Shown here in pieces: positions 1 to 64,000 of a stretch of 64,000 nucleotides of DNA (position 1 is the stretch's first letter; each line of letters starts with the position of its first letter). The stretch is taken from the NCBI RefSeq assembly GCF_000152985.1, contig NZ_CH672395.1, positions 2,370,262 through 2,434,261 of the forward strand, given 5' to 3'. The notes under the pieces are model-generated. The model searched no databases, was not told the DNA's origin, and saw only the letters and a list, made by a program, of their open reading frames with translations. This DNA comes from Leeuwenhoekiella blandensis MED217 (GTDB taxonomy: Bacteria; Bacteroidota; Bacteroidia; Flavobacteriales; Flavobacteriaceae). Both the position numbers and the translations under genes were made by a program.

Positions 1-1
1 C

Positions 2-229
2 CGTGAAGGTGATTTTTTCCTTACAGGATTTTCACCGCGAAAGCAGAATCTTTCGGTTTATATTATGCCGGGTTTTAAGCGCTATACAGAATTGCTTCAA
101 CAGCTTGGCAAACATAAAACCGGTGCTTCGTGTCTGTATATCAATAAACTTGCAGACATTGATATTGAGATTCTCAAAAAGCTGATTATCGAATCTGTGG
201 CTTATATGCGTGAGAAATATAAAGTATAA
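2..229 (+). CDS. DUF1801 (YdhG-like) domain protein, 3' end only
   Basis: This is the C-terminal 75 residues of a gene whose start lies before the window. The frame is open from base 2 to the TAA at 227-229. The readable pieces, such as FSPRKQNLSVYIMPGF, LGKHKTG and CLYINKL followed by a helical tail ending YMREKYKV, match the end of the DUF1801 family, small soluble alpha/beta proteins of the YdhG type with no settled function. The family is usually about 130-140 residues long, so roughly half is missing. The +1-shifted reading frame over the same bases encodes nothing recognisable. No terminator is obvious before the next gene. Confidence 0.7.
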   Translation, partial: REGDFFLTGFSPRKQNLSVYIMPGFKRYTELLQQLGKHKTGASCLYINKLADIDIEILKKLIIESVAYMREKYKV

Positions 230-313
230 AGTATCTCAACGTATTTACATTTATACTATGCCAATAAAGCAGCTATTTGCACGTTGACCTACCTACAACT
301 ATATAATTTAACT

Positions 314-1141
314 ATGCGTTTATCCCTTTCTATTCTTATTACAAGTTTAATTTTAGCTAGCTGTGGTTCGGTGAAGAAAGAGAACATCGAGTATTTAGAT
401 ACGGACTATGAAGCTTCCGCAGAAGCTCCTGAGCTTAATATTTTTCAGCCTAAAGATTCTCTTGTGGCTCACGATGTGCTGATTTTTGTTCACGGTGGAA
501 ACTGGAACAGCGGAAATAAAAACACCTACTCGGTACTCGGGCGCAACTTTGCAGGCAAAGATTACCTCACCGTCATTCCCGGCTATACGCTGAGTCCGTA
601 TGCGAATTATGATCAGATGACTCAAGAAATTGCCAAAGCCATCAAATGGACGCACGACAACGCCGAAAAATATGGAGGCGATCCCAACCGAATCTTTTTA
701 ATGGGGCATTCTGCAGGTGGTCATCTTGCTGCACTGGCTGCTATGAATCCTAAATATTTAGAAAACACAGATTATATAAAAGGAATTATTCTCGACGATG
801 CAGCCGGACTCGATATGTATTCTTATTTGCAAGAAAATCCTCCAGGTGAAGAGGAGTATTACAATGTGACTTGGACCACCAATCCCGAAGAATGGAAAAA
901 CGCTTCGCCTTATTATTTTTTAGATGAAAATACACCGCCTATTTTGACCTTGTTGGGGACTAAAACCATTCCGTCACTTTATTATTACAATGATTTATTT
1001 CATAATAAACTGCTCGAGTTTCAGCCTGAAGCGCCACTGCTCATTATGAATAAAAATCATACGGCGATGGTGACGCAATTCTTCAATCCGTTGAGTAAGT
1101 ATTTTAAAGAAATTCAAAATTTCACCTCAAGTATTGAGTAA
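314..1141 (+). CDS. alpha/beta-hydrolase lipoprotein (BD-FAE / carboxylesterase-like)
   Basis: This is a 275-residue serine esterase of the alpha/beta-hydrolase fold. The N-terminus reads MRLSLSILITSLILASCGS, a type II signal peptide with lipobox LASC, so the mature protein is probably a lipoprotein. The oxyanion-hole motif HGGNW and the nucleophile elbow GHSAGG are both present; a C-terminal His (NKNHTAM) and Asp residues could complete the triad. This resembles kynurenine-formamidase and feruloyl-esterase-like enzymes (BD-FAE), but the substrate cannot be read from sequence. An in-frame TTG lies 30 bases upstream at 284; I chose the ATG because it starts the signal peptide directly. The gene is followed by a dispersed repeat and a terminator. 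Confidence 0.8.
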   Translation: MRLSLSILITSLILASCGSVKKENIEYLDTDYEASAEAPELNIFQPKDSLVAHDVLIFVHGGNWNSGNKNTYSVLGRNFAGKDYLTVIPGYTLSPYANYDQMTQEIAKAIKWTHDNAEKYGGDPNRIFLMGHSAGGHLAALAAMNPKYLENTDYIKGIILDDAAGLDMYSYLQENPPGEEEYYNVTWTTNPEEWKNASPYYFLDENTPPILTLLGTKTIPSLYYYNDLFHNKLLEFQPEAPLLIMNKNHTAMVTQFFNPLSKYFKEIQNFTSSIE

Positions 1142-1260
1142 ACTGCCTCCGGGCAAGCCTATCTACCGACAAAGGCAGGCCCACAAGACATTGGTTGAAA
1201 ACGAATTTTTAATTTCGAGACAAGCCGTGGAGTATCAAATCGTTTTGGTGGCGCCAATAA
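1142..1260 (+). repeat. dispersed intergenic repeat, copy A
   Basis: About 119 bases between the esterase stop and a terminator. It shares with copies B (41099-41194) and C (33985-34090) the order AAACTRCCT at the left edge, a GGGCAAG segment (A and B), a GAAAAC/GAAACAAA segment, TTTTTAATTTC-like text, GGAGTATYAAA-like text and the right edge CCAATAAAAAA running into the terminator. Copy A has an extra segment around 1160-1184 that includes ACAAAGGCAGGCC. Read on the minus strand, the order is ndh stop, terminator, repeat. Confidence 0.7.
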
Positions 1261-1290
1261 AAAAGGGACAGTAAAAACTGTCCCTTTTTT
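1261..1290. terminator. bidirectional intrinsic terminator between esterase and ndh
   Basis: AAAAGGGACAGT pairs perfectly with ACTGTCCCTTTT around a four-base A loop. A and T runs flank it on both sides, so it can stop transcription from the plus-strand esterase and the minus-strand ndh. Confidence 0.85.
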
Positions 1291-1291
1291 A

Positions 1292-2587
1292 TTAATCTTC
1301 TTCTGCGATGATCTTGTTCTGTTTAAACGGCCGCACGATAAGTCGGGCTGCTTTATCATAATTGAGATAACTGTAGGTCCAGTTGAAGAAAGTCACCACT
1401 CTATTTCTAAAACCTACCAAAAACCATAAGTGTACAAACATCCAAATAAACCAAGCAAGGAATCCACCAAAGTGAATTTTTCCCATATCGACGACGGCTT
1501 TATTTCTACCTATGGTCGCCATAGAACCTTTATCAAAATACTTAAAAGGTTCTAGCTCCTCTTTACGCAACATTTTTTTGAAGTTCTTCGCCAGATTTTT
1601 TCCCTGCTGAATTGCAGGTTGCGCCAATTGCGGGTAACCTTTTGGGAAATCTTCTGTTTCCATTAATGCGATGTCCCCAATGGCATAAATATTCTGAAAA
1701 CCGGCAACGCGGTTGTATCGATCTACTTTATAACGATTCAGTTTAGGTAAAAGCGAAGTTTCTTCAAAACCATCAATAGAAGCTCCGGTAACCCCGGCAG
1801 ACCATATAAAGGTTGCGGTATCTAAAACAAGATCTCCTTTTGTGGTTACGGTATTATTCTCATAATTTCCCACAAAGGTTTCTAAATGAATCGTCACGCC
1901 CATATCCTCTAAAAACTTCTGTGCCTTTTCTGAAGACTGCGGACTAAATGGCGGCAAAACGCGATCTGCACCTTCTATAAGGTGTATTTCGATCTCACTG
2001 GTATCCATATCAGGATAGTCTGCTTGGAGCACGTTAGAGCGTAATTCTGCTAGAGCACCACTAAGCTCAACACCTGTTGGTCCTGCACCGGCAATAACAA
2101 AACGTAAAAGTTCTTTTCGTTTTACGGGATCTTCGGTTCGATTTGCTTTCTCTAGATTTTCAAACATCAAACTTCTAATATTCAATGCCTGTGGAAGACT
2201 TTTCATCCAAATCGCATTTTCTTCAATAGTTTTATTTCCGAAGAAATTAGTACGCGTTCCAGTGGCGATCACCAGATGGTCATAATGCAAATCACCAATA
2301 TCGGTACGCACTTTTTGAAGTTGGGTATCTATGCGGTGCACTTCAGCAAGCCTGAAATGCATATTTTTTTGTTTCCTTATGATCTTCCTCAAAGGATAAG
2401 CGATGGACTCAGGCTCTAGCCCAGAAGTTGATACTTGATATAAAAGCGGTTGGAATGTGTGAAAATTTCGCTTGTCGAGTAAAACTACTTGATAATCTGT
2501 TTTTTTAAGTTTCTTGATCAGGTTCATGCCTCCAAACCCCCCACCAATTATAACGATGCGCGGTTGGCTAGTTTCAGGAATATTCAT
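1292..2587 (-). CDS. ndh: type II NADH:quinone oxidoreductase (NDH-2)
   Basis: This is a single-subunit, non-proton-pumping NADH dehydrogenase that passes electrons from NADH via FAD to the quinone pool at the inner membrane. The protein is 431 residues, normal for the family. An N-terminal Rossmann motif IVIIGGGFGG (residues 11-20) binds FAD and a second one (VIAGAGPTGVELSGAL, near residue 165) binds NADH. A conserved IYAIGDIA segment lies near residue 300. The C-terminal part contains a hydrophobic and aromatic stretch (GFLAWFIWMFVHLWFLVGF) followed by a basic tail, fitting membrane anchoring. A possible -7 element (TAACTTTG on the minus strand, 2604-2611) lies 17 bases upstream of the ATG. 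Confidence 0.93.
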   Translation of the reverse strand: MNIPETSQPRIVIIGGGFGGMNLIKKLKKTDYQVVLLDKRNFHTFQPLLYQVSTSGLEPESIAYPLRKIIRKQKNMHFRLAEVHRIDTQLQKVRTDIGDLHYDHLVIATGTRTNFFGNKTIEENAIWMKSLPQALNIRSLMFENLEKANRTEDPVKRKELLRFVIAGAGPTGVELSGALAELRSNVLQADYPDMDTSEIEIHLIEGADRVLPPFSPQSSEKAQKFLEDMGVTIHLETFVGNYENNTVTTKGDLVLDTATFIWSAGVTGASIDGFEETSLLPKLNRYKVDRYNRVAGFQNIYAIGDIALMETEDFPKGYPQLAQPAIQQGKNLAKNFKKMLRKEELEPFKYFDKGSMATIGRNKAVVDMGKIHFGGFLAWFIWMFVHLWFLVGFRNRVVTFFNWTYSYLNYDKAARLIVRPFKQNKIIAEED

Positions 2588-2711
2588 GGTAGTTAATTTG
2601 TATCAAAGTTAGCTTACAGCCCTCAGACGATTTAATCTTTATCATTATTTTAGCAATAGCTGTAACATATTACCTCGCTTATGTACAAATAAGTCAACTA
2701 ACAATTTAATA

Positions 2712-3206
2712 TTGGATCCGCAACTTGAAAAACAATTTGTAACTCAGCTTGAAGCCAATCAAAACATTGTGCATAAAATTTGCCGATTGTATACGCACGA
2801 TCAGGAATCGCACAATGATTTGTTTCAGGAGATAACTATTCAATTATTTAAAGCATATCCAAAATTTAGAGGTGACTCTAAGTTTACCACCTGGATGTAT
2901 CGTGTGGCGCTTAATACAGCAATCACCCTTTATCGTAAATCTAAGAGAAGGATTAAAACTCAAGATTACGACAATGTGATGTTCAAAATAGCCAGTACCG
3001 ATTATGATGATACTATAGAAGAACAATTAAAATTAATGTACTCGGCTATCCGGCAGCTTAACGATATTGACAAAGCGCTGGTGTTTCTTTACCTGGAAGA
3101 CAAACCGTATAGCGAAATTTCTGAAACTTTAGGTATTACTGAGGTGAATGCCAGAGTTAAAATGAACCGGGTTAAAGGAAAGTTGAAAGACTTATTAAAG
3201 GTGTAG
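2712..3206 (+). CDS. ECF-type RNA polymerase sigma factor
   Basis: This 164-residue sigma-70 family protein has only regions 2 and 4. Region 2 is seen as HNDLFQEITIQLFKAYPKF and STWMYRVALNTA-like text (residues about 35-75). Region 4 is the helix-turn-helix near the C-terminus (LEDKPYSEISETLGITEVNARVKMNRVKGKLK). No ATG precedes the conserved start in this frame, so translation probably begins at TTG 2712; the nearby ATG at 2680 runs into a stop after three codons. The next gene follows after 4 bases and encodes a membrane protein, the usual arrangement for a sigma factor with an anti-sigma or sensor partner. Confidence 0.88.
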   Translation: MDPQLEKQFVTQLEANQNIVHKICRLYTHDQESHNDLFQEITIQLFKAYPKFRGDSKFTTWMYRVALNTAITLYRKSKRRIKTQDYDNVMFKIASTDYDDTIEEQLKLMYSAIRQLNDIDKALVFLYLEDKPYSEISETLGITEVNARVKMNRVKGKLKDLLKV

Positions 3207-3210
3207 TACG

Positions 3211-3852
3211 ATGGATGAATTAGATTTTTTAAAAAAAGACTGGAAGCGCCAGGAGGCCGAACTTCCTAAGGTTAGTGTAGAAAGCATCTACACTATGATA
3301 CATAAACGCTCATCCTCTTTGATGAAGTGGATTTTGTACGTCTCTATTTTTGAATTTGTCTTATGGACAATTCTCAACGTGACAACCGTCAACGCTGAAA
3401 CCTTAGAGACCTTAAGACAGATACATTTATATGAGTTTGAGATCGTAGGTATCGTTTTACAATATGCCGTTTTAGGTGTTTTTATATTCTTGTTCTATAA
3501 GAATTATAAAGATGTACAAACAACAGACAATACCAAGCAGTTGATGCGTCGAATTCTTAGAGTAAGGCGTACCGTAAATTTCTATGTAGCGTACAATCTT
3601 ATTCTTTTCTTCATCATAGGTATGGTTGTGTTTATCGCTATGCTGAATTTTGATCCTAAGTTTAATGATATCATGATTCAGGCTGAAGACGGCAGTGAGA
3701 CCATTCCTCTGAGTTTTGTCGCTTTATTTGTCGTATGCCTGCTGGTATTAGTGGCTATGCTTTGGGGCTTTTACAAATTACTTTACGGCATTCTATTAGG
3801 GCGTCTAAAACGCAACTATAAAGAATTAAGCAAACTAGAATTACGGGATTAG
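3211..3852 (+). CDS. membrane protein, likely regulatory partner of the ECF sigma factor
   Basis: A 213-residue protein with a short cytoplasmic N-terminus (MDELDFLKKDWKRQEAELPKV) and about four predicted membrane helices: near residues 40-60, 80-98, 122-148 and 168-195. I recognise no catalytic domain. It follows the sigma gene by 4 bases and is certainly cotranscribed with it. The layout fits the small membrane proteins encoded after ECF sigma genes in Bacteroidetes, where the N-terminal cytoplasmic segment may hold the sigma factor. The anti-sigma role is inferred from context only; no zinc-binding anti-sigma motif (HxxxCxxC) is visible. Confidence 0.6.
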   Translation: MDELDFLKKDWKRQEAELPKVSVESIYTMIHKRSSSLMKWILYVSIFEFVLWTILNVTTVNAETLETLRQIHLYEFEIVGIVLQYAVLGVFIFLFYKNYKDVQTTDNTKQLMRRILRVRRTVNFYVAYNLILFFIIGMVVFIAMLNFDPKFNDIMIQAEDGSETIPLSFVALFVVCLLVLVAMLWGFYKLLYGILLGRLKRNYKELSKLELRD

Positions 3853-3877
3853 ATCTCGATTAAATTCAGTTAAAACA

Positions 3878-3909
3878 AAAGCCTGTTTCTACCGAGACAG
3901 GCTTTCTTT
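3878..3909 (+). terminator. intrinsic terminator after the sigma factor operon
   Basis: AAAGCCTGT pairs with ACAGGCTTT across a ten-base loop, followed by a T-rich stretch. It lies 26 bases after the stop of the membrane partner gene. Confidence 0.8.
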
Positions 3910-4011
3910 ATGCTCAAAGGTTTCCAAAATCAAAATTTACATTGCCTCAAGGCCACAAAGATTTAAGAAAATCATAATCTTTTTTAGCGCACCTTTAACA
4001 AGGCCTCGACT

Positions 4012-4019
4012 TATTTTTG
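4012..4019 (+). promoter_or_regulatory. -7 promoter element ahead of the dikinase-like gene
   Basis: TATTTTTG matches the Bacteroidetes -7 consensus TAnnTTTG and lies 16 bases before the ATG. I see no clear TTTG -33 partner, so confidence is moderate. Confidence 0.45.
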
Positions 4020-4035
4020 TGACAAACAACCTATT

Positions 4036-6945
4036 ATGCCCAAAACACTACCTGCGCTGTATTTTTTCCTTTTTGTAGTAGCTTCATTTTCACTTCAAGC
4101 TCAAGAATATACTACATCAACAATTAAGCAAACGATACAGGATTTTAAAAAGGATCCTCGTGGTCCCTATTTGCGTATCCGTTGGTTTTGTGAAGATGGT
4201 ACGATGCGTGAACCCAAAGATCCTTGTCCAGAGGGTGTTGACGGCATACAGCACGCAAGCTACAAGAGCATTACAGAGGATTTAGCCGAAAAAAATCATC
4301 TATTTTTTGGTGAAATTTTAGCCGCCGCAGAACATAACGAGTTTTGGGACGAGGCCAATCAACAAAGCAGATTGAAACAATACCAGCTTAATAAATATTT
4401 ACAAAGTGTAGATAATGGTTGGATTCTGGAAAAAGCACAATATTACCGTGGTGCAATTCAATCTGAAGATGAAGAAGCCTGGGGCATCGAATTTTATGAA
4501 TGGCTTTTGAAAGATGACGCCCGCTTAGAAAAAAATTATTACCTCATTAGACAATCGCTAAAAGACATTCCTCATTCTGGTGACGACAATATCGCACAGC
4601 GTATGCGCAGTGAGTCAAAAGTGATCGCGGAAGAATTTCCTGAGTTTATGGATGTTCGCGTAAAAATTCACGGCCAGCCCGAAGTAAGCGACCTTGCTCT
4701 TGTGCAAAATTTCCGTCAGGAATATAACGACGAACTTACTCCGGAGCTTAAAGAGCAATTTGATGCGCTTGTCGCTACACTGAATGAGTACTATTCTCCA
4801 ATCAACTTAGAGCGCTTAAAAAATGAGGTTTCAAGTATTAAAGGAGAATTTGACGTTAAATCGCAATTGCTTGATTTTACTACAGATTTTGACAACAATA
4901 CACCCGCATACAACATCATCCCCGAGATCAGTGATCTTTTGTGCAACATTAGAACACAGATCACTCAGGTAAAAAAGGCTTCAGAACGCCTCACTCTTTT
5001 AGATGTATCCTTAAAACTAGAAGAAATGCTGCTGAAAAAAACAGCCGACTGGGAACCTGAAGACCTTCGTGAGTTACTAGAAAAAAACTATTATTTGAGT
5101 TATGCTACTGCCGGCACCGGACTTTTAGAAGTTTGGGAATGGGAAGAAGTAGCTTCGGTTATTGCTCCTATAAATTACACTACGGTTTCCTTGGCAGAAT
5201 TGAATTCCATTTTAAATACTTCGCGTAGCATTGTGCAATGGAGTGCTGCGATGGCTAAAGCAAATTACGACGAAGTGGTAGCAAAATACACCGAATTTGA
5301 ACCGCTTGCCGCGGGCTTTATTGATGATCGCGTGCGATCGTCGGTAGCGCTTCCGTTAGGAAAAACCGTAAGCGAGTTGGGTGATTTTATTTCAACCAAA
5401 TCAAACCTAGAAAACGATGTGATGCAAATTGATGAGCAAAGCGCTATTCACGGGTTGAATCCGGGATACGCGATGGGCGAATTGGTTGTCGTCTCAGGAA
5501 ATCCGGATGCGGTCGAAGTTTCAAATAAAAAGATCTACATCTTCAAGCGTCCACCTTCAGACCTAAAACCTGTGGCAGGAATCGCTACGGTAGATGAAGG
5601 GAACCTAGTTTCTCACGTACAGCTGCTCGCGCGTAACTTGGGCATTCCTAACGCAGCTGTAAGCGATAAAAATTTAGAAGATCTTGAAGCCTTTAATGGG
5701 AAAGACGTATTCTATGCCGTTTCAAGTAAGGGAACCGTGATCCTAAAACTCGCTGCTGCAATGACTTCTGAAGAACAAGCTTTATTTTCTACCGAAGAGC
5801 GCAATCAATCTAAAATTGCCGTTCCTATCGAAAAAATACAGCTAGACAAAAAGAGCATTCTCAATATGCGTGATATTGATGCTTCGGCCAGCGGAATCCT
5901 TTCTGGGCCCAAAGCTGCTAATCTGGGGCAACTCAAACAAATGTTTCCTGATCACGTGGTTGAAGGGCTCGTGATTCCTTTTGGAATTTTTAGAGATCAC
6001 ATGAATTTACCAATGCCTGGTCAGGGAAAAAGTTACTGGGAGTTTTTAACTGAAATGTTTCAAACTGCCGAAGCAAAACGAAAAGCAGGAACTCCAGAGT
6101 CGCAAGTGGTCGATTATCAACTCGCCAAGCTTGCTACTTTAAGAGAGGCGATCAATGCTATGGAATTGAAACCTTCATTCGTTACTGAATTGCGCAACGC
6201 CTTCTCTTCTATTTTTGGAAAACCTATAGGGCAAGCCCCTGTGTTTTTGCGCAGTGACACTAATATGGAAGACTTAGAAGAATTTACCGGTGCTGGTTTA
6301 AATTTGACGCTTTTTAACGTAGTTGAAGAACAAAAGATCTTAGATGGTATCAAAAAAGTATGGGCATCTCCGTACACCGAGCGAAGTTTCAAATGGCGCC
6401 AGGTTTACCTTTCAAATCCTGAAAATGTATTCCCTTCCATTCTTGTGATTCCAAGCGTAGATGTAGATTATAGTGGTGTGATGATCACCAAAGGAATCAA
6501 TGAAGGAACTGAGAAAGATCTTACCGTTGCCTTTAGTCGTGGTGCCGGTGGAGCCGTAGATGGTCAGGCTGCCGAAACCCGATTGGTAACCTCAACAGAA
6601 AGCAAGTTACTCGCACCTGCTCGTCAACCGGATTTCATTCGTTTACCCGCATCAGGCGGAACTAAAGCCTATCAAACAGCTTTTGAATCTTCAATTCTCA
6701 ACGAAAAAAATATTCAAAGCCTAAGAGAGGTCGCAGAGGAAATTCGTACCAAAATACCGCAAGAGACCAATAGCAATCCCAATTCAGCCTATGATGTAGA
6801 ATTAGGGTTCCAAAATGACAAATTGTGGCTATTTCAAATACGTCCTTTTGTTGAAAATAAAAATGCTTTGAGCAATGGATATCTTGATTCTATAGCTCCA
6901 AAAACAAATCCAGACGAATATATAGAGATGGACAGTAAACTCTAA
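4036..6945 (+). CDS. exported dikinase-like protein: phosphohistidine swivel domain plus PPDK/PEP-synthase ATP-grasp domain
   Basis: This 969-residue protein has a signal peptide (MPKTLPALYFFLFVVASFSLQAQ), so it should leave the cytoplasm. Residues about 25-460 form a helical region I do not recognise. A phosphohistidine-type swivel domain follows (about 474-575) with His527 in NLVSHVQLLARNLGIPN, the same SHxxxxAR pattern as in pyruvate phosphate dikinase and glucan water dikinase. The C-terminal part (about 610-940) is a PPDK_N ATP-grasp domain with RSDTNMED (739-746), the acidic YDVELGF and QIRPF (934-938), all typical ATP-site residues. Swivel before ATP-grasp is the order of glucan water dikinases, the reverse of PEP synthase. 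The active-site residues look intact. Substrate and source of ATP outside the cytoplasm are unknown. A serine hydrolase follows 41 bases later. Confidence 0.72.
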   Translation: MPKTLPALYFFLFVVASFSLQAQEYTTSTIKQTIQDFKKDPRGPYLRIRWFCEDGTMREPKDPCPEGVDGIQHASYKSITEDLAEKNHLFFGEILAAAEHNEFWDEANQQSRLKQYQLNKYLQSVDNGWILEKAQYYRGAIQSEDEEAWGIEFYEWLLKDDARLEKNYYLIRQSLKDIPHSGDDNIAQRMRSESKVIAEEFPEFMDVRVKIHGQPEVSDLALVQNFRQEYNDELTPELKEQFDALVATLNEYYSPINLERLKNEVSSIKGEFDVKSQLLDFTTDFDNNTPAYNIIPEISDLLCNIRTQITQVKKASERLTLLDVSLKLEEMLLKKTADWEPEDLRELLEKNYYLSYATAGTGLLEVWEWEEVASVIAPINYTTVSLAELNSILNTSRSIVQWSAAMAKANYDEVVAKYTEFEPLAAGFIDDRVRSSVALPLGKTVSELGDFISTKSNLENDVMQIDEQSAIHGLNPGYAMGELVVVSGNPDAVEVSNKKIYIFKRPPSDLKPVAGIATVDEGNLVSHVQLLARNLGIPNAAVSDKNLEDLEAFNGKDVFYAVSSKGTVILKLAAAMTSEEQALFSTEERNQSKIAVPIEKIQLDKKSILNMRDIDASASGILSGPKAANLGQLKQMFPDHVVEGLVIPFGIFRDHMNLPMPGQGKSYWEFLTEMFQTAEAKRKAGTPESQVVDYQLAKLATLREAINAMELKPSFVTELRNAFSSIFGKPIGQAPVFLRSDTNMEDLEEFTGAGLNLTLFNVVEEQKILDGIKKVWASPYTERSFKWRQVYLSNPENVFPSILVIPSVDVDYSGVMITKGINEGTEKDLTVAFSRGAGGAVDGQAAETRLVTSTESKLLAPARQPDFIRLPASGGTKAYQTAFESSILNEKNIQSLREVAEEIRTKIPQETNSNPNSAYDVELGFQNDKLWLFQIRPFVENKNALSNGYLDSIAPKTNPDEYIEMDSKL

Positions 6946-6986
6946 GTTTTCTGCAATCTCTTCAAATATTCTTATAAAAATCAACT

Positions 6987-8279
6987 ATGAAAAAATTATT
7001 ATTCTGCATACCGGTAGTACTTTTAGCATTAGCATTTGCCACGCCTAAAAGCTTCTACCCTATTGATGGCTATGAACGCACTGGGATAGATCGCCTTGCT
7101 TATTTGCAAAAATTGGTACAAGATAGCGTCGCCTATAATCGCATTCCACCCGGAGCTTATTATTCTATAGATGATATCAAACTGCGACTTACTCAAAAAA
7201 GAGACAGCGCTATAACCTATATGCAGGATGATCCAGAACTTCAGAAGAAAATTGGCGGATTGTTTTACGGTTTAGATCAAAGCTATTCGATTTCGGTATT
7301 AGATATGACAGACAGTACCAATCTTAAATACGCTTCGCGCAACGAAACCCGAGGATACCAACCTGGAAGTGTGGGAAAATTAGCTATTCTTATTGCAATG
7401 TTTGATCAGCTTGAAAAATTATGTCCGGATGATTGGGGAGCTCGATTGAATTTACTCAAGTACAAGCGCGTAAAAGGTGGACCTTTTGCTGTTTACGATC
7501 ACCATACCATTCCTGTTTATGATATTGAACAAGATAAATTAACACGCAGAACGGCACGCGAAGATGATGTTTTTAGCCTTTATGAATGGATCGATCATAT
7601 GGTTGCCGTAAGTAATAACGGCGCTGCCAGTGTGGTGTATCGCGAAGCATTATTGCTGAAGGTTTTTGGTGAAAAATACTTTGACCTTACCGATGAAGAA
7701 GCTATGCAGTGGTTTAAAGATACAGACCGTGGCGAAGTAACCCGACTGGCCAATGAGGTTGTTAACGAACCCTTGAGAGCCATGGGCATCACCGAAGATG
7801 AGTGGAGACTGGGTGGCTTTTTTACTAATGGAGGTGAACGTTATGTAGGTCGTATGGGAGGTAGCATTGGCTCTCCTAAAGGCTTGATGAAGTTTTTAAT
7901 AAATCTGGAACAAGGGAAAGCCGTTGATTCGCTTTCTAGTCTTGAGATGAAACGCATTATGTATCAAACCGAACGTCGTATACGCTATGCTTATTCGCAC
8001 GATCTGGATTCAGCTGCTGTTTACTTTAAAAGCGGAAGTTTTTATAAATGTGATAAGAGCAAAGGTCCTTGCGGCGACTATGCAGGAAACGTATTTAATT
8101 ATATGAATTCGGTGATTATTGTAGAGCATCCTGATGATGGGCCCAAGTATATCGTATGTCTGATGACCAATGTTTTGGGTAAAAATTCGGCTACAGATCA
8201 TATGTATCTGGCAGGACGTATTGATAAAGCCTTGCAAGAACAAGTTGCTCAAAGCAGAGCGACAACTACAGGTCAATAA
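6987..8279 (+). CDS. secreted serine hydrolase of the class A beta-lactamase fold
   Basis: This 430-residue protein starts with a signal peptide (MKKLLFCIPVVLLALAFATPKS). The three beta-lactamase/PBP active-site motifs are in order: SVGK at 128-131 (SxxK), SNN at 209-211 (SxN) and KSG at 348-350 (KTG box). The protein is much longer than a class A beta-lactamase (about 290) and has an insertion between the first two motifs. A role on peptidoglycan or another amide or ester substrate is as likely as beta-lactam hydrolysis. It probably shares a transcript with the dikinase-like gene upstream. A second, shorter serine hydrolase of the same fold lies at 12589-13527. Confidence 0.78.
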   Translation: MKKLLFCIPVVLLALAFATPKSFYPIDGYERTGIDRLAYLQKLVQDSVAYNRIPPGAYYSIDDIKLRLTQKRDSAITYMQDDPELQKKIGGLFYGLDQSYSISVLDMTDSTNLKYASRNETRGYQPGSVGKLAILIAMFDQLEKLCPDDWGARLNLLKYKRVKGGPFAVYDHHTIPVYDIEQDKLTRRTAREDDVFSLYEWIDHMVAVSNNGAASVVYREALLLKVFGEKYFDLTDEEAMQWFKDTDRGEVTRLANEVVNEPLRAMGITEDEWRLGGFFTNGGERYVGRMGGSIGSPKGLMKFLINLEQGKAVDSLSSLEMKRIMYQTERRIRYAYSHDLDSAAVYFKSGSFYKCDKSKGPCGDYAGNVFNYMNSVIIVEHPDDGPKYIVCLMTNVLGKNSATDHMYLAGRIDKALQEQVAQSRATTTGQ

Positions 8280-8302
8280 AACTAATTATATTTAAAATCT
8301 CG

Positions 8303-8335
8303 AAAACCGACGGTGTGTAACTGTCGGTTTTTTTA
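8303..8335 (+). terminator. intrinsic terminator after the serine hydrolase
   Basis: AAAACCGAC pairs with GTCGGTTTT across an eleven-base loop and is followed by more Ts. It closes the dikinase/serine hydrolase unit. Confidence 0.85.
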
Positions 8336-8349
8336 TATCGGCTTTAACC

Positions 8350-8377
8350 TTTGTCATCTGATAAATAGCTACATTTA
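8350..8377 (+). promoter_or_regulatory. promoter of the DoxX-gpx-ohrR operon
   Basis: TTTG (8350-8353) and TACATTTA (8370-8377, one mismatch to TAnnTTTG) are 16 bases apart. Transcription would start near 8383, which argues against the in-frame GTG at 8384 and for the ATG at 8411. Confidence 0.4.
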
Positions 8378-8386
8378 CATCGTGTG

Positions 8387-8397
8387 CGATTTAATCG
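8387..8397. promoter_or_regulatory. candidate operator for the OhrR-type regulator
   Basis: CGATTTAATCG is an 11-base dyad with a single central base. It lies just downstream of the predicted transcription start of an operon that ends with a MarR/OhrR gene, a place where MarR-family repressors commonly bind. Only one such dyad is seen, so this is a suggestion. Confidence 0.3.
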
Positions 8398-8410
8398 TAA
8401 AAGATATATT

Positions 8411-8836
8411 ATGAAATACACTATTACCCAAAAAGTCTTTAGAATTATTCTAGGTGCTTTGATGGCCTTGGCCGGAATTGGTCATCTAACCTTTCAACGG
8501 CAGGAGTTTCAAGCTCAAGTCCCGCGATGGCTGCCTGACGATCCTGCTTTTATAGATTTTGTAGTTTTGGCATCAGGAGTTACCGAAATTCTGCTCGGTC
8601 TTTCGATGATCTTTCTTACAAAACACCGTATTAAAGTCGGTTTGATTCTAGCGATTTTCTATGTGCTCATATTTCCCGGTAATATTTCGCAATACACCAA
8701 TGGCATTGATGCCTTTGGATTAGATACCGATCAAAAACGACTCATTCGCCTATTTTTTCAGCCGATACTAATCATATGGGCTTTATGGTCAACCGGTGCC
8801 CTCACTTATCTCAAAAACCTTAAAAACAAAGACTAA
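8411..8836 (+). CDS. DoxX-family membrane protein
   Basis: This 141-residue protein has about four membrane helices (near residues 8-25, 48-68, 75-92 and 112-130) and the GHLTF and VTEILLGL segments typical of small DoxX/DoxD-like proteins. The family is linked loosely to redox processes and its biochemical role is unsettled. An in-frame GTG at 8384 would add nine residues; the ATG at 8411 is preferred because the predicted transcription start lies at about 8383. The stop codon overlaps the gpx start by one base, so the two are translationally coupled. Confidence 0.75.
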
Positions 8837-9309
8837 TGCATTTTTATGATTTAGAAGCAAAAACGCTTCAAGGGAACACTATTCCTATGGCTACCTTTAA
8901 AGGAAAAACGGTAATTGTGGTAAACACTGCAAGTAAATGCGGCTTAACCCCGCAATATGAGGGGCTGGAAAGCTTATACCAAAAATACAAAGACGACGGA
9001 CTCGTAATCCTTGGATTTCCTTGTAATCAATTTGGTAATCAAGAACCCGGTGCAGCTGAAGAGATAAGTGAGTTTTGTCAAGTAAACTATGGGGTTAGCT
9101 TTACCATGTTTGACAAAATTGAAGTAAATGGAAGCAATACACATCCTATTTTCAAATACTTAAAATCTGAATTAGGAGGTATCTTAGGCAGTAAAATCAA
9201 ATGGAACTTCACCAAGTTTCTCCTTGATAAAAAAGGGAATCCGGTAAAACGATTCGCTCCAATAACCAAGCCTGAAAAGATGGAAGCATCGATAAAAAAG
9301 CTACTTTAA
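8836..9309 (+). CDS. glutathione peroxidase-family thiol peroxidase
   Basis: This 157-residue cytoplasmic enzyme reduces hydrogen peroxide and organic hydroperoxides. The family signatures are [16 protein letters not shown] with peroxidatic Cys35, [14 protein letters not shown] with a second Cys and the active-site Gln, and WNFTKFL near residue 120. Cys replaces selenocysteine as in most bacterial members, which usually draw electrons from thioredoxin. There is no signal peptide. The ATG overlaps the DoxX stop by one base and the ohrR ATG follows the gpx stop with no gap, so expression is probably tied to peroxide sensing by that regulator. Confidence 0.9.
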
Positions 9310-9762
9310 ATGGAAGATGCTTCAGTATTACATCTTAAAAATCAGTTTTGTTTTCCGCTTTATGCAGCGTCAAGACTTACCACAAAGCTTTATGCGCCAA
9401 TACTCAAAGCTCTAGAGCTCACCTATCCACAATATTTGGTGCTTATGGTGCTGTGGGAAAATGATCAACAAACTGTAAATGCAATAGGTAATTGCTTGCT
9501 TTTAGAATCTAATACGCTTACTCCCCTGCTCAAACGTTTAGAACAAAAAAAGCTTTTACAACGTACGCGCTCTAGCAAAGATGAACGTGTGGTTACCGTT
9601 GCGCTCACTCAAAAAGGGATTGACCTAAAAAAAGAGGCGCTTTGCATTCCACAGCAAATAACTGCTTTGTTTGAAGACACAACACTAGAACCTAAAAACT
9701 TAGAAAATTTTCATCAAACACTGTATAAATTGATCGATGTTTTAAAAGAAAAAACTGCTTAG
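9310..9762 (+). CDS. ohrR: MarR-family regulator, OhrR type (organic peroxide sensor)
   Basis: This 150-residue winged-helix repressor has the N-terminal NQFCFPLYAASRLTTK segment of OhrR proteins, with Cys14 at the position of the redox-active Cys. Then come LTYPQYLVLMVLWE and the DNA-reading winged helix (LESNTLTPLLKRLEQKKLLQRTRSSKDERVV). OhrR repressors release DNA when the Cys is oxidised by organic hydroperoxides. Here the gene lies directly after gpx rather than beside an ohr/osmC gene; the window's OsmC-family gene is 18 kb away. Its stop overlaps by four bases the stop of the convergent transporter gene. Confidence 0.85.
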   Translation: MEDASVLHLKNQFCFPLYAASRLTTKLYAPILKALELTYPQYLVLMVLWENDQQTVNAIGNCLLLESNTLTPLLKRLEQKKLLQRTRSSKDERVVTVALTQKGIDLKKEALCIPQQITALFEDTTLEPKNLENFHQTLYKLIDVLKEKTA

Positions 9763-12596
9763 CTATGCTTTTGCGTTTCGATAAGTGAAGGCTGTAATTT
9801 CTTTAAAGCTAAAGACGCAAAAGAACGCACATCTCTGTTTTTTGCGGTGATCTTCAATTCGGCTAACAGTGGTAAGAAGGAAGTATCTCCCAAAAACTGA
9901 ATCAAATAGATCACGGGCAGTCGTAAATTACCATCCCCCACTTCAATGAGTTTAATAAGCGCTTTATTAAAGCTGATGTCATCGTCTTCTAAAATCTCGT
10001 GATATACATCTGCATCCTCAATGATCGCTAGTTCTAATAAGGGTAAAAGGCTATGCTTCAGTTTTGGTGAAAGAATGTTATCTAAAAATTCTATAGCGTT
10101 GGCACGGGTATCTCGATCTTCACTTAAAAACCCTTTATACGCTACATCAAGATCTTTACGATCATAATACACGGCAAGCATTTGAAAAATAGTTTCTACC
10201 CGTAATTTCAGTTGTCTATCCAGAACTTCGAGAAGTCCTTCCCGAGCCTGAATCAATTCGGTATGATCATCTTCTGGCAGACGTTTATACGCTTCCGCCT
10301 TAAAATTATTTCTAATCACTTTTTTACTGCTCACGATATCTCGATACTCAAATGTAAAATGCAGTAATTGCCTGAAAACCGTTTTTGGAAAAAAGTTAAG
10401 CTTAGGATTCTTCCCTTTCAATTTGTAAAGCGATTTTGCTGAAGCACGCCTGATGAGGTTATCACGACTTTGCAAGAGCCGTAATAAAATACGTACTGAA
10501 GCCTGTGTCTCAAAAGTCTGAATAACCGTAGGAATGTATTTTTTAGCACTGTTTCTTATTCTTTTCTCTGCCTCTCGAGCCAAAAGAATTTCGCTTATTG
10601 CTTCTCCATAATCAATAAGCGCAGCGATTGCATCTTTACGATATTGTTTTACCGTGATAAACTCGATAAGTGCGTCAATAAACATCGGTTCTTTAGAGAT
10701 ACCGGCAGCAATAATCGCCTGACTTACAATAAGCGGATTTCTATTATTGAAGTTGGCCGAAATAAAGGAATAAAACTGAGGTATTTTTGCATAGCCAATT
10801 GACTTGAGTAAAAAAGCCAATTCCTCGGGCCTGTGATCACTGTCTGGAAGTTCAAGCTCTGCCAGCCACAGCTCAATGCGCAATTCTAAATTATATCGTG
10901 CAGCGATCTTTTTATTACGCTGTGACTCTTTGGCAAGGCACAATAAAGCTGCGTGAGCGATATAATCACTACTATGATTAAGATAGCTGTCAAAGATTCG
11001 GCTATCGTTAAGCGAGGTATGCAGAATTAGATAATTCATCGCCGCAAAAACAACATCATCATCTTTTAAATGTACCATATTACGCACGGCTTCAAGCGCA
11101 GTACCTTCTGGGTAATGATACAATTGATTGATTGCTGCAATCTTAACGGCATCATTATCGTGCTCTAATAAAGGAATAATTTTATCCTTCAGTATCTTGG
11201 CATTTCTAGGATTCAAATGATCGAGATAATTTGCAATCTGATCAGGATCTCCTTCGCTTAGAATACGCCTTCCTATCTCAAGGGGCGACTTCCGTTTACG
11301 TTTTGTTCCGCCAGAAACTTGTACGGCTTGTTTCAGGCTCTGTCTAAAACTTTTAAAATAAGATTCTCGCACTTTGAAAATTCCGACAATCCAAACTAAA
11401 ATTAAAAATAGAATGATTACCGTCACATAATTTGAAGAAAGTGATAATCCCTTGATAACAAAGATCAACAAGCAACCCGCAATTCCCGTAGCTACACTGT
11501 CTACTACGACATCAATGAATGATTTTGTGCGGTTTTTAACCTCCAGAGATACAGGAACCATGGCAAGTTCTGTCGCTGCTTTATTTACCGACTGTTTTAA
11601 ACTTCCGTCTAAACCTTTTATGATAATGAGCACCCAAAGTTCTGGGAATGTCAAAAACAGTAAAGAGCCTAACGCAATTCCCAATGGAAGAATTAGTAAC
11701 GAACTATTAACTCCTAACTTTTCTACAACTCTATTGGTTAGAAATAATTGAATCCCTAAAGAAACTAGATTGAATGTTGAAAACCAAAACCCAAAAAAGG
11801 ATGCTAATTGATCGGCATCAGGTATCGCTTTACTTGCAAAATCACTGAATTGATAATCAACAAGCTTTGCTACAATAACTCCTAAACCGATGATTAACGC
11901 GAGAAAGGTTAAGTGCTTTGATTTTAATAAAATTTTGAACGCAGTATCTCCTAAAATCTTTTGCGATCCTATAGATACCGAACCTCTGCTTACATAGCCT
12001 TTTTTATAAATTAAGCTAAGAAGCGGGATACATGCAATTATAAATAAGGCGGCGACCAGTAACATATTTCCGTTACCAATTAAAGGTACGAGCAATGTGG
12101 TTAGGTAACCACCAAAAATTCCACCTGCAATTGCTCCAGAACCAATAAACCCAAACAAACGTTTGGCTTCACGTGCATTGAAAACCATATTTGCCAGTAA
12201 CCAAAACTGACTCGTGGTAAGCACGGCGAAAATTCCGCTAATTACATAAAACGTATAAAGTACCGCACCACCAATAGCATTTACTTTATATAATATGCAC
12301 AACAAAATAAATGCTAAAGCAAAAAATACCAGAGACACAATAATGATGCGTCTCAGCGAATAGCGCCGTACCGCTTGATTGTAAAAGTAAGACGTAACAA
12401 TTGCTGTAGCTGCAATAAGTAAATAACCAAAAGCTAAATTATCGGCACCTAAGCCCTTAATGAATAAGGCATTTACCGTAGGTTTTACAATTAGAAGAAT
12501 GGTTATAATCAAAAAGACGTATAACTGCATGAAAAAAGAGATGGTTATCTCACCATCTCTTATATTAAACGTCTTTTTAAGAAATTTTCTAATCAC
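9759..12596 (-). CDS. ATP:ADP antiporter-like / MFS membrane transporter fused to C-terminal HEAT repeats
   Basis: This is a 945-residue fusion. Residues about 15-415 contain 10-12 membrane helices in the pattern of MFS carriers and Npt1/Npt2-type nucleotide transporters, including the REAKRLFGFIGSGAIAGGI loop-helix common to that group. Residues about 430-930 are soluble alpha-helical hairpins of HEAT type (for example VKIAAINQLYHYPEGTALEAVRNMV and IRRASAKSLYKLKGKNP). HEAT repeats usually bind partner proteins. The start is GTG, eight bases inside the upstream serine hydrolase, so the two are coupled. The transported substrate is not certain: nucleotide transport is suggested by family resemblance only. 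The stop overlaps that of ohrR. Confidence 0.7.
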   Translation of the reverse strand: MIRKFLKKTFNIRDGEITISFFMQLYVFLIITILLIVKPTVNALFIKGLGADNLAFGYLLIAATAIVTSYFYNQAVRRYSLRRIIIVSLVFFALAFILLCILYKVNAIGGAVLYTFYVISGIFAVLTTSQFWLLANMVFNAREAKRLFGFIGSGAIAGGIFGGYLTTLLVPLIGNGNMLLVAALFIIACIPLLSLIYKKGYVSRGSVSIGSQKILGDTAFKILLKSKHLTFLALIIGLGVIVAKLVDYQFSDFASKAIPDADQLASFFGFWFSTFNLVSLGIQLFLTNRVVEKLGVNSSLLILPLGIALGSLLFLTFPELWVLIIIKGLDGSLKQSVNKAATELAMVPVSLEVKNRTKSFIDVVVDSVATGIAGCLLIFVIKGLSLSSNYVTVIILFLILVWIVGIFKVRESYFKSFRQSLKQAVQVSGGTKRKRKSPLEIGRRILSEGDPDQIANYLDHLNPRNAKILKDKIIPLLEHDNDAVKIAAINQLYHYPEGTALEAVRNMVHLKDDDVVFAAMNYLILHTSLNDSRIFDSYLNHSSDYIAHAALLCLAKESQRNKKIAARYNLELRIELWLAELELPDSDHRPEELAFLLKSIGYAKIPQFYSFISANFNNRNPLIVSQAIIAAGISKEPMFIDALIEFITVKQYRKDAIAALIDYGEAISEILLAREAEKRIRNSAKKYIPTVIQTFETQASVRILLRLLQSRDNLIRRASAKSLYKLKGKNPKLNFFPKTVFRQLLHFTFEYRDIVSSKKVIRNNFKAEAYKRLPEDDHTELIQAREGLLEVLDRQLKLRVETIFQMLAVYYDRKDLDVAYKGFLSEDRDTRANAIEFLDNILSPKLKHSLLPLLELAIIEDADVYHEILEDDDISFNKALIKLIEVGDGNLRLPVIYLIQFLGDTSFLPLLAELKITAKNRDVRSFASLALKKLQPSLIETQKHS

Positions 12597-13527
12597 CTAC
12601 ATTGCCAGCACCCTTTGTAGCACTTGCAAGTAAAGTTCGAGATTTTTGAATAGCTTTTTCTACAGGAAATACTAAATTTCTTATAATTTGTTCTCCATTA
12701 GGATCTTCAACAAGAGCTACTAAAATATATCTGCGACCATTATCTCCCCATACAAGAATAGAGTCTGAGTGATATTGCTTCCAAGAACCCGATTTTCTAA
12801 ACAAACGCGCATTAGGTGCAATACGCTCTAGCGTGTTTACAAACTTGTGATGAAGCGAAGGATTCTCCATAATATCAAGCATCGCTTTAGAACGCTCTGG
12901 GCTAACCAATTTTCCGGTTACTAATTTGTAATAAAATCTACAAACTTGCTCTGCAGTTGCGGCGTGACTTAAACCTTTCATAGGATCAGGTCTACGCTCT
13001 CCGGCAGCCGCATAGCGTTTTCCTACCCAAAGACCACCACCTTTGTTCTGATCGTATAACTTATAACGGTCACTGGTAAGTACACTAGAAATTTTATCGT
13101 AGCCTAAACGATCGATCATACGCGTACTAGCCTGGTTGTTTGATTTACTAATCATCAACCACATGTCTTTTTTGATTTCTGCTGTTTCTTTCAACTCACC
13201 TTTTTCAATAGCATCCATCGCCGAAAGCAAAATAGCGATCTTAGGTAAGCTCGCAGCATACATCATTTCTTCACCATTAAGACCAGCATACTGAATCGCA
13301 TTAGGATCATCAAGACTTACGATACCCACTGCCATACGTTTTTGATCTACAAGACGCTTCATCGTAGGGTCTTTTGAGATCTGATTGTATAGTTGTGAGG
13401 TTAATACAGAACTATTGAAATCTTCGAGCGGTGCATCTACACATTCTTTGAAGGGAAGTTCTTGAGCATTTATTTTTGAAGTTATTGCTACTACTAGCAA
13501 TATTAGGGCTAAACTTAGTTTTCTCAT
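12589..13527 (-). CDS. secreted serine hydrolase of the class A beta-lactamase fold
   Basis: This 312-residue protein begins with a signal peptide ending KINAQ. Numbered from the ATG at 13527 it carries SLPK (93-96), SNN (129-131) and KSG (245-247), the three catalytic motifs of class A beta-lactamases and related PBP-fold hydrolases. I do not see the ExxLN omega-loop motif that provides the deacylating Glu in true class A enzymes, so a peptidase or esterase role is more likely than antibiotic resistance. A TTG six bases upstream is an alternative start. The gene overlaps the downstream transporter gene by eight bases. Upstream lies about 170 bases of AT-rich DNA in which I find no clear -7 element. 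Confidence 0.78.
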   Translation of the reverse strand: MRKLSLALILLVVAITSKINAQELPFKECVDAPLEDFNSSVLTSQLYNQISKDPTMKRLVDQKRMAVGIVSLDDPNAIQYAGLNGEEMMYAASLPKIAILLSAMDAIEKGELKETAEIKKDMWLMISKSNNQASTRMIDRLGYDKISSVLTSDRYKLYDQNKGGGLWVGKRYAAAGERRPDPMKGLSHAATAEQVCRFYYKLVTGKLVSPERSKAMLDIMENPSLHHKFVNTLERIAPNARLFRKSGSWKQYHSDSILVWGDNGRRYILVALVEDPNGEQIIRNLVFPVEKAIQKSRTLLASATKGAGNVGD

Positions 13528-13705
13528 AAACAATTTTGGGTCTGATTGATTTTGGGCTTTAACGCAAAGTTTACATTAATAGTATGCAAAGGTTAAAGAA
13601 AAATCAACACAAATTCAACATTTAACATTCTTTACTTTAAATAGTTGCAAGCGCTATGCCAAAGAAATGTTAAAAGACAACTTTTTGTAAAACTATAGTC
13701 AAAAA

Positions 13706-14521
13706 CTAAGAATCACCCTGATAGCCCCAGCGTCGCGTTTGATTGAGCTCTTCTTCTTTTTGAAGCTCTTCTTGGGGTATTACTTTTAAAAAAGATGGAT
13801 GTTGCTCGATCGCATATTCTATCATCTCTACAATATCTTCGACACTATCATTTTGATAATCGATATCCAGAGGTTTTTTGATTTCCATGGTTTGAAGAAT
13901 TCCACGTTTTTTGATACGAATGCCCTTTTTATCAAAAGATCTTCTAAAACCATCAATTACAATTGGAACCACAACAGGCTTGTACTGTTTTATAATGTGC
14001 GCGGTACCTTTTCTAATAGGTTTCCAAGGTTTTGTGGTGCCTTGCGGAAAAGTAATCACCCAACCGTCATGGAGAGCAATTCCTATATTTTCGGTATCAC
14101 TTAAGTTTACGGGACGGTCAATTTCTTTCCCTTTTGAGCGCCAGGTACGACTTACTGAAACAGCACCGGCATAAGCCATAATACGCGGTAATAAGCCGCT
14201 ACGCATGGTCTCACTTGCCGCCACGTAATAAATATTCAATTTGGGCTGCCATAAATAGCCCACATTTTTTATGCTATCTACTCTCCCACTCAAGCTGGCG
14301 TTAAACACGTGAAACATCGCAACCACATCTGCAAAATAAGTCTGGTGATTGGATACAAACAGCACATTGGTCTCCGGTAAATCTTTAATAATTTCTGAGC
14401 CTTCTATTTGCAGCGCATTAAAACCACGGTAGCGCCTGTGCGACATCACACCGGCGACGCGGATTAACCACTTCTTAATGAAGTCGTAATGCCCAAAGGG
14501 ATTGGTTTTAAAAATTGCCAT
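13706..14521 (-). CDS. 1-acyl-glycerol-3-phosphate acyltransferase family protein (PlsC-like)
   Basis: This 271-residue protein belongs to the lysophospholipid acyltransferase family, which acylates a lysophospholipid or related acceptor at the inner membrane. The catalytic block NHQTYFAD (HxxxxD) is near residue 59. The FPQGTTKPW block matches the family's FPEGTRS substrate-binding motif with Glu replaced by Gln. A later VPIVIDGF segment is also typical. The Glu-to-Gln change occurs in some Bacteroidetes homologues. No hydrophobic N-terminal anchor is evident. It stands alone, 70 bases downstream of the Nudix gene on the same strand, possibly cotranscribed. Confidence 0.8.
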   Translation of the reverse strand: MAIFKTNPFGHYDFIKKWLIRVAGVMSHRRYRGFNALQIEGSEIIKDLPETNVLFVSNHQTYFADVVAMFHVFNASLSGRVDSIKNVGYLWQPKLNIYYVAASETMRSGLLPRIMAYAGAVSVSRTWRSKGKEIDRPVNLSDTENIGIALHDGWVITFPQGTTKPWKPIRKGTAHIIKQYKPVVVPIVIDGFRRSFDKKGIRIKKRGILQTMEIKKPLDIDYQNDSVEDIVEMIEYAIEQHPSFLKVIPQEELQKEEELNQTRRWGYQGDS

Positions 14522-14591
14522 AAGTTATGTTCTGTAATATGCTGATTATTGCGGAATATAAAATTAATACTTCAAATTCTACTCCTCAAAC

Positions 14592-15233
14592 TTAATCTAA
14601 TTGTTGAAGCGCCCATTTTACCTCACTCAACATCATAGCTGTCGCTCCCCAAACTACGTGCTCTGCGAGATAGAAAGCCGGGACATTGAGCATCGTGCCG
14701 TAGGAAGTGTCAATACGCTGTGTAATCACACTTTTATCATCTAAAAATTGTTTCAGCGAGACTTCTAAAATTGCCTCTACTTCAGCTTCTTCTTTAATAA
14801 AACGCGGAGTTTCTTTTACATATCCTATAAACGGCTGAACCCAGAAATTACTTGGTGGTATATAAAGTTTAGTGAGTTTTTTCACCACTTCTATTTCACT
14901 TTGCGCGAGACCAACCTCTTCTTCAGTTTCCCTTAAGGCTGTATGTTTAATGCTTTGGTCAACAGTTTCGGCTTTACCACCAGGAAATCCTACTTGATTA
15001 CTATGTACTCCTTTATAGGTCTTTCTCAAAATAAGCACCAGAGTAGTCTCTCCTTCAGCATTAGGATAAAAGACCGCCATTACTCCGGCCCAACGCGGTT
15101 TTTTTGCCTCAATATCCATTTCACTCAATGCGCGAATGCGTTCATCAGGAGCCATTTCAAATTGCGCCTCTTGCCCAAGTAATTGCAAATTGCTTAATTT
15201 TGGCATTCTTTTTAAAAACTCATCAAACTGCAT
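14592..15233 (-). CDS. Nudix hydrolase (CoA pyrophosphatase-like)
   Basis: This 213-residue cytoplasmic hydrolase cleaves nucleoside-diphosphate-linked compounds. The Nudix box is complete: GGKAETVDQSIKHTALRETEEEVGL, with the REtEEEvG core that binds magnesium. The flanking VPAFYL and the length fit the NudL/YeaB branch that hydrolyses CoA. The assigned ATG (complement at 15231-15233) is only two bases from the ATG of the divergent cyclophilin gene at 15236, so its promoter must lie inside that gene unless translation starts at the internal Met10. Confidence 0.85.
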   Translation of the reverse strand: MQFDEFLKRMPKLSNLQLLGQEAQFEMAPDERIRALSEMDIEAKKPRWAGVMAVFYPNAEGETTLVLILRKTYKGVHSNQVGFPGGKAETVDQSIKHTALRETEEEVGLAQSEIEVVKKLTKLYIPPSNFWVQPFIGYVKETPRFIKEEAEVEAILEVSLKQFLDDKSVITQRIDTSYGTMLNVPAFYLAEHVVWGATAMMLSEVKWALQQLD

Positions 15234-15235
15234 AT

Positions 15236-15961
15236 ATGCGTACTTCTGTTTACTTATTCCTTAGTTTTTTAATGCTGATAGCAGCCGGTTGTGAAGATAA
15301 AAAAACAAAAGAAAAACCTGAGGAATCGCAAACCGTTGAAAAAGTAATAGATAGCACTCCTGAGCAAAAAGCAAAGGCAGAAAATGAGCGTTTAAAGAAA
15401 AAAGCCGGATCAATAATCGAGTCTCAGGCAGAGTTAATTCCGTTTTTAACCGAATACGGTAAAAACAATCCGGAGACACGAGCTCGAATTTCTACAGAGT
15501 TTGGAGATATAGACATTCAGCTTTATAGAGATACTCCTTTGCATCGTGCTAATTTTGTGCTGCTAGTAAAGCAAGGCTATTTTGATGATACGATGATTCA
15601 TCGTAACGCAATAGATTTTGTTGTGCAAGGCGGAAACAGTGACGGTTATGAAACTCCCAAAAAACGCCAGCGTATAGGAAATTATTTAATTCCCAATGAA
15701 GCTAGCCCAAATCACACTCACGTGCGTGGAGCGTTTTCTGCAGCAAAATATCTAGAGCAAAATATTAGTGACGCTTCGTCTCCTTTTGAATGGTTTATTG
15801 TCGTTCCTGAGCGTGGCGCGCATCACTTGGATGGAGAACATACGGTTTTTGGTCGTGTTACCAGCGGAATGGACGTAGTTGACGAAATCAATAAACTGAA
15901 GACCGATGATAACGAATGGCCAATTAAAAATGTCTATCTCGAAGTGAAGTTGCTGGATTAA
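15236..15961 (+). CDS. cyclophilin-type peptidyl-prolyl isomerase lipoprotein
   Basis: This 241-residue lipoprotein has a type II signal peptide ending LIAAGC, a charged and probably extended linker of about 70 residues, and a cyclophilin domain starting at ARISTEFGDIDIQLY. Domain landmarks are HRANFVLLVKQGYFDDTMIHR, FVVQGG, the FEWFIV strand, and HLDGEHTVFGRVTSGMDVVDEI. It catalyses proline isomerisation during periplasmic protein folding. An upstream in-frame ATG would prepend 44 residues overlapping the Nudix gene antisense and bury the signal peptide, so I reject it. The stop overlaps by four bases that of the convergent PPOX gene. Confidence 0.85.
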   Translation: MRTSVYLFLSFLMLIAAGCEDKKTKEKPEESQTVEKVIDSTPEQKAKAENERLKKKAGSIIESQAELIPFLTEYGKNNPETRARISTEFGDIDIQLYRDTPLHRANFVLLVKQGYFDDTMIHRNAIDFVVQGGNSDGYETPKKRQRIGNYLIPNEASPNHTHVRGAFSAAKYLEQNISDASSPFEWFIVVPERGAHHLDGEHTVFGRVTSGMDVVDEINKLKTDDNEWPIKNVYLEVKLLD

Positions 15962-16503
15962 TCCTTAAAAATCCCGGTTTCTAACCCATCTAAACTGGTT
16001 TGGTTTTTATCGGTCCAATATTCTTTGATGCCACTTTCTCCTTTTTGTTCTGCCCAAACTTTCAGCGTTTCGCGCTCCCCTTTATAGTCCATAAATGGAA
16101 CACCAAAACCGCAAGAAGTTTGAACAAGGTCAATGTTCAGTTTGAAGATTTGTCTGGAGCCTGCTGTTTCCTCAAAATAGTTGATGTATTCTGAAAATGC
16201 TTGATCGCGCTCGTGAAACACTTCAGCCTCGCCATATAAACGTAGAATAAGTGGATTTTTCTCAAAAGAGCAAAACATAATCGTCATGCGTGAATTTTCT
16301 AGCATATGCGCTGCGGTCTCATTTCCGCTTCCGGTAAGATTAAGCCAAAGTACTTCCTGATCATTTAGTACATAAAAAGTATCCATTCCTTTAGGCGAAA
16401 TATTCACGCGCCCTTTTGCAGCGGCGGTGCCTACAAAGAATATTTTTTGCTGCTTTATAAAATCTTGTAATGCCTGCGTAAGTTGCGGAAGCTTTTTGCC
16501 CAT
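15958..16503 (-). CDS. pyridoxamine 5'-phosphate oxidase-family flavin-binding protein
   Basis: This 181-residue protein has the FMN-binding split-barrel fold. The FFVGTAAAKGRVNISPKG opening and WLNLTGSGNETAAHMLENSRMTIMFCSF match the PPOX-family proteins related to PNPOx. The C-terminal residues of true pyridoxamine oxidases are missing, so this is one of the uncharacterised FMN or F420/heme binding relatives. It shares a four-base tail-to-tail overlap with the cyclophilin gene. Confidence 0.8.
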   Translation of the reverse strand: MGKKLPQLTQALQDFIKQQKIFFVGTAAAKGRVNISPKGMDTFYVLNDQEVLWLNLTGSGNETAAHMLENSRMTIMFCSFEKNPLILRLYGEAEVFHERDQAFSEYINYFEETAGSRQIFKLNIDLVQTSCGFGVPFMDYKGERETLKVWAEQKGESGIKEYWTDKNQTSLDGLETGIFKD

Positions 16504-16546
16504 GACTCGATGTTTTTATAAAACTACAAAAGTAATGCGTAGTCTG

Positions 16547-17167
16547 TTACAGTTCTGACTTGCTATAAATTGAGGGTAATTGAACCTCATAGATAACCGC
16601 AAGCGTACGTATAATTACGACCAAAAGCCCTGAAAGAATGGCATTAATTCCGGGAGCTATACCATAATGATGTAATATTACATACAGCGCTCCTCCTGCG
16701 ATACAAGCACTCGCATAAATTTCCTTTCTAAAAATCACCGGGATTTCATTACATAGAATATCGCGTATCACACCGCCAAAACAAGCGGTTATGGTACCCA
16801 AGGCTACACAAATTACCGGATCAAGATTGATGAGTAAGGCAATTTCTACACCAGTCACCGTATACAGCGCAATCCCTATGGTATCAAACAAAAATAAAGA
16901 GCGGCGTACGTAGCGTAACTGCTTTCTGAAGATTATACCTACGATTGTGGTTAAAACAATGATGTAGACAAAAGTCGAATCAAGCAACCAAGACACCGGA
17001 GATTTCCCAATTAACAAGTCTCGCAAAGTACCACCACCCACTGAGGTTACTGTAGCAATTATAAGAATCCCAAAAAGATCCATGCGTTTTTTAGTCGCAG
17101 TGATCACCCCGGAAATCGCAAAAGCAATAGTCCCTAAAATGTCTATTATGCTTGCAATATTTTCCAT
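16547..17167 (-). CDS. TRIC / UPF0126 family membrane protein (YicG-like)
   Basis: This 206-residue protein has about seven membrane helices arranged as two related halves. Each half carries a glycine-rich GGG-Rd-type motif: TSVGGGTLRDLL near residue 43 and ACFGGVIRDIL near residue 128. This is the signature of prokaryotic TRIC (trimeric intracellular cation channel) homologues, formerly UPF0126. Monovalent cation conduction is known for studied prokaryotic members. Its ATG overlaps the last base of the RDD gene stop, so the two genes are coupled. Confidence 0.85.
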   Translation of the reverse strand: MENIASIIDILGTIAFAISGVITATKKRMDLFGILIIATVTSVGGGTLRDLLIGKSPVSWLLDSTFVYIIVLTTIVGIIFRKQLRYVRRSLFLFDTIGIALYTVTGVEIALLINLDPVICVALGTITACFGGVIRDILCNEIPVIFRKEIYASACIAGGALYVILHHYGIAPGINAILSGLLVVIIRTLAVIYEVQLPSIYSKSEL

Positions 17168-17889
17168 TACTCCTGAGTATAGTAATTATAATCTTTGAGT
17201 ACGCGATCAACAAAACTTAACGGAGTTTCTTCAGGTGTTACTTGCATCGTAGTTGACAACTTTTGACTCAGTTTAAGGATAACATTATGCTTACCAAATC
17301 TGCGTGCCTCGGTGTAGATCGTTTTTATTTTTTGCATATCGGCATCAGTAAAAACAGTGACCTGAGGATATTTTGGCACATAATCTTCTTCAATTGTCTC
17401 TAGAATAGTATGACTCAATTGCACTTTTTTACGCTCTGTGATTACGGTAGTTCCGGCAGCGATATCTCCTAAACGTTGCCCTTTTCCATTTAAAAGAATG
17501 GTAAAAACAGCTACTCCGCCAGAGGTAAGAGTGATGTCTATTGTACGCATCAACCAGCGCACAAAGTAACTACCGAAGCCTGGTTTTGATCCGTCAATTT
17601 TAACCACCCGTAAACCTAAAGCTGCTTTTCCCGGAGTACGCCCGTCCCAAAAGGATTCTAACAATAAAAAGTATAGAAATGAAGGAATCCCGATAAGCAT
17701 AAAGTAGATATTGATCGATCCATTTGTATTAGAATCCAAGCCGAAGGCAGAAAGCAAATAGATAGAGGCGATCCAGTATGCACCTAAAATCAAAAGGTCT
17801 ATCAAGTAGCCTAAAATACGATCACCAATTCCTGCAACTTGCTGCTGAATGCTCACGTTTTGTGCAGTTTCTATTTGAAAATTATCCAT
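17167..17889 (-). CDS. RDD-family membrane protein
   Basis: This 240-residue protein has an RDD domain of three to four membrane helices (about residues 20-150) including GDRILGYLIDLLILG, GRTPGKAALGLRVV and VRWLMRTID. The C-terminal 90 residues are cytoplasmic and carry a WD-less acidic/basic region. RDD proteins are often small transporters or channel-like proteins. The gene is divergent from the SpoIIM-MoxR-DUF58 operon, where RDD genes are frequent neighbours in Bacteroidetes, so it may belong functionally to that cluster. Confidence 0.82.
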   Translation of the reverse strand: MDNFQIETAQNVSIQQQVAGIGDRILGYLIDLLILGAYWIASIYLLSAFGLDSNTNGSINIYFMLIGIPSFLYFLLLESFWDGRTPGKAALGLRVVKIDGSKPGFGSYFVRWLMRTIDITLTSGGVAVFTILLNGKGQRLGDIAAGTTVITERKKVQLSHTILETIEEDYVPKYPQVTVFTDADMQKIKTIYTEARRFGKHNVILKLSQKLSTTMQVTPEETPLSFVDRVLKDYNYYTQE

Positions 17890-17970
17890 TAAATTGCTTT
17901 CTTTACTCGGTAAACGAGGTTTAAAATACGTTTAAGATGGCCTCAATATAAAATTACGCAGAGAAATAAC

Positions 17971-18000
17971 TTTGCATAATCTACTATTCTTTTATCTTTG
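17971..18000 (+). promoter_or_regulatory. promoter of the SpoIIM-MoxR-DUF58 operon
   Basis: TTTG (17971-17974) and TATCTTTG (17993-18000) match both Bacteroidetes promoter elements with an 18-base spacer. The transcript would have a leader of about 58 bases before the ATG at 18064. Confidence 0.7.
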
Positions 18001-18063
18001 AACGATACCCCTCACTAAAAACGGTACTACCGCAATTTTGGTGAGATTTCAATATTTCAGTAT

Positions 18064-19053
18064 ATGCGCGAGGCGGCTTTCGTGAAGCAAAATAAGGACA
18101 AATGGATAAGATTTGAAAACGTTCTGTCTGGGAATCAAATAGATTTATCACCAGACGAACTTTCAGCTTTATATCTTGAAGTTACAGATCATTTAAGTTT
18201 TGCCAAGACCTTTTATCCGCAAAGTAAAACCACGCAATACTTAAATCATCTCGCTTCACAATCCCATCAAAAAATTTATAAAACCAAGCGCGAATCCAGT
18301 ACCCGCTTTATCACTTTTTTTACTGAAGAGTTTCCGTTGCTGATGTTCAACTATCAGAGACAGCTTTTGATTTCTTTTTTAGTTTTTGCCCTGTTTTGCA
18401 TTGTAGGTGCTTACAGCGCTGCTACAGACGGCGCTTATGTACGTACCATTCTTGGTGATGCCTATGTTAATATGACTCTTGAGAATATTGCCGATAATGA
18501 CCCGATGCGCGTGTATAAAGAAATGAATGAGGTCGAAATGTTTATGGGGATTACGGTAAACAATATTAAGGTAGCCTTAATGGCATTTATTTTCGGAATT
18601 CTATTGAGTTTAGGCTCGCTTTATATTATGATGCAAAACGGAATAATGCTGGGTTCCTTTCAATATTTCTTCTACGATAAAGGCTTGCTTTGGGAGTCTA
18701 TGCGCACGATATGGATACACGGTACCATTGAGATTTCGGTTATTATTATTGCCGGTGCCGCGGGCTTGGTTCTAGGAAATGGAATTTTATTTCCAGGCAC
18801 GTATTCGCGGCTCGAGTCTTTTAAACGCGGTATGAAAGACGGCTTAAAAATCGTGGTGAGTACGATTCCGTTTTTTATCATTGCCGGTTTTCTCGAAGGA
18901 TTTGTCACCCGTCATACCGAAATGCCCGATTGGTTAGCGATCTTAATTATCTCAATTTCTTTGTTACTAATTTTATTTTACTACGTCGTATACCCTAGAA
19001 TACGTTATAAAAAACAACTACACGCTTTAGATGAAAGAACTGATTACCTTTAA
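18064..19053 (+). CDS. SpoIIM (stage II sporulation protein M)-family membrane protein
   Basis: This 329-residue protein has a soluble N-terminal segment of about 95 residues and five membrane helices. It matches SpoIIM-type proteins: FYPQSKTTQYLNHLASQSHQKIY, and the membrane motifs NNIKVALMAFIFGIL, HGTIEISVIIIAGAAGLVLG and GFLEGFVTRH. The organism does not sporulate; SpoIIM homologues in such bacteria commonly travel with RDD, DUF58 and MoxR genes. It is the first gene of a six-gene unit and overlaps the next by 23 bases. Confidence 0.82.
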   Translation: MREAAFVKQNKDKWIRFENVLSGNQIDLSPDELSALYLEVTDHLSFAKTFYPQSKTTQYLNHLASQSHQKIYKTKRESSTRFITFFTEEFPLLMFNYQRQLLISFLVFALFCIVGAYSAATDGAYVRTILGDAYVNMTLENIADNDPMRVYKEMNEVEMFMGITVNNIKVALMAFIFGILLSLGSLYIMMQNGIMLGSFQYFFYDKGLLWESMRTIWIHGTIEISVIIIAGAAGLVLGNGILFPGTYSRLESFKRGMKDGLKIVVSTIPFFIIAGFLEGFVTRHTEMPDWLAILIISISLLLILFYYVVYPRIRYKKQLHALDERTDYL

Positions 19054-19888
19054 AAAACAACGCGAGTTAGGCGACATCATTACAGATACTTTTAAATTCA
19101 TTCGGCTAGAATACAAACCTTTATTTAAAGCGCTTTTGCGTAATGCTGCTATTCCATTTTTGATATTGATAGGTATTTCGGCATATTACACCGGCGTTAC
19201 TACAGATATTTCAATACTTGATAACGGGTCTTTTAGTTTTGTAAGCTTCTTTCTACCTGCCCTTGCCATGTTTATTGCGATGTTTTTTTATTATGGTGTA
19301 CTTTACGGGACCGTTTTGAACTACATCAAATTATATATAGATCATCAAGGCACGGTGGATCAAGACGAACTTAAAACACATGTGAGAGCCGATCTGGGGA
19401 GCTTAACCGGACTTACCTTTTTAATCGTAATTATGATTTCTTTTGGTATGATGCTTTGCTTCTTACCCGGTGTTTACGTTGCTGTACCTTTATCACTAAC
19501 CTGGGCCATACTTGTATTTGAAAATAAAGCTGTGGGAGACTCTATTTCAGACAGTTTTAAACTTATAAAAAACGAATGGTGGATCACCTTTGCGACAATG
19601 TTTGTCCTTGGTCTTTTGCTTTATATCGCGAATATTGTGTTTTCACTGCCGGTAATCATTTACAGTGTTGCCAAAGGATTTCTTTCGGCTGAGACGATCT
19701 CACAAGGCGACATGTCTAGTATGTTTGATTGGGTTTACGTTTCACTAAGCGTGCTTTCTTCGGCAGTACAATATATTTTGGCAGGGATTTTTGCCGTGGC
19801 TGTCGCTTTCATTTATTACAATCTGAATGAAAAGAAAAACCAAACCGGTACTTTTGAAGCCATTGAAAGTATTGGTTCTGACCATTAA
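19031..19888 (+). CDS. integral membrane protein of unknown function
   Basis: This 285-residue protein has about six membrane helices (near residues 35-55, 75-100, 130-160, 185-210 and 235-262) after a basic N-terminus. The LTWAILVFENKAVGDSISDSFKLIKNEWW segment resembles the repeated motif of bacterial membrane proteins of the DUF975 / glycerophosphoryl-diesterase membrane-domain type. No catalytic residues are visible. It overlaps SpoIIM by 23 bases and its stop shares a base with the next start, so it is part of the same operon. Confidence 0.65.
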   Translation: MKELITFKKQRELGDIITDTFKFIRLEYKPLFKALLRNAAIPFLILIGISAYYTGVTTDISILDNGSFSFVSFFLPALAMFIAMFFYYGVLYGTVLNYIKLYIDHQGTVDQDELKTHVRADLGSLTGLTFLIVIMISFGMMLCFLPGVYVAVPLSLTWAILVFENKAVGDSISDSFKLIKNEWWITFATMFVLGLLLYIANIVFSLPVIIYSVAKGFLSAETISQGDMSSMFDWVYVSLSVLSSAVQYILAGIFAVAVAFIYYNLNEKKNQTGTFEAIESIGSDH

Positions 19889-20631
19889 TGATCAAAAAAC
19901 TAATTTACATACTCGTTTGTTTTTTTTCTTTTGCAGGTTTTGCTCAAACCCCGGGTGATTCTACCGCAACAGAAAAGCAAATAATCTATGACGATAGCCA
20001 GGTGGCTCCGGTTTATTTTGATGAACAAGCCATCGATGAATATCGGCAAGATGACTCCTTTGATTATGTAGCTTTTGTTCCGCCAGATACTATTTGGACA
20101 CGTTTTAAAACCTGGTTAAACGATCTTTGGTCTTCTTTTATTGAATGGATTTTACAAGGAAGCGAAGCCACAGGTATTTTAGGCTTTTTAGTTTCTGCCC
20201 TACCCTATTTGATCATTCTTGCGGTTGTAGGTTTACTCGTGTGGTTGTTTATGCGTATAGATCTCGCCGGATCACCGCTTAAAAAAGACAGTTTAAATAA
20301 GGTTATACTTTCTGATGAACAAGAGATCATTGAGACTCAAAATATTCAAGAGCTCATAGATGCTGCCCTAAAAGCGCAAAATTATCGCCTTGCGGTGCGC
20401 TTTTATTATTTACTCTTACTACAAAAACTGGCACAAAAAGACATCATCGACTGGCAAGTACAAAAAACAAATGCCGACTATGTTTACGAGATTAAAAACG
20501 AGGTACTGCGCACAGATTTTACCAGACTCACGCGTATTTATGATTTTATCTGGTATGGTAATTTTGAAGTAAGTCAAAACGCCTTTTCAAAGGCAGAACA
20601 AGAATTCAAAAAAACAACTTCGAGTCTATGA
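19888..20631 (+). CDS. DUF4129-domain membrane protein
   Basis: This 247-residue protein has a signal sequence (ending FAGFAQ), a periplasmic segment, one membrane helix near residues 102-122 and a cytoplasmic helical tail with ALKAQNYRLAVRFYYLLLLQKLAQKDIIDWQ, the hallmark of DUF4129. In other bacteria DUF4129 is found at the end of transglutaminase-like proteins encoded with MoxR and DUF58 genes. No transglutaminase domain is present here. It overlaps the next gene by four bases. Confidence 0.8.
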   Translation: MIKKLIYILVCFFSFAGFAQTPGDSTATEKQIIYDDSQVAPVYFDEQAIDEYRQDDSFDYVAFVPPDTIWTRFKTWLNDLWSSFIEWILQGSEATGILGFLVSALPYLIILAVVGLLVWLFMRIDLAGSPLKKDSLNKVILSDEQEIIETQNIQELIDAALKAQNYRLAVRFYYLLLLQKLAQKDIIDWQVQKTNADYVYEIKNEVLRTDFTRLTRIYDFIWYGNFEVSQNAFSKAEQEFKKTTSSL

Positions 20632-21848
20632 GCAAGCGCTATAAGATAATGGCCGGAGTTTTAATTGCATTTCTTGCAGTTCTAATTTTAGCTGAAGCTT
20701 CACAACCCGAGCCTATAAATTGGTTTCCGGGTTATGGAAAACAGGATAAAATTCCTTTTGGAACCTATGTTTTCTATGAGCAGCTTCCTGAGGTTATCGA
20801 CGCAGAAAGAATTGAGGAAGTCAACATTCCGCCTTTTGAGTTTTTGCTAGACACTACGATTCCTAAAGGAAGCTCTTATTTTTTCGTTAACGGAAACGTA
20901 TATAACGATGCTTCAGAAAGCAATAAAATACTACAATGGGTAGGTGAAGGAAACACCCTTTTTGTTTCGGCTAAATCTATAAGTCAAACAATTTTAGACA
21001 GCCTTTGGTTAAACCTCAGTTATTACAGCGAGACCGCTAATCTGAAGAAAAGACCTCTAGTGAATTTCACAAATCCACGGTTGAAAGCAGCGCGTCCCTT
21101 CCGCCTTAACAAGGATGTAGGAACGGTTTATTTTGATGAAATCGACACCCTTAGAACTACAGTACTTGGTGAATTTGATTTAATACGAGACGATGATTCT
21201 TCGCAGATCAAAAAGCCTAAAATCAACTTTATAAAAACACCTTACAAAGAAGGAACGGTGATTTTACATACTTTTCCAGAAGCTTTTACCAATGTTTTCA
21301 TGTTAGACAGTCTTAACGCTAATTACACAGCAAAAGTCTTGTCTTACCTCCCACAACAAGGAAAGGTTTATTTTGATCAATATTATAAAAACAGTAAATC
21401 GTATGCTGTTTCACCATTGCAACTTATCTTGACCAATAAATACCTCAAATGGTCTTGGTATTTGCTTGCACTCGCTGCTTTGCTTTGGGTAGTTTTTGAA
21501 GGTAAAAGAAAACAACGCAGCATTCCTATTATAAAACCGTTACCCAACAAGACCTTAGATTACACCAGAACTATTGCCGGAATGTATCTTGACAAAAAGG
21601 ACAACAGGCAAATTGCGATGCATCAAATCAATCATCTGCTGGAATATATTAGGAGCTCCTATTCGTTAGCTACAGAACGTTTGAATCTTGAATTCATAGA
21701 AAAGCTAAGTGCAAAAAGTGGCAGAGATCAAAATCAAATAAAAACACTCATAGATTACATGGTCCTGATACGACAGAAGGCTGAAGTGAGCGAAGACGAA
21801 CTTATAAAGCTGAATACGCTTATAGAAAATTTTAAAAACACCCATTAA
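20628..21848 (+). CDS. DUF4350-domain membrane protein
   Basis: This 406-residue protein has an N-terminal signal anchor (MAGVLIAFLAVLILAEA), an extracytoplasmic DUF4350 domain that looks like an alpha/beta sandwich (PFGTYVFYEQLPEV, GNTLFVSAKSI), a membrane helix near residues 275-292 and a C-terminal helical cytoplasmic region. The family lies with MoxR, DUF58 and DUF4129 genes; no catalytic activity is known to me. It is separated from moxR by two bases. Confidence 0.75.
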   Translation: MSKRYKIMAGVLIAFLAVLILAEASQPEPINWFPGYGKQDKIPFGTYVFYEQLPEVIDAERIEEVNIPPFEFLLDTTIPKGSSYFFVNGNVYNDASESNKILQWVGEGNTLFVSAKSISQTILDSLWLNLSYYSETANLKKRPLVNFTNPRLKAARPFRLNKDVGTVYFDEIDTLRTTVLGEFDLIRDDDSSQIKKPKINFIKTPYKEGTVILHTFPEAFTNVFMLDSLNANYTAKVLSYLPQQGKVYFDQYYKNSKSYAVSPLQLILTNKYLKWSWYLLALAALLWVVFEGKRKQRSIPIIKPLPNKTLDYTRTIAGMYLDKKDNRQIAMHQINHLLEYIRSSYSLATERLNLEFIEKLSAKSGRDQNQIKTLIDYMVLIRQKAEVSEDELIKLNTLIENFKNTH

Positions 21849-21850
21849 TT

Positions 21851-22894
21851 ATGGAAGACGAACATAAAGAACCTGAAAACCAAAATCTAAATACACCACA
21901 GGATTCCACAGATGAAACTTCAGAGAATTTAGAGTTTCAGAGCAGAATTCCGCTAGAAGAGTTACGTGATAACGTAGCTGCTTTAAAAGCTGAATTGGCT
22001 AAAGTAATCGTGGGGCAGCACGAGTTTATAGAACTATTGATCGTTGCCTTGCTTTCTGATGGTCACGTTTTGATCGAAGGTGTACCGGGAATTGCAAAGA
22101 CAGTTACAGCAAAACTTTTTGCAAAAACCTTAAGTACCGGTTTTAGCCGAATACAATTCACACCAGATTTAATGCCCAGTGACGTCTTGGGAACTTCGGT
22201 ATTAAATATGAAAACCAGTGATTTTGAGTTTAAACACGGACCTATTTTTTCAAACATTGTGCTTATTGATGAGATTAACCGCGCGCCGGCAAAGACACAA
22301 GCAGCACTTTTTGAAGTGATGGAAGAACGCCAGATCACTATCGACGGGCATCGTTATGATCTAGAAAAACCCTTTATGGTTTTGGCCACTCAAAACCCTA
22401 TTGAGCAAGAAGGAACTTACGCCCTGCCAGAAGCACAGCTTGACCGTTTCTTATTTAAGATCAAAGTGAATTATCCCGACCTTGAAGACGAGATCGAGAT
22501 TCTAAAATCACAAAACGAACGTACGGGCACACAAGCCGAAGCGATCAATAGTGTGCTGTCTCCAGAGAAACTTCAAGAATACCGTGAACAAACCCGTAAG
22601 ATTCTTGTAGAAGAAAAAATCCTTAATTACATCGCATCGATTACAGTCAAATCACGTACCCATCCGCATTTATATTTAGGTGGATCTCCTCGTGCTTCGT
22701 TGTCGATTATGAATGCTGCAAAAGCATTCGCCGCGATTGCCGGTAGAGATTTTGTAACTCCTGAAGATGTAAAGCGATCAGTAACTCCGGTTATGCGGCA
22801 TCGTGTGATTCTCTCCCCAGAACGAGAAATGGAAGGTATGACACCGGAAACAGTGATCGACATGCTAGTTCAATCTGTTGAAGTCCCTCGTTAG
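21851..22894 (+). CDS. MoxR-family AAA+ ATPase
   Basis: This 347-residue cytoplasmic ATPase has Walker A (EGVPGIAKT, near residue 82), Walker B (VLIDEINRAPAKTQAALFEVMEE) and the sensor region ATQNPIEQEGTYALPEAQLDRF, which identifies MoxR proteins. The first 40 residues are acidic and low in complexity. MoxR ATPases act as chaperone-like remodelers and almost always pair with a von Willebrand-type protein; here the next gene, starting on the last base of this one, encodes the DUF58 partner. The window holds a second MoxR gene at 36656-37609. Confidence 0.92.
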   Translation: MEDEHKEPENQNLNTPQDSTDETSENLEFQSRIPLEELRDNVAALKAELAKVIVGQHEFIELLIVALLSDGHVLIEGVPGIAKTVTAKLFAKTLSTGFSRIQFTPDLMPSDVLGTSVLNMKTSDFEFKHGPIFSNIVLIDEINRAPAKTQAALFEVMEERQITIDGHRYDLEKPFMVLATQNPIEQEGTYALPEAQLDRFLFKIKVNYPDLEDEIEILKSQNERTGTQAEAINSVLSPEKLQEYREQTRKILVEEKILNYIASITVKSRTHPHLYLGGSPRASLSIMNAAKAFAAIAGRDFVTPEDVKRSVTPVMRHRVILSPEREMEGMTPETVIDMLVQSVEVPR

Positions 22895-24234
22895 TGCGCA
22901 TCATCAACTTCATAAAACACTTATATCTCGGCAAGCGTGTATTTTTTATACTCGCTGCCCTTATTGTGCTGTTTCTTTTTTCCTATTGGTGGCACAGCCT
23001 TTTCAGCATTGCTCTCTTAGGTGCCTTTTTCCTGAGTATTGCTTTCCTGTATGATGTGATCATTCTTTTCAGAAAAAAAGACGCAGTTAGCGCTTCGCGA
23101 AAACTTCCCGAGAAATTTTCTAATAGTGATCTTAATGAAGTTCCCTTAGAAATTCAAAGCAAGTACAGCTTCAATACACGTTTTTCTGTGATTGATGAGA
23201 TTCCTGTTCAATTTCAAAAACGAGATTTTTTAAAAATCGGAAGCATTCCGCCCCGCGGAAAAGCCATATTAAACTATCAACTAAGACCTGTAGAACGTGG
23301 GGTCTATACTTTTGGACGTCTTAATATTTACATTTCCTCTCCATTAAAACTTGCCAAACGCAGGTTTACCTTTGGCAAAGATCAAGAGGTCAAAGTATAT
23401 CCTTCATTTATTCAAATGAAGAAATATGCTTTTCTGGCTATTGACAATAAGCTGACACAATTTGGTCTCAAAAAAATCAGACGCATCGGTCACACGATGG
23501 AGTTTGAGCAAATTAAAGAATACGTGAGTGGAGATGATGTGCGCACCATAAACTGGAAGGCAACAGCAAAACGCGCAGAACTGATGATCAATCAGTTTCA
23601 AGATGAAAAATCGCAACCGGTTTACTCGATCATCGATGCCAGCCGGGTAATGAAAATGCCTTTTAATGGCCTTACCCTACTCGATTATGCGATAAACAGT
23701 TCGCTTGCCTTTAGTAATATCGCTTTGAAAAAAAACGATAAAACCGGATTGTTAACCTTCAGCAATACCATACACAATCATCTTTCTGCAAGTAGTAAAA
23801 AAACACATTTAAATACTATTCTTGAGGTACTTTACTCCATCTCTACAAACTTTTTAGACAGTGATTTTGGAAGACTTTATGCCGAAGTAAAACGTAAAAT
23901 CACGCATCGCAGCCTCCTGCTGTTGTACACTAATTTTGAACATAGCAGCGCAATGCAGCGCCAATTGCCTTATCTCAAAGGTATTTCGCGAAAACATGTT
24001 TTAGTTGTTATCTTTTTTGAAAATACAGAACTTGAAGATCTAATTGCTAAAAAAGCGCAAAACACACCGGAAATCTATCATAAGACGATTGCTCAAAAGA
24101 TGGATTATGAGAAAAAACTTATGGTTAAAGAACTTGAAAGAAACGGAATTCAAGCGGTTCTTACTAAACCGAAAGATTTGACTGTAAATACCATCAACAA
24201 ATATCTCGAGATTAAAGCACGTGGTATACTGTAA
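22894..24234 (+). CDS. DUF58-domain protein (vWA-like), MoxR partner
   Basis: This 446-residue protein has two N-terminal membrane helices (about residues 15-55) and a C-terminal DUF58 domain. The signature is RRIGHTMEFEQIKEYVSGDDVRTINWKATAKRAELMINQ, followed by a vWA-like region (IDASRVMKMPFNGLTLLDYAINSSLAF). DUF58 proteins are predicted to bind divalent metal through the vWA site and to work with MoxR on a substrate. The start is GTG, sharing a base with the moxR stop. It is the last gene of the operon; about 135 bases separate it from thrS. Confidence 0.85.
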   Translation: MRIINFIKHLYLGKRVFFILAALIVLFLFSYWWHSLFSIALLGAFFLSIAFLYDVIILFRKKDAVSASRKLPEKFSNSDLNEVPLEIQSKYSFNTRFSVIDEIPVQFQKRDFLKIGSIPPRGKAILNYQLRPVERGVYTFGRLNIYISSPLKLAKRRFTFGKDQEVKVYPSFIQMKKYAFLAIDNKLTQFGLKKIRRIGHTMEFEQIKEYVSGDDVRTINWKATAKRAELMINQFQDEKSQPVYSIIDASRVMKMPFNGLTLLDYAINSSLAFSNIALKKNDKTGLLTFSNTIHNHLSASSKKTHLNTILEVLYSISTNFLDSDFGRLYAEVKRKITHRSLLLLYTNFEHSSAMQRQLPYLKGISRKHVLVVIFFENTELEDLIAKKAQNTPEIYHKTIAQKMDYEKKLMVKELERNGIQAVLTKPKDLTVNTINKYLEIKARGIL

Positions 24235-24345
24235 ACCGGTTTGAAAGAACAATTACTTTTTAAGAAATCATCTTACACTTTTTAGACTAAAAAATAGCTT
24301 GTAAATTTTTGATTTACTCCTATCCTATTTTCTACTGAAACCCCT

Positions 24346-24353
24346 TATCTTTG
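24346..24353 (+). promoter_or_regulatory. -7 promoter element of the thrS-infC-rpmI-rplT operon
   Basis: TATCTTTG fits TAnnTTTG exactly and ends 17 bases before the thrS ATG. No TTTG is found at the usual distance upstream. Confidence 0.55.
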
Positions 24354-24370
24354 CAGCCTAAATTTTTACT

Positions 24371-26317
24371 ATGATCCAAGTTACTTTGCCAGATGGCAGT
24401 GTAAAAGAATTTGAAAGCGGAACAACGCCTTTTGATGTTGCAAACAGCATAAGTGCCGGACTTGCCCGCAATGTTATTTCTGCCAAATACAATAATAAAA
24501 CTATTGAAATTACCACGCCACTTACCGAGGATGGCGCACTGGTATTGTTTACTTGGAATGATGATGAAGGTAAAAAAGCCTTTTGGCATTCTTCGGCGCA
24601 TATACTTGCACAGGCGTTAGAAGAATTATATCCTGGTGTAAAACTCACTATAGGACCTGCGATAGATAAAGGATTTTATTATGATGTAGATCTGGGAGAC
24701 CGTTCGCTTAGTGAGAATGATTTCAAGAAGATCGAAAATAAAATGCTTGAAATCGCTCGCGGAAAGCACGAATTCTCAATGCGCAGTGTATCTAAAGCAG
24801 ATGCGCTTGAGATGTACAAGAAGCAAGACAATCCTTATAAAGTAGAATTGATCGAGAACCTGGAAGACGGTACGATCACCTTCTGCGATCACGATACCTT
24901 TACAGATTTATGTCGTGGTGGGCACCTGCCAAACACCGGCTTTGTAAAAGCGGTAAAATTGATGAGTGTTGCGGGAGCATATTGGAGAGGAGATGAAAAC
25001 AAACCGCAGCTTACGCGTGTTTATGGAATTTCATTTCCGAAGCAAAAAGATTTAAAAGAATATTTAGAATTACTTGAAGAAGCAAAAAAACGCGATCATA
25101 GAAAACTAGGAAAAGAGCTTCAGCTTTTTACTTTTTCGCAAAAAGTTGGTCAAGGTCTGCCATTATGGCTGCCTAAAGGTGCCGCTTTGCGTGAACGCTT
25201 AGAAAACTTTTTAAAAGCTGCTCAGAAAAAAGCAGGTTACGAGATGGTCGTTTCTCCACACATTGGCCAGAAAGAGCTTTATGTAACTTCTGGGCATTAT
25301 GCAAAATATGGAGAAGACAGTTTTCAGCCTATTACTACTCCGGCAGAAGGTGAAGAGTTTTTACTAAAACCTATGAACTGCCCACACCACTGCGAGATTT
25401 TCAATGCCACGCAGTGGAGTTATAGAGACTTACCTAAGCGCTTTGCAGAATTTGGTACGGTATACCGCTATGAGCAAAGCGGTGAATTACACGGACTTAC
25501 ACGAGTACGTGGATTTACGCAAGATGACGCACATATTTTCTGTACTCCAGATCAACTGGATGATGAATTTATGAAAGTGATCGATCTTGTTCTTTATGTT
25601 TTTGGTTCATTAGGTTTTGAAAACTTTACTGCTCAAGTTTCTTTAAGAGACCCTGAGAATAAAGAAAAATATATTGGTACTGACGAAAATTGGGCAAAAG
25701 CCGAAAATGCGATTATCAATGCAGCAAAGGCTAAAGGTTTAAACTATGTTGTAGAAACCGGAGAAGCTGCATTCTACGGACCTAAACTAGATTTTATGGT
25801 AAAGGATGCCTTAGGTCGCAGTTGGCAGTTAGGAACCATTCAAGTAGATTATAACCTTCCTGAGCGTTTTGAACTTGCTTATAAAGGCAGTGATAATGAA
25901 GAACATCGTCCGGTTATGATTCACCGTGCACCTTTTGGAAGTATGGAGCGTTTTGTAGCCATATTGTTGGAGCATACCGGTGGAAATTTCCCATTATGGC
26001 TTATGCCTGAACAAGCTACAGTGTTAACACTCAGTGAAAACTATGAGAATTACGCGCAAAATGTATTAACTTTGCTCGAGAATCACGATGTTCGCGCCAC
26101 GATTGATGATCGTGGAGAAACCATGGGGAGAAAAATTAGAGAAGCAGAAATGCAAAAAACTCCTTACATGTTAATTATTGGTGAGAAAGAAGCTAATGAT
26201 GGTACGGTTTCTGTACGTAAACATGGTGGAGAGGATTTAGGAACAATGACCGTTGCAGATTTTGCCAAAATTATTGAAGCCGAAATCGCTCAGACATTAA
26301 AAAAGTTTGAAGTTTAA
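24371..26317 (+). CDS. thrS: threonyl-tRNA synthetase
   Basis: This 648-residue class II synthetase charges tRNA-Thr. The domains are complete: TGS (residues 1-62), the editing domain with [16 protein letters not shown] and the later [10 protein letters not shown], the catalytic core with motif 2 ([31 protein letters not shown]) and motif 3 ([13 protein letters not shown]), and the anticodon-binding domain from about residue 545. The zinc ligands of the core appear as MNCPHH, DDAHIF and MIHRA. It heads the standard thrS-infC-rpmI-rplT cluster. Confidence 0.97.
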
Positions 26318-26333
26318 TTAAAATTTTATAGCC

Positions 26334-26891
26334 ATAGCAATACGTAGAAAAAGATCAAGAGGACCAGCAAGAGTCCAAAAGCAAGACCAACACAATATCA
26401 ACCAAAAAATTCGTGCACGTGAGGTGCGCCTTGTTGGCGATAATGTAGAAATGGATATTTATCCTACCAGTAAAGCACTGGAAATCGCTCAAGAATTGGA
26501 GCTTGATTTGGTGGAGATTTCACCAAATGCAAATCCTCCAGTTTGCAAGGTAATGGACTACAAAAAGTTTGTTTACGAGCAAAAGAAACGTGAAAAAGCC
26601 ATTAAGGCAAAAGCGTCTAAAGTTGTTGTAAAAGAAATAAGATTTGGTCCTAACACAGACGATCACGACTACGAGTTTAAAAAGAAACACGCGATTAAGT
26701 TCTTAGAAGAAGGAGCAAAATTAAAAGCGTATGTATTTTTTAAAGGGCGTTCAATAATATATAAAGATCAAGGTCAGATTTTATTGCTACGTTTAGCACA
26801 GGATCTTGAAGAGTATGGTAAAGTTGAGCAAATGCCAAAATTGGAGGGTAAACGTATGATTATGTTTATGGCTCCTAAAAAGAGTAAATAG
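26334..26891 (+). CDS. infC: translation initiation factor IF-3, apparent AUA start
   Basis: IF-3 binds the 30S subunit and enforces start-codon selection. The C-terminal portion from the GTG at 26424 ([14 protein letters not shown]...) lacks the start of the N domain, which needs the preceding residues. Reading back in frame gives [19 protein letters not shown], typical for IF-3, until a TAA at 26319-26321. No ATG, GTG or TTG exists in that interval; the only candidates are ATA codons at 26328, 26334 and 26340. Starting at 26334 gives [14 protein letters not shown], which agrees with Bacteroidetes IF-3 N-termini. The protein would be 185 residues. Rare starts are known in infC elsewhere (AUU in E. 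coli), where they support autoregulation. Confidence 0.88.
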
Positions 26892-26916
26892 AAGTCCTTA
26901 GACTTGATAAAATATA

Positions 26917-26946
26917 AATCCCGACCTTTTTTAAAAGGCCGGGATT
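26917..26946 (+). terminator. hairpin between infC and rpmI, possible attenuator
   Basis: AATCCCGACCTTTT pairs with AAAAGGCCGGGATT with one mismatch, followed by GTTTTGATTT. It resembles an intrinsic terminator but lies inside the thrS-infC-rpmI-rplT cluster, so partial termination or an RNA processing role is more likely than a full stop. Confidence 0.6.
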
Positions 26947-27008
26947 GTTTTGATTTATAAAAATCATACAAACAGCAATAAGCGGAATAATTAAATAAAC
27001 TAGGAATT

Positions 27009-27206
27009 ATGCCTAAAATGAAAACAAAAGGCAGTGCTAAAAAGCGTTTTAAGCTTACAGGTACTGGTAAAATCAAAAGAAAGCACGCGTTTAAGAGTCA
27101 CATCTTGACTAAAAAGTCTAAGAAACGTAAGCTAGCGTTAACTCACGATACTTTGGTACACAAAGCTGACGAGAATAACGTGAAAATTATGTTACGTCTT
27201 AAATAA
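27009..27206 (+). CDS. rpmI: 50S ribosomal protein L35
   Basis: This 65-residue basic protein starts [21 protein letters not shown] and matches bacterial L35 over its full length. It is the third gene of the IF-3/L35/L20 cluster. Confidence 0.97.
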
Positions 27207-27316
27207 GCACGTAACCGGTTAAATTATTTTATAAACCCTGGAGTTGGGCAAAACCAAAAATATAAGAGTTTTGAAAGTGGTGCTTGTCACCCGCCTGCTA
27301 CAAAAACAATTAAATT
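27207..27316 (+). promoter_or_regulatory. 110-base leader between rpmI and rplT
   Basis: The gap is long for adjacent ribosomal protein genes. It contains the palindrome TAACCGGTTA near its start, a GGAGTTGGGC segment in the middle and GGTGCTTGTCACC (a small hairpin) near the end. L20 is known to repress its own operon in other phyla by binding an RNA that mimics 23S rRNA. I cannot show that this leader does the same. Confidence 0.3.
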
Positions 27317-27661
27317 ATGCCAAGATCAGTAAATTCAGTTGCTTCTAGAGCCCGAAGAAAAAAGGTAATGAAGCAAGCCAAAGGTTACTTTGGAAGACGT
27401 AAAAACGTCTACACAGTTGCTAAAAATGCGGTGGAAAAGGCTATGCTTTATGCATACCGTGACCGTCGTCAAAAGAAAAGAAATTTCCGTACATTATGGA
27501 TTACTCGTATCAATGCGGGTGCTCGTATGCACGGGATGTCTTACTCTCAGTTTATGGGTAAAGTTAAAGCTGCAAACATCGAACTTAACCGTAAGGTACT
27601 TGCAGATTTAGCAATGAATCACCCAGAAGCTTTTGAAGCAATCGTAAATAAAGTAAAATAA
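27317..27661 (+). CDS. rplT: 50S ribosomal protein L20
   Basis: This 114-residue protein matches L20 along its length: [38 protein letters not shown] and the RLWI-like [21 protein letters not shown]20 is needed for early 50S assembly. It closes the operon and is followed by a strong terminator. Confidence 0.97.
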
Positions 27662-27701
27662 GGCTATAACGCCTAATTAAACAATACTCCGCTTAGAAAT
27701 G

Positions 27702-27737
27702 AAAAGCCCGATCAATTCGATCGGGCTTTTCTATTTT
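27702..27737 (+). terminator. intrinsic terminator after rplT
   Basis: AAAAGCCCGATC pairs perfectly with GATCGGGCTTTT around a five-base loop and runs into CTATTTTTT. Confidence 0.9.
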
Positions 27738-27775
27738 TTAATATCAGCGTTAAAGGATTCAATAATTTACCTTTC

Positions 27776-28180
27776 TTACTTCCAATTAAAAATGATTTCC
27801 TTTTCCATATCTGGATGAAGACTGTTCAACACAGGGCAAGTTTTTGCAGTGTTCTCCAAAATTTTCTTTTCCTTTTCAGTCTGCACTCCTTGTAAATTGA
27901 GTTTAATTTCTACCCTTGCAATTCTTCTAGGCTCTGCCTTCATTATTTTGGTAACTTCTGCAGTCGAACCTTTAAGTTCAACGCCTTTCATCTGCTTCGC
28001 CTTAATCCCCATCACTGTAAGCATACAACTAGCTAATGCAGTCGCTACCGTATCTGTGGGCGAGAAAGCTTCTCCTTTTCCATTATTATCAGTAGGAGCA
28101 TCAGTTATGAATTTGTCACCAGATTTCACGTGTTCACATTCGGTACGCAAATCACCAAGATAAATCACTTTACTCGTCAT
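27776..28180 (-). CDS. OsmC-family peroxiredoxin-like protein
   Basis: This 134-residue OsmC/Ohr-fold protein reduces organic hydroperoxides in characterised relatives. The two catalytic cysteines are present: Cys52 in ALASCMLTVMG and Cys115 in AKTCPVLNSL, with SPTDTVATAL before the first. It starts four bases after the stop of the LysM lipoprotein gene and is the last gene of a guaA-lysM-osmC series on the minus strand. The YhfA-like OsmC subfamily, rather than true Ohr, fits best. Confidence 0.87.
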   Translation of the reverse strand: MTSKVIYLGDLRTECEHVKSGDKFITDAPTDNNGKGEAFSPTDTVATALASCMLTVMGIKAKQMKGVELKGSTAEVTKIMKAEPRRIARVEIKLNLQGVQTEKEKKILENTAKTCPVLNSLHPDMEKEIIFNWK

Positions 28181-28184
28181 AATT

Positions 28185-30161
28185 CTAATTTTTTAAATAA
28201 GAAGATTCGCTTGATTCTACCGGAAGCTCCACCACAATCTCTTCTAAATTCTCACCGTATTTTAGAATATAGGCCGCGGTATTAAAATATCCTGCAGATA
28301 CCGGATCTTGCACATAATTGAACTTATTTTCTACATACTGCGTCAAATAACCTGCATCTGCTGCGTCGTACAAACTCTCAGAGGCTGCCAGTCTTAAAAT
28401 AGTATCAAAAGTGATATCGTAGCCACGTACTGCATAACTATTAGGTACATAACCGTATTTATTTGAGTACGCCTCAACAAAAGAAGCGTGCTTTTCATTG
28501 TAAGAACGATCAACTGATGGGAAATGAAAATTAAGTTTCATCAGGGTAATATTTGAAACATCATCACTCTCATATGCTGAACCCTTATCTGTGGTTAATA
28601 AGGTAATCTTTTTATCTGCAAGCTGGGTAGATAAATTGGTCGTTGTATTACTTATAAGTGCAACATCATTTGACTCAAGAATCACCCAGTTTTCGATTGT
28701 TTCTGAAAGCTTATCTGTCAAATCACTCGCCTTTAAATAAGATCCGTTATCAGAAGATTCTGGATACACGATACGAGCATCAGGATATAAAGCTGTTAGC
28801 TCATTTCGTTCTTTAAGGTGCTTGGAATCTGCAACGATTACTATATTTTTCCCCTTACCTTCCAGTTTGATGAACTGCATCATCTGTTGCTTTAAAATCT
28901 CATCGTCAGGTCTGGACTGAAACATGTTTGATCGCATCGCCACGTCAGGTACGATTGGAGAAACTACAGGTATTGCGCGTTCACGAAGTAATTGACTCGC
29001 TTTCTCCACGTTTGAAGTCAAAAGCGGGCCAATAACCGCATTCATGTTAGAAAAGTCATTAGAACGTATGATATCCTCAACTTTTCGATCGTTACCGGCT
29101 TTACCGTCTGCTCGGGAATATTCGGTATCAAACGCTACTAGCTTTGTTGATATTCCAAGTGCTTTTGCCGAGTCTACAGCCATAAGAACACCGCTATAAA
29201 AATCTAAAGCTATATTCATCACCCGGTCGTTTTTTAAAACCTGTTTGCGAACATCACCGGTATCTACTACTGTTTTACGTAAATTAAAGGGTAGCATTAC
29301 CGCAATATTTTTGGTAGATCTATTTACCAAATTATCTGCTAACTTCACAGCTTGCCCTTCTACAGTCACTGCCGATGCACCTGTTAATTTTTCTTTTGGT
29401 AATTTTAAAATCATTCCGCTTTTGAGACCATCAACCAATGCAGGATTCAATGCAATAAGTTCTTCTTCGGTCATATTCCAGCGCTCTGTAAGTCTGTAAA
29501 AATTTTCCTTCGGCTTTACTTCATAAAACCCATATTTACTTTCTTCAAGAACAGCATCCTTAGCATAAGATTTGTCTGGAACATTAATGATGTCACCTAT
29601 TTGTAGACCATCAGAAATCTCCGGATTCATCTGCTCCAATTCTTCAATAGTAATCCCATACATAGAAGCCAGACCGTATTTGGTTTCCTTTGGTTTTACT
29701 ACGTGTTTTCGCTTCGTTAATGCAGGCTTTGCAGTTTCATCAGCTGCAACTTCATTCTTGTTGGGTATTTTAACGATCTCTCCGTTTCTCAATTCGGCAC
29801 TATACAAATGCTTATTGTAACGCTTAATTTCAGATTCACTTACGTCATATTTCTTTGAAAGCTTGTAGAGCGTTTCGCCCTTTGCTACGGTATGCAAAAC
29901 AAATTTACCGTCTGCAGAAAGTTCTGAACCACCGGGAGCTGATTTGCCTCCTGGTAAAATAAGAACTAGACCAGGGTACAATTTAGCTTTAGCTTCAGGA
30001 TTGAGCCGATAAATCTCGTAAACAGTAACATTATATTTATTGGCAATAGTAGATACTGTCTCCCCTTCACGCACTTGATGACTGGCATATTGCTGCTGCC
30101 CAATACTCGAACAGCTAAAGACCACGAAAATAAAAACGAAAAGAATTGTGATGTTTTTCAT
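28185..30161 (-). CDS. lipoprotein with four LysM repeats and a periplasmic-binding-protein-like domain
   Basis: This 658-residue protein has a lipoprotein signal ending VVFSC. Four LysM peptidoglycan-binding repeats follow (about residues 26-70, 88-133, 152-193 and 207-250), each with the pattern HxVxxxETxxxLxxxYxxxxxExxxxNP...GxxxxxP. From about residue 285 there is a type I periplasmic-binding fold (NIAVMLPFNL, FYSGVLMAVDSAKALG, NAVIGPLLTSNVEKASQLL, TFDTILRLA), like LivJ or amide-binding proteins but not tied to any ABC genes. It probably sits on the wall side of a membrane. The combination is seen in Flavobacteriia with unknown ligand. It follows guaA by 81 bases. Confidence 0.82.
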   Translation of the reverse strand: MKNITILFVFIFVVFSCSSIGQQQYASHQVREGETVSTIANKYNVTVYEIYRLNPEAKAKLYPGLVLILPGGKSAPGGSELSADGKFVLHTVAKGETLYKLSKKYDVSESEIKRYNKHLYSAELRNGEIVKIPNKNEVAADETAKPALTKRKHVVKPKETKYGLASMYGITIEELEQMNPEISDGLQIGDIINVPDKSYAKDAVLEESKYGFYEVKPKENFYRLTERWNMTEEELIALNPALVDGLKSGMILKLPKEKLTGASAVTVEGQAVKLADNLVNRSTKNIAVMLPFNLRKTVVDTGDVRKQVLKNDRVMNIALDFYSGVLMAVDSAKALGISTKLVAFDTEYSRADGKAGNDRKVEDIIRSNDFSNMNAVIGPLLTSNVEKASQLLRERAIPVVSPIVPDVAMRSNMFQSRPDDEILKQQMMQFIKLEGKGKNIVIVADSKHLKERNELTALYPDARIVYPESSDNGSYLKASDLTDKLSETIENWVILESNDVALISNTTTNLSTQLADKKITLLTTDKGSAYESDDVSNITLMKLNFHFPSVDRSYNEKHASFVEAYSNKYGYVPNSYAVRGYDITFDTILRLAASESLYDAADAGYLTQYVENKFNYVQDPVSAGYFNTAAYILKYGENLEEIVVELPVESSESSYLKN

Positions 30162-30175
30162 TGTAGTTATTTTTT

Positions 30176-30211
30176 ACATCAATACCTCATAAGATTATGA
30201 GGTATTGATGT
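30176..30211. other. perfect 16-base inverted repeat in the guaA-lysM gap
   Basis: ACATCAATACCTCATA and TATGAGGTATTGATGT are separated by four bases. On the minus-strand transcript it is a stable hairpin followed by A-rich, not U-rich, RNA, so it is not a normal intrinsic terminator. It may stabilise or process the guaA-lysM mRNA. Confidence 0.75.
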
Positions 30212-30242
30212 ATAAATGTTTAAAGCAAATCAAAAAAGTTGA

Positions 30243-31775
30243 CTATTCCCACTCAATCGTAGCCGGTGGCTTAGAACTGATGTCATAGACTACTCTATTA
30301 ACGCCTTTAACCTTATTTATTATATCATTTGATACTTTTTGCAGAAAATTATAAGGTAGATTTACCCAGTCTGCTGTCATACCATCTGTACTTTCTACTG
30401 CTCGTAGCGCAACACATTTTTCATAAGTACGCTCATCTCCCATTACACCAACAGAGTCTACAGGAAGTAACATTGCTCCCGCTTGCCAAACTTGATCATA
30501 AAGCCCCCAATCGCGTAATCCGTTAATAAAGATTGCATCTACTTCTTGTAAAATACGCACCTTTTCTGGAGTAATATCGCCCAAGATTCTAATGGCAAGA
30601 CCCGGCCCCGGAAAAGGATGTCTCCCCAATAATGCAGGACTCATATCCATACTAGCTCCTACACGACGTACTTCATCTTTAAAAAGCATACGTAAAGGTT
30701 CAACAACCTTTAACTTCATAAAATCTGGTAAACCTCCTACGTTATGATGCGACTTGATCGTTGCTGAAGGCCCTCCTGTAGCAGAAACAGACTCAATAAC
30801 GTCTGGATAAATGGTTCCTTGCGCAAGCCACTTTGCATCTTCAACCATATGTGCCTCATCATCAAAAACTTCAATAAATACACGACCTATGGTTTTACGC
30901 TTTTCTTCCGGATCACTTTTTCCTGCAAGCGCATCTAGAAAACGTGCCGAAGCATCCACACCTTTTACATTGAGCCCCATTCCTTCATACTGCTTCAAAA
31001 CGTCTTCAAACTCGTTCTTTCGAAGCAAACCGTTATTAACAAAAATGCAGTGAAGGTTTTTACCAATAGCTTTATGCAATAACATCGCTGCTACAGAACT
31101 ATCTACACCTCCTGACAAGCCAAGAATGACTTTATCTGTACCTACTTTATTTTTGAGTTCATCTACAGTGCTTTCAACAAAACTGTCTGGTGTCCAGGTT
31201 TGTTCAACCTGAGCTATATTGATAAGAAAGTTTTCTAAGATTTTCTTTCCGTCTGTAGAATGATAAACTTCTGGATGAAATTGAATCGCGTAAGTTTCTT
31301 CCCCGCCTATTCGGTATGCTGCATTTTCTACATCGTGCGTACTCGCCAACCGCACAGAGCCTTCCGGTAAAGATTTAATAGTATCACTATGACTCATCCA
31401 AACCTGGCTACCCACCTCTACACCTTCAAAAAAAGCTTCACCTTCTTTGATCATAGAAAGATTAGCTCTACCATATTCTCTGGTATTAGATTGGCCAACT
31501 TCTCCTCCGTGAAAATGTGCCAAATACTGCGCTCCATAACAAACCCCAAGTAATGGTTTTTTACCACGTATTTGAGATAAATCTGGATGAGGTGCATTTT
31601 CTGCACGCACAGATGATGGAGAACCCGATAAAATGACCGCTTTATAGCTGTTCAAATCTTCAGGTAAGTTATTGAATGGTTTAATTTCGCAGAAAATATT
31701 GAGTTCCCGAATACGTCTTGCGATCAATTGGGTATACTGCGATCCGAAATCTAGAATGAGTACGTTATTTTGCAT
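30243..31775 (-). CDS. guaA: GMP synthase (glutamine-hydrolysing)
   Basis: This 510-residue enzyme makes GMP from XMP, glutamine and ATP. The class I glutamine amidotransferase domain (residues 1-190) has the catalytic Cys in [14 protein letters not shown] and His/Glu in [11 protein letters not shown]. The ATP pyrophosphatase domain has the P-loop [13 protein letters not shown]. The C-terminal dimerisation domain ends KPPATIEWE. An in-frame start 15 bases upstream at 31790 lies upstream of the -7 element (31779-31786), so [14 protein letters not shown] at 31775 is the real start. The -7 element is only three bases upstream of this ATG, implying a leaderless transcript. Confidence 0.97.
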
Positions 31776-31778
31776 AGG

Positions 31779-31807
31779 CAAAAATAGCATTTCTATCTTT
31801 TTTCAAA
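31779..31807 (-). promoter_or_regulatory. guaA promoter abutting the start codon
   Basis: On the minus strand the order is TTTG (31807-31804), 17 bases, TATTTTTG (31786-31779), CCT, ATG. Both Bacteroidetes elements are present. Transcription should start at or next to the A of the start codon. Confidence 0.6.
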
Positions 31808-31847
31808 ACATCAATTTTAATAGTTCTTATACACAAATTAATAAACA

Positions 31848-31863
31848 TTTTAGGCGCCTAAAA
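31848..31863. promoter_or_regulatory. perfect 16-base palindrome, candidate operator
   Basis: TTTTAGGCGCCTAAAA reads identically on both strands and lies upstream of the guaA promoter, between two divergent genes. It could bind a dimeric regulator, possibly the neighbouring XRE/S24 protein. Confidence 0.4.
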
Positions 31864-31912
31864 GAAGCGCTATGAAAATCAAAGTGCTAACTTTAAAAAA
31901 ACTCAATTTGCG

Positions 31913-31950
31913 GTAATTAGACGACTGTTCGCTCTTCTTCGACTAATTAC
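31913..31950. other. 12-base inverted repeat with 14-base loop
   Basis: GTAATTAGACGA and TCGACTAATTAC pair at 11 of 12 positions. It could be an operator or an RNA hairpin; there is no T-run to make it a terminator. Confidence 0.4.
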
Positions 31951-32003
31951 TTATCCTATAAGGATTTAAAACGTATTATCTTACACAAACAAAAAGCTTC
32001 AAT

Positions 32004-32028
32004 GTTAAATAAATATCATATATTTAAC
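32004..32028. promoter_or_regulatory. 25-base dyad upstream of the XRE/S24 gene
   Basis: GTTAAATA and TATTTAAC are separated by nine bases. The spacing, about two helical turns end to end, suits a dimeric HTH protein. Confidence 0.35.
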
Positions 32029-32127
32029 TGAATCATTAAATTATAAATAATTTTAGTGGCTTTTTTTGATTTAAAATAAATTTCACGAAAAAATATAATT
32101 ATAAACAATACAATTTGTTTTAATCTT

Positions 32128-32135
32128 TATATTTG
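32128..32135 (+). promoter_or_regulatory. -7 promoter element of the XRE/S24 gene
   Basis: TATATTTG matches TAnnTTTG and lies 33 bases before the ATG. No -33 element is found at the right spacing. Confidence 0.4.
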
Positions 32136-32168
32136 AAATTAATAGATGTTCCCTAAACCTTATCTATA

Positions 32169-32903
32169 ATGTCAATATCAAAACAACTTAAAACCCTTCG
32201 GGAAAGCTCCTCGCTTTCTCAAAAAAAAGTTGCCGAAGAACTCGGCATTACTCAAGGCGCTTATTCATTAATTGAAAATGGTCAAAACTCGATCACCACA
32301 GAGCACCTTTTAACCCTTAGTAAACTTTATAGCGTTCCTACAGATCGTATTTTAAAAGGCTCTCATAATTCTATAATGATGAGTTCTTCTAACGGATTTG
32401 TACCGCTCATTAACGTTGAAGCACGTGCAGGTTTTATCGAGAACCGTGATAATGAGCAATGGATGTCTACCTTAGACATGTTCAAATTGCCCGGTTATGA
32501 GCCTGCTCAAGGTCAAAAACTCTTTGAAGTTGAAGGAGACAGTATGGCCCCCACTTTAATGCACGGTGACATCCTTATCACACAACACACAGATGATTTA
32601 AATGAGATTCTGGACGGTTCTGTTGCGGTAATTGTTACCACAAAATCAGTTTTAACAAAACGGATTAAGAAGGATTTACCCAACAATGCACTCATTCTTA
32701 TAAGTGATAATAGCAAATATGAAAGTATAAGCTATGACATGGAAAATATTCTTGAAGTTTTAGTCGTTCGCGGTAAAATTACAAGTTCGCTAAATGTTGT
32801 AGATATGGACGCTAATAAACGCGTACAGCACTTAGAGAGTCAAGTAGATAAGCTACAAAGCGATATGAGCAAGCTTATAGAAAAAATAAACAAGCTTGTA
32901 TAA
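32169..32903 (+). CDS. XRE-family regulator with S24 (LexA/CI-like) peptidase domain
   Basis: This 244-residue protein has an N-terminal HTH of XRE type (residues 5-60: LKTLRESSSLSQKKVAEELGITQGAYSLIENGQ). An S24 domain follows with nucleophile Ser125 in VEGDSMAPTL and general base Lys164 in VLTKRIKK, a 39-residue gap close to that in LexA. Ala87-Gly88 (VEARAGF) sits where LexA and CI cleave themselves. The last 35 residues form a coiled coil (heptads in VQHLESQVDKLQSDMSKLIEKI). It is related to phage CI-type repressors but no phage genes are near. Target genes and inducing signal are unknown. Confidence 0.85.
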   Translation: MSISKQLKTLRESSSLSQKKVAEELGITQGAYSLIENGQNSITTEHLLTLSKLYSVPTDRILKGSHNSIMMSSSNGFVPLINVEARAGFIENRDNEQWMSTLDMFKLPGYEPAQGQKLFEVEGDSMAPTLMHGDILITQHTDDLNEILDGSVAVIVTTKSVLTKRIKKDLPNNALILISDNSKYESISYDMENILEVLVVRGKITSSLNVVDMDANKRVQHLESQVDKLQSDMSKLIEKINKLV

Positions 32904-32924
32904 AAAGCGTAATCAATATCAAAC

Positions 32925-32956
32925 AAAAAAATCCTGGATAATGCCAGGATTTTTTT
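32925..32956. terminator. bidirectional terminator between the regulator and the RskA-like lipoprotein
   Basis: AAAAAAATCCTGG pairs perfectly with CCAGGATTTTTTT across a six-base loop, with A and T runs on both sides. Confidence 0.88.
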
Positions 32957-32978
32957 ATTTGATAGATTTTAGACTTTC

Positions 32979-33866
32979 TTATTTAGTAACTCTTCCAACT
33001 GGAAAAGAAGCCGTATTGATCTGCATTGTATTTGTTATGCCAGAACCTGCTTCTTGAGTAACTGTACCCACTAATGGACGCAGTACAAAAGGTGCAATTG
33101 AAGCTCCAGTACTGCTATTATCAAATATAGGCTGAATGGTTATAAACACCTGTTTATTCAAAAGATTAGGCAACGTATTCACACCGTAAGCACTAAGCAC
33201 ATTTTCATTGATAAAATCTTCTCCCGGAAAATCCGGAGCTGGATTTATGTTTAGACTGAATGGATCTGATTCATCTGCGTTATTTACATTGGTAAATCTA
33301 CCTGTCGACAAATTGACATCTCCACTGGCTCCCGGTACAGTAACCCAGCCTTCGTACTTCCAACCTGAAGGTAATGTTGGTAATTTTAATCCCGGCTGAC
33401 CTGTAGAAGGAATATACCAATACAAACCACTATTTTCGTTAGTAGAGACATTATCTGTAGGTGTTTGTAATACAAATTGACCAGAAGCGCTTGTGTAAGA
33501 ACCAAACGTCTGTGTAACATCAACCGTCGCAGCATTACCCACAAAATTTCCACTTAATAAAATAGACTCACTAATTGCCGGACTAGAATCATTTCCCGGC
33601 TCAACACTCAAGAAAAATTGAGTTGCATTATCTACTTCGCCAGTTAGTGCTTCAAATGTTTTAGGAAAATCCACATCTGTAAAACGTCCCAAAGGAGTTA
33701 GATCAACTCCGTCACTGATCCAAGCCTGATACTGAGCTCCATTCTCCAAACGTTCTAGACCAGAAATATCAACAGTCACTGTAGATCGTGCAACCGTATC
33801 ATCTCCTGAACATGATGACAAAACTGCTAAGCAAGCAGCCAATAGTATTACATTAAATTTTCTCAT
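32979..33866 (-). CDS. lipoprotein with two RskA-like (anti-sigma-K C-terminal fold) modules
   Basis: This 295-residue protein has a lipoprotein signal ending AVLSSC. Residues about 30-135 read like the extracytoplasmic domain of RskA-type anti-sigma factors: YQAWISDGVDLTPLGRF, then FFLSVEPGNDSSPAISESILLSGNF, matching the Yqlwl-dg and siEP-gg-p-Pt-pvllsG pattern. Residues about 150-230 repeat it (YEGWVTVPGASGDVNLSTGRF, then PAPDFPGEDFINENVL). It lacks a cytoplasmic sigma-binding part, so it is not an anti-sigma factor by itself. Function is unknown. Confidence 0.65.
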   Translation of the reverse strand: MRKFNVILLAACLAVLSSCSGDDTVARSTVTVDISGLERLENGAQYQAWISDGVDLTPLGRFTDVDFPKTFEALTGEVDNATQFFLSVEPGNDSSPAISESILLSGNFVGNAATVDVTQTFGSYTSASGQFVLQTPTDNVSTNENSGLYWYIPSTGQPGLKLPTLPSGWKYEGWVTVPGASGDVNLSTGRFTNVNNADESDPFSLNINPAPDFPGEDFINENVLSAYGVNTLPNLLNKQVFITIQPIFDNSSTGASIAPFVLRPLVGTVTQEAGSGITNTMQINTASFPVGRVTK

Positions 33867-33984
33867 AGATTTTTTTAGTTAATGTTGTTTCTAAAATGCA
33901 TAACGCAAATAGACTTCAAAAATTTTAAATGAATAGTTAGGACTATACTGAAATCTAAATAGCATTTCTTTAATAAAAATAGAA

Positions 33985-34090
33985 AAACTACCTAGATACA
34001 AAGAAGCCTTCGTGAGAAACAAACTTTTTATTTCAAGACATCCCGATAACTATCGGGACGCAGTATTAAACTCGTTGAAGTTACCAATAA
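33985..34090 (+). repeat. dispersed intergenic repeat, copy C
   Basis: It shares with copies A and B the left edge AAACTACCT, the middle GAAACAAAC and TTTTTATTTC-like text, AGTATTAAAC, and the right edge CCAATAAAAAA running into a terminator. The centre carries an inserted inverted repeat at 34041-34058 not present in A or B. On the minus strand it follows the aconitase terminator. Confidence 0.6.
34041..34058. repeat. 18-base inverted repeat inside copy C
   Basis: TCCCGATA-AC-TATCGGGA is a perfect 8-base inverted repeat around two bases. In copies A and B the same place is occupied by only a few unrelated bases, so this looks like a separate small insertion or a stem exchanged within the repeat. 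Confidence 0.7.
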
Positions 34091-34123
34091 AAAAAACCAA
34101 ACCACGAGTAGTGATTTGGTTTT
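34087..34123 (-). terminator. intrinsic terminator of the aconitase gene
   Basis: On the minus strand AAAACCAAA and TTTGGTTTT form a 9-base stem, extended by three pairs past one mismatch, and the U-run is uninterrupted. It starts 20 bases after the aconitase stop. Confidence 0.75.
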
Positions 34124-34143
34124 AATTCAACTTAAAAATAAGC

Positions 34144-36408
34144 TTATGCGTTTTGCTTCTTTATAAGATTTAAAGCAGAACCTTCACGATACCATGCAAT
34201 TTGAGCATCATTATAGGTATGATTTGCCATAATAGTATCCTTGCTTCCGTCAGCGTGAGTAACTTCGATAGTTAATGGCTTATCTGGAGCAAATTCTTCG
34301 ATATCTAAGAAGCTGAATGTATCATCTTCCTGAATCAAATCATAATCATTTTCGTTAGCAAAAGTCAATCCTAACATCCCTTGTTTTTTAAGGTTTGTTT
34401 CGTGGATACGTGCAAAAGACTTAACGAGTACAGCTGCAACCCCAAGATGACGAGGCTCCATAGCCGCGTGCTCACGAGAAGAACCTTCACCATAATTGTG
34501 ATCTCCCACAACAATTGTTTTAATTCCTTTGGCTTTATACTCACGTTGTGTATCTGGCACACCACCGTATTCTCCTGTCAACTGACTTTTTACAAAATTA
34601 GTTTTCTTATTGTATGCATTTACTGCACCAATTAAACAGTTATTCGAAATATTGTCTAAGTGACCTCTGTAACGTAACCAAGGTCCCGCCATAGAGATAT
34701 GGTCTGTAGTACATTTTCCAAAGGCTTTGATAAGGAGTTTAACCTCTTTCAATTCTGAGTCTTTAATCGGAACGAAAGGCGTTAATAACTCTAGGCGCTC
34801 GCTATCTGAAGCAACAATTACTTCTACAGAACTACCATCTTCGGTAGGTGCTAAGTAACCGTTTTCTTCAACAGCAAAACCTTTTGTAGGAAGTTCTAAT
34901 CCTACAGGTACATCCAATTTAACTTCTTCTCCATCTTCATTAAGAAGAGTGTCATTAAGTGGATCAAAATCCAAACGACCAGAAATCGCTATTGCAGCTA
35001 CCATTTCTGGTGATCCTACAAAAGCATGTGTATTTGGGTTTCCATCTGCACGCTTTGAGAAGTTACGGTTGAACGAGTGAACGATCGTGTTCTTTTCTTC
35101 CCCTTTACGGTCGCTACGATCCCATTGACCGATACAAGGTCCACAAGCATTTGTAAATACCGTTGCACCAAGATTTTCAAAAACTTCTAATAATCCGTCG
35201 CGCTCTGCAGTGTATCTAATTTGCTCAGATCCCGGGTTGATACCAAAATCACTCTTTGGCTTTAATTTTTTATCGATGGCCTGCTGTGCGATCGAAGCTG
35301 CTCTTGATAAATCTTCGTAAGATGAGTTGGTACAAGAACCAATCAATCCCCAATCCACTTTAATTGGCCAATCGTTTTTAGCCGCTTTTTCACCAAGCTC
35401 TCCAACTGGAGTAGCTAAATCTGGTGTAAAAGGACCATTAAGGTGTGGACGTAATTCTGAAAGGTTAATTTCAATTACTTCGTCAAAGTACTGCTCAGGA
35501 TTAGCATATACTTCATCATCACCTGTTAAGTATTCTTTGATCTCATTTGCTGCATCTGCAACATCTGCGCGGTCTGTAGCACGTAAGAAACGCTCCATAG
35601 ACTCATCGTAACCAAATGTTGAAGTTGTAGCACCAATTTCAGCACCCATATTACAAATGGTTCCTTTACCAGTTGCTGAAAGGTTTTTTGCACCAGGTCC
35701 AAAATATTCTACAATAGCACCGGTACCACCTTTAACGGTAAGAATACCTGCCACTTTAAGGATAACATCTTTAGAAGCAGTCCATCCATTTAATTCACCG
35801 GTTAATTTAACACCGATCAATTTTGGAAACTTAAGTTCCCAAGGCATTCCTGCCATAACGTCAACAGCATCTGCACCACCAACACCAATAGCGACCATAC
35901 CAAGTCCACCAGCATTTACGGTGTGACTATCAGTACCAATCATCATACCACCAGGAAAAGCATAGTTTTCAAGAACTACTTGGTGAATGATACCTGCACC
36001 CGGCTTCCAGAAACCAATTCCGTATTTGTTTGAAACAGATTCTAAGAAGTCAAATACTTCATTACTTGTTTCATTTGCACGTTTTAAATCCTTTTGAGCT
36101 CCTTGCTTCGCTTGAATAAGGTGATCACAGTGAACCGTAGTAGGCACTGCAACTTCTTTCTTACCTGCTTGCATAAACTGCAAAAGCGCCATTTGAGCTG
36201 TAGCATCCTGACAAGCGATACGATCTGGAGCAAAATCTACGTAGTCTTTACCACGTACAAATGCCTTATCAGTTTTACCATCCCAAAGGTGAGAGTATAA
36301 TATTTTTTCTGCCAGTGTTAAAGGCTTACCGGTAATTTCGCGAGCAGCATCAACACGCTCTGCTACTTTACTGTAAACCGATTTGATCATATCGATATCA
36401 AATGCCAT
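34144..36408 (-). CDS. acn: aconitate hydratase, mitochondrial-type
   Basis: This 754-residue enzyme interconverts citrate and isocitrate in the TCA cycle. Its length and the [27 protein letters not shown] block match mitochondrial-type aconitase rather than AcnA or AcnB of enterobacteria. The 4Fe-4S cluster ligands are seen in [10 protein letters not shown] and ACGPCIGQW. The C-terminal swivel domain has [22 protein letters not shown]. The gene stands alone on the minus strand. Confidence 0.96.
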
Positions 36409-36655
36409 ATCTAAGTTTTAGTTAATTGAATTTGTAAATTAATTGCGCTTTGAAGCGGCGCTAAAATTACGAAAAACCGCAGAAAATAAGAAGACTATGT
36501 ATAGATTAAGGCAATTAGAACAAAAGCTAAATTTATTGCAAATTCAACTTGATATATATCGATTTCGTTGCTTAATTATGATAATTAGGTAGTTACAAGA
36601 CAAATGTTAATAAAAATCTCTTCTTGAAAATTATTTAGAGCCTTTCTATATTAGC

Positions 36656-37609
36656 TTAAAGCAAACTTTTTATGATTTCTTTAAGGGTTAACCCCTCTGC
36701 TTCAGCCTTGTAGTTCTTGATCAGACGATGCCCTAAAATGCCCTGAGCAACAGCTTGTACATCTTCGATATCGGGGGAATACTTTCCATTGAGGGCTGCG
36801 TGCGTTTTAGCTGCTAGGATTAAATTTTGAGAAGCTCTTGGCCCAGCTCCCCAATCAATATAGTCTTTCACTATTTGTGGCGCAGCGTCTTCAGCAGGTC
36901 TGGTTTTTCCTACGAGAGCTACTGCATATTCAACCACATTATCAGCAACCGGAATACGTCGTATTAACTGCTGATAAGAAACAATATCTTCTGCTGAAAA
37001 AAGCGCCTCAACAGCTACAGATTTTTCAGTAGTCGTTGCTTTTACAATCGCAACTTCTTCTTCATAAGTTGGGTAGACCAAATTGATCGCAAACATAAAA
37101 CGATCTAACTGGGCTTCCGGTAAAGGATAAGTCCCCTCCTGCTCGATCGGGTTTTGGGTTGCTAATACAAAATACGGTTTGTCAAGTGGATATTGCTTTC
37201 CGGCAACGGTGACCGCTTTTTCCTGCATAGCTTCTAAAAGCGCTGCCTGGGTTTTAGGTGGGGTTCTATTGATCTCATCTGCTAAAACAATATTGGCAAA
37301 AACAGGCCCTTTTAGAAATTTGAATGTTCGCGATTCATCAAGAATTTCTGCCCCTACAATATCACTAGGCATAAGATCTGGTGTAAACTGAATGCGTTTA
37401 AAATCTAATCCTAAGGCCTGAGCAATGGTATTTACCATTAACGTTTTGGCCAATCCCGGAACACCGATCAATAATGCGTGCCCTCCAGAAAAAATTGAAA
37501 TTATAATTTGGTCTACAACCTCATTTTGCCCAATGATTACACGGCCTATTTCTTTCTTTAGATCTTTATATCGAGTTACAAGCGCATCAATTGCCTTAGC
37601 GTCTGACAT
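36656..37609 (-). CDS. MoxR-family AAA+ ATPase, second copy
   Basis: This 317-residue ATPase has Walker A (IGVPGLAKT), Walker B (VLADEINRTPPKTQAALLEAMQEKAV) and the ATQNPIEQEGTYPLPEAQLDRF sensor block. It differs from the MoxR at 21851-22894 in lacking the acidic N-terminus. It begins three bases downstream of the surA stop and so shares a transcript with two periplasmic folding factors. No DUF58 or vWA gene follows in this window; after its stop the strand has about 250 AT-rich bases before the aconitase start. Confidence 0.92.
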   Translation of the reverse strand: MSDAKAIDALVTRYKDLKKEIGRVIIGQNEVVDQIIISIFSGGHALLIGVPGLAKTLMVNTIAQALGLDFKRIQFTPDLMPSDIVGAEILDESRTFKFLKGPVFANIVLADEINRTPPKTQAALLEAMQEKAVTVAGKQYPLDKPYFVLATQNPIEQEGTYPLPEAQLDRFMFAINLVYPTYEEEVAIVKATTTEKSVAVEALFSAEDIVSYQQLIRRIPVADNVVEYAVALVGKTRPAEDAAPQIVKDYIDWGAGPRASQNLILAAKTHAALNGKYSPDIEDVQAVAQGILGHRLIKNYKAEAEGLTLKEIIKSLL

Positions 37610-37612
37610 ATA

Positions 37613-39058
37613 TTATTGTTTTACCCAGTTGCTACTATACTCGCAATTTCTATAATCTCCGTTTAATTTGATATAGGTTTCAGCAATTTTTTCATCTTGC
37701 CATTTCTCGATGGCTTTGATGCGTTTTGCCTGAAGCGCAAAGTTTTTAATCTTCACATAATCGATAGCAAAATCTGCCTCGTGCTCTTCGATACGATCTG
37801 AAACCGTATAAATCTCATAACGTGTTTTACCAGTACGCGTTGGATTGTTGAACGCAATTGAAACCTCACCCTCTTTTAAGTTTTGAACCTTAGGATATAA
37901 TTCTGGAGGCAGGTTTTTAAGCTCAAACATTCGATCCTGAGTGGTTGGATTGATCATTATACCACCATCGCTAGCTGTTTCCTTTTCATCTGAAAATTCC
38001 TTAGCAGCTTCTGCAAAGGTGATCTCTCCATCTTCAATGCGCTTTCTAATCTTTTCAATTTTATCTTTGGCTGCTGCCTCTGCTGCTGAAGTCACTTTCG
38101 GAATTCTTAAAATGTGTCTCAAATCGATTTTTTGACCACGAATTTTTTCCACCTTAATGATATGGTAACCAAATTCAGTCTCAAAAGGCTTACTTACTTC
38201 ACCTTCCTGAAGGCTGAAAGCTACGTCTCTAAATTCTTTTACAAACTGAGATTTACGATCAACGTCTCTAATAAGACCTCCATCACCACGTGTAGATTCA
38301 TCTTCAGACCATAACACCGCTTTGGTAGCAAAACTGCTTCCGTTTTCAAGAATGTCGTTACGATAACCGTTTAATTGATCGATAACCTTTTGCTTTTCTT
38401 CTTGTGGAACCTCTGGGATAATTTGAATTTTTGAGATTTCTAATTCCACACCAAACTGTGGCAAACCATCTTCTTCTAATTCTTTATAATACGATCTGAT
38501 CTCTTCTGGGGTCACTTCGATCTCTTCAACAATATTTTGTTGCATTGCCTTAGCCAACTCTTGATTTCGGTTCAATTCTAAAAGCTCTTTTTTCAAATCG
38601 CTCATTTTTTCTTTTCGATAGAATTTTAAAACCTTCTCTTCTGAACCCAACTGGTTGACAAAGTAATCTATTTGCTGTTGCGTGTATGAGCGTATTTGCT
38701 CTTCGTTAATCATTACACTATCAATAACCGCGTGGTGTGCATACAACTTATCTTCCATAAGTTTATCCATCACACTACAAGTTGATAAATCTTGACCTTC
38801 TACTTTTTGTTGCTTTAACGACTCAATAGATTGTTGAATATCGCTTTCTAGGATCACATATTCACCAACAACAGCTGCCACCCCATCTACTTTAAAAGTA
38901 GTACCTGAAGTAAGCGGCTGCTCTTCTTCTTGCGAAGTATTTTCTGAAACCGAAGTATCTATAATTTCTTGTGCATTTAACCCTGCCCACGCACTGCAAA
39001 AAAGAAGCAGGCTACATGCTTTAGTTATAAAGTTCAAATTGTTTGTTTTTAATTGCAT
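37613..39058 (-). CDS. surA: SurA-type periplasmic peptidyl-prolyl isomerase
   Basis: This 481-residue chaperone escorts outer-membrane proteins through the periplasm. After a signal peptide ending GLNAQ there is an N-terminal SurA chaperone domain (about 50-185) and two parvulin domains: about 185-290 (VELEISKIQIIPEV ... FGYHIIKVEKI) and about 295-400 (DLRHILRIPKV ... NLKEGEVS). The ATG overlaps the upstream gene by 38 bases; a TTG seven codons in is an alternative start. The gene sits between a SurA-like lipoprotein and a MoxR ATPase. Confidence 0.88.
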   Translation of the reverse strand: MQLKTNNLNFITKACSLLLFCSAWAGLNAQEIIDTSVSENTSQEEEQPLTSGTTFKVDGVAAVVGEYVILESDIQQSIESLKQQKVEGQDLSTCSVMDKLMEDKLYAHHAVIDSVMINEEQIRSYTQQQIDYFVNQLGSEEKVLKFYRKEKMSDLKKELLELNRNQELAKAMQQNIVEEIEVTPEEIRSYYKELEEDGLPQFGVELEISKIQIIPEVPQEEKQKVIDQLNGYRNDILENGSSFATKAVLWSEDESTRGDGGLIRDVDRKSQFVKEFRDVAFSLQEGEVSKPFETEFGYHIIKVEKIRGQKIDLRHILRIPKVTSAAEAAAKDKIEKIRKRIEDGEITFAEAAKEFSDEKETASDGGIMINPTTQDRMFELKNLPPELYPKVQNLKEGEVSIAFNNPTRTGKTRYEIYTVSDRIEEHEADFAIDYVKIKNFALQAKRIKAIEKWQDEKIAETYIKLNGDYRNCEYSSNWVKQ

Positions 39059-39887
39059 CCTTAGTAATGTCTTTTTCTAACTGTTTAATCAATTCTAATT
39101 TTCTTCTGTTGAGAAGAATTTGCTTTACCGTAGGTAAAACGTAATCTAGCGGCGCATCATCATTGCGATCTAAGCGATCTTTTACAGCGATCAAATATAA
39201 TCCTAATGAATCACGCAGTTGCGTAAATTCGGTTTTATTTAAAAGCGGCGCACTATTTTCTATGGTTACCGGAGGAATTCTCGCGATCACTTTATCTAGA
39301 CTTATCCAAGTCGAATCGTTCAAATATTGTGCCTTAAACTGAACCGAAATAGAGTCTAAATAACGTTTATCTTCAGCATCAAACCGGGTAAAGCGCTTTT
39401 TTATTTCGTCTATATTATAATCTGCATCACCCATTTCCAGATACCGAAATTTGAGCAAGGCTTCATTCAATTTAAAATTCTCTTTATTCTCTAAATAGAA
39501 TTGCTGTGCTTGCGCATCAGAAATCGTACTGTCTAAACTACGAGCAACCAACGCATCTTTGTAGGCCTGTGAAAATAGATCAAGTTTATATTGCTCAACA
39601 AGATTATTAAGACGGTCTTGTTCTGCAAGTGTAATATTGCGCTGCGCATTGTCTACAAGTAAACGCTTTGTAGCCCAGCGATTGATGTAACTATTCACCA
39701 GAGTCGTGCTGTCTTCTGCAGACATTTCAGGAGTTATGAGCTTAGCGATGTCTTCTTCGTACAAGAAAGCATTACCCACACGAGCAACAGGCTTACCAGT
39801 TGGCACCTTTGATCCTAAAAGATCACAGGAAACCGGTAGCGTAAGCAGGATCATAATCAAAAGAAAACCTCTTCGGAAACTCAACAT
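39021..39887 (-). CDS. SurA-like peptidyl-prolyl isomerase-family lipoprotein
   Basis: This 288-residue protein has a lipoprotein signal with lipobox LPVSC. It resembles the N-terminal chaperone portion of SurA/PrsA proteins (ARVGNAFLYEEDIAKLI, then SYINRWATKRLLVDNA and the DSTISDAQAQQFYLENKENFKL helix) but has no recognisable full parvulin domain. It is the first gene of a lipoprotein-surA-moxR operon and overlaps surA. A possible -7 element (TAATTTTG on the minus strand, 39962-39969) lies 75 bases upstream. A chaperone role in envelope assembly is inferred from position and fold. Confidence 0.72.
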   Translation of the reverse strand: MLSFRRGFLLIMILLTLPVSCDLLGSKVPTGKPVARVGNAFLYEEDIAKLITPEMSAEDSTTLVNSYINRWATKRLLVDNAQRNITLAEQDRLNNLVEQYKLDLFSQAYKDALVARSLDSTISDAQAQQFYLENKENFKLNEALLKFRYLEMGDADYNIDEIKKRFTRFDAEDKRYLDSISVQFKAQYLNDSTWISLDKVIARIPPVTIENSAPLLNKTEFTQLRDSLGLYLIAVKDRLDRNDDAPLDYVLPTVKQILLNRRKLELIKQLEKDITKDAIKNKQFELYN

Positions 39888-40114
39888 AGTTTATTGCTAG
39901 GTATAAACGTCAACAACAAAGACTTCAGCTCATATCAAATGTTGCATCATTTTAAAGATTGCAAAATTAGAAAATATATAGGAGAACTTTTCAACCTACA
40001 TACTTTGATGTAAAACCGAAGGATTGTAGCCGTTTCTAACTATTTACTCGATCTCTGCAAGTATCTTTGCAACTTAAAATTTTATTTTGGCACAAGAATT
40101 GAAAATTGCTTGAT

Positions 40115-40351
40115 ATGAATCAAAAAATTAAACTCATCTGGGATTTTAGAGGTCCTGATGCATTACAAATTGCAAAACACCACGTCATTCATTTAGAAGA
40201 ATACACTGCAGCGCATCAACTAGAAAATAACGCGACCGGCGTAGAAAAGAAATCTGATTTATACAGTATTGCTTTTCTAATTGTTTCTAAAGAAGAAATG
40301 CCTGAAGTACGCGATGCTCTTAAACCTCATCGCGGTGAGTTTTGTGATTGA
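40115..40351 (+). CDS. small conserved flavobacterial protein of unknown function
   Basis: This 78-residue soluble protein starts MNQKIKLIWDFRGPDALQIAKHHVIHLEEY and ends VRDALKPHRGEFCD. The WDFRGPDA and LKPHR segments look like a conserved family signature and I believe similar short proteins are widespread in Flavobacteriia, but no function is known to me. A TTG nine bases upstream is an alternative start. It is alone, about 180 bases from ompH. Confidence 0.65.
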   Translation: MNQKIKLIWDFRGPDALQIAKHHVIHLEEYTAAHQLENNATGVEKKSDLYSIAFLIVSKEEMPEVRDALKPHRGEFCD

Positions 40352-40432
40352 TTGAAGTAAAAAGTTTTAAAGTAACTGCTTTTAGCTTAGGCTAAATTAA
40401 ATTTGTAAACCAGCCAAGCCATTAAAAAATAC

Positions 40433-40462
40433 TTTGATAGCTTTCAAGCTTTTATATCTTTG
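40433..40462 (+). promoter_or_regulatory. promoter of the ompH gene
   Basis: TTTG (40433-40436) and TATCTTTG (40455-40462) are separated by 18 bases, the same design as the SpoIIM operon promoter. It gives a leader of about 65 bases. Confidence 0.65.
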
Positions 40463-40533
40463 CGCGTAGTTTTTTGAAGAATTTAATTCAAATTACATTA
40501 ATCGCCTCTTAAAAAGGCTAAACTAAATTGAAA

Positions 40534-41079
40534 ATGAAAAAATTATTCTTACCCCTAGTAGCTTTTTTAATAAGCTTATCTGCTTTAGCACAAAATAAAG
40601 TAGGAACTATTGACAGTGATCTGGTTATTTCTAGTCTTGACGAAGTTGCCCAAGTACAAAAGGATCTTGAAACCTATGGTGCTGAACTGGATAAGCAATT
40701 TAAAGATCTTGTAAACAAGTATCAAACTGCTGTAAAAGCTTATCAAGATGCCGAAGCTACCGCTACTGAAGAAGATAAAAAAACAAAGCAAGAAGAAATC
40801 GTAGGAATGGAGCAAGACATTCAGCGTTTTAGACAAAACTCGCAAGGTTTAATTCAAATAAGACAAAATGAATTAATGCAACCCCTATATCAAAAAGTAG
40901 GACAAGCACTGAATCAAGTTGCACAAGAACAAAACTATTCTCAAGTATTTACACTAAGCTCTGGAGTTGCTTATTTTGATCCGGAACACGATCTAACACA
41001 AGCTGTAGCCGACAAACTAGGTGTTACTTTAAAAACACAAGGGCAGCAACAACAAACGCAATTGCCTACTCAAAACTAG
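40534..41079 (+). CDS. OmpH/Skp-family periplasmic chaperone
   Basis: This 181-residue protein has a signal peptide (MKKLFLPLVAFLISLSALAQ) and a long charged coiled-coil region (about residues 45-115) flanked by short beta segments (KVGTIDSDLVISSLDEV and SQVFTLSSGVAYFDP). That is the jellyfish-like Skp fold that holds unfolded outer-membrane proteins. A Gln-rich tail follows (QGQQQQTQLPTQN). A TTG at 40528 would add two residues. Unlike many genomes it is not next to bamA here. Confidence 0.87.
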   Translation: MKKLFLPLVAFLISLSALAQNKVGTIDSDLVISSLDEVAQVQKDLETYGAELDKQFKDLVNKYQTAVKAYQDAEATATEEDKKTKQEEIVGMEQDIQRFRQNSQGLIQIRQNELMQPLYQKVGQALNQVAQEQNYSQVFTLSSGVAYFDPEHDLTQAVADKLGVTLKTQGQQQQTQLPTQN

Positions 41080-41098
41080 ATTTCAGAATCTTCGAAAT

Positions 41099-41194
41099 AA
41101 ACTACCTCAGGGCAAGTCCATGAGGCATTGCTTGGAAACAAATTTTCAATTTCGATGCAAGCCTCGGAGTATTAAACCCTTTGGCGGTGTCAAT
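41099..41194 (+). repeat. dispersed intergenic repeat, copy B
   Basis: This is the cleanest copy: AAACTACCTCAGGGCAAG at the left, a CCTCA...TGAGG hairpin, GGAAACAAATTTTCAATTTC in the centre, GCCTCGGAGTATTAAACCC, and a right edge GTCAATAAAAAA leading into the guaB terminator. On the minus strand the order is guaB stop, terminator, repeat. Confidence 0.75.
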
Positions 41195-41229
41195 AAAAAA
41201 ACCGGTAGCAAATGCTACCGGTTTTTTTT
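41195..41229. terminator. bidirectional terminator between ompH and guaB
   Basis: AAAAAAACCGGTAGC pairs perfectly with GCTACCGGTTTTTTT around a four-base loop. Confidence 0.9.
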
Positions 41230-41248
41230 ATTCTTGAACTCTAATTAA

Positions 41249-42721
41249 TTATCTACTGTAATTAGGAGATTCTTTAGTAATTGTAACATCGTGTGGGTGA
41301 CTCTCGTGAATACCACTTGAAGTGATTTTTACAAAGCGACCATTTTCTTTAAGCGCTTCTACATCTTTAGCACCACAATATCCCATTCCGGCTCTTAACC
41401 CACCTACAAATTGATGAATACTTTCAAACAATTCTCCTTTGTAAGGAACACGCCCCACAATACCTTCTGGAACCAATTTCTTAATATCGTCTTCAACATC
41501 TTGGAAGTAACGATCTTTTGAACCGGTTTTCATCGCTTCAACAGACCCCATTCCGCGATAGGTTTTATACTTCCTTCCTTCGTAAATAATAGTTTCACCC
41601 GGAGACTCTTTCGTTCCTGCAAGAAGCGAACCTAACATAACACAATCTGCTCCTGCGGCAATCGCTTTAGGAATATCCCCTGTATAACGAATACCACCGT
41701 CTGCAATAACCGGGATTCCTGTTCCTTTGAGGGCTGCTGCAACTTCTAAAACTGCGCTAAACTGAGGAAAACCAACACCGGCAACAACTCGTGTTGTACA
41801 AATTGATCCTGGACCAATTCCCACTTTTACGGCATCTGCTCCAGCTTCTACAAGATATTTAGCCGCATCGGCTGTAGCAATATTTCCTACCACAACATCA
41901 AGACCCGGAAATTTTTCTTTTACACTTTTTAATACGCGAACAACACCTTGGGTATGTCCGTGCGCTGTATCAACAACAACAGCATCAACACCTGCATTAA
42001 CCAAAGCTTCAACACGCTCTACAGCATCTGCGGTAACACCCACAGCTGCTGCAACACGCAGACGACCATAAGTGTCTTTGTTTGCGATTGGTTTTTGCGT
42101 AAGTTTTGTTATATCTCTAAATGTAATTAAACCAATGAGCTTGTTGTCATTAGTTACAACCGGTAATTTTTCGATTTTATTCTCTTGAAGGATCACTTCA
42201 GCCTGACTTAAAGAAGTACCTTCAGCTGTAGTGATAAGATTCTCTGAAGTCATTACTTCGACAATCGCACGCTCGTTATCCTTTTCAAAACGTAAATCCC
42301 TGTTGGTCACAATTCCTTTTAGATGCCCTTCTTGGTCAACGATTGGAATTCCACCAATACTATGCTCAGCCATTAAACGCTTGGCATCTTTTACTTGTGC
42401 GTCAAGGTTTAAAGTAACAGGATCGATGATCATACCGCTTTCGGCACGTTTTACACGACGCACTTTAACCGCTTGCTGCTCAATCGTCATATTCTTATGC
42501 AGTACGCCAATACCACCTTCTCTAGCAATGGCAATTGCCATACTTGATTCGGTCACCGTATCCATCGCTGCAGATACAATTGGGACATTAAGCGTGATGT
42601 TTTTTGAAAATTTTGACTGAATATTCACTTCGCGTGGAAGCACTTCTGAATACGCCGGAACTAAGAGTACGTCATCGTAGGTAAGACCTTCTCCAAGTAT
42701 TTTTGTTTCGTGAGCTGTCAT
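41249..42721 (-). CDS. guaB: inosine-5'-monophosphate dehydrogenase
   Basis: This 490-residue enzyme oxidises IMP to XMP with NAD, the committed step to GMP. The catalytic loop [13 protein letters not shown] has the nucleophilic Cys; the mobile flap appears as [10 protein letters not shown]. Two CBS domains are inserted at about residues 95-205 ([18 protein letters not shown] and [15 protein letters not shown]), the usual site of nucleotide control. A possible -7 element (TATATTTG on the minus strand, 42745-42752) lies 23 bases before the ATG. The product feeds guaA, 10 kb away. Confidence 0.97.
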
Positions 42722-42836
42722 TGCAATTAGGATTTAATTGCGTGCAAATATACTGCTAAAATCTGAAATAGACACTTGCTTATAGATTATAGTCACAGAA
42801 TTAATAAAATACTATTTGAACTAAGTCTAAATAAAT

Positions 42837-42868
42837 TTTGTCTATTTCCTAAGCTAGTATTAGATTTG
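42837..42868 (+). promoter_or_regulatory. promoter of the TonB-dependent receptor gene
   Basis: TTTG (42837-42840) and TAGATTTG (42861-42868) are 20 bases apart, matching both Bacteroidetes elements. The leader would be about 29 bases. Confidence 0.6.
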
Positions 42869-42901
42869 CGTAATTTTTATATAGTTTAAATAATAATAAT
42901 A

Positions 42902-45130
42902 ATGAAAAAAAAGTACCTCATTTTTATTGGATTGCTAATAACGGGGATTAATACTCAAGGGCAAGTAACACCGACGAAGCAGCAAGATTCAACTGATAGA
43001 GAAGAACTTCAAGAGATTCTTTTGTCCAATGCTGTTCTAGGAAGCAAGTTTGAAGTAAAGAATAAAACAGGTTCAGCTTATTATTTATCCTCAAAGGATC
43101 TTCAAAAATTCAGCTATACTGACGTAAACAAAGTATTACGTGCCGTTCCTGGAGTCTCCATCTATGAAGAAGATGGTTTTGGATTAAGACCTAATATAAG
43201 TTTACGCGGTTCATCACCAGAACGAAGTGCACGCATCACACTAATGGAAGATGGCGTTCTTATCGCACCTGCTCCATATAGTGCTTCATCTGCTTATTAT
43301 TTTCCAACTATCGGTAGAATGCAGGCCGTCGAGGTTCTTAAAGGTAGTAGTCAAATTCAATATGGTCCTTATACCACTGGTGGTGCGATCAATATGATAT
43401 CAAAGAAAATTCCAACTGATTTTTCTGGAGCGGCACGCTTTTCAATAGGAAATTATAACAGTAGAACTACCGAAGCGACCGTGGGTGATAGTTACAAGAA
43501 TTTTGGCTGGAACACAGAATATTACAACTACAATTCAGACGGTTTCAAATCACTTGACGGCGGAGGTAATACCGGATTTGATAAAAGTGATTATCTAGGA
43601 AAATTTAGATGGAATACTTCAGCTGATGCCAAAATTTTTCAAGCGATTACTGCTAAAATTCAATTTTCAGAAGAAACCAGTAATGAAACTTATCTTGGTT
43701 TAACTGACGATGATTTTTCCGAAGATCCCTTCCGCAGATACGCAGCATCTCAGAAAGATCAAATGAATGCTGAACACAGCCAATATCAGCTGAATCACAT
43801 TTTAAAACTTCCCTCAGGATTTAAATTAAGTACAACTATTTATAGAAATAACTTTAAGCGTAACTGGTATAAACTAGACGATGTTACGTTAACTGACGGC
43901 GTAAGCATAAGTAAAATACTTTCTAACCCACAGGAGTATCTTGCAGAATACAATGCACTTCAAGGCGACAATGATACTCCTGAAGATGCATTTGGTGTCA
44001 AAGCCAATAATCGTAAATATTATTCACAGGGAATACAAACCGTAGGAAAATTCTTTTGGGGAACCCAAAATGTACAATCCTTAGAATTAGGATTACGTTT
44101 TCATCAAGATGAAGAAGATCGTTTTCAATGGGAAGACCGTTTTGCTATCCAAAATGGAGAAATGAAACGGACAACAGTAGCCATTAAAGGTTCTAATGCT
44201 AACAGAGTTGCAAGTGCAGATGCACTTGCCGCACACGCCTTGTATAAAATCACATTTGATAAACTTACACTCACACCCGGTTTACGCTATGAGTATATCA
44301 AATTGCGTCGCGAAGACTTTGGTAAAGAAGACGCTAATAGAACCGGAATTGATTTAGCCACACGAGAAAACACCGTTGATGTTTGGATTCCCGGAATAGG
44401 TGCTAATTATAGATTTTCTCAAAACCTTTCCTTTTTTGGAGGTATTCATAAGGGCTTTGCACCTCCAGGAAGTTCTGATGGTCAAAAACCAGAAGAAAGT
44501 GTTAACTATGAGCTGGGCTCTCGTTTTCTTATAGGAGGTCTGAATGGTGAAATTGTAGGTTTTTATAATGACTACAGCAACCTCCTAGGAAGTGATCTTG
44601 CAGCTTCGGGAGGTACAGGAACATTAGACCAGTTTAATGCAGGTAAAGTAATTGTAAACGGTTTAGAAGTTTTACTTAACTATGATATTCTTTATAATAG
44701 TTCTGCGAGTATAAACCTACCGCTAACTTTTGCTTACACGTATACAAACAGTGAATTTCAAACTAGTTTTGAAAGTAGTGACGCTATTTACGGTGATGTT
44801 ACTAAGGGAGATGAAATCCCTTATATTGCTGAAAATCAATTTACGGTAACAGCTTCTCTTACACATAAAAAATTTGATTTAAGTCTGAGTGGGCGATATA
44901 CCGATGCCTTTCGCACACAAGCTGGAACTGGAACAATTCCCACAGAATTTAAGGTTCCATCGAGTTTTGTGGTTGATTTTGGGGCTCACTATTACATAAA
45001 CAAGCAGGTTTCTGTTTTTGGAAACATCATCAATCTACTTGACAATACATACGCCGTATCTCGAGTTCCGGCTGGGCTAAGACCTGGTATGCCGTTTAAT
45101 ATTAATACTGGCATTGCCTATAGATTTTAA
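42902..45130 (+). CDS. TonB-dependent outer-membrane receptor, FecA-like
   Basis: This 742-residue protein has a signal peptide, a plug domain (about residues 50-165: LRAVPGVSIYEEDGFGLRPNISLRGSSPERSARITLMEDG, then VEVLKGSSQIQYGPYTTGGAINMISKK) and a 22-strand-type beta barrel ending INTGIAYRF with the C-terminal aromatic. The SPERSARITLMEDGVLIAPAPY segment resembles ferric dicitrate receptors (FecA). It lacks the N-terminal carboxypeptidase-like domain of SusC proteins and has no susD neighbour, so siderophore or metal-citrate uptake is more likely than glycan import. The exact ligand is not determined. Confidence 0.88.
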   Translation: MKKKYLIFIGLLITGINTQGQVTPTKQQDSTDREELQEILLSNAVLGSKFEVKNKTGSAYYLSSKDLQKFSYTDVNKVLRAVPGVSIYEEDGFGLRPNISLRGSSPERSARITLMEDGVLIAPAPYSASSAYYFPTIGRMQAVEVLKGSSQIQYGPYTTGGAINMISKKIPTDFSGAARFSIGNYNSRTTEATVGDSYKNFGWNTEYYNYNSDGFKSLDGGGNTGFDKSDYLGKFRWNTSADAKIFQAITAKIQFSEETSNETYLGLTDDDFSEDPFRRYAASQKDQMNAEHSQYQLNHILKLPSGFKLSTTIYRNNFKRNWYKLDDVTLTDGVSISKILSNPQEYLAEYNALQGDNDTPEDAFGVKANNRKYYSQGIQTVGKFFWGTQNVQSLELGLRFHQDEEDRFQWEDRFAIQNGEMKRTTVAIKGSNANRVASADALAAHALYKITFDKLTLTPGLRYEYIKLRREDFGKEDANRTGIDLATRENTVDVWIPGIGANYRFSQNLSFFGGIHKGFAPPGSSDGQKPEESVNYELGSRFLIGGLNGEIVGFYNDYSNLLGSDLAASGGTGTLDQFNAGKVIVNGLEVLLNYDILYNSSASINLPLTFAYTYTNSEFQTSFESSDAIYGDVTKGDEIPYIAENQFTVTASLTHKKFDLSLSGRYTDAFRTQAGTGTIPTEFKVPSSFVVDFGAHYYINKQVSVFGNIINLLDNTYAVSRVPAGLRPGMPFNINTGIAYRF

Positions 45131-45153
45131 TATTTAGATTTCTAAAATAGAAT

Positions 45154-45194
45154 GCGACTCGGGTTTAATGATACTTTTCAAAAATTCGAGTCGC
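45154..45194. other. inverted repeat at the end of the convergent TonB receptor and HMG-CoA lyase genes
   Basis: GCGACTCG (45154-45161) and CGAGTCGC (45187-45194) pair perfectly over a 25-base loop that includes the HMG-CoA lyase stop. It may act as a weak terminator but there is no long U-run. Confidence 0.4.
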
Positions 45195-46031
45195 TTCATT
45201 ATGCGCCGACTCAAAACTCATAGGTCTAATTCCTGAATCTACCTTAACCGAATTAAAATAAGACAACATTTTCTCGGTGGGCATGTTGCCGGTAAGTTCG
45301 TCTTTTGCCATCGGGCAACCACCAAATCCCTGTATGGCACCGTCAAACCTGCGGCAGCCGGCTTGGTAAGCCGCATTGACTTTTTCAAACCATTGACTTG
45401 GTGTTGTGTGAAGATGCGCACCAAATTCAATCTGGGGATATTTCGGTATAAGTTCGCTGAAGAGACAATCAATCGTTTGCGCCTCTGAAGTTCCAACGGT
45501 ATCTGATAGCGAAATTATTGAAACTCCCATTTCCGCTAGCTTTTCTGTCCATTCACCTACAATTTCAACATCCCAAGGGTCACCATAAGGATTACCAAAA
45601 CCCATAGAAATATACGTCACAACTTCCTTATTATGTTTAGCCGCCAATTCTAGAATTTCAGAAAGAATCACCACCGATTCTTTTATTGTTTTATGCGTAT
45701 TACGCATTTGAAAGATCTCAGAAATACTGAAAGGATACCCTAAGTAATCGATCTCTTCAAATTTAACCGCATCTTGTGCACCTCTCAAATTAGCAACAAT
45801 AGCCAGAAGTTTGGTCTGCGTTGCGCTAAGGTCTAATCTACTCAAGACTTCAGCTGTATCAGCCATCTGCGGAATGGCTTTGGGGCTCACAAAACTACCA
45901 AAGTCTAACGTATCAAAACCACAGCGCAACAAGGACTGAAGGTATTGCACCTTGACTTCTGTAGGAATAAATTGCTTTATACCCTGCATTGCATCTCTGG
46001 GACATTCTACTATTTTAAGCGGTGTACTCAT
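45165..46031 (-). CDS. hydroxymethylglutaryl-CoA lyase
   Basis: This 288-residue TIM-barrel enzyme cleaves HMG-CoA to acetyl-CoA and acetoacetate in leucine breakdown. The catalytic N-terminal motif is VECPRDAMQG. The HMGL signature appears as SLSDTVG, the metal-binding HLHTTP and the Cys loop GFGGCPMAKDELTGNMPTE. It lies 42 bases downstream of the histidine kinase gene and may be cotranscribed with it and pyrD. Confidence 0.92.
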   Translation of the reverse strand: MSTPLKIVECPRDAMQGIKQFIPTEVKVQYLQSLLRCGFDTLDFGSFVSPKAIPQMADTAEVLSRLDLSATQTKLLAIVANLRGAQDAVKFEEIDYLGYPFSISEIFQMRNTHKTIKESVVILSEILELAAKHNKEVVTYISMGFGNPYGDPWDVEIVGEWTEKLAEMGVSIISLSDTVGTSEAQTIDCLFSELIPKYPQIEFGAHLHTTPSQWFEKVNAAYQAGCRRFDGAIQGFGGCPMAKDELTGNMPTEKMLSYFNSVKVDSGIRPMSFESAHNEATRIFEKYH

Positions 46032-46073
46032 AAAACCTAATGTAGTAATTTAAAGATACAACTCTAGAAACTC

Positions 46074-48020
46074 TTAGACGAGAGGTATGTGTAAAGTAAA
46101 AGTAGAACCTTCATTCTTTACACTTTGTGCAGTAATTTCTCCGCCTAATCTATGAGCAATTTCCTGACATAAAATCAATCCAATACCATTACCCGACTCA
46201 TCATTGGTCCCTTTTACAGAATACCGTTCTTGCTTTTTTAGAACACGATCTAACTCGTCATTGGTCATTCCAACCCCAGTGTCTGTAATTGATAGATTGT
46301 AAAACTTTTCAGTTTTAGTAGCACTAAAATTTATGTTACCATTTTCTGGCGTAAACTTTATTGCGTTCGTCAAAAGGTTACGCAAGATCACAGTTAGCAC
46401 TTGTCTATCTGATTCAATGACATCCTCCTGCGGAATATCGCAGGTAATCTTAATGCTCTTTTTTGCAATAAAGACTTCTTCAGCCTCAAAAACTTCTCTA
46501 GCCACTTCGTAAGGACGCAACTCTGTTTTAATAAACTTGTAACCATCCATTTGAGATTTGGCCCAAACCAGAACGCTATCAATTAAATAATACAGGTTTG
46601 AGGTTTGCTTTTTCAACTCTTCAGCTAAAATCTCTATTTCTTCCTGTGTAAAGGATTTAAAATTAGTATGCAGCATATTGATACTGCTTAACACCGCTGC
46701 CACCGGACTCTTAACATCGTGTGCTACTATAGAAAATAAATTATTCTTCTGATGGTTACTTTCCGTAAGACTTTTATTGCTTTCGTTAAGTAGGCTTTGT
46801 TGCTTTTTAAGTGTTTTATTTGCCTCTGATTTATAGATATACATTCTGTAGAGAATTAACATCAAAATCAAGAGTAAGAAAATAAACAAGGTAACTCCCC
46901 AAATGGCATAACGCTGATGCTTGATCTTTAAGGCCTGAAGCTCAGAGTCGTTACGCAACAGCTCATTTTCAAACTGTTGCTGCTCCGTTTGAAACTGTAT
47001 TTTTAAATTTTGAAGAATATTTGATTGCTCTCTGTTGTGGATCTCGTTATTGAGTTCAATGTATTTTTTGGCATAAATAAGAGCTTCCTTATCGATATTT
47101 TTTGCTTCAAACAGTTTTTGCTGCGCTTCATAATTGGCCAAAATCACATATTGATCTTTTGTAGCAAGTGCACGCTCCTCAAGCCCCTCAAGTTCATTCT
47201 CGGCTAAATTAAGGTCGCCTTGATATATATGACTTTGCGCTTTATATCCCCGTGACAAGATCTCAAACTGAACCGGAATATTTTCTCTGGAAATCGCATA
47301 AGATAAACTCTTGATAGCCTCATCATAATCTCCTAAGAAGAATTGAGCAGTACCCATATTGAAATATGTGACCGCGGTAACCCGAGAATCTGATTTTGCA
47401 TCAATATAACCTACCGCTTTCTTGGCATAATATAGCGCACTATCCATCACCTTTTTCTCCCGAAAAACGCCACTTAAGTTTGTTATGTATTTTATATACT
47501 GCCCCTTACTTTGAACGGTATCTATGTATCGTATTGCACGATAAAAATTCTGCTGGGCTGCATCATAATCTCTTAGGTAAAACTCAAGAACACCAAGGTT
47601 CCCGTAACTTTCACTTAGCCCAACACTATCTTCAAGCGCTTTGTAAAGCGGAAGCGCCTTCTGAAACTCTAATATCGCCAAAGGATATTGCGACGTCACC
47701 ACATAATAGGTTCCGTTACGATTATATGCCTTTGCAATACCACGCTCATAATTATTTAAAAGCGCTAATTCTAAAGATTTCTTAATGTATTTTTTTGCTG
47801 AATCTGGCTTGAGGTATAAAAATTCGTAGCTTATTTGCTCATTAAGATCACTACGTAAACTATCACTCTGTGCTTTGGCAAGTTCACGCTTTAAGGAGTC
47901 TATATTTTTGGTTTGTCCAAAACTCTGAAAACCAAAGAATAGAAAAATCAGACACACAATAATGCGCCTTAAAAGTATTTTAAAGTGTTTAAAATTGAAT
48001 TTCACTAAACCTAAATGCAT
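46074..48020 (-). CDS. TPR-containing sensor histidine kinase
   Basis: This 648-residue protein has a signal sequence with a long basic n-region, periplasmic TPR repeats (about residues 60-330), one membrane helix (372-393), a coiled-coil linker (395-425), a HisKA domain with His434 in IVAHDVKSPVAAVLS, and a HATPase_c domain with NAIKFTPENG (N box), SITDTGVGM (G1) and NGIGLILCQEIAHRLGG (G2). TPR-HK proteins of this layout are typical in Bacteroidetes. No response regulator gene is adjacent, so its partner lies elsewhere. Confidence 0.9.
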   Translation of the reverse strand: MHLGLVKFNFKHFKILLRRIIVCLIFLFFGFQSFGQTKNIDSLKRELAKAQSDSLRSDLNEQISYEFLYLKPDSAKKYIKKSLELALLNNYERGIAKAYNRNGTYYVVTSQYPLAILEFQKALPLYKALEDSVGLSESYGNLGVLEFYLRDYDAAQQNFYRAIRYIDTVQSKGQYIKYITNLSGVFREKKVMDSALYYAKKAVGYIDAKSDSRVTAVTYFNMGTAQFFLGDYDEAIKSLSYAISRENIPVQFEILSRGYKAQSHIYQGDLNLAENELEGLEERALATKDQYVILANYEAQQKLFEAKNIDKEALIYAKKYIELNNEIHNREQSNILQNLKIQFQTEQQQFENELLRNDSELQALKIKHQRYAIWGVTLFIFLLLILMLILYRMYIYKSEANKTLKKQQSLLNESNKSLTESNHQKNNLFSIVAHDVKSPVAAVLSSINMLHTNFKSFTQEEIEILAEELKKQTSNLYYLIDSVLVWAKSQMDGYKFIKTELRPYEVAREVFEAEEVFIAKKSIKITCDIPQEDVIESDRQVLTVILRNLLTNAIKFTPENGNINFSATKTEKFYNLSITDTGVGMTNDELDRVLKKQERYSVKGTNDESGNGIGLILCQEIAHRLGGEITAQSVKNEGSTFTLHIPLV

Positions 48021-48052
48021 TGAAGTTGGAAGCGTAAATGTATTAAAGCTTT

Positions 48053-49066
48053 TTATTTCTGCTTCAGAATTTCCTGATTAATACGCTTTATTAATTCCGG
48101 TCCTTCGTAAATAAATCCGGTATATAACTGAATTAGACTTGCTCCGGCCTCTAATTTTTCAAGCGCATCTGCTGCAGAATGAATTCCCCCTACTCCAATT
48201 ATCGGGAATGCTTTATTGCTTTTAACCGATAAAAACCGAATAACCTCCGTAGACCTATCTTTTAAAGGTTTACCGCTTAAACCTCCGGTTTCCTCCTTAT
48301 TTTCAGACTTCAATCCTTCACGACTTATAGTTGTATTGGTCGCGATAACACCGGCGATCTGCGTTGTTTTTACAATATCAATAATATCTAATAATTGCTC
48401 ATCGGTAAGATCTGGAGCAATTTTTAAAAGAATAGGCTTCCCTCCTTTTAGCTTGTTGAGTTCCTGAAGACCGGCAAGCAGTTTAGTTAGTGGTTCTTTG
48501 TCCTGTAATGCGCGTAAATTGGGTGTGTTTGGCGAACTCACATTAACCACAAAATAATCTACATAATCATAAAGCGCCTCAAAACAAATCTTATAGTCGT
48601 TAAAAGCTTCCTCGTTAGGAGTGACTTTATTTTTACCAATGTTTCCGCCTATTAAAACATTCTTGTTTTTCTTCAGCCGGGTTACTGCTGCTTCCACTCC
48701 GCCGTTATTAAATCCCATACGGTTGATGATCGCCTGATCTTCCTTCAGTCTAAAAAGACGCTTTTTAGGATTTCCCGGCTGCGGTTTTGGAGTAAGCGTT
48801 CCAATTTCTACAAACCCAAAACCAAAATCTGAAAGTTCCTGATACAACTTGGCATCCTTATCAAAACCTGCGGCAAGTCCTACCGGATTTTTAAATTTCA
48901 GCCCAAAAACCTCACGCTCCAAAGCTTTATCTTCTACTTGAAAAGAAGATTTAGCAAGCCGTGTAAGCCCTAATTTGCTTAGTAATTTTATACTTCTGAA
49001 GCTAAAATGATGAACACCTTCCGGATCAAATTTAAAAAGTAAGGGGCGTACAATGCTTTTATACAT
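48053..49066 (-). CDS. pyrD: dihydroorotate dehydrogenase (quinone), class 2
   Basis: This 337-residue membrane-associated enzyme oxidises dihydroorotate to orotate and reduces quinone. The N-terminal helix ([26 protein letters not shown]) that forms the quinone tunnel is present, which separates class 2 from class 1. The core has [19 protein letters not shown], the catalytic Ser block [14 protein letters not shown] and FMN sites ([25 protein letters not shown]). A -7 element (TATTTTTG on the minus strand, 49089-49096) lies 22 bases upstream. Confidence 0.96.
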
Positions 49067-49236
49067 AGAGGTCGGTTTTAAGGTCTGGCAAAAATAGCTT
49101 TAAGTACCTCAACTCAAAAGAAAAACTGCTGCTATTACACCGAATTAAATATTTTATAAAATTGATTCTCTGTATTTTATTTTTTGATCATAACAGTACC
49201 TTTACAACCTAAAACTATCAAGTTTAAAATTTGTCT

Positions 49237-50472
49237 ATGATCCAAAAAGACCTCCTAATAAAGCGTTTTGTAAGCTATGTCACCATAGATACACAAAGTG
49301 ATGAAAACAGCAGCACTACTCCAAGTACTCAAGAACAATGGGACCTTGCTCACAAATTACATCAGGAACTTCTTGATATGGGACTCTCTGAGGTAAGTAT
49401 CGACGATAACGGTTATATTATGGCAACGCTACCAGCAACTGTAGACAAGCCATTGCCTACGATTGGTTTTATTGCACATTATGACACTACGCCAGATTTT
49501 AGCGGAACTAATGTAAATCCTCAAATCATTGAGAATTACAATGGTAAAGACATCGTTCTTAATGAGGAGGCAGACATTATTCTCTCTCCAGATGATTTTG
49601 ACGAGCTTTTAGATTACAAAGGACAAACCCTGATCACTACTGACGGGACAACACTGCTTGGCGCCGATGATAAAGCCGGTATTACCGAAATTATGGAGGC
49701 AGCACTATACCTCAAAAGCCATCCGGAGATCGAACACGGTCCCATACGCATAGGATTTACTCCTGATGAAGAAATTGGCCGTGGCGCCCATAAATTTGAT
49801 GTTGAAAAATTTGGAGCGGAATGGGCATATACGATGGACGGTAGCCAAATTGGCGAACTCGAATTTGAAAACTTTAATGCTGCAGGGGTCAAGGTTTTTG
49901 TTAAGGGAAAAAGTGTACATCCCGGTTATGCCAAAGGTAAAATGATCAACAGCATTCATATCGCACAAGATTTTATCAGTTCGCTTCCAAGATTAGAAAC
50001 TCCAGAGCATACTTCAGGGCGTGAAGGATTTTTTCACTTAAACGGAATCCATGGTGATGTTGAAGAAACCGTTCTTGAATACATTTTGCGAGATCACGAC
50101 AAAGAGCATTTTGAAGCGCGTAAAGAAGTACTGAATAATCTTGCGGCAGAAATCAATAGTCAATACGGCTTAGAGCTAATTTCAATAGAAATTAAAGATC
50201 AATACTTTAATATGCGCGAGAAAATCGAACCGGTAATGCATATTGTAGAATTGGCAGAAAAAGCAATGCGTGCGGTAGACGTTGAGCCTATTATTAAACC
50301 TATACGAGGAGGTACCGATGGTTCTCAGCTTTCATTTATGGGATTACCCTGCCCTAATATTTTTGCGGGGGGACATAATTTCCACGGAAGATTTGAATAC
50401 GTGCCTGTAGAAAGTATGATCAAGGCTACTGAAGTTATTATCAAAATAGCTGAATTGGCTGCTAAAAAATAA
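49237..50472 (+). CDS. pepT: peptidase T (tripeptide aminopeptidase)
   Basis: This 411-residue M20 family metallopeptidase removes the N-terminal residue of tripeptides in the cytoplasm. The dizinc ligands are visible in [10 protein letters not shown] (His81, Asp83), [11 protein letters not shown], the [10 protein letters not shown] catalytic Glu region, and the C-terminal [13 protein letters not shown]. The lid domain includes [23 protein letters not shown] six bases upstream gives an alternative MSM start; the ATG is preferred. Confidence 0.95.
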
Positions 50473-50541
50473 AAATCAAAAACAGCGCAACCTTTTGATA
50501 ATTAGAGCATCTTTGTGATGTAATCAATCACAAAACACGAA

Positions 50542-51117
50542 ATGCTCAAAAAATTAAGCGTCGTTCTTCTGCTAACACTATCAACAAGCGTAGTCGCTCA
50601 GGAAGAAGAGAGTTTTTTAGATAAAAAGCACGAGATTAAATTAGATGCCATTGAGTTAATCGCTGTTGCTAATATTGAATTTACTTATGAGTATCTCATA
50701 AGTAAATATTCCGGTGCCGGTATCTCCATTACATTTGATGGAGGAAAAGAAAGCGATGACATCATAACGTGGGCTATCACGCCATTTTACAGGCAGTATT
50801 TCTTCAATCGTCAAGAAAAACGTGCTCAGGGTCTCTTCGCTGAAGGGCACCTCAATGTAGGTGGGTTTGAAGATTATTACTACGAGTTCACCTACAGCGT
50901 TGATTCTGAATATCAGCCTGAAACCCGGATAGAAAACAGCACGACCGCATTTGGTGCCGGCTTCGCTTTAGGATACAAATGGGCGAGCAATAACGGCTTT
51001 GTCATTGAGCCGCTTTTAGGAGTAGGTCGCAATCTTTTTGGTTCAGAAGTTAATGACGATTATATTGACTTAGACTTTTATTTTAGAGGAGGCATACAAG
51101 TAGGTTATAGATTTTAA
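50542..51117 (+). CDS. outer-membrane beta-barrel protein, DUF3575-like
   Basis: This 191-residue protein has a signal peptide ending SVVAQ and alternating amphipathic strands, ending GGIQVGYRF, the C-terminal aromatic typical of outer-membrane barrels. The HEIKLDAIELIAVANIEFTYEYLISKYSGAGISI opening is like the DUF3575 group of Bacteroidetes surface proteins. Function is unknown. Confidence 0.72.
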   Translation: MLKKLSVVLLLTLSTSVVAQEEESFLDKKHEIKLDAIELIAVANIEFTYEYLISKYSGAGISITFDGGKESDDIITWAITPFYRQYFFNRQEKRAQGLFAEGHLNVGGFEDYYYEFTYSVDSEYQPETRIENSTTAFGAGFALGYKWASNNGFVIEPLLGVGRNLFGSEVNDDYIDLDFYFRGGIQVGYRF

Positions 51118-51212
51118 TAATATTCTCTCAACAAAAAAATTGCTATAACCGAAGCAACCATTTAAAGCTATTAGCGTCTAAAAGGTGTAAACAAAAAATC
51201 ACATTTTACATT

Positions 51213-51716
51213 ATGATGCTAAAAACGACAAACGCGTATTTTAAATTAATTTCAGCAATAATAGGCCTAACCGCCTTAATCTCTTGCGGAACAGACGATA
51301 CCGATTATGAAACTCCTGTAACTGAAACTCCGGAGGAAGCTTTTGAACGTAATGAAGCAGAAATCCTTGCTTATATCGAAGCAAATGATCTTGAAGCTAC
51401 ACGTACAGAAAGCGGCTTGTATTATGTTATTACCGCTGAAGGAACCGGCGACACGCCTGCAGCAGATGCAGATGTTAGTGTGAACTACAAGGGTTATTTT
51501 TTAAATGAAAACGTATTTGACCAATCTACCAGAGCGGTGCAGTTTAACCTTGAGAATGTAATCGCTGGTTTTTCTGAAGGAATTCAGCTTATTCAAGAAG
51601 GTGGCTCAGCTACCTTATTAATGCCGGCAAGCTTGGCCTACGGCGTTTACGGGAGCGGACCAATTCCACCATATACCGCTATTGCTTTTGATGTTGAATT
51701 GTTAGAAATACAGTAA
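51213..51716 (+). CDS. FKBP-type peptidyl-prolyl isomerase lipoprotein
   Basis: This 167-residue protein has a lipoprotein signal ending ALISC, an acidic linker and an FKBP domain (about residues 65-165): VSVNYKGYFLNENVFDQS, then VIAGFSEGIQLIQEGGSATLLMPASLAYG and PPYTAIAFDVELLEI. These are the canonical FKBP beta strands and proline-binding loops. It is the third type of prolyl isomerase in the window. A second ATG follows the first directly. Confidence 0.9.
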   Translation: MMLKTTNAYFKLISAIIGLTALISCGTDDTDYETPVTETPEEAFERNEAEILAYIEANDLEATRTESGLYYVITAEGTGDTPAADADVSVNYKGYFLNENVFDQSTRAVQFNLENVIAGFSEGIQLIQEGGSATLLMPASLAYGVYGSGPIPPYTAIAFDVELLEIQ

Positions 51717-51745
51717 ATAAGCTTAAGCATTTTTACCTTTAACAG

Positions 51746-51753
51746 ATGCCAAT
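51746..51753 (+). repeat. possible remnant of the dispersed repeat (tail only)
   Basis: GATGCCAAT followed by AAAAAA and a terminator resembles the right edge of copies A-C (GGCGCCAAT, GGTGTCAAT, GTTACCAAT). Nothing further upstream matches. It may be a degenerate copy, a site where no element inserted, or coincidence. Confidence 0.3.
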
Positions 51754-51784
51754 AAAAAAGGAGCGCAATTTGCGCTCCTTTTTT
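51754..51784. terminator. bidirectional terminator between FKBP and rocD
   Basis: AAAAAAGGAGCGCA pairs perfectly with TGCGCTCCTTTTTT around a three-base loop. Confidence 0.9.
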
Positions 51785-51805
51785 ATGAAAATATATTCAG
51801 ACTTT

Positions 51806-53086
51806 TTACTTCTCAAATGCCTTTAAGGTTTTGATGATGATAGCAACACAATCTAGCAATTGCGCTTCATTCATAACCAATGGTGGTGCAAAACGAATGA
51901 TATTCCCATGCGTTGGTTTTGCCAGCAATCCGTTTTCTTTCAAAGCCATACAAATGTCCCAAGCCGTACTGCTGTCTTCAGAATCATTGATCACAATGGC
52001 GTTTAACAATCCGCGACCGCGAACCAAATTCACTATTGAACTTCCTTCAATATATTCATTGAGTTTCTTACGAAATAATTCACCTAAAACTCTAGCATTT
52101 TGAGCCAACTTCTCATCTTTCACCACATCTAGCGCTGCCATTGCCACCGCCCCAGCTACAGGGTTTCCACCAAAAGTAGAACCGTGCTGACCTGGTTTAA
52201 TAACATTCATTACAGGATCATCAGCCAATACTGCAGAAACAGGATAGGCTCCACCAGAAAGTGCCTTTCCTAAAATTAAAATATCTGGACGCGTGTAAGT
52301 TTCCTGCTGCTCACAATGCCCTTCGCAAGTACAGTTACCACAAACAGCAAGTAAGGCTCCGGTGCGCGCAATACCCGTTTGAATTTCGTCTGCAATAAAC
52401 AATACATTATGTGCTTTACATATGGCTTGTGATTTCTTGATAAAATCATCACTTGGCGTGTAAACACCAGCTTCACCTTGTATAGGCTCCACTAAAAAAC
52501 CTGCGATATTATCATTTTCTTTTAAAGCTTTTTCAAGCGCTTCGGTATCATCGTAGGGTATTTTTATAAATCCCGGAGTGTATGGTCCAAAGTTTTTACG
52601 TGCATCTTCATCGTTAGAAAAAGAAATGATGGTTGTTGTTCTTCCGTGGAAATTATTTTCGCAAACAATGATCTGCGCGTCTTGCTCTGGAACGCCTTTT
52701 TCTTCATACGCCCATTTACGAGCGATTTTTATAGCCGTCTCTACCGCTTCGGCACCGGTATTCATAGGTAACAACTTGTCAAACCCAAAATATTCGGTGG
52801 CATACTTCTCATAACGACCTAACACATCATTATGAAAAGCGCGAGAGGTAAGTGTAAGCACTTCGGCTTGTTTTGTCATTGCGCCTACAATGGCCGGGTG
52901 ACAATGCCCTTGGTTAACTGCTGAATATGCTGATAAAAAATCATAATACTTTTTATCTTCTACATCCCACACGTAAACGCCTTCGCCACGTTTTAGCACC
53001 ACAGGAAGCGGGTGATAATTGTGCGCGCCGTGCTTGTCCTCAAGAGCAATCGCCTCTTGTGAAGTAAGTTGATCTACAGTAGTCAT
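51806..53086 (-). CDS. rocD: ornithine aminotransferase with a Cys-rich insertion
   Basis: This 426-residue PLP enzyme converts ornithine and 2-oxoglutarate to glutamate semialdehyde and glutamate. Class III aminotransferase landmarks are MNTGAEAVETAIK, FHGRT, FIADEIQTGIARTG with Asp233, and the PLP Lys274 in LILGKALSGG. Between the aspartate and the lysine there is an unusual loop CGNCTCEGHC with Cys249, Cys252, Cys254 and Cys258, where mammalian and Bacillus enzymes have a short cysteine-free turn. It could bind a metal or a cluster, or form disulfides. The rest of the enzyme looks intact. Confidence 0.93.
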   Translation of the reverse strand: MTTVDQLTSQEAIALEDKHGAHNYHPLPVVLKRGEGVYVWDVEDKKYYDFLSAYSAVNQGHCHPAIVGAMTKQAEVLTLTSRAFHNDVLGRYEKYATEYFGFDKLLPMNTGAEAVETAIKIARKWAYEEKGVPEQDAQIIVCENNFHGRTTTIISFSNDEDARKNFGPYTPGFIKIPYDDTEALEKALKENDNIAGFLVEPIQGEAGVYTPSDDFIKKSQAICKAHNVLFIADEIQTGIARTGALLAVCGNCTCEGHCEQQETYTRPDILILGKALSGGAYPVSAVLADDPVMNVIKPGQHGSTFGGNPVAGAVAMAALDVVKDEKLAQNARVLGELFRKKLNEYIEGSSIVNLVRGRGLLNAIVINDSEDSSTAWDICMALKENGLLAKPTHGNIIRFAPPLVMNEAQLLDCVAIIIKTLKAFEK

Positions 53087-53333
53087 TTTGTAAAAATTTT
53101 AAAGGTAATCTTTCAACGATTCCTGCTTTTGATGCACTCTTGAAAATTCATTTTTCATAGCATCGTATTAAGGAGAGAAATCATCCTTATTAAGAAATCG
53201 CAAATTACTAAAAATAAAGCAGAAAACTTAAGAATTAAGCTTCGGTGTAACCTGATAATCCATAAATATCCCGCCAAGCATTATTTCGCTAAAACATATT
53301 AAAAAGCGGTTCTGCATATCGTCTTATTTATAC

Positions 53334-53341
53334 TATTTTTG
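53334..53341 (+). promoter_or_regulatory. -7 element four bases before the rlmD start
   Basis: TATTTTTG fits TAnnTTTG. With transcription starting about five bases after its final G, the mRNA would begin at the GTG start codon. Confidence 0.5.
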
Positions 53342-53345
53342 CCGC

Positions 53346-54758
53346 GTGTCAAGAAGAAAGAAATCCAGAAAAATATTCTCAAATGTGTTGGTTACAGATG
53401 CCGGCGCAAAAGGGAAATCTATTGCCAAAGCGCCAGATGGGCGTGTAATTTTTATTAGCAATGCAGTACCCGGTGATGTGGTAGATATTCAAACAATGAA
53501 GCAGCGCAAAGCCTACTATGAAGGCAAAGCGATAAAAATTCATGAATATTCTCCTAAGCGCACCGAGCCGGTTTGTAAACATTTTGGGACCTGCGGCGGT
53601 TGTAAATGGCAAAATATGCATTACGACTATCAGCTGGAATATAAGCAGCGTGAAGTGGTCAACAACCTGCAGCGTTTGGGCAAAATTGACTTGCCAGACA
53701 TCACCCCCATTAGCGGTAGTAAAGACATTTACTTCTACCGAAATAAAATGGAATTTTCCTTTAGTGACAGCAAATGGCTTACACTGAAGCAAATACAAAG
53801 CGATGAGATCATTGAAGATCGCAACGCGCTGGGCTTTCATATTCCGGGGATGTGGGACAAAATTCTAGACATTGACAAGTGTCATCTGCAACGCGACCCC
53901 AGCAATGCCATACGCAACGGCGTGAAAGAGTTTGCCACAAAAAACAACATTCCGTTTTTTAATGCGCGCAATCAAGAAGGACTCCTGCGTACGCTTATGA
54001 TTCGTACGAGTAGTACCGGTGAACTGATGGTTTTAGTTCAATTTTTTGAAGATGCCGAAGCTCAACGCAAACTGGTTCTTGAGTATTTAAAGGAAACCTT
54101 TCCTGAAATTACTTCGCTACTTTATGTTATTAACGAGAAAGGTAATGACACTATTTATGATCAAGATATTATTTGCTACGCCGGAAGAGATCATATTTTT
54201 GAAGAGATGGAAGGACTTAAGTTTAAAATAAACGCCAAATCTTTTTATCAAACCAACTCTGAACAAGCGTACGAACTTTACAAAATTACCCGAGATTTTG
54301 CTGAATTGAAAGGCGATGAAACGGTTTTTGACCTTTACACAGGAACGGGTACTATTGCTCAGTTTGTTGCCAAAAAGGCTAAAAAGGTGATTGGTGTTGA
54401 AGCCGTGCCTGATGCGATTATTGCTGCAAAAGAAAATGCGCAATTAAACGAAATAGAAAACGTTGAGTTCTATGTGGGTGATATGAAAAATGTATTCAAC
54501 GATGCATTCATTGCTCAGCACGGTCAGCCTGACGTCGTGATCACAGATCCACCTCGCGACGGGATGCACAAAGATGTGGTTGCTCAACTTATAAAAATTA
54601 AAGCAGATCGCATTGTTTATGTGAGCTGTAACAGTGCAACACAAGCCAGGGATCTTGCGTTGTTAGACCCATATTATAAAGTAGAACGCGTTCAACCGGT
54701 AGATATGTTCCCGCAGACACATCACGTAGAAAACGTAGTTTTATTAAAACTGAAATAA
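53346..54758 (+). CDS. rlmD: 23S rRNA (uracil-C5)-methyltransferase RlmD/RlmCD type
   Basis: This 470-residue protein methylates a uridine of 23S rRNA with S-adenosylmethionine. An N-terminal TRAM domain (about residues 1-68) is followed by the iron-sulphur cysteines Cys77, Cys83 and Cys86 in CKHFGTCGGCKW plus Cys179-region IDKCHLQ. The SAM motif is FDLYTGTGTIAQF and the catalytic segment is VSCNSATQARDL. The start is GTG; the next genes follow after five bases. A TAnnTTTG element lies four bases upstream, which implies leaderless translation. Confidence 0.93.
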   Translation: MSRRKKSRKIFSNVLVTDAGAKGKSIAKAPDGRVIFISNAVPGDVVDIQTMKQRKAYYEGKAIKIHEYSPKRTEPVCKHFGTCGGCKWQNMHYDYQLEYKQREVVNNLQRLGKIDLPDITPISGSKDIYFYRNKMEFSFSDSKWLTLKQIQSDEIIEDRNALGFHIPGMWDKILDIDKCHLQRDPSNAIRNGVKEFATKNNIPFFNARNQEGLLRTLMIRTSSTGELMVLVQFFEDAEAQRKLVLEYLKETFPEITSLLYVINEKGNDTIYDQDIICYAGRDHIFEEMEGLKFKINAKSFYQTNSEQAYELYKITRDFAELKGDETVFDLYTGTGTIAQFVAKKAKKVIGVEAVPDAIIAAKENAQLNEIENVEFYVGDMKNVFNDAFIAQHGQPDVVITDPPRDGMHKDVVAQLIKIKADRIVYVSCNSATQARDLALLDPYYKVERVQPVDMFPQTHHVENVVLLKLK

Positions 54759-54763
54759 AGCTC

Positions 54764-55261
54764 ATGCTTAAAAACGGGATTTTATTAGTTTTTATCATTG
54801 CGCTCATCGCGATTTCTTGCGAGCGCGATGATATCTGTGCAGCGAGCACACCTACCACACCGGTACTTACTATTGGTTTTCAAGATACCGACAATACCAC
54901 TGAAGAAAAACCGCTTAACATTACCATTTACAAGCCTGATTTTTCTGATAGCTTACCGTACACCAGTAGCTCACAGGTAGAAATTCCGTTGCGAACAGAT
55001 ACTACGGCTACAGTTTTGGTTTTTGTAAAAAATCCGAATAACCTCGTCGCTGCCGAAGATCCTGATAATGCAGATACGGTAACCTTTAATTATACGCCGC
55101 AAGAAGAATTCATCAGCAGAGCTTGTGGCTATCGCGTGAGCTTTTCAAATCTCACTATTCAATACAATCCTGGTACCGATGGACGATGGATTGACGATAT
55201 TATTATTAACACCAGAACCATAACTAATGAAGACACTACACAGGTTTTTATTCGTCATTAG
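54764..55261 (+). CDS. lipoprotein of the DUF6452 family
   Basis: This 165-residue protein has a lipoprotein signal ending LIAISC followed by ERDDICAASTPTTPVLTIGF, which I recognise as a flavobacterial family assigned to DUF6452. No function is known. It begins five bases after rlmD, and the DUF6048 gene starts inside its last 35 bases. The three genes are likely one transcript. Confidence 0.75.
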   Translation: MLKNGILLVFIIALIAISCERDDICAASTPTTPVLTIGFQDTDNTTEEKPLNITIYKPDFSDSLPYTSSSQVEIPLRTDTTATVLVFVKNPNNLVAAEDPDNADTVTFNYTPQEEFISRACGYRVSFSNLTIQYNPGTDGRWIDDIIINTRTITNEDTTQVFIRH

Positions 55262-55970
55262 TTTTACACTGGTGACTTGTTTTTCGCTTAACGCGCAAAA
55301 CGAACAGGGAATCGCTCAGGAAAGCGCTACAGATTCAACAACTGTAGACACACTTGATACTGCCACAAAGACAAACAGCTACGGATTGCGCATAGGTTTA
55401 GAACTCAGTAAACCGCTGCGCTCCTTTCTTGATGACACCTATCAAGGTCTGGCGATTGTTGGTGATTTTAGAATTAAAGACCGGTATTATCTGGCAGCAG
55501 AATTGGGTATCGAAACCAAAGAATTTGATGAGCCTACTTATGACGCTCAGGTTGAAGGAAGTTATCTAAAAGCCGGAATCAATTACAATGCCTACAACAA
55601 TTGGGAAGGAATGTCTAACCTCATTTACGTTGGATTTCACTTAGGTTTTTCCACATTTAATCAGGATCTGAATAATTATACCATTTATACCACCAATTCC
55701 TTTTACGAGCCTGATGTACGTACAGATCCGCGTAATTATTCTAACCTTAATTTAATCTGGGCAGAACTTCAGATGGGACTTCAGGTTGAATTATTTAATA
55801 ACCTATATATGGGTCTCAACGTGCAATTGAAGCGTATTCTTTCACAAAAAGCGCCTGACGACTTTACAAATCTATATGCTCCGGGATATAACAAAGTAAC
55901 TTTTGATAATGTGTATGGCGCCGGCTACGGATATACGATTTCGTATCTAATCCCTATTTTTAAGAAGTAA
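55227..55970 (+). CDS. outer-membrane barrel-like protein of the DUF6048 family
   Basis: This 247-residue protein has a signal peptide ending SLNAQ and a beta-rich body (YGLRIGLELSKPLRSFL, YLAAELGIETKEF, LIYVGFHLGFSTF, MGLNVQLKRILSQKAPDD), ending ISYLIPIFKK. It matches the flavobacterial DUF6048 family that usually follows a DUF6452 lipoprotein gene. It is probably an outer-membrane barrel working with that lipoprotein. The start overlaps the preceding gene by 35 bases. Confidence 0.75.
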   Translation: MKTLHRFLFVISFTLVTCFSLNAQNEQGIAQESATDSTTVDTLDTATKTNSYGLRIGLELSKPLRSFLDDTYQGLAIVGDFRIKDRYYLAAELGIETKEFDEPTYDAQVEGSYLKAGINYNAYNNWEGMSNLIYVGFHLGFSTFNQDLNNYTIYTTNSFYEPDVRTDPRNYSNLNLIWAELQMGLQVELFNNLYMGLNVQLKRILSQKAPDDFTNLYAPGYNKVTFDNVYGAGYGYTISYLIPIFKK

Positions 55971-55997
55971 GGCAGAAATCTTTATAATTAAGCCGAA

Positions 55998-56921
55998 ATG
56001 GGATTACGCTCACGAATTCACATCATTAATGATTTTATAAAAAAGCCAGATGATATCCCGCTTCAAATTTCTCTTTGGCAAAAACTGAAATTTTTAGTTT
56101 CCGGAATACTTTATGATTTTGGTATTGCTTTCCTTTTGATCATTTTTATAAGTTTTCTCGCACCTTTAACCGAAGAATATGAAAACATACTAAATCAGGA
56201 ACTGTACAGTTTTTGGATGACGATTGTTTTTGTCACCATTTTGCCTCCCCTACTCGAAGAACTCATCTTTAGATTTCCCTTAAAATACAAGCGCAACTAT
56301 CTGATGCGTTTGATCGCTTACCTCTTTAAAGTTGATTTAGAAACCTTCTGGAAAAAACACCTGCGTATTATCGTTTACCTATTTTCGGCAGCATTTGGCT
56401 TTGTACACATCTCAAATTACAGCAATGTCGATTTTTTTTTCTTTGTGTTGTCACCCATTCTGGTAGGCGCTCAACTTTTTGCCGGAATCATTTTTAGTTT
56501 TTTTAGACTAAAACTCGGTTATATTTGGGCAATTTTGGGACATTTTAGTCATAATTTCATCTTGATTATGATGGGGATTCTTTTCTATCACAATGTATTT
56601 ATGACGCTTGTTGACGATGAGAAAGTAAAAATTGAAGCCGCCGGACTTACTTACTTGGTTGATGAAGCTCCTCGTTTGACTTTTGAAACCACTTCTGAAG
56701 GGAATCTCCTGTGCCTTGAAGCACAAAATTTCAGTTTACAAAAAGTGGTTAACGCACTCTATGAAGAGCAAGACAGCTTAATCATAAGAGATAATGAAAG
56801 ACTTCACCTTAAACTGATTAGCAAACAAGATTCTGGATATTCTAAAACCAAATTTCTTGAAACACTTAAGGAACATTATGTTTTTAAAAAAGTGGTCGAC
56901 AGTACTTCTAATAAAGAATAA
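55998..56921 (+). CDS. CPBP-family intramembrane protease (Rce1-like)
   Basis: This 307-residue protein has about seven membrane helices. The CPBP/ABI signatures are visible: LLEELIFRFPLKY (EExxxR), FGFVHISN (FxxxH-like) and LGHFSHNF near residue 180 (HxxxN/B). CPBP proteins are glutamic intramembrane peptidases that include the Rce1 CAAX protease. The C-terminal 100 residues are soluble and of unknown fold. It lies 27 bases after the DUF6048 gene. Confidence 0.85.
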   Translation: MGLRSRIHIINDFIKKPDDIPLQISLWQKLKFLVSGILYDFGIAFLLIIFISFLAPLTEEYENILNQELYSFWMTIVFVTILPPLLEELIFRFPLKYKRNYLMRLIAYLFKVDLETFWKKHLRIIVYLFSAAFGFVHISNYSNVDFFFFVLSPILVGAQLFAGIIFSFFRLKLGYIWAILGHFSHNFILIMMGILFYHNVFMTLVDDEKVKIEAAGLTYLVDEAPRLTFETTSEGNLLCLEAQNFSLQKVVNALYEEQDSLIIRDNERLHLKLISKQDSGYSKTKFLETLKEHYVFKKVVDSTSNKE

Positions 56922-56937
56922 GCTGCTACAGCTTTAG

Positions 56938-56945
56938 TATCTTTG
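56938..56945 (+). promoter_or_regulatory. -7 element four bases before the SpoU methyltransferase start
   Basis: TATCTTTG fits TAnnTTTG and ends four bases before the ATG. I find no TTTG at the -33 position. Confidence 0.45.
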
Positions 56946-56949
56946 TTTT

Positions 56950-57756
56950 ATGATTAAAGAAATCAGCAGCACACAAAATCCAACCGTCAAGCAGCTTGTT
57001 GCGCTTCAGGAAAAATCAAGAATTCGTCGTAAAACAGGTGAGTTTTTAATCGAAGGCGTACGCGAAATCAATCTCGCTTTGGACGCCGGATTTCAACTGA
57101 CGCAACTTCTCTTTTGTTCTGCTATCGCTGATGCGGAAGAACTTGCAGCGCTTCAATCAAAACTTTCTGCTGAAGTAACTCAGATCGAAGTTACCGAAGA
57201 AGTCTATAAAAAAATCGCTTACCGCTCAGGCACCGAAGGAATTATCGCTTCCGCGAAAGCGAAAAAAAACACATTATCAGCTCTTGATCTTCCTAAAAAC
57301 CCGCTAATTATGGTTGCTGAAGCACCAGAAAAACCGGGGAATATAGGAGCCTTATTACGCACTGCTGATGCCGCAGGTGTTGACGCTTTTATCTTGGCAA
57401 ATCCCAGAACTGATCTTTACAACCCAAACATTATACGTTCTAGCGTAGGCGGACTTTTTACGGTTCCTGTTGCCACGGGAAGCACACAAGAGGTAATTGA
57501 TTTCCTGAAGCAAAAAAACATCGCGATTTACACTGCTATTTTGCAAGAAGCGATCTCTTATGAAAAACAAGATTTCACCACCGCTTCTGCCTTGGTTGTG
57601 GGCACCGAAGCAGACGGCCTCTCTGAAGCTTGGCGTGCTGCCGCTAAGCAAAATATCATCATCCCAATGCAAGGCCGGTTAGACTCGATGAATGTTTCGG
57701 TAGCTGCAGCGATTCTTATTTTTGAAGCACGCAGGCAACGCGGCTTTACTCTTTAA
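56950..57756 (+). CDS. SpoU/TrmH-family RNA 2'-O-methyltransferase
   Basis: This 268-residue protein has an N-terminal substrate-binding domain (KSRIRRKTGEFLIEGVREI) and a SPOUT knot domain with NPLIMVAEAPEKPGNIGALLRTADAAGVDAFIL, VVGTEADGLSE and IPMQGRLDSMNVSVAAAILIFEARRQR, the three TrmH motifs. It methylates ribose in an rRNA or tRNA; RlmB-type 23S modification is plausible. A -7 element four bases upstream suggests a leaderless mRNA. Confidence 0.88.
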   Translation: MIKEISSTQNPTVKQLVALQEKSRIRRKTGEFLIEGVREINLALDAGFQLTQLLFCSAIADAEELAALQSKLSAEVTQIEVTEEVYKKIAYRSGTEGIIASAKAKKNTLSALDLPKNPLIMVAEAPEKPGNIGALLRTADAAGVDAFILANPRTDLYNPNIIRSSVGGLFTVPVATGSTQEVIDFLKQKNIAIYTAILQEAISYEKQDFTTASALVVGTEADGLSEAWRAAAKQNIIIPMQGRLDSMNVSVAAAILIFEARRQRGFTL

Positions 57757-57766
57757 AATCCCTATT

Positions 57767-58999
57767 ATGACACCCACTCTTGTTTTTTATATCATCATTG
57801 CTTTTATCGTGATCAGTTTTGCTGTTGACCAATTTCTTGATTGGCTAAATGCAAAACATTTTGATGATCCTATCCCTAAAGAATTGGCAGATGTTTACGA
57901 TGCAGAAACCTACCGGAAGTCGCAAGAATATAAAAAAGTAAATGCCAAATTCAGTACGCTTACTTCAAGTTTTATGCTCGTGGTAACATTACTGTTTTTC
58001 TTTCTCCATGGGTTTGCTTTTATAGATCAAATCGCCAGAAGCATAAGTGATAATGAGATTATCGTTGGTCTTATTTTCTTCGGAATCATTATGCTCGGGT
58101 CTGATATTTTAACCACGCCTTTTAGTTATTACAAGACATTTGTAATCGAAGAGCGTTTCGATTTTAATAAATCTACACCCAAACTTTTTATAGCAGATAA
58201 ACTGAAGGGTTGGTTGATGACCATCATCGTTGGCGGTGGATTACTGGCACTTATAATTTGGTTTTATCAAATTAGCGGAAGTTTATTTTGGGTATACGCC
58301 TGGATCGTCTTTGCGGTTTTTGCTCTGGTAATGAATATGTTTTATGCCAAACTTATTGTTCCGCTTTTCAATAAACAAACTCCGTTAGAAGACGGTTCCT
58401 TACGTGATAAAATTGAAAAATACGCCGCTACGGTTGGTTTTAAACTGAATAATATTTTTGTGATCGATGGCTCCAAACGAAGCACTAAAGCCAACGCCTA
58501 TTTTTCAGGCTTTGGCTCAGAAAAGCGCATTACCCTTTACGACACTTTGATCAATGATTTGGACGAAGAAGAGATCGTCGCTGTTCTTGCGCATGAAGTA
58601 GGACATTACAAAAAAAATCACATCATCATCAATCTGATTTCCTCCATCATCCTCACCGGTTTTACGCTTTGGCTTTTAGGCATGTTCATCAGCAACGCTG
58701 TTTTTTCTGAAGCTTTAGGTGTTGATGAACCCAGTTTTCATATAGGCCTTATCGCTTTTGGTATTTTATATAGCCCCATTAGTGGAATCACCGGATTTTT
58801 AATGAGCGTGCTTTCCAGAAAATTTGAGTATCAAGCCGATAATTTTGCCAAAAACACCTACGCGGGAGACCCTTTGATCACTTCGCTTAAAAAATTGTCC
58901 CGCAACAATCTGAGTAATTTAACTCCGCATCCATTGTATGTAAAATTGCATTATTCTCATCCTACGCTTTTGCAGCGTTACCGCAATTTAAAAGCGTAA
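57767..58999 (+). CDS. Ste24-like M48 membrane metalloprotease
   Basis: This 410-residue protein has about seven membrane helices and the zinc protease motif HEVGHYKKNH with a third ligand in FEYQADNFA, both typical of Ste24 CAAX proteases. The extended N-terminal region with PFSYYKTFVIEERFDFNKST matches the CAAX prenyl protease N-terminal five-helix domain. An in-frame start at 57722 overlaps the methyltransferase gene; the ATG at 57767 begins the first membrane segment directly. A short terminator hairpin overlaps its stop. Confidence 0.9.
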   Translation: MTPTLVFYIIIAFIVISFAVDQFLDWLNAKHFDDPIPKELADVYDAETYRKSQEYKKVNAKFSTLTSSFMLVVTLLFFFLHGFAFIDQIARSISDNEIIVGLIFFGIIMLGSDILTTPFSYYKTFVIEERFDFNKSTPKLFIADKLKGWLMTIIVGGGLLALIIWFYQISGSLFWVYAWIVFAVFALVMNMFYAKLIVPLFNKQTPLEDGSLRDKIEKYAATVGFKLNNIFVIDGSKRSTKANAYFSGFGSEKRITLYDTLINDLDEEEIVAVLAHEVGHYKKNHIIINLISSIILTGFTLWLLGMFISNAVFSEALGVDEPSFHIGLIAFGILYSPISGITGFLMSVLSRKFEYQADNFAKNTYAGDPLITSLKKLSRNNLSNLTPHPLYVKLHYSHPTLLQRYRNLKA

Positions 59000-59013
59000 A
59001 AAACACGCTTTTT
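58990..59013 (+). terminator. short hairpin terminator overlapping the M48 protease stop
   Basis: AAAAGCG pairs with CGCTTTT across nine bases that contain the stop codon, then a T-run follows. Confidence 0.5.
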
Positions 59014-59085
59014 ATTTATTCAGATAAACCTCAAACACTGTCAAAATCCATTTGCTTTTTTAGGATATAATTGTACTTTTAAATT

Positions 59086-61302
59086 ATGACTCCCGTTGAT
59101 ATAGAAAAAGAAAATAAAGAGCTCGCCAGACAGTATAAAGAACTGTTACGCATAAGTTATCGTACGCTTTCTGATGATGATAAAAAATTGATCAGAGAGG
59201 CGTTTGACGTAGCTGTTGATGCGCACAAAGATCAACGTCGTAAGTCTGGTGAGGCTTACATTTTTCACCCGCTTGCTGTTGCACGCATTGTAGCCAGTGA
59301 AATTGGGATGGATGCAACTTCTATTGCTGCAGCGCTCTTGCACGATGTTGTTGAAGATACTATTTATACGCTTGAAGATTTAGAGGAACGTTTTGGCCCT
59401 ACAGTTGCCAGAATCGTTGACGGACTCACAAAAATCTCAAATCTTAAAAAACACCGGGACGTCTCGCTACAGGCAGAGAATTTTAGAAAGATGTTACTTA
59501 CCATAAACGACGACGTTAGGGTAATTATCATCAAGATCGCAGACCGTTTGCACAATATGCAAACAATGGATTCTATGCGGCCTGATAAGCAAATTAAAAT
59601 TGCAAGTGAAACACTATACATCTATGCTCCTCTTGCGCATAGAATAGGGCTTTACAACATCAAAACCGAACTTGAGGATCTTGGTCTAAAATACACAGAG
59701 CCAGAAATATTCAAAGATATTTCTCGCAAAATGAAAGAGACCAAAGAGCAGCAAGATCAATATATTGAAGAGTTTACACGCGCGGTTCAGCAATCGCTTG
59801 ATAAAGAAATTCTGGATTACGAGATCAAAGGCCGTCCAAAATCTATTTACAGTATTCGTCGTAAAATGCTCAAACAGAATATTCCGTTTGACGAGGTTTA
59901 TGACAAGTTTGCGATCAGAATTATTTACAAGGCAACCCCTGAAAGCGAAAAATTTCTGGCTTGGAAAATCTATTCCATAGTTACAGATCACTTTAGACCC
60001 AATCCCACACGCTTACGCGACTGGATTTCATCTCCAAAATCAACTGGATATGAAGCGCTTCACATCACCGTTATGGGCTTAAAAGGACGTTGGGTTGAAG
60101 TGCAAATACGTTCTGAGCGTATGAACGAAATTGCAGAAAAAGGTTATGCTGCGCATTATAAATACAAGCAAGGAGCTTCCAATGAAAATGAAGAAGACCA
60201 AACCCTTGATGAATGGCTTAACCGTCTACAAGATGCCCTCGAGAATAATGAGACCAACGCTGTTGACTTTGTAGAACAATTTAAACTCAACCTTTACAAC
60301 AAAGAGATTTTTGTATTTACGCCGCAAGGGGATCTAAAATCCTTACCAAAAGCGGCTACACCGCTTGATTTTGCTTTCAGTATTCACACCGAAATAGGAA
60401 TGCATACCCGCGGCGCTCGTGTAAATGGAAAATTGGTTCCACTAAGTCACGAATTAAAAAGTGGAGATCAAGTGGAGATCATCACTTCTGAGCATGCAAA
60501 GCCTAACAACAACTGGTTGGATTATGCAACGACTGCCCGCGCCAGATCTAAGATTAAATCTTCGCTTAAAGACGAGAAGAAAACCATCGCCGAGGACGGT
60601 AAAGTGATTCTTACCCGCAAGTTGCGCTCTCAAAAAATCTCGTTGGATCAAAACATCATCAATGAGATGGTCATTTATTTTAAGCTTAAAACGAGCCTGG
60701 ATCTTTTTTACAGAGTAGGTATCGGAACGATCGACAATAAAATGATCAAAGAGTATGCAGCCTCACGCAGCAGTGCCATTGTAAGCTTCTTTAAGAATAA
60801 GATCAGAAAAACACCGGTTGCAGAAAACGTAGACAAAGATGAGATTACCGATAAATTTGACCTCCTTGTTTTTGGTAAAGACGAGCAAAAGTTAGACTAC
60901 ACCCTAGCTCCTTGCTGTAACCCTATTCCAGGTGATAAAGTTTTTGGTTTCACTACCGTTTCAGACGGTATCAAAGTGCATAAACAAAACTGTCCTAATG
61001 CGATTCAATTACAAAGTAATTATGCCTATCGCATTATTCCTGCAAAATGGATAGACTCCTCTGCTCAAGAATTTAGAGCAGATCTTGAATTAACAGGAAT
61101 CGACACCCTCGGACTGGTTAATCACGTGACCCGTGAAATTTCAGAACATATGCATGTAAATATGCGTGGCTTGAATTTTACCACTAACGATGGCGTTTTT
61201 AAAGGCAACATTACGGTCATCGTACAAAACAAGAAGCATTTACACAGACTCATCGAAAACTTGAAAAAAATAAACGGTATCGACAAAGTCATACGTCTGT
61301 AA
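59086..61302 (+). CDS. bifunctional (p)ppGpp synthetase/hydrolase (Rel/SpoT type)
   Basis: This 738-residue protein controls the stringent response alarmone. An N-terminal HD hydrolase domain (about 45-195) has FHPLAVARI, ALLHDVVEDT and DRLHNMQTM. The synthetase domain (about 240-355) contains RPKSIYSIRRKM and FAIRIIY and STGYEALH. A TGS domain (FVFTPQGDLKSLPKAATPLDFAFSIHT) follows, then a zinc/helical part with CCNPIPGDKVFGF and an ACT domain at the end. Both active sites look intact. It is followed at 23 bases by fur and then purA. Confidence 0.95.
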   Translation: MTPVDIEKENKELARQYKELLRISYRTLSDDDKKLIREAFDVAVDAHKDQRRKSGEAYIFHPLAVARIVASEIGMDATSIAAALLHDVVEDTIYTLEDLEERFGPTVARIVDGLTKISNLKKHRDVSLQAENFRKMLLTINDDVRVIIIKIADRLHNMQTMDSMRPDKQIKIASETLYIYAPLAHRIGLYNIKTELEDLGLKYTEPEIFKDISRKMKETKEQQDQYIEEFTRAVQQSLDKEILDYEIKGRPKSIYSIRRKMLKQNIPFDEVYDKFAIRIIYKATPESEKFLAWKIYSIVTDHFRPNPTRLRDWISSPKSTGYEALHITVMGLKGRWVEVQIRSERMNEIAEKGYAAHYKYKQGASNENEEDQTLDEWLNRLQDALENNETNAVDFVEQFKLNLYNKEIFVFTPQGDLKSLPKAATPLDFAFSIHTEIGMHTRGARVNGKLVPLSHELKSGDQVEIITSEHAKPNNNWLDYATTARARSKIKSSLKDEKKTIAEDGKVILTRKLRSQKISLDQNIINEMVIYFKLKTSLDLFYRVGIGTIDNKMIKEYAASRSSAIVSFFKNKIRKTPVAENVDKDEITDKFDLLVFGKDEQKLDYTLAPCCNPIPGDKVFGFTTVSDGIKVHKQNCPNAIQLQSNYAYRIIPAKWIDSSAQEFRADLELTGIDTLGLVNHVTREISEHMHVNMRGLNFTTNDGVFKGNITVIVQNKKHLHRLIENLKKINGIDKVIRL

Positions 61303-61325
61303 ATGCGTAAGTTTGCAAAACTATT

Positions 61326-61814
61326 ATGATACCAAAAGCTACAATAAATAAAGATCAGGAAGTCGTTAAAAACGTCTTCACTAAGTTTCTAGAAGAAAAC
61401 GGTCATCGTAAAACTCCAGAGCGTTATGCGATCTTACAGGAGATTTATAATTACAATGATCATTTTGATATCGAGACCCTATATATCAGTATGAAGAATA
61501 AAAAATATCGGGTAAGTAGAGCAACGCTTTACAACACGATAGAACTTCTACTGGCTTGTGGTTTAGTGCGTAAGCATCAGTTTGGCCAAAACCAATCTCA
61601 ATATGAGAAATCCTATTTTGACAAGCAGCACGACCACGTTATTCTTACAGATACCGGTGAGGTCATAGAGTTTTGTGACCCACGTATCGAGTCTATCAAA
61701 AAAACCATAGAAGAGGTTTTTGATATTGATATTAACAAACACTCCCTTTATTTTTACGGTAACAGAAAGCAAAAAGATTCAACCGAAAATACAACCGAAG
61801 ACAACAACTCATAA
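61326..61814 (+). CDS. Fur-family metal-responsive regulator
   Basis: This 162-residue repressor has the N-terminal winged helix ([59 protein letters not shown]) and a dimerisation/metal domain with [18 protein letters not shown]. The HDH and the Cys/Asp residues provide a metal site; the C-terminal CxxC zinc pairs of E. coli Fur are missing. Zur and PerR roles cannot be excluded. The stop is directly followed by the purA ATG. Confidence 0.87.
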
Positions 61815-63086
61815 ATGGCAGTAGATTTACTTCTTGGTCTCCAATGGGGAGACGAAGGTAAGGGCAAAATCGTAGATGTTCTTACAAAAGATTATGATAT
61901 TATTGCGCGCTTTCAAGGCGGGCCTAACGCAGGACACACCCTTGAATTTGATGGCATCAAACACGTTTTACACACGATCCCATCGGGAATATTTCACGAG
62001 AACGCCATCAACCTTGTAGGTAACGGCGTTGTGATTGACCCTGTCATCTTTAAAAAAGAATTAGACAATCTAGCGCAGTTTAAACTGAATATCGCAGAGA
62101 AACTCCTTATTTCACGTAAAGCGCACCTAATCTTACCTACGCATCGCTTACTTGATGCTGCTTCTGAAGCTTCAAAAGGAAAGGCTAAAATTGGCTCTAC
62201 TTTAAAAGGTATCGGCCCAACGTATATGGATAAAACCGGGCGTAACGGTATTCGCGTAGGAGATCTTGAGCTTGAAGACTGGAAAGAACGCTATGCAGCA
62301 CTAAGAGACAAGCATATTGATATGATTGACTTTTACGATGCTAAGATTGAATACGATCTTGATGAATTAGAAGCTGAATTTTTTAAGGCTGTTGAAGTTT
62401 TAAAAGAGCTAACCTTTATTGATTCTGAAGAATATCTATACCAAGCACAACAAGCCGGAAAATCTATTTTAGCTGAAGGTGCACAGGGATCTTTATTGGA
62501 TATTGATTTTGGAACCTATCCTTTCGTAACATCTTCAAATACTACTGCAGCCGGTGCTTGTACAGGACTTGGAGTAGCACCTAATCAAATAGGTGATGTT
62601 TTTGGGATTTTTAAAGCATACACAACACGTGTAGGCTCTGGGCCCTTCCCTACCGAACTTTTTGATGAAGTTGGTGAAACTATGGGACGCGTGGGTAACG
62701 AGTTTGGAGCAACGACCGGTAGACCGCGCCGTTGTGGATGGTTAGACCTTGTAGCGTTAAAGTATGCTGTTCGCGTAAACGGGGTAACCCAATTGATGAT
62801 GATGAAGGGTGATGTTTTGAGTGGTTTTGACACGCTTAAAATTTGTACGCAGTACAAATATAAAGGCGAAGTAATTGACCACCTTCCTTACAACATTGAG
62901 CCCGAAAATGTAGAGCCTGTATATTCTGAAATGAAAGGCTGGGAAGAAGATCTTACCAAGATGAAAGGCGATGAGCAGCTTCCTAAAGAGCTTAATGCAT
63001 ATATCGAGTTCTTAGAAAAAGAATTGAATGTACCTATCAAAATCGTTTCTGTGGGACCAGATAGAACACAAACGATTCACAGATAG
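61815..63086 (+). CDS. purA: adenylosuccinate synthetase
   Basis: This 423-residue enzyme makes adenylosuccinate from IMP, aspartate and GTP, the first step to AMP. It starts MAVDLLLGLQWGDEGKGKIVD, with the GDEGKGK P-loop. QGGPNAGHT, the catalytic His region, and GPTYMDKTGRNGIR are present. The conserved GVAPNQIGDVFGIFKAYTTRVGSGPFPTE and TTGRPRRCGWLDL follow. With guaB and guaA in the same window it completes both branches from IMP. Confidence 0.97.
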   Translation: MAVDLLLGLQWGDEGKGKIVDVLTKDYDIIARFQGGPNAGHTLEFDGIKHVLHTIPSGIFHENAINLVGNGVVIDPVIFKKELDNLAQFKLNIAEKLLISRKAHLILPTHRLLDAASEASKGKAKIGSTLKGIGPTYMDKTGRNGIRVGDLELEDWKERYAALRDKHIDMIDFYDAKIEYDLDELEAEFFKAVEVLKELTFIDSEEYLYQAQQAGKSILAEGAQGSLLDIDFGTYPFVTSSNTTAAGACTGLGVAPNQIGDVFGIFKAYTTRVGSGPFPTELFDEVGETMGRVGNEFGATTGRPRRCGWLDLVALKYAVRVNGVTQLMMMKGDVLSGFDTLKICTQYKYKGEVIDHLPYNIEPENVEPVYSEMKGWEEDLTKMKGDEQLPKELNAYIEFLEKELNVPIKIVSVGPDRTQTIHR

Positions 63087-63107
63087 TTACAAGACCATAT
63101 AATTGAT

Positions 63108-63139
63108 AAAAATCCGAAGTACTGCTTCGGATTTTTTTT
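63108..63139 (+). terminator. intrinsic terminator after purA
   Basis: AAAAATCCGAAG pairs perfectly with CTTCGGATTTTT around a five-base loop and continues into further Ts. Confidence 0.92.
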
Positions 63140-63218
63140 ATGCTTTATTTCGTATTAAATTAAGAAAAGTTACTTCGGCTAAACACTACATTTACAACAA
63201 ACTACCAACCATAAGCCC

Positions 63219-64000
63219 ATGAAACTTTTTCAGTGTACTAATTGTAAGAATCCGGTGTATTTCGAAAATACAACCTGCGAAAAATGCGGTAATAATTTGG
63301 GCTACTTCAATACAATTGAAGAAATTCTTTCCTTCCCTGCAGCAAGCAAAACAGTTTATAGTCCGTTACAGCAAGGGAGCGCACTCACCTACTGCGCCAA
63401 TCACAAGCACAATGCTTGCAATTGGCTGGTTTCTACCGAAAGTGGCACTTCTTTTTGTGAAGCTTGTAGTTCTAATCGAACTATTCCCGATTTGAATGAT
63501 GCAGAGAATAAACTGGATTGGCAGAAAATTGAAACAGCAAAACATCGCTTATTTTACTCACTTCATAAACTGAAGCTTCCTACAAAATTCAACATTAATG
63601 ATCAACCGCTGAATCTTAGGTTTGATTTTTTGGCTCCAGATCCTAACAATCCTTCTGCCATAAAAACAGGACACGCAAACGGATTGATAACACTTAATAT
63701 TCAGGAAGCCAATGCAGCACATAGAGAATACATCAAAGAGCAACTTTCAGAACGCTATCGAACGCTTTTGGGGCATTTTAGACACGAAGTTGGTCACTTT
63801 TACTGGGAAGTTCTAATTCAGCCTAACCCAAAAAATCTAGATGAATTTAGAGCTCTTTTTGGTGATGACACTCAAGACTATGCTGCAGCCTTGCAAGCGC
63901 ATTACAAAAATGGCGCACCCGTAAATTGGCGTGAAAATTACATCAGTAGTTATGCGACCATGCACGCTTGGGAAGATTGGGCAGAAACTTGGGCGCACTA
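63219..64000 (+). CDS. zinc-ribbon metallopeptidase (Peptidase_Mx-like), 5' part, cut by the window end
   Basis: The frame is open from ATG 63219 to the end of the window (260 codons). It starts MKLFQCTNCKNPVYFENTTCEKCG, a zinc ribbon with paired CxxC motifs, followed by further Cys pairs (YCANHKHNACNW and CEACSSN). The catalytic region has HEVGH at residues 189-193, and GLITLNIQEANAAHREYIKEQL before it. The later YATMHAWEDWAETWAHY segment supplies the third ligand region. This resembles the bacterial putative zinc-binding metallopeptidase family. A possible -7 element (TACATTTA, 63187-63194) is upstream. Confidence 0.8.
   Translation, partial: MKLFQCTNCKNPVYFENTTCEKCGNNLGYFNTIEEILSFPAASKTVYSPLQQGSALTYCANHKHNACNWLVSTESGTSFCEACSSNRTIPDLNDAENKLDWQKIETAKHRLFYSLHKLKLPTKFNINDQPLNLRFDFLAPDPNNPSAIKTGHANGLITLNIQEANAAHREYIKEQLSERYRTLLGHFRHEVGHFYWEVLIQPNPKNLDEFRALFGDDTQDYAAALQAHYKNGAPVNWRENYISSYATMHAWEDWAETWAH

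Follow-up and report, generated by a model that had tools for sequence, protein, structure and literature searches.

The window analysed here is a 64,000 nt stretch of the Leeuwenhoekiella blandensis MED217 genome (contig NZ_CH672395.1, positions 2,370,262 to 2,434,261). It contains three intergenic sequences that resemble each other and that each lie against the intrinsic terminator of a minus-strand gene, raising the question of what this repeat is and why it is found at terminators. A preliminary description had proposed either a small non-autonomous mobile element that targets terminator tails or a 3'-trailer element under selection. The repeat is very probably a palindrome-associated transposable element (PATE), a non-autonomous, ends-only relative of the IS200/IS605-family transposons that inserts on the lagging-strand template. 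The mobile element is thus upheld by empty sites, hairpins near both ends, similarity to IS200/IS605-type ends and orientation relative to replication, but the targeting of terminators only in part, and repeats at terminator tails can be tied to a simple target rule (a T-run plus AT), not to a regulatory role.

Copies in the window and distribution of the family

The three stretches are copies of one repeat, as had been suggested, since all were recognised by R1, a covariance model built from 30 copies of the L. blandensis genome, copies A and C among them; copy B was not used in building it. Pfam domains agreed with the genes named for the adjacent minus-strand reading frames, namely NDH-2 (ndh), aconitase (acn) and IMPDH (guaB). 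In all three copies the right edge runs into a terminator-like stem, read from the sequence and, for copy C, also by a terminator scan. The edges themselves were shifted to 1138-1256, 33983-34086 and 41097-41192 using clean empty sites elsewhere, and the CAATAAAAAA edge turned out to be mostly target (ATAAA on the plus strand, TTTAT on the minus strand) plus T-run. The features of the window are:

1138-1256, minus strand: copy A, long form of 119 nt (R1, 92.4 bits)
1257-1261, minus strand: TTTAT target of copy A (sequence; target set by empty sites at other copies and the left-end logo)
1265-1284, minus strand: ndh terminator stem, whose T-run supplies the target (sequence by eye; NDH-2 domain)
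33983-34086, minus strand: copy B, diverged (R1, 22.8 bits, E 0.0014 within the window)
34087-34091, minus strand: TTTAT target of copy B (sequence)
34092-34125, minus strand: aconitase gene terminator, approximate limits (sequence by eye; aconitase domains)
41097-41192, minus strand: copy C, near-consensus, 96 nt (R1, 130.5 bits)
41193-41197, minus strand: TTTAT target of copy C (sequence; left-end logo)
41195-41228, minus strand: guaB (IMPDH) terminator, bidirectional, its A/T-run overlapping the target (terminator scan; IMPDH domain)

In transposon orientation, copy A has its left end at 1256 and its right end at 1138, and bears an additional palindrome within the right-end hairpin. The alpha/beta-hydrolase gene on its other side (ORF 284-1141) takes its TAA stop (1139-1141) from copy A, because the element starts with GTAAAC on the plus strand. 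Copy B, a diverged variant, differs in a hairpin tip; its left-end hairpin holds a CCCGATAACTATCGGG palindrome. Elsewhere in the window, a weak R1 match at 27737-27831 (minus strand; 17.9 bits, E 0.029) could be a decayed copy or chance, and three still weaker matches were found at 63562, 51715 and 10134.

The element is about 98 nt long; on the window's minus strand it reads 5'-TGGCACCGCC...GAGGTAGTTTAC-3'. R1 gave 139 matches in the L. blandensis genome (G000; E<=1, weakest 0.015), which is a floor because 150 of 2480 candidates were scored and the diverged copy B is missing from the set; an earlier similarity search with copy C as query gave 43. Patterns for the right and left ends matched 106 and 71 times, respectively, and reversed control patterns not once. 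The 139 matches comprise 68 plain copies near 103 nt, 26 near 58 nt, 6 shorter than 48 nt and 10 of other lengths, while 29 bear one or both of two extra palindromes inside a hairpin.

Within the genus Leeuwenhoekiella, 12 of 13 genomes (G000 included) contained 1 to 100 matches each, the exception being G009 with none (100 candidates scored per genome). At the same depth, only one of 27 relatives outside the genus had matches (G013, with 6). In the wider Flavobacteriaceae, matches were found in 76 of 397 genomes and 61 of 237 genera (E<=1e-4; 10 candidates scored per genome), so the element accounts for a dispersed repeat in about a fifth of the genomes sampled from this family. PATEs as a kind are already known, going by the accessible parts of PMC3119063 and PMC7290912, and the present family is a new and widespread one of IS200/IS605 type. 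A search of the open-access literature at abstract level (titles and abstract openings) found no earlier description of the family, of IS200/IS605 PATEs in Flavobacteriaceae, of the target rule or of the presence at terminator tails, which does not prove that none exists.

Target sites, empty sites and terminators

On the strand opposite to that of the preliminary description, the consensus reads TTTAT/TGGCACCGCC AAAGGGTTTAATACTCCGAGGCTTGCCTCG ... GCCTCATGGGCTTGCCCTGAGGTAGTTTAC/T, with slashes at the element boundaries. The five positions of the TTTAT left flank have logo conservation values of 0.91, 0.95, 0.96, 0.83 and 0.96; the right-end logo was built from the 83 of 139 copies with an exact GTTTA. 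Inspection of the left end (TGGCACCGCC) and the right end (GTAGTTTAC) revealed no terminal inverted repeats.

In sister species, three clean empty sites place the insertion 3' of TTTAT, with flanks that join without duplication or loss. At 4228562, G006 reads TTTTTTTAT/TGAGTATATTTG and L. blandensis reads TTTAT/element/TGACTATATTTG; at 98062, G006 reads GCGTTTAT/TCATAAGC and L. blandensis GCGTTTAT/element/TCATCAAAG. At 4008623, a double copy in L. blandensis, G011 reads GTTTTTCT/TGAAATAAA, with TTTCT in place of TTTAT. For 24 copies both flanks could be aligned in relatives; few of these gave clean empty sites, and the others are shared, ambiguous or diverged. Copies 2544161 and 2500053 are also present in G006, and 4228562 in G011; because 2544161 is shared with G006 and absent from the closer G011, losses or repeat insertions must occur.

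For the window copies, the place of copy B in all 11 relatives compared keeps the terminator without the element (8 of the 11 read CAATAAAAAAACC), and L. blandensis has about 55 further unexplained bases alongside this copy. In 10 of the 11 relatives with a terminator at the corresponding place, copy C was not seen, and G002 and G004 have a second terminator there. The remaining relative, G005, has an element-like sequence 3' of guaB, between two terminators (L213).

Some copies are arranged in head-to-tail tandems with overlapping ends (G000:C1:1889401-1889692, 4055882-4056017 and 4008623-4008731), as if a target beside an old copy had been re-used. Their junctions, in which GTAGTTTA of one copy is followed by TTGGCACC of the next, fit such re-use.

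The repeat is short, non-coding and dispersed, as a classical MITE of a DDE insertion sequence would be. That reading is refuted by the ends, which have no terminal inverted repeats, and by the empty sites, which show no target duplication; with an orientation that is moreover linked to replication (see below), its probability is close to nil.

The repeat had been described as always abutting a terminator. This holds for the three window copies, but genome-wide a strong hairpin directly before a T-run was found on the left-end side of 53 of the 139 copies (61 with a looser cut-off) and on the other side of 4. This comparison took in all 139 matches, and among TTTAT controls the same configuration occurred at 64 of the 460 intergenic sites and 31 of the 2190 genic ones. 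When three Ts precede TTTAT, the hairpin is present in 16 of 24 element copies and 14 of 23 control sites, and when four Ts precede it, in 21 of 24 and 14 of 21, respectively. The excess of hairpins is gone at matched T-run length; therefore the preference is for the T-run (plus AT), and the hairpin comes along. The proposed targeting of terminator tails is thus borne out as to the TTTAT site and the enrichment at long T-runs, but not as to the hairpins, which are no commoner than in T-run-matched controls.

Of the 52 terminator-adjacent copies, 43 follow a gene that is read toward them, as in the reported order of stop codon, terminator and repeat; of the 82 others, only 26 do (134 of the 139 copies have both neighbours; genes for the context, order and hairpin counts were script-called ORFs of at least 90 codons). 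Recent-looking copies from the genomes G048 and G283 (n = 20) include 5 with such a hairpin and 18 in intergenic positions.

Group IIC introns insert behind terminators. A derivative of such an intron was rejected as an origin of the repeat, given that there was no Rfam match (ribozyme core, domain V) to the element in seven loci and that the ends differ by inspection.

Hairpins and orientation relative to replication

An alignment of 30 rows supported three hairpins, located at the left tip, in the inner left part and at the right end, so that near-terminal palindromes are present at both ends. Changes affected both sides of 11 of 20 pairs, compared with 5.4 pairs in shuffles that leave the relatedness of the rows in place; the counts of cells were 28 and 8.7. 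Paired cells amounted to 86.9% vs 81.0% in shuffles, and every slid version was lower, in a comparison that favours the structure because it was taken from one aligned row (L359). The rows were 26 from 25 other genomes plus 4 from L. blandensis; the alignment excludes L377 and L365, the latter nearly identical to L364. Within the L. blandensis genome covariation is weak, with one of six predicted pairs changed on both sides.

The right hairpin consists of five pairs, one unpaired base, four pairs and a TT loop. Single L. blandensis copies folded poorly as DNA, with z values of -0.54, -2.02 and -0.68 in the orientation of the preliminary description. In transposon orientation, L359 (z -2.92) formed the right hairpin and L353 (z -2.26) did not, and the right end of the L. 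blandensis copy L004 gave no fold. In other Flavobacteriaceae, a subfamily (L370-L376 and L081) has a left tip hairpin of CTCGATAATCGAG or similar, not TTGGCACCGCCAA.

Hairpins were also found to differ at the same site between species. Copy A has a short, ends-only form at its orthologous place in G011, and at 4228562 G011 has a CCCGATAGCTATCGGG palindrome in place of the left hairpin tip. A search for the tip palindromes (<=3 mismatches) in 460,810 sampled bases, a sample biased to element loci, gave 27 hits inside R1 matches and 2 outside, both of which were parts of copies, one being copy B.

The transposon strand lies on the lagging-strand template in 113 of the 139 copies, with breakpoints near 0.02 and 1.96 Mb, and none of 5000 permutations with floating breakpoints matched this bias. 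In the stretches sampled, GC skew tends to be positive over the first 2 Mb and negative in the rest, although single bins deviate. The bias was seen in the terminator and non-terminator classes alike, and in each of four gene-orientation strata (35/42, 19/24, 38/44 and 18/24), which omit 5 of the 139 copies (3 inside ORFs and 2 without both neighbours). Neighbouring genes do not account for the orientation bias, since a small majority of them lies on the opposite strand (201 vs 255). In G048, a division into two arcs accounts for 17 of 17 copies (p 0.0024), and the GC skew pooled over 15 loci has the same relation to orientation, although single loci deviate; G127 gave no orientation signal (14/20, p 0.94). 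For 22 IS605 tnpA genes of Halanaerobium, PMC7290912 describes no bias of this kind, so replication-coupled orientation is not universal.

These data also bear on the second of the original proposals, a 3'-trailer or RNA element held by selection at gene ends. All three window copies are behind terminators, and the hairpin covariation could be explained by RNA too. Against this, only 53 of 139 copies are at terminators, copies are present in some relatives and absent from others at orthologous sites, orientation tracks replication and not genes, and no Rfam match to the element was found in the seven loci searched. The 3'-trailer was therefore abandoned as very unlikely.

For the PATE, a single-strand route of transposition can be inferred. 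The transposon strand would be exposed as single-stranded DNA when it serves as the lagging-strand template, allowing the hairpins to fold. The cuts, one behind the left-end TTTAT and one behind the TTTAC of the right end, would be made by a Y1 tyrosine transposase supplied in trans; the element would then leave as single-stranded DNA and be pasted 3' of another TTTAT on the lagging-strand template, without duplication. Terminator tails (a T-run then AT) would offer many target sites, and insertion just beyond the T-run would leave the terminator intact. The more than 100 insertions in the L. blandensis genome would thus form a natural record of single-strand transposition, with an orientation that reports fork direction.

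IS608 and ISDra2 have TTAC and TTGAT as targets. Like the element, they have subterminal secondary structures and insert 3' of a target of four or five nucleotides in the lagging-strand template (PMC5371812, PMC7290912 and PMC6006769), but they are autonomous and use other targets. The PATEs of Haloquadratum walsbyi, as presented in the accessible part of PMC3119063, share more with the element: they are non-coding, occur in many copies, have neither inverted terminal repeats nor target duplication, carry near-terminal palindromes related to IS605-type ends and contain other small mobile elements. The present element differs from them in its Flavobacteriaceae host, its length of ~98 nt, its TTTAT target and a third hairpin right at the left tip, and in that a matching transposase was not found.

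Related transposons and candidate enzymes

Sister species carry Y1 transposases, and three of these (L183, L184 and L324) score above the NCBIfam cut-off for IS200/IS605. The L184-type transposons share with the element a GGTTTAATNC..CG left-end hairpin and a right-end hairpin plus GGTAGTTYA, and in L184 and L324 a one-base bulge is predicted in the right-end stem, as in the element. End similarity was evaluated with 200 shuffles per test in 18 of 30 L184-type loci, 25 of 80 TGGTCTCA-type loci and 8 RAYT-like loci. In the L184 type it was significant (p<=0.01) for the left end of 8 and the right end of 7 of the 18 loci, vs 3 and 1 in wrong-place controls and 0 of 18 in wrong-strand controls, indicating ends that are similar, not identical. 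The TGGTCTCA group gave only 1 of 25 significant left ends and 0 of 25 right ends. In this group, where left ends were readable in 54 of the 80 loci, TTTAT directly precedes 40 of the 54 and a strong hairpin lies ahead of 10.

By eye, TTTAT also precedes the left ends of L325 and L332, and L324 lies behind a terminator, like some copies of the element, whereas the L184 type mostly has TTTAAT before its left end. L325 has GGTTTAATACNNCGAGGCTTGCCTCG and TTTAT in common with the element, with no right end seen, and the gene of L332 has in-frame stops. All these Flavobacteriaceae IS200-type transposons (L184, L324, L325, L332 and the TGGTCTCA group) differ from the element in carrying tnpA, and in their outer left end and most stem sequences.

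No intact Y1 transposase was found in the L. blandensis genome, whose sole PF01797 hit (13 bits, with a stop) is below the cut-off. PF01797 matches (E<=0.01) were present in 7 of 12 copy-rich genomes, and none of the 10 loci inspected, out of 18 in these genomes, had a transposase with exactly the ends of the element. With three Y1 proteins as tblastn queries, regions around unpaired ends, among the matches listed, yielded no hit (E<=1) that would reveal a long autonomous copy. The missing enzyme could be explained by loss after a burst, by a divergent gene that was missed or by an enzyme of an unrecognised kind.

A domesticated REP-associated tyrosine transposase (RAYT), moving a REP/REPIN-type palindrome, would belong to the same enzyme superfamily, and the element is likewise intergenic, present in high copy number and furnished with hairpins. 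Some sister species have RAYT-like genes, and L187, the one tested, passes the NCBIfam RAYT cut-off. However, the L. blandensis genome has no PF01797 match over the cut-off; the RAYT-like genes L186, L187 and L191 of sister species have another palindrome, of the CGCGATTGTATCGCG type, repeated around them, no linked RAYT flanked by the palindromes of the element being found; and none of the eight RAYT-like loci had flanks matching the element ends. Nor does copy number track RAYT, given that G009 has 0 copies despite its RAYT-like gene, while G000, G003 and G006 have 139, 74 and 85 element matches and no PF01797 match (E<=0.01). A RAYT-driven origin is accordingly improbable. The tag of REP sequences is at the 5' foot of the palindrome. 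In the element, GTAG sits 3' of the right-end hairpin, not 5'; the available text of PMC3733652 places the REP tag, GTAG (or CGTC), 'at one end' of the palindrome.

Somewhat less improbable, yet still a minority reading, is that the repeat represents an orphan single-strand family, still amplifying in G048, in which hairpin tips are exchanged or inserted in place by tip palindromes that, in the DNA sampled, lie only within the element. The ten best copies in G048 have a mean identity of 98.3%, compared with 87.6% in L. blandensis (nine of the ten best, one differing in length), and G048 gave no PF01797 hit at E<=0.01. The 98%-identical copies in a genome where no recognisable Y1 transposase was found would point to an unrecognised enzyme. 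For the PATE reading, mobilisation in trans by a Y1 transposase is the step that we infer. A SAM riboswitch was observed near one of the G048 copies (L359:2-115, minus strand).
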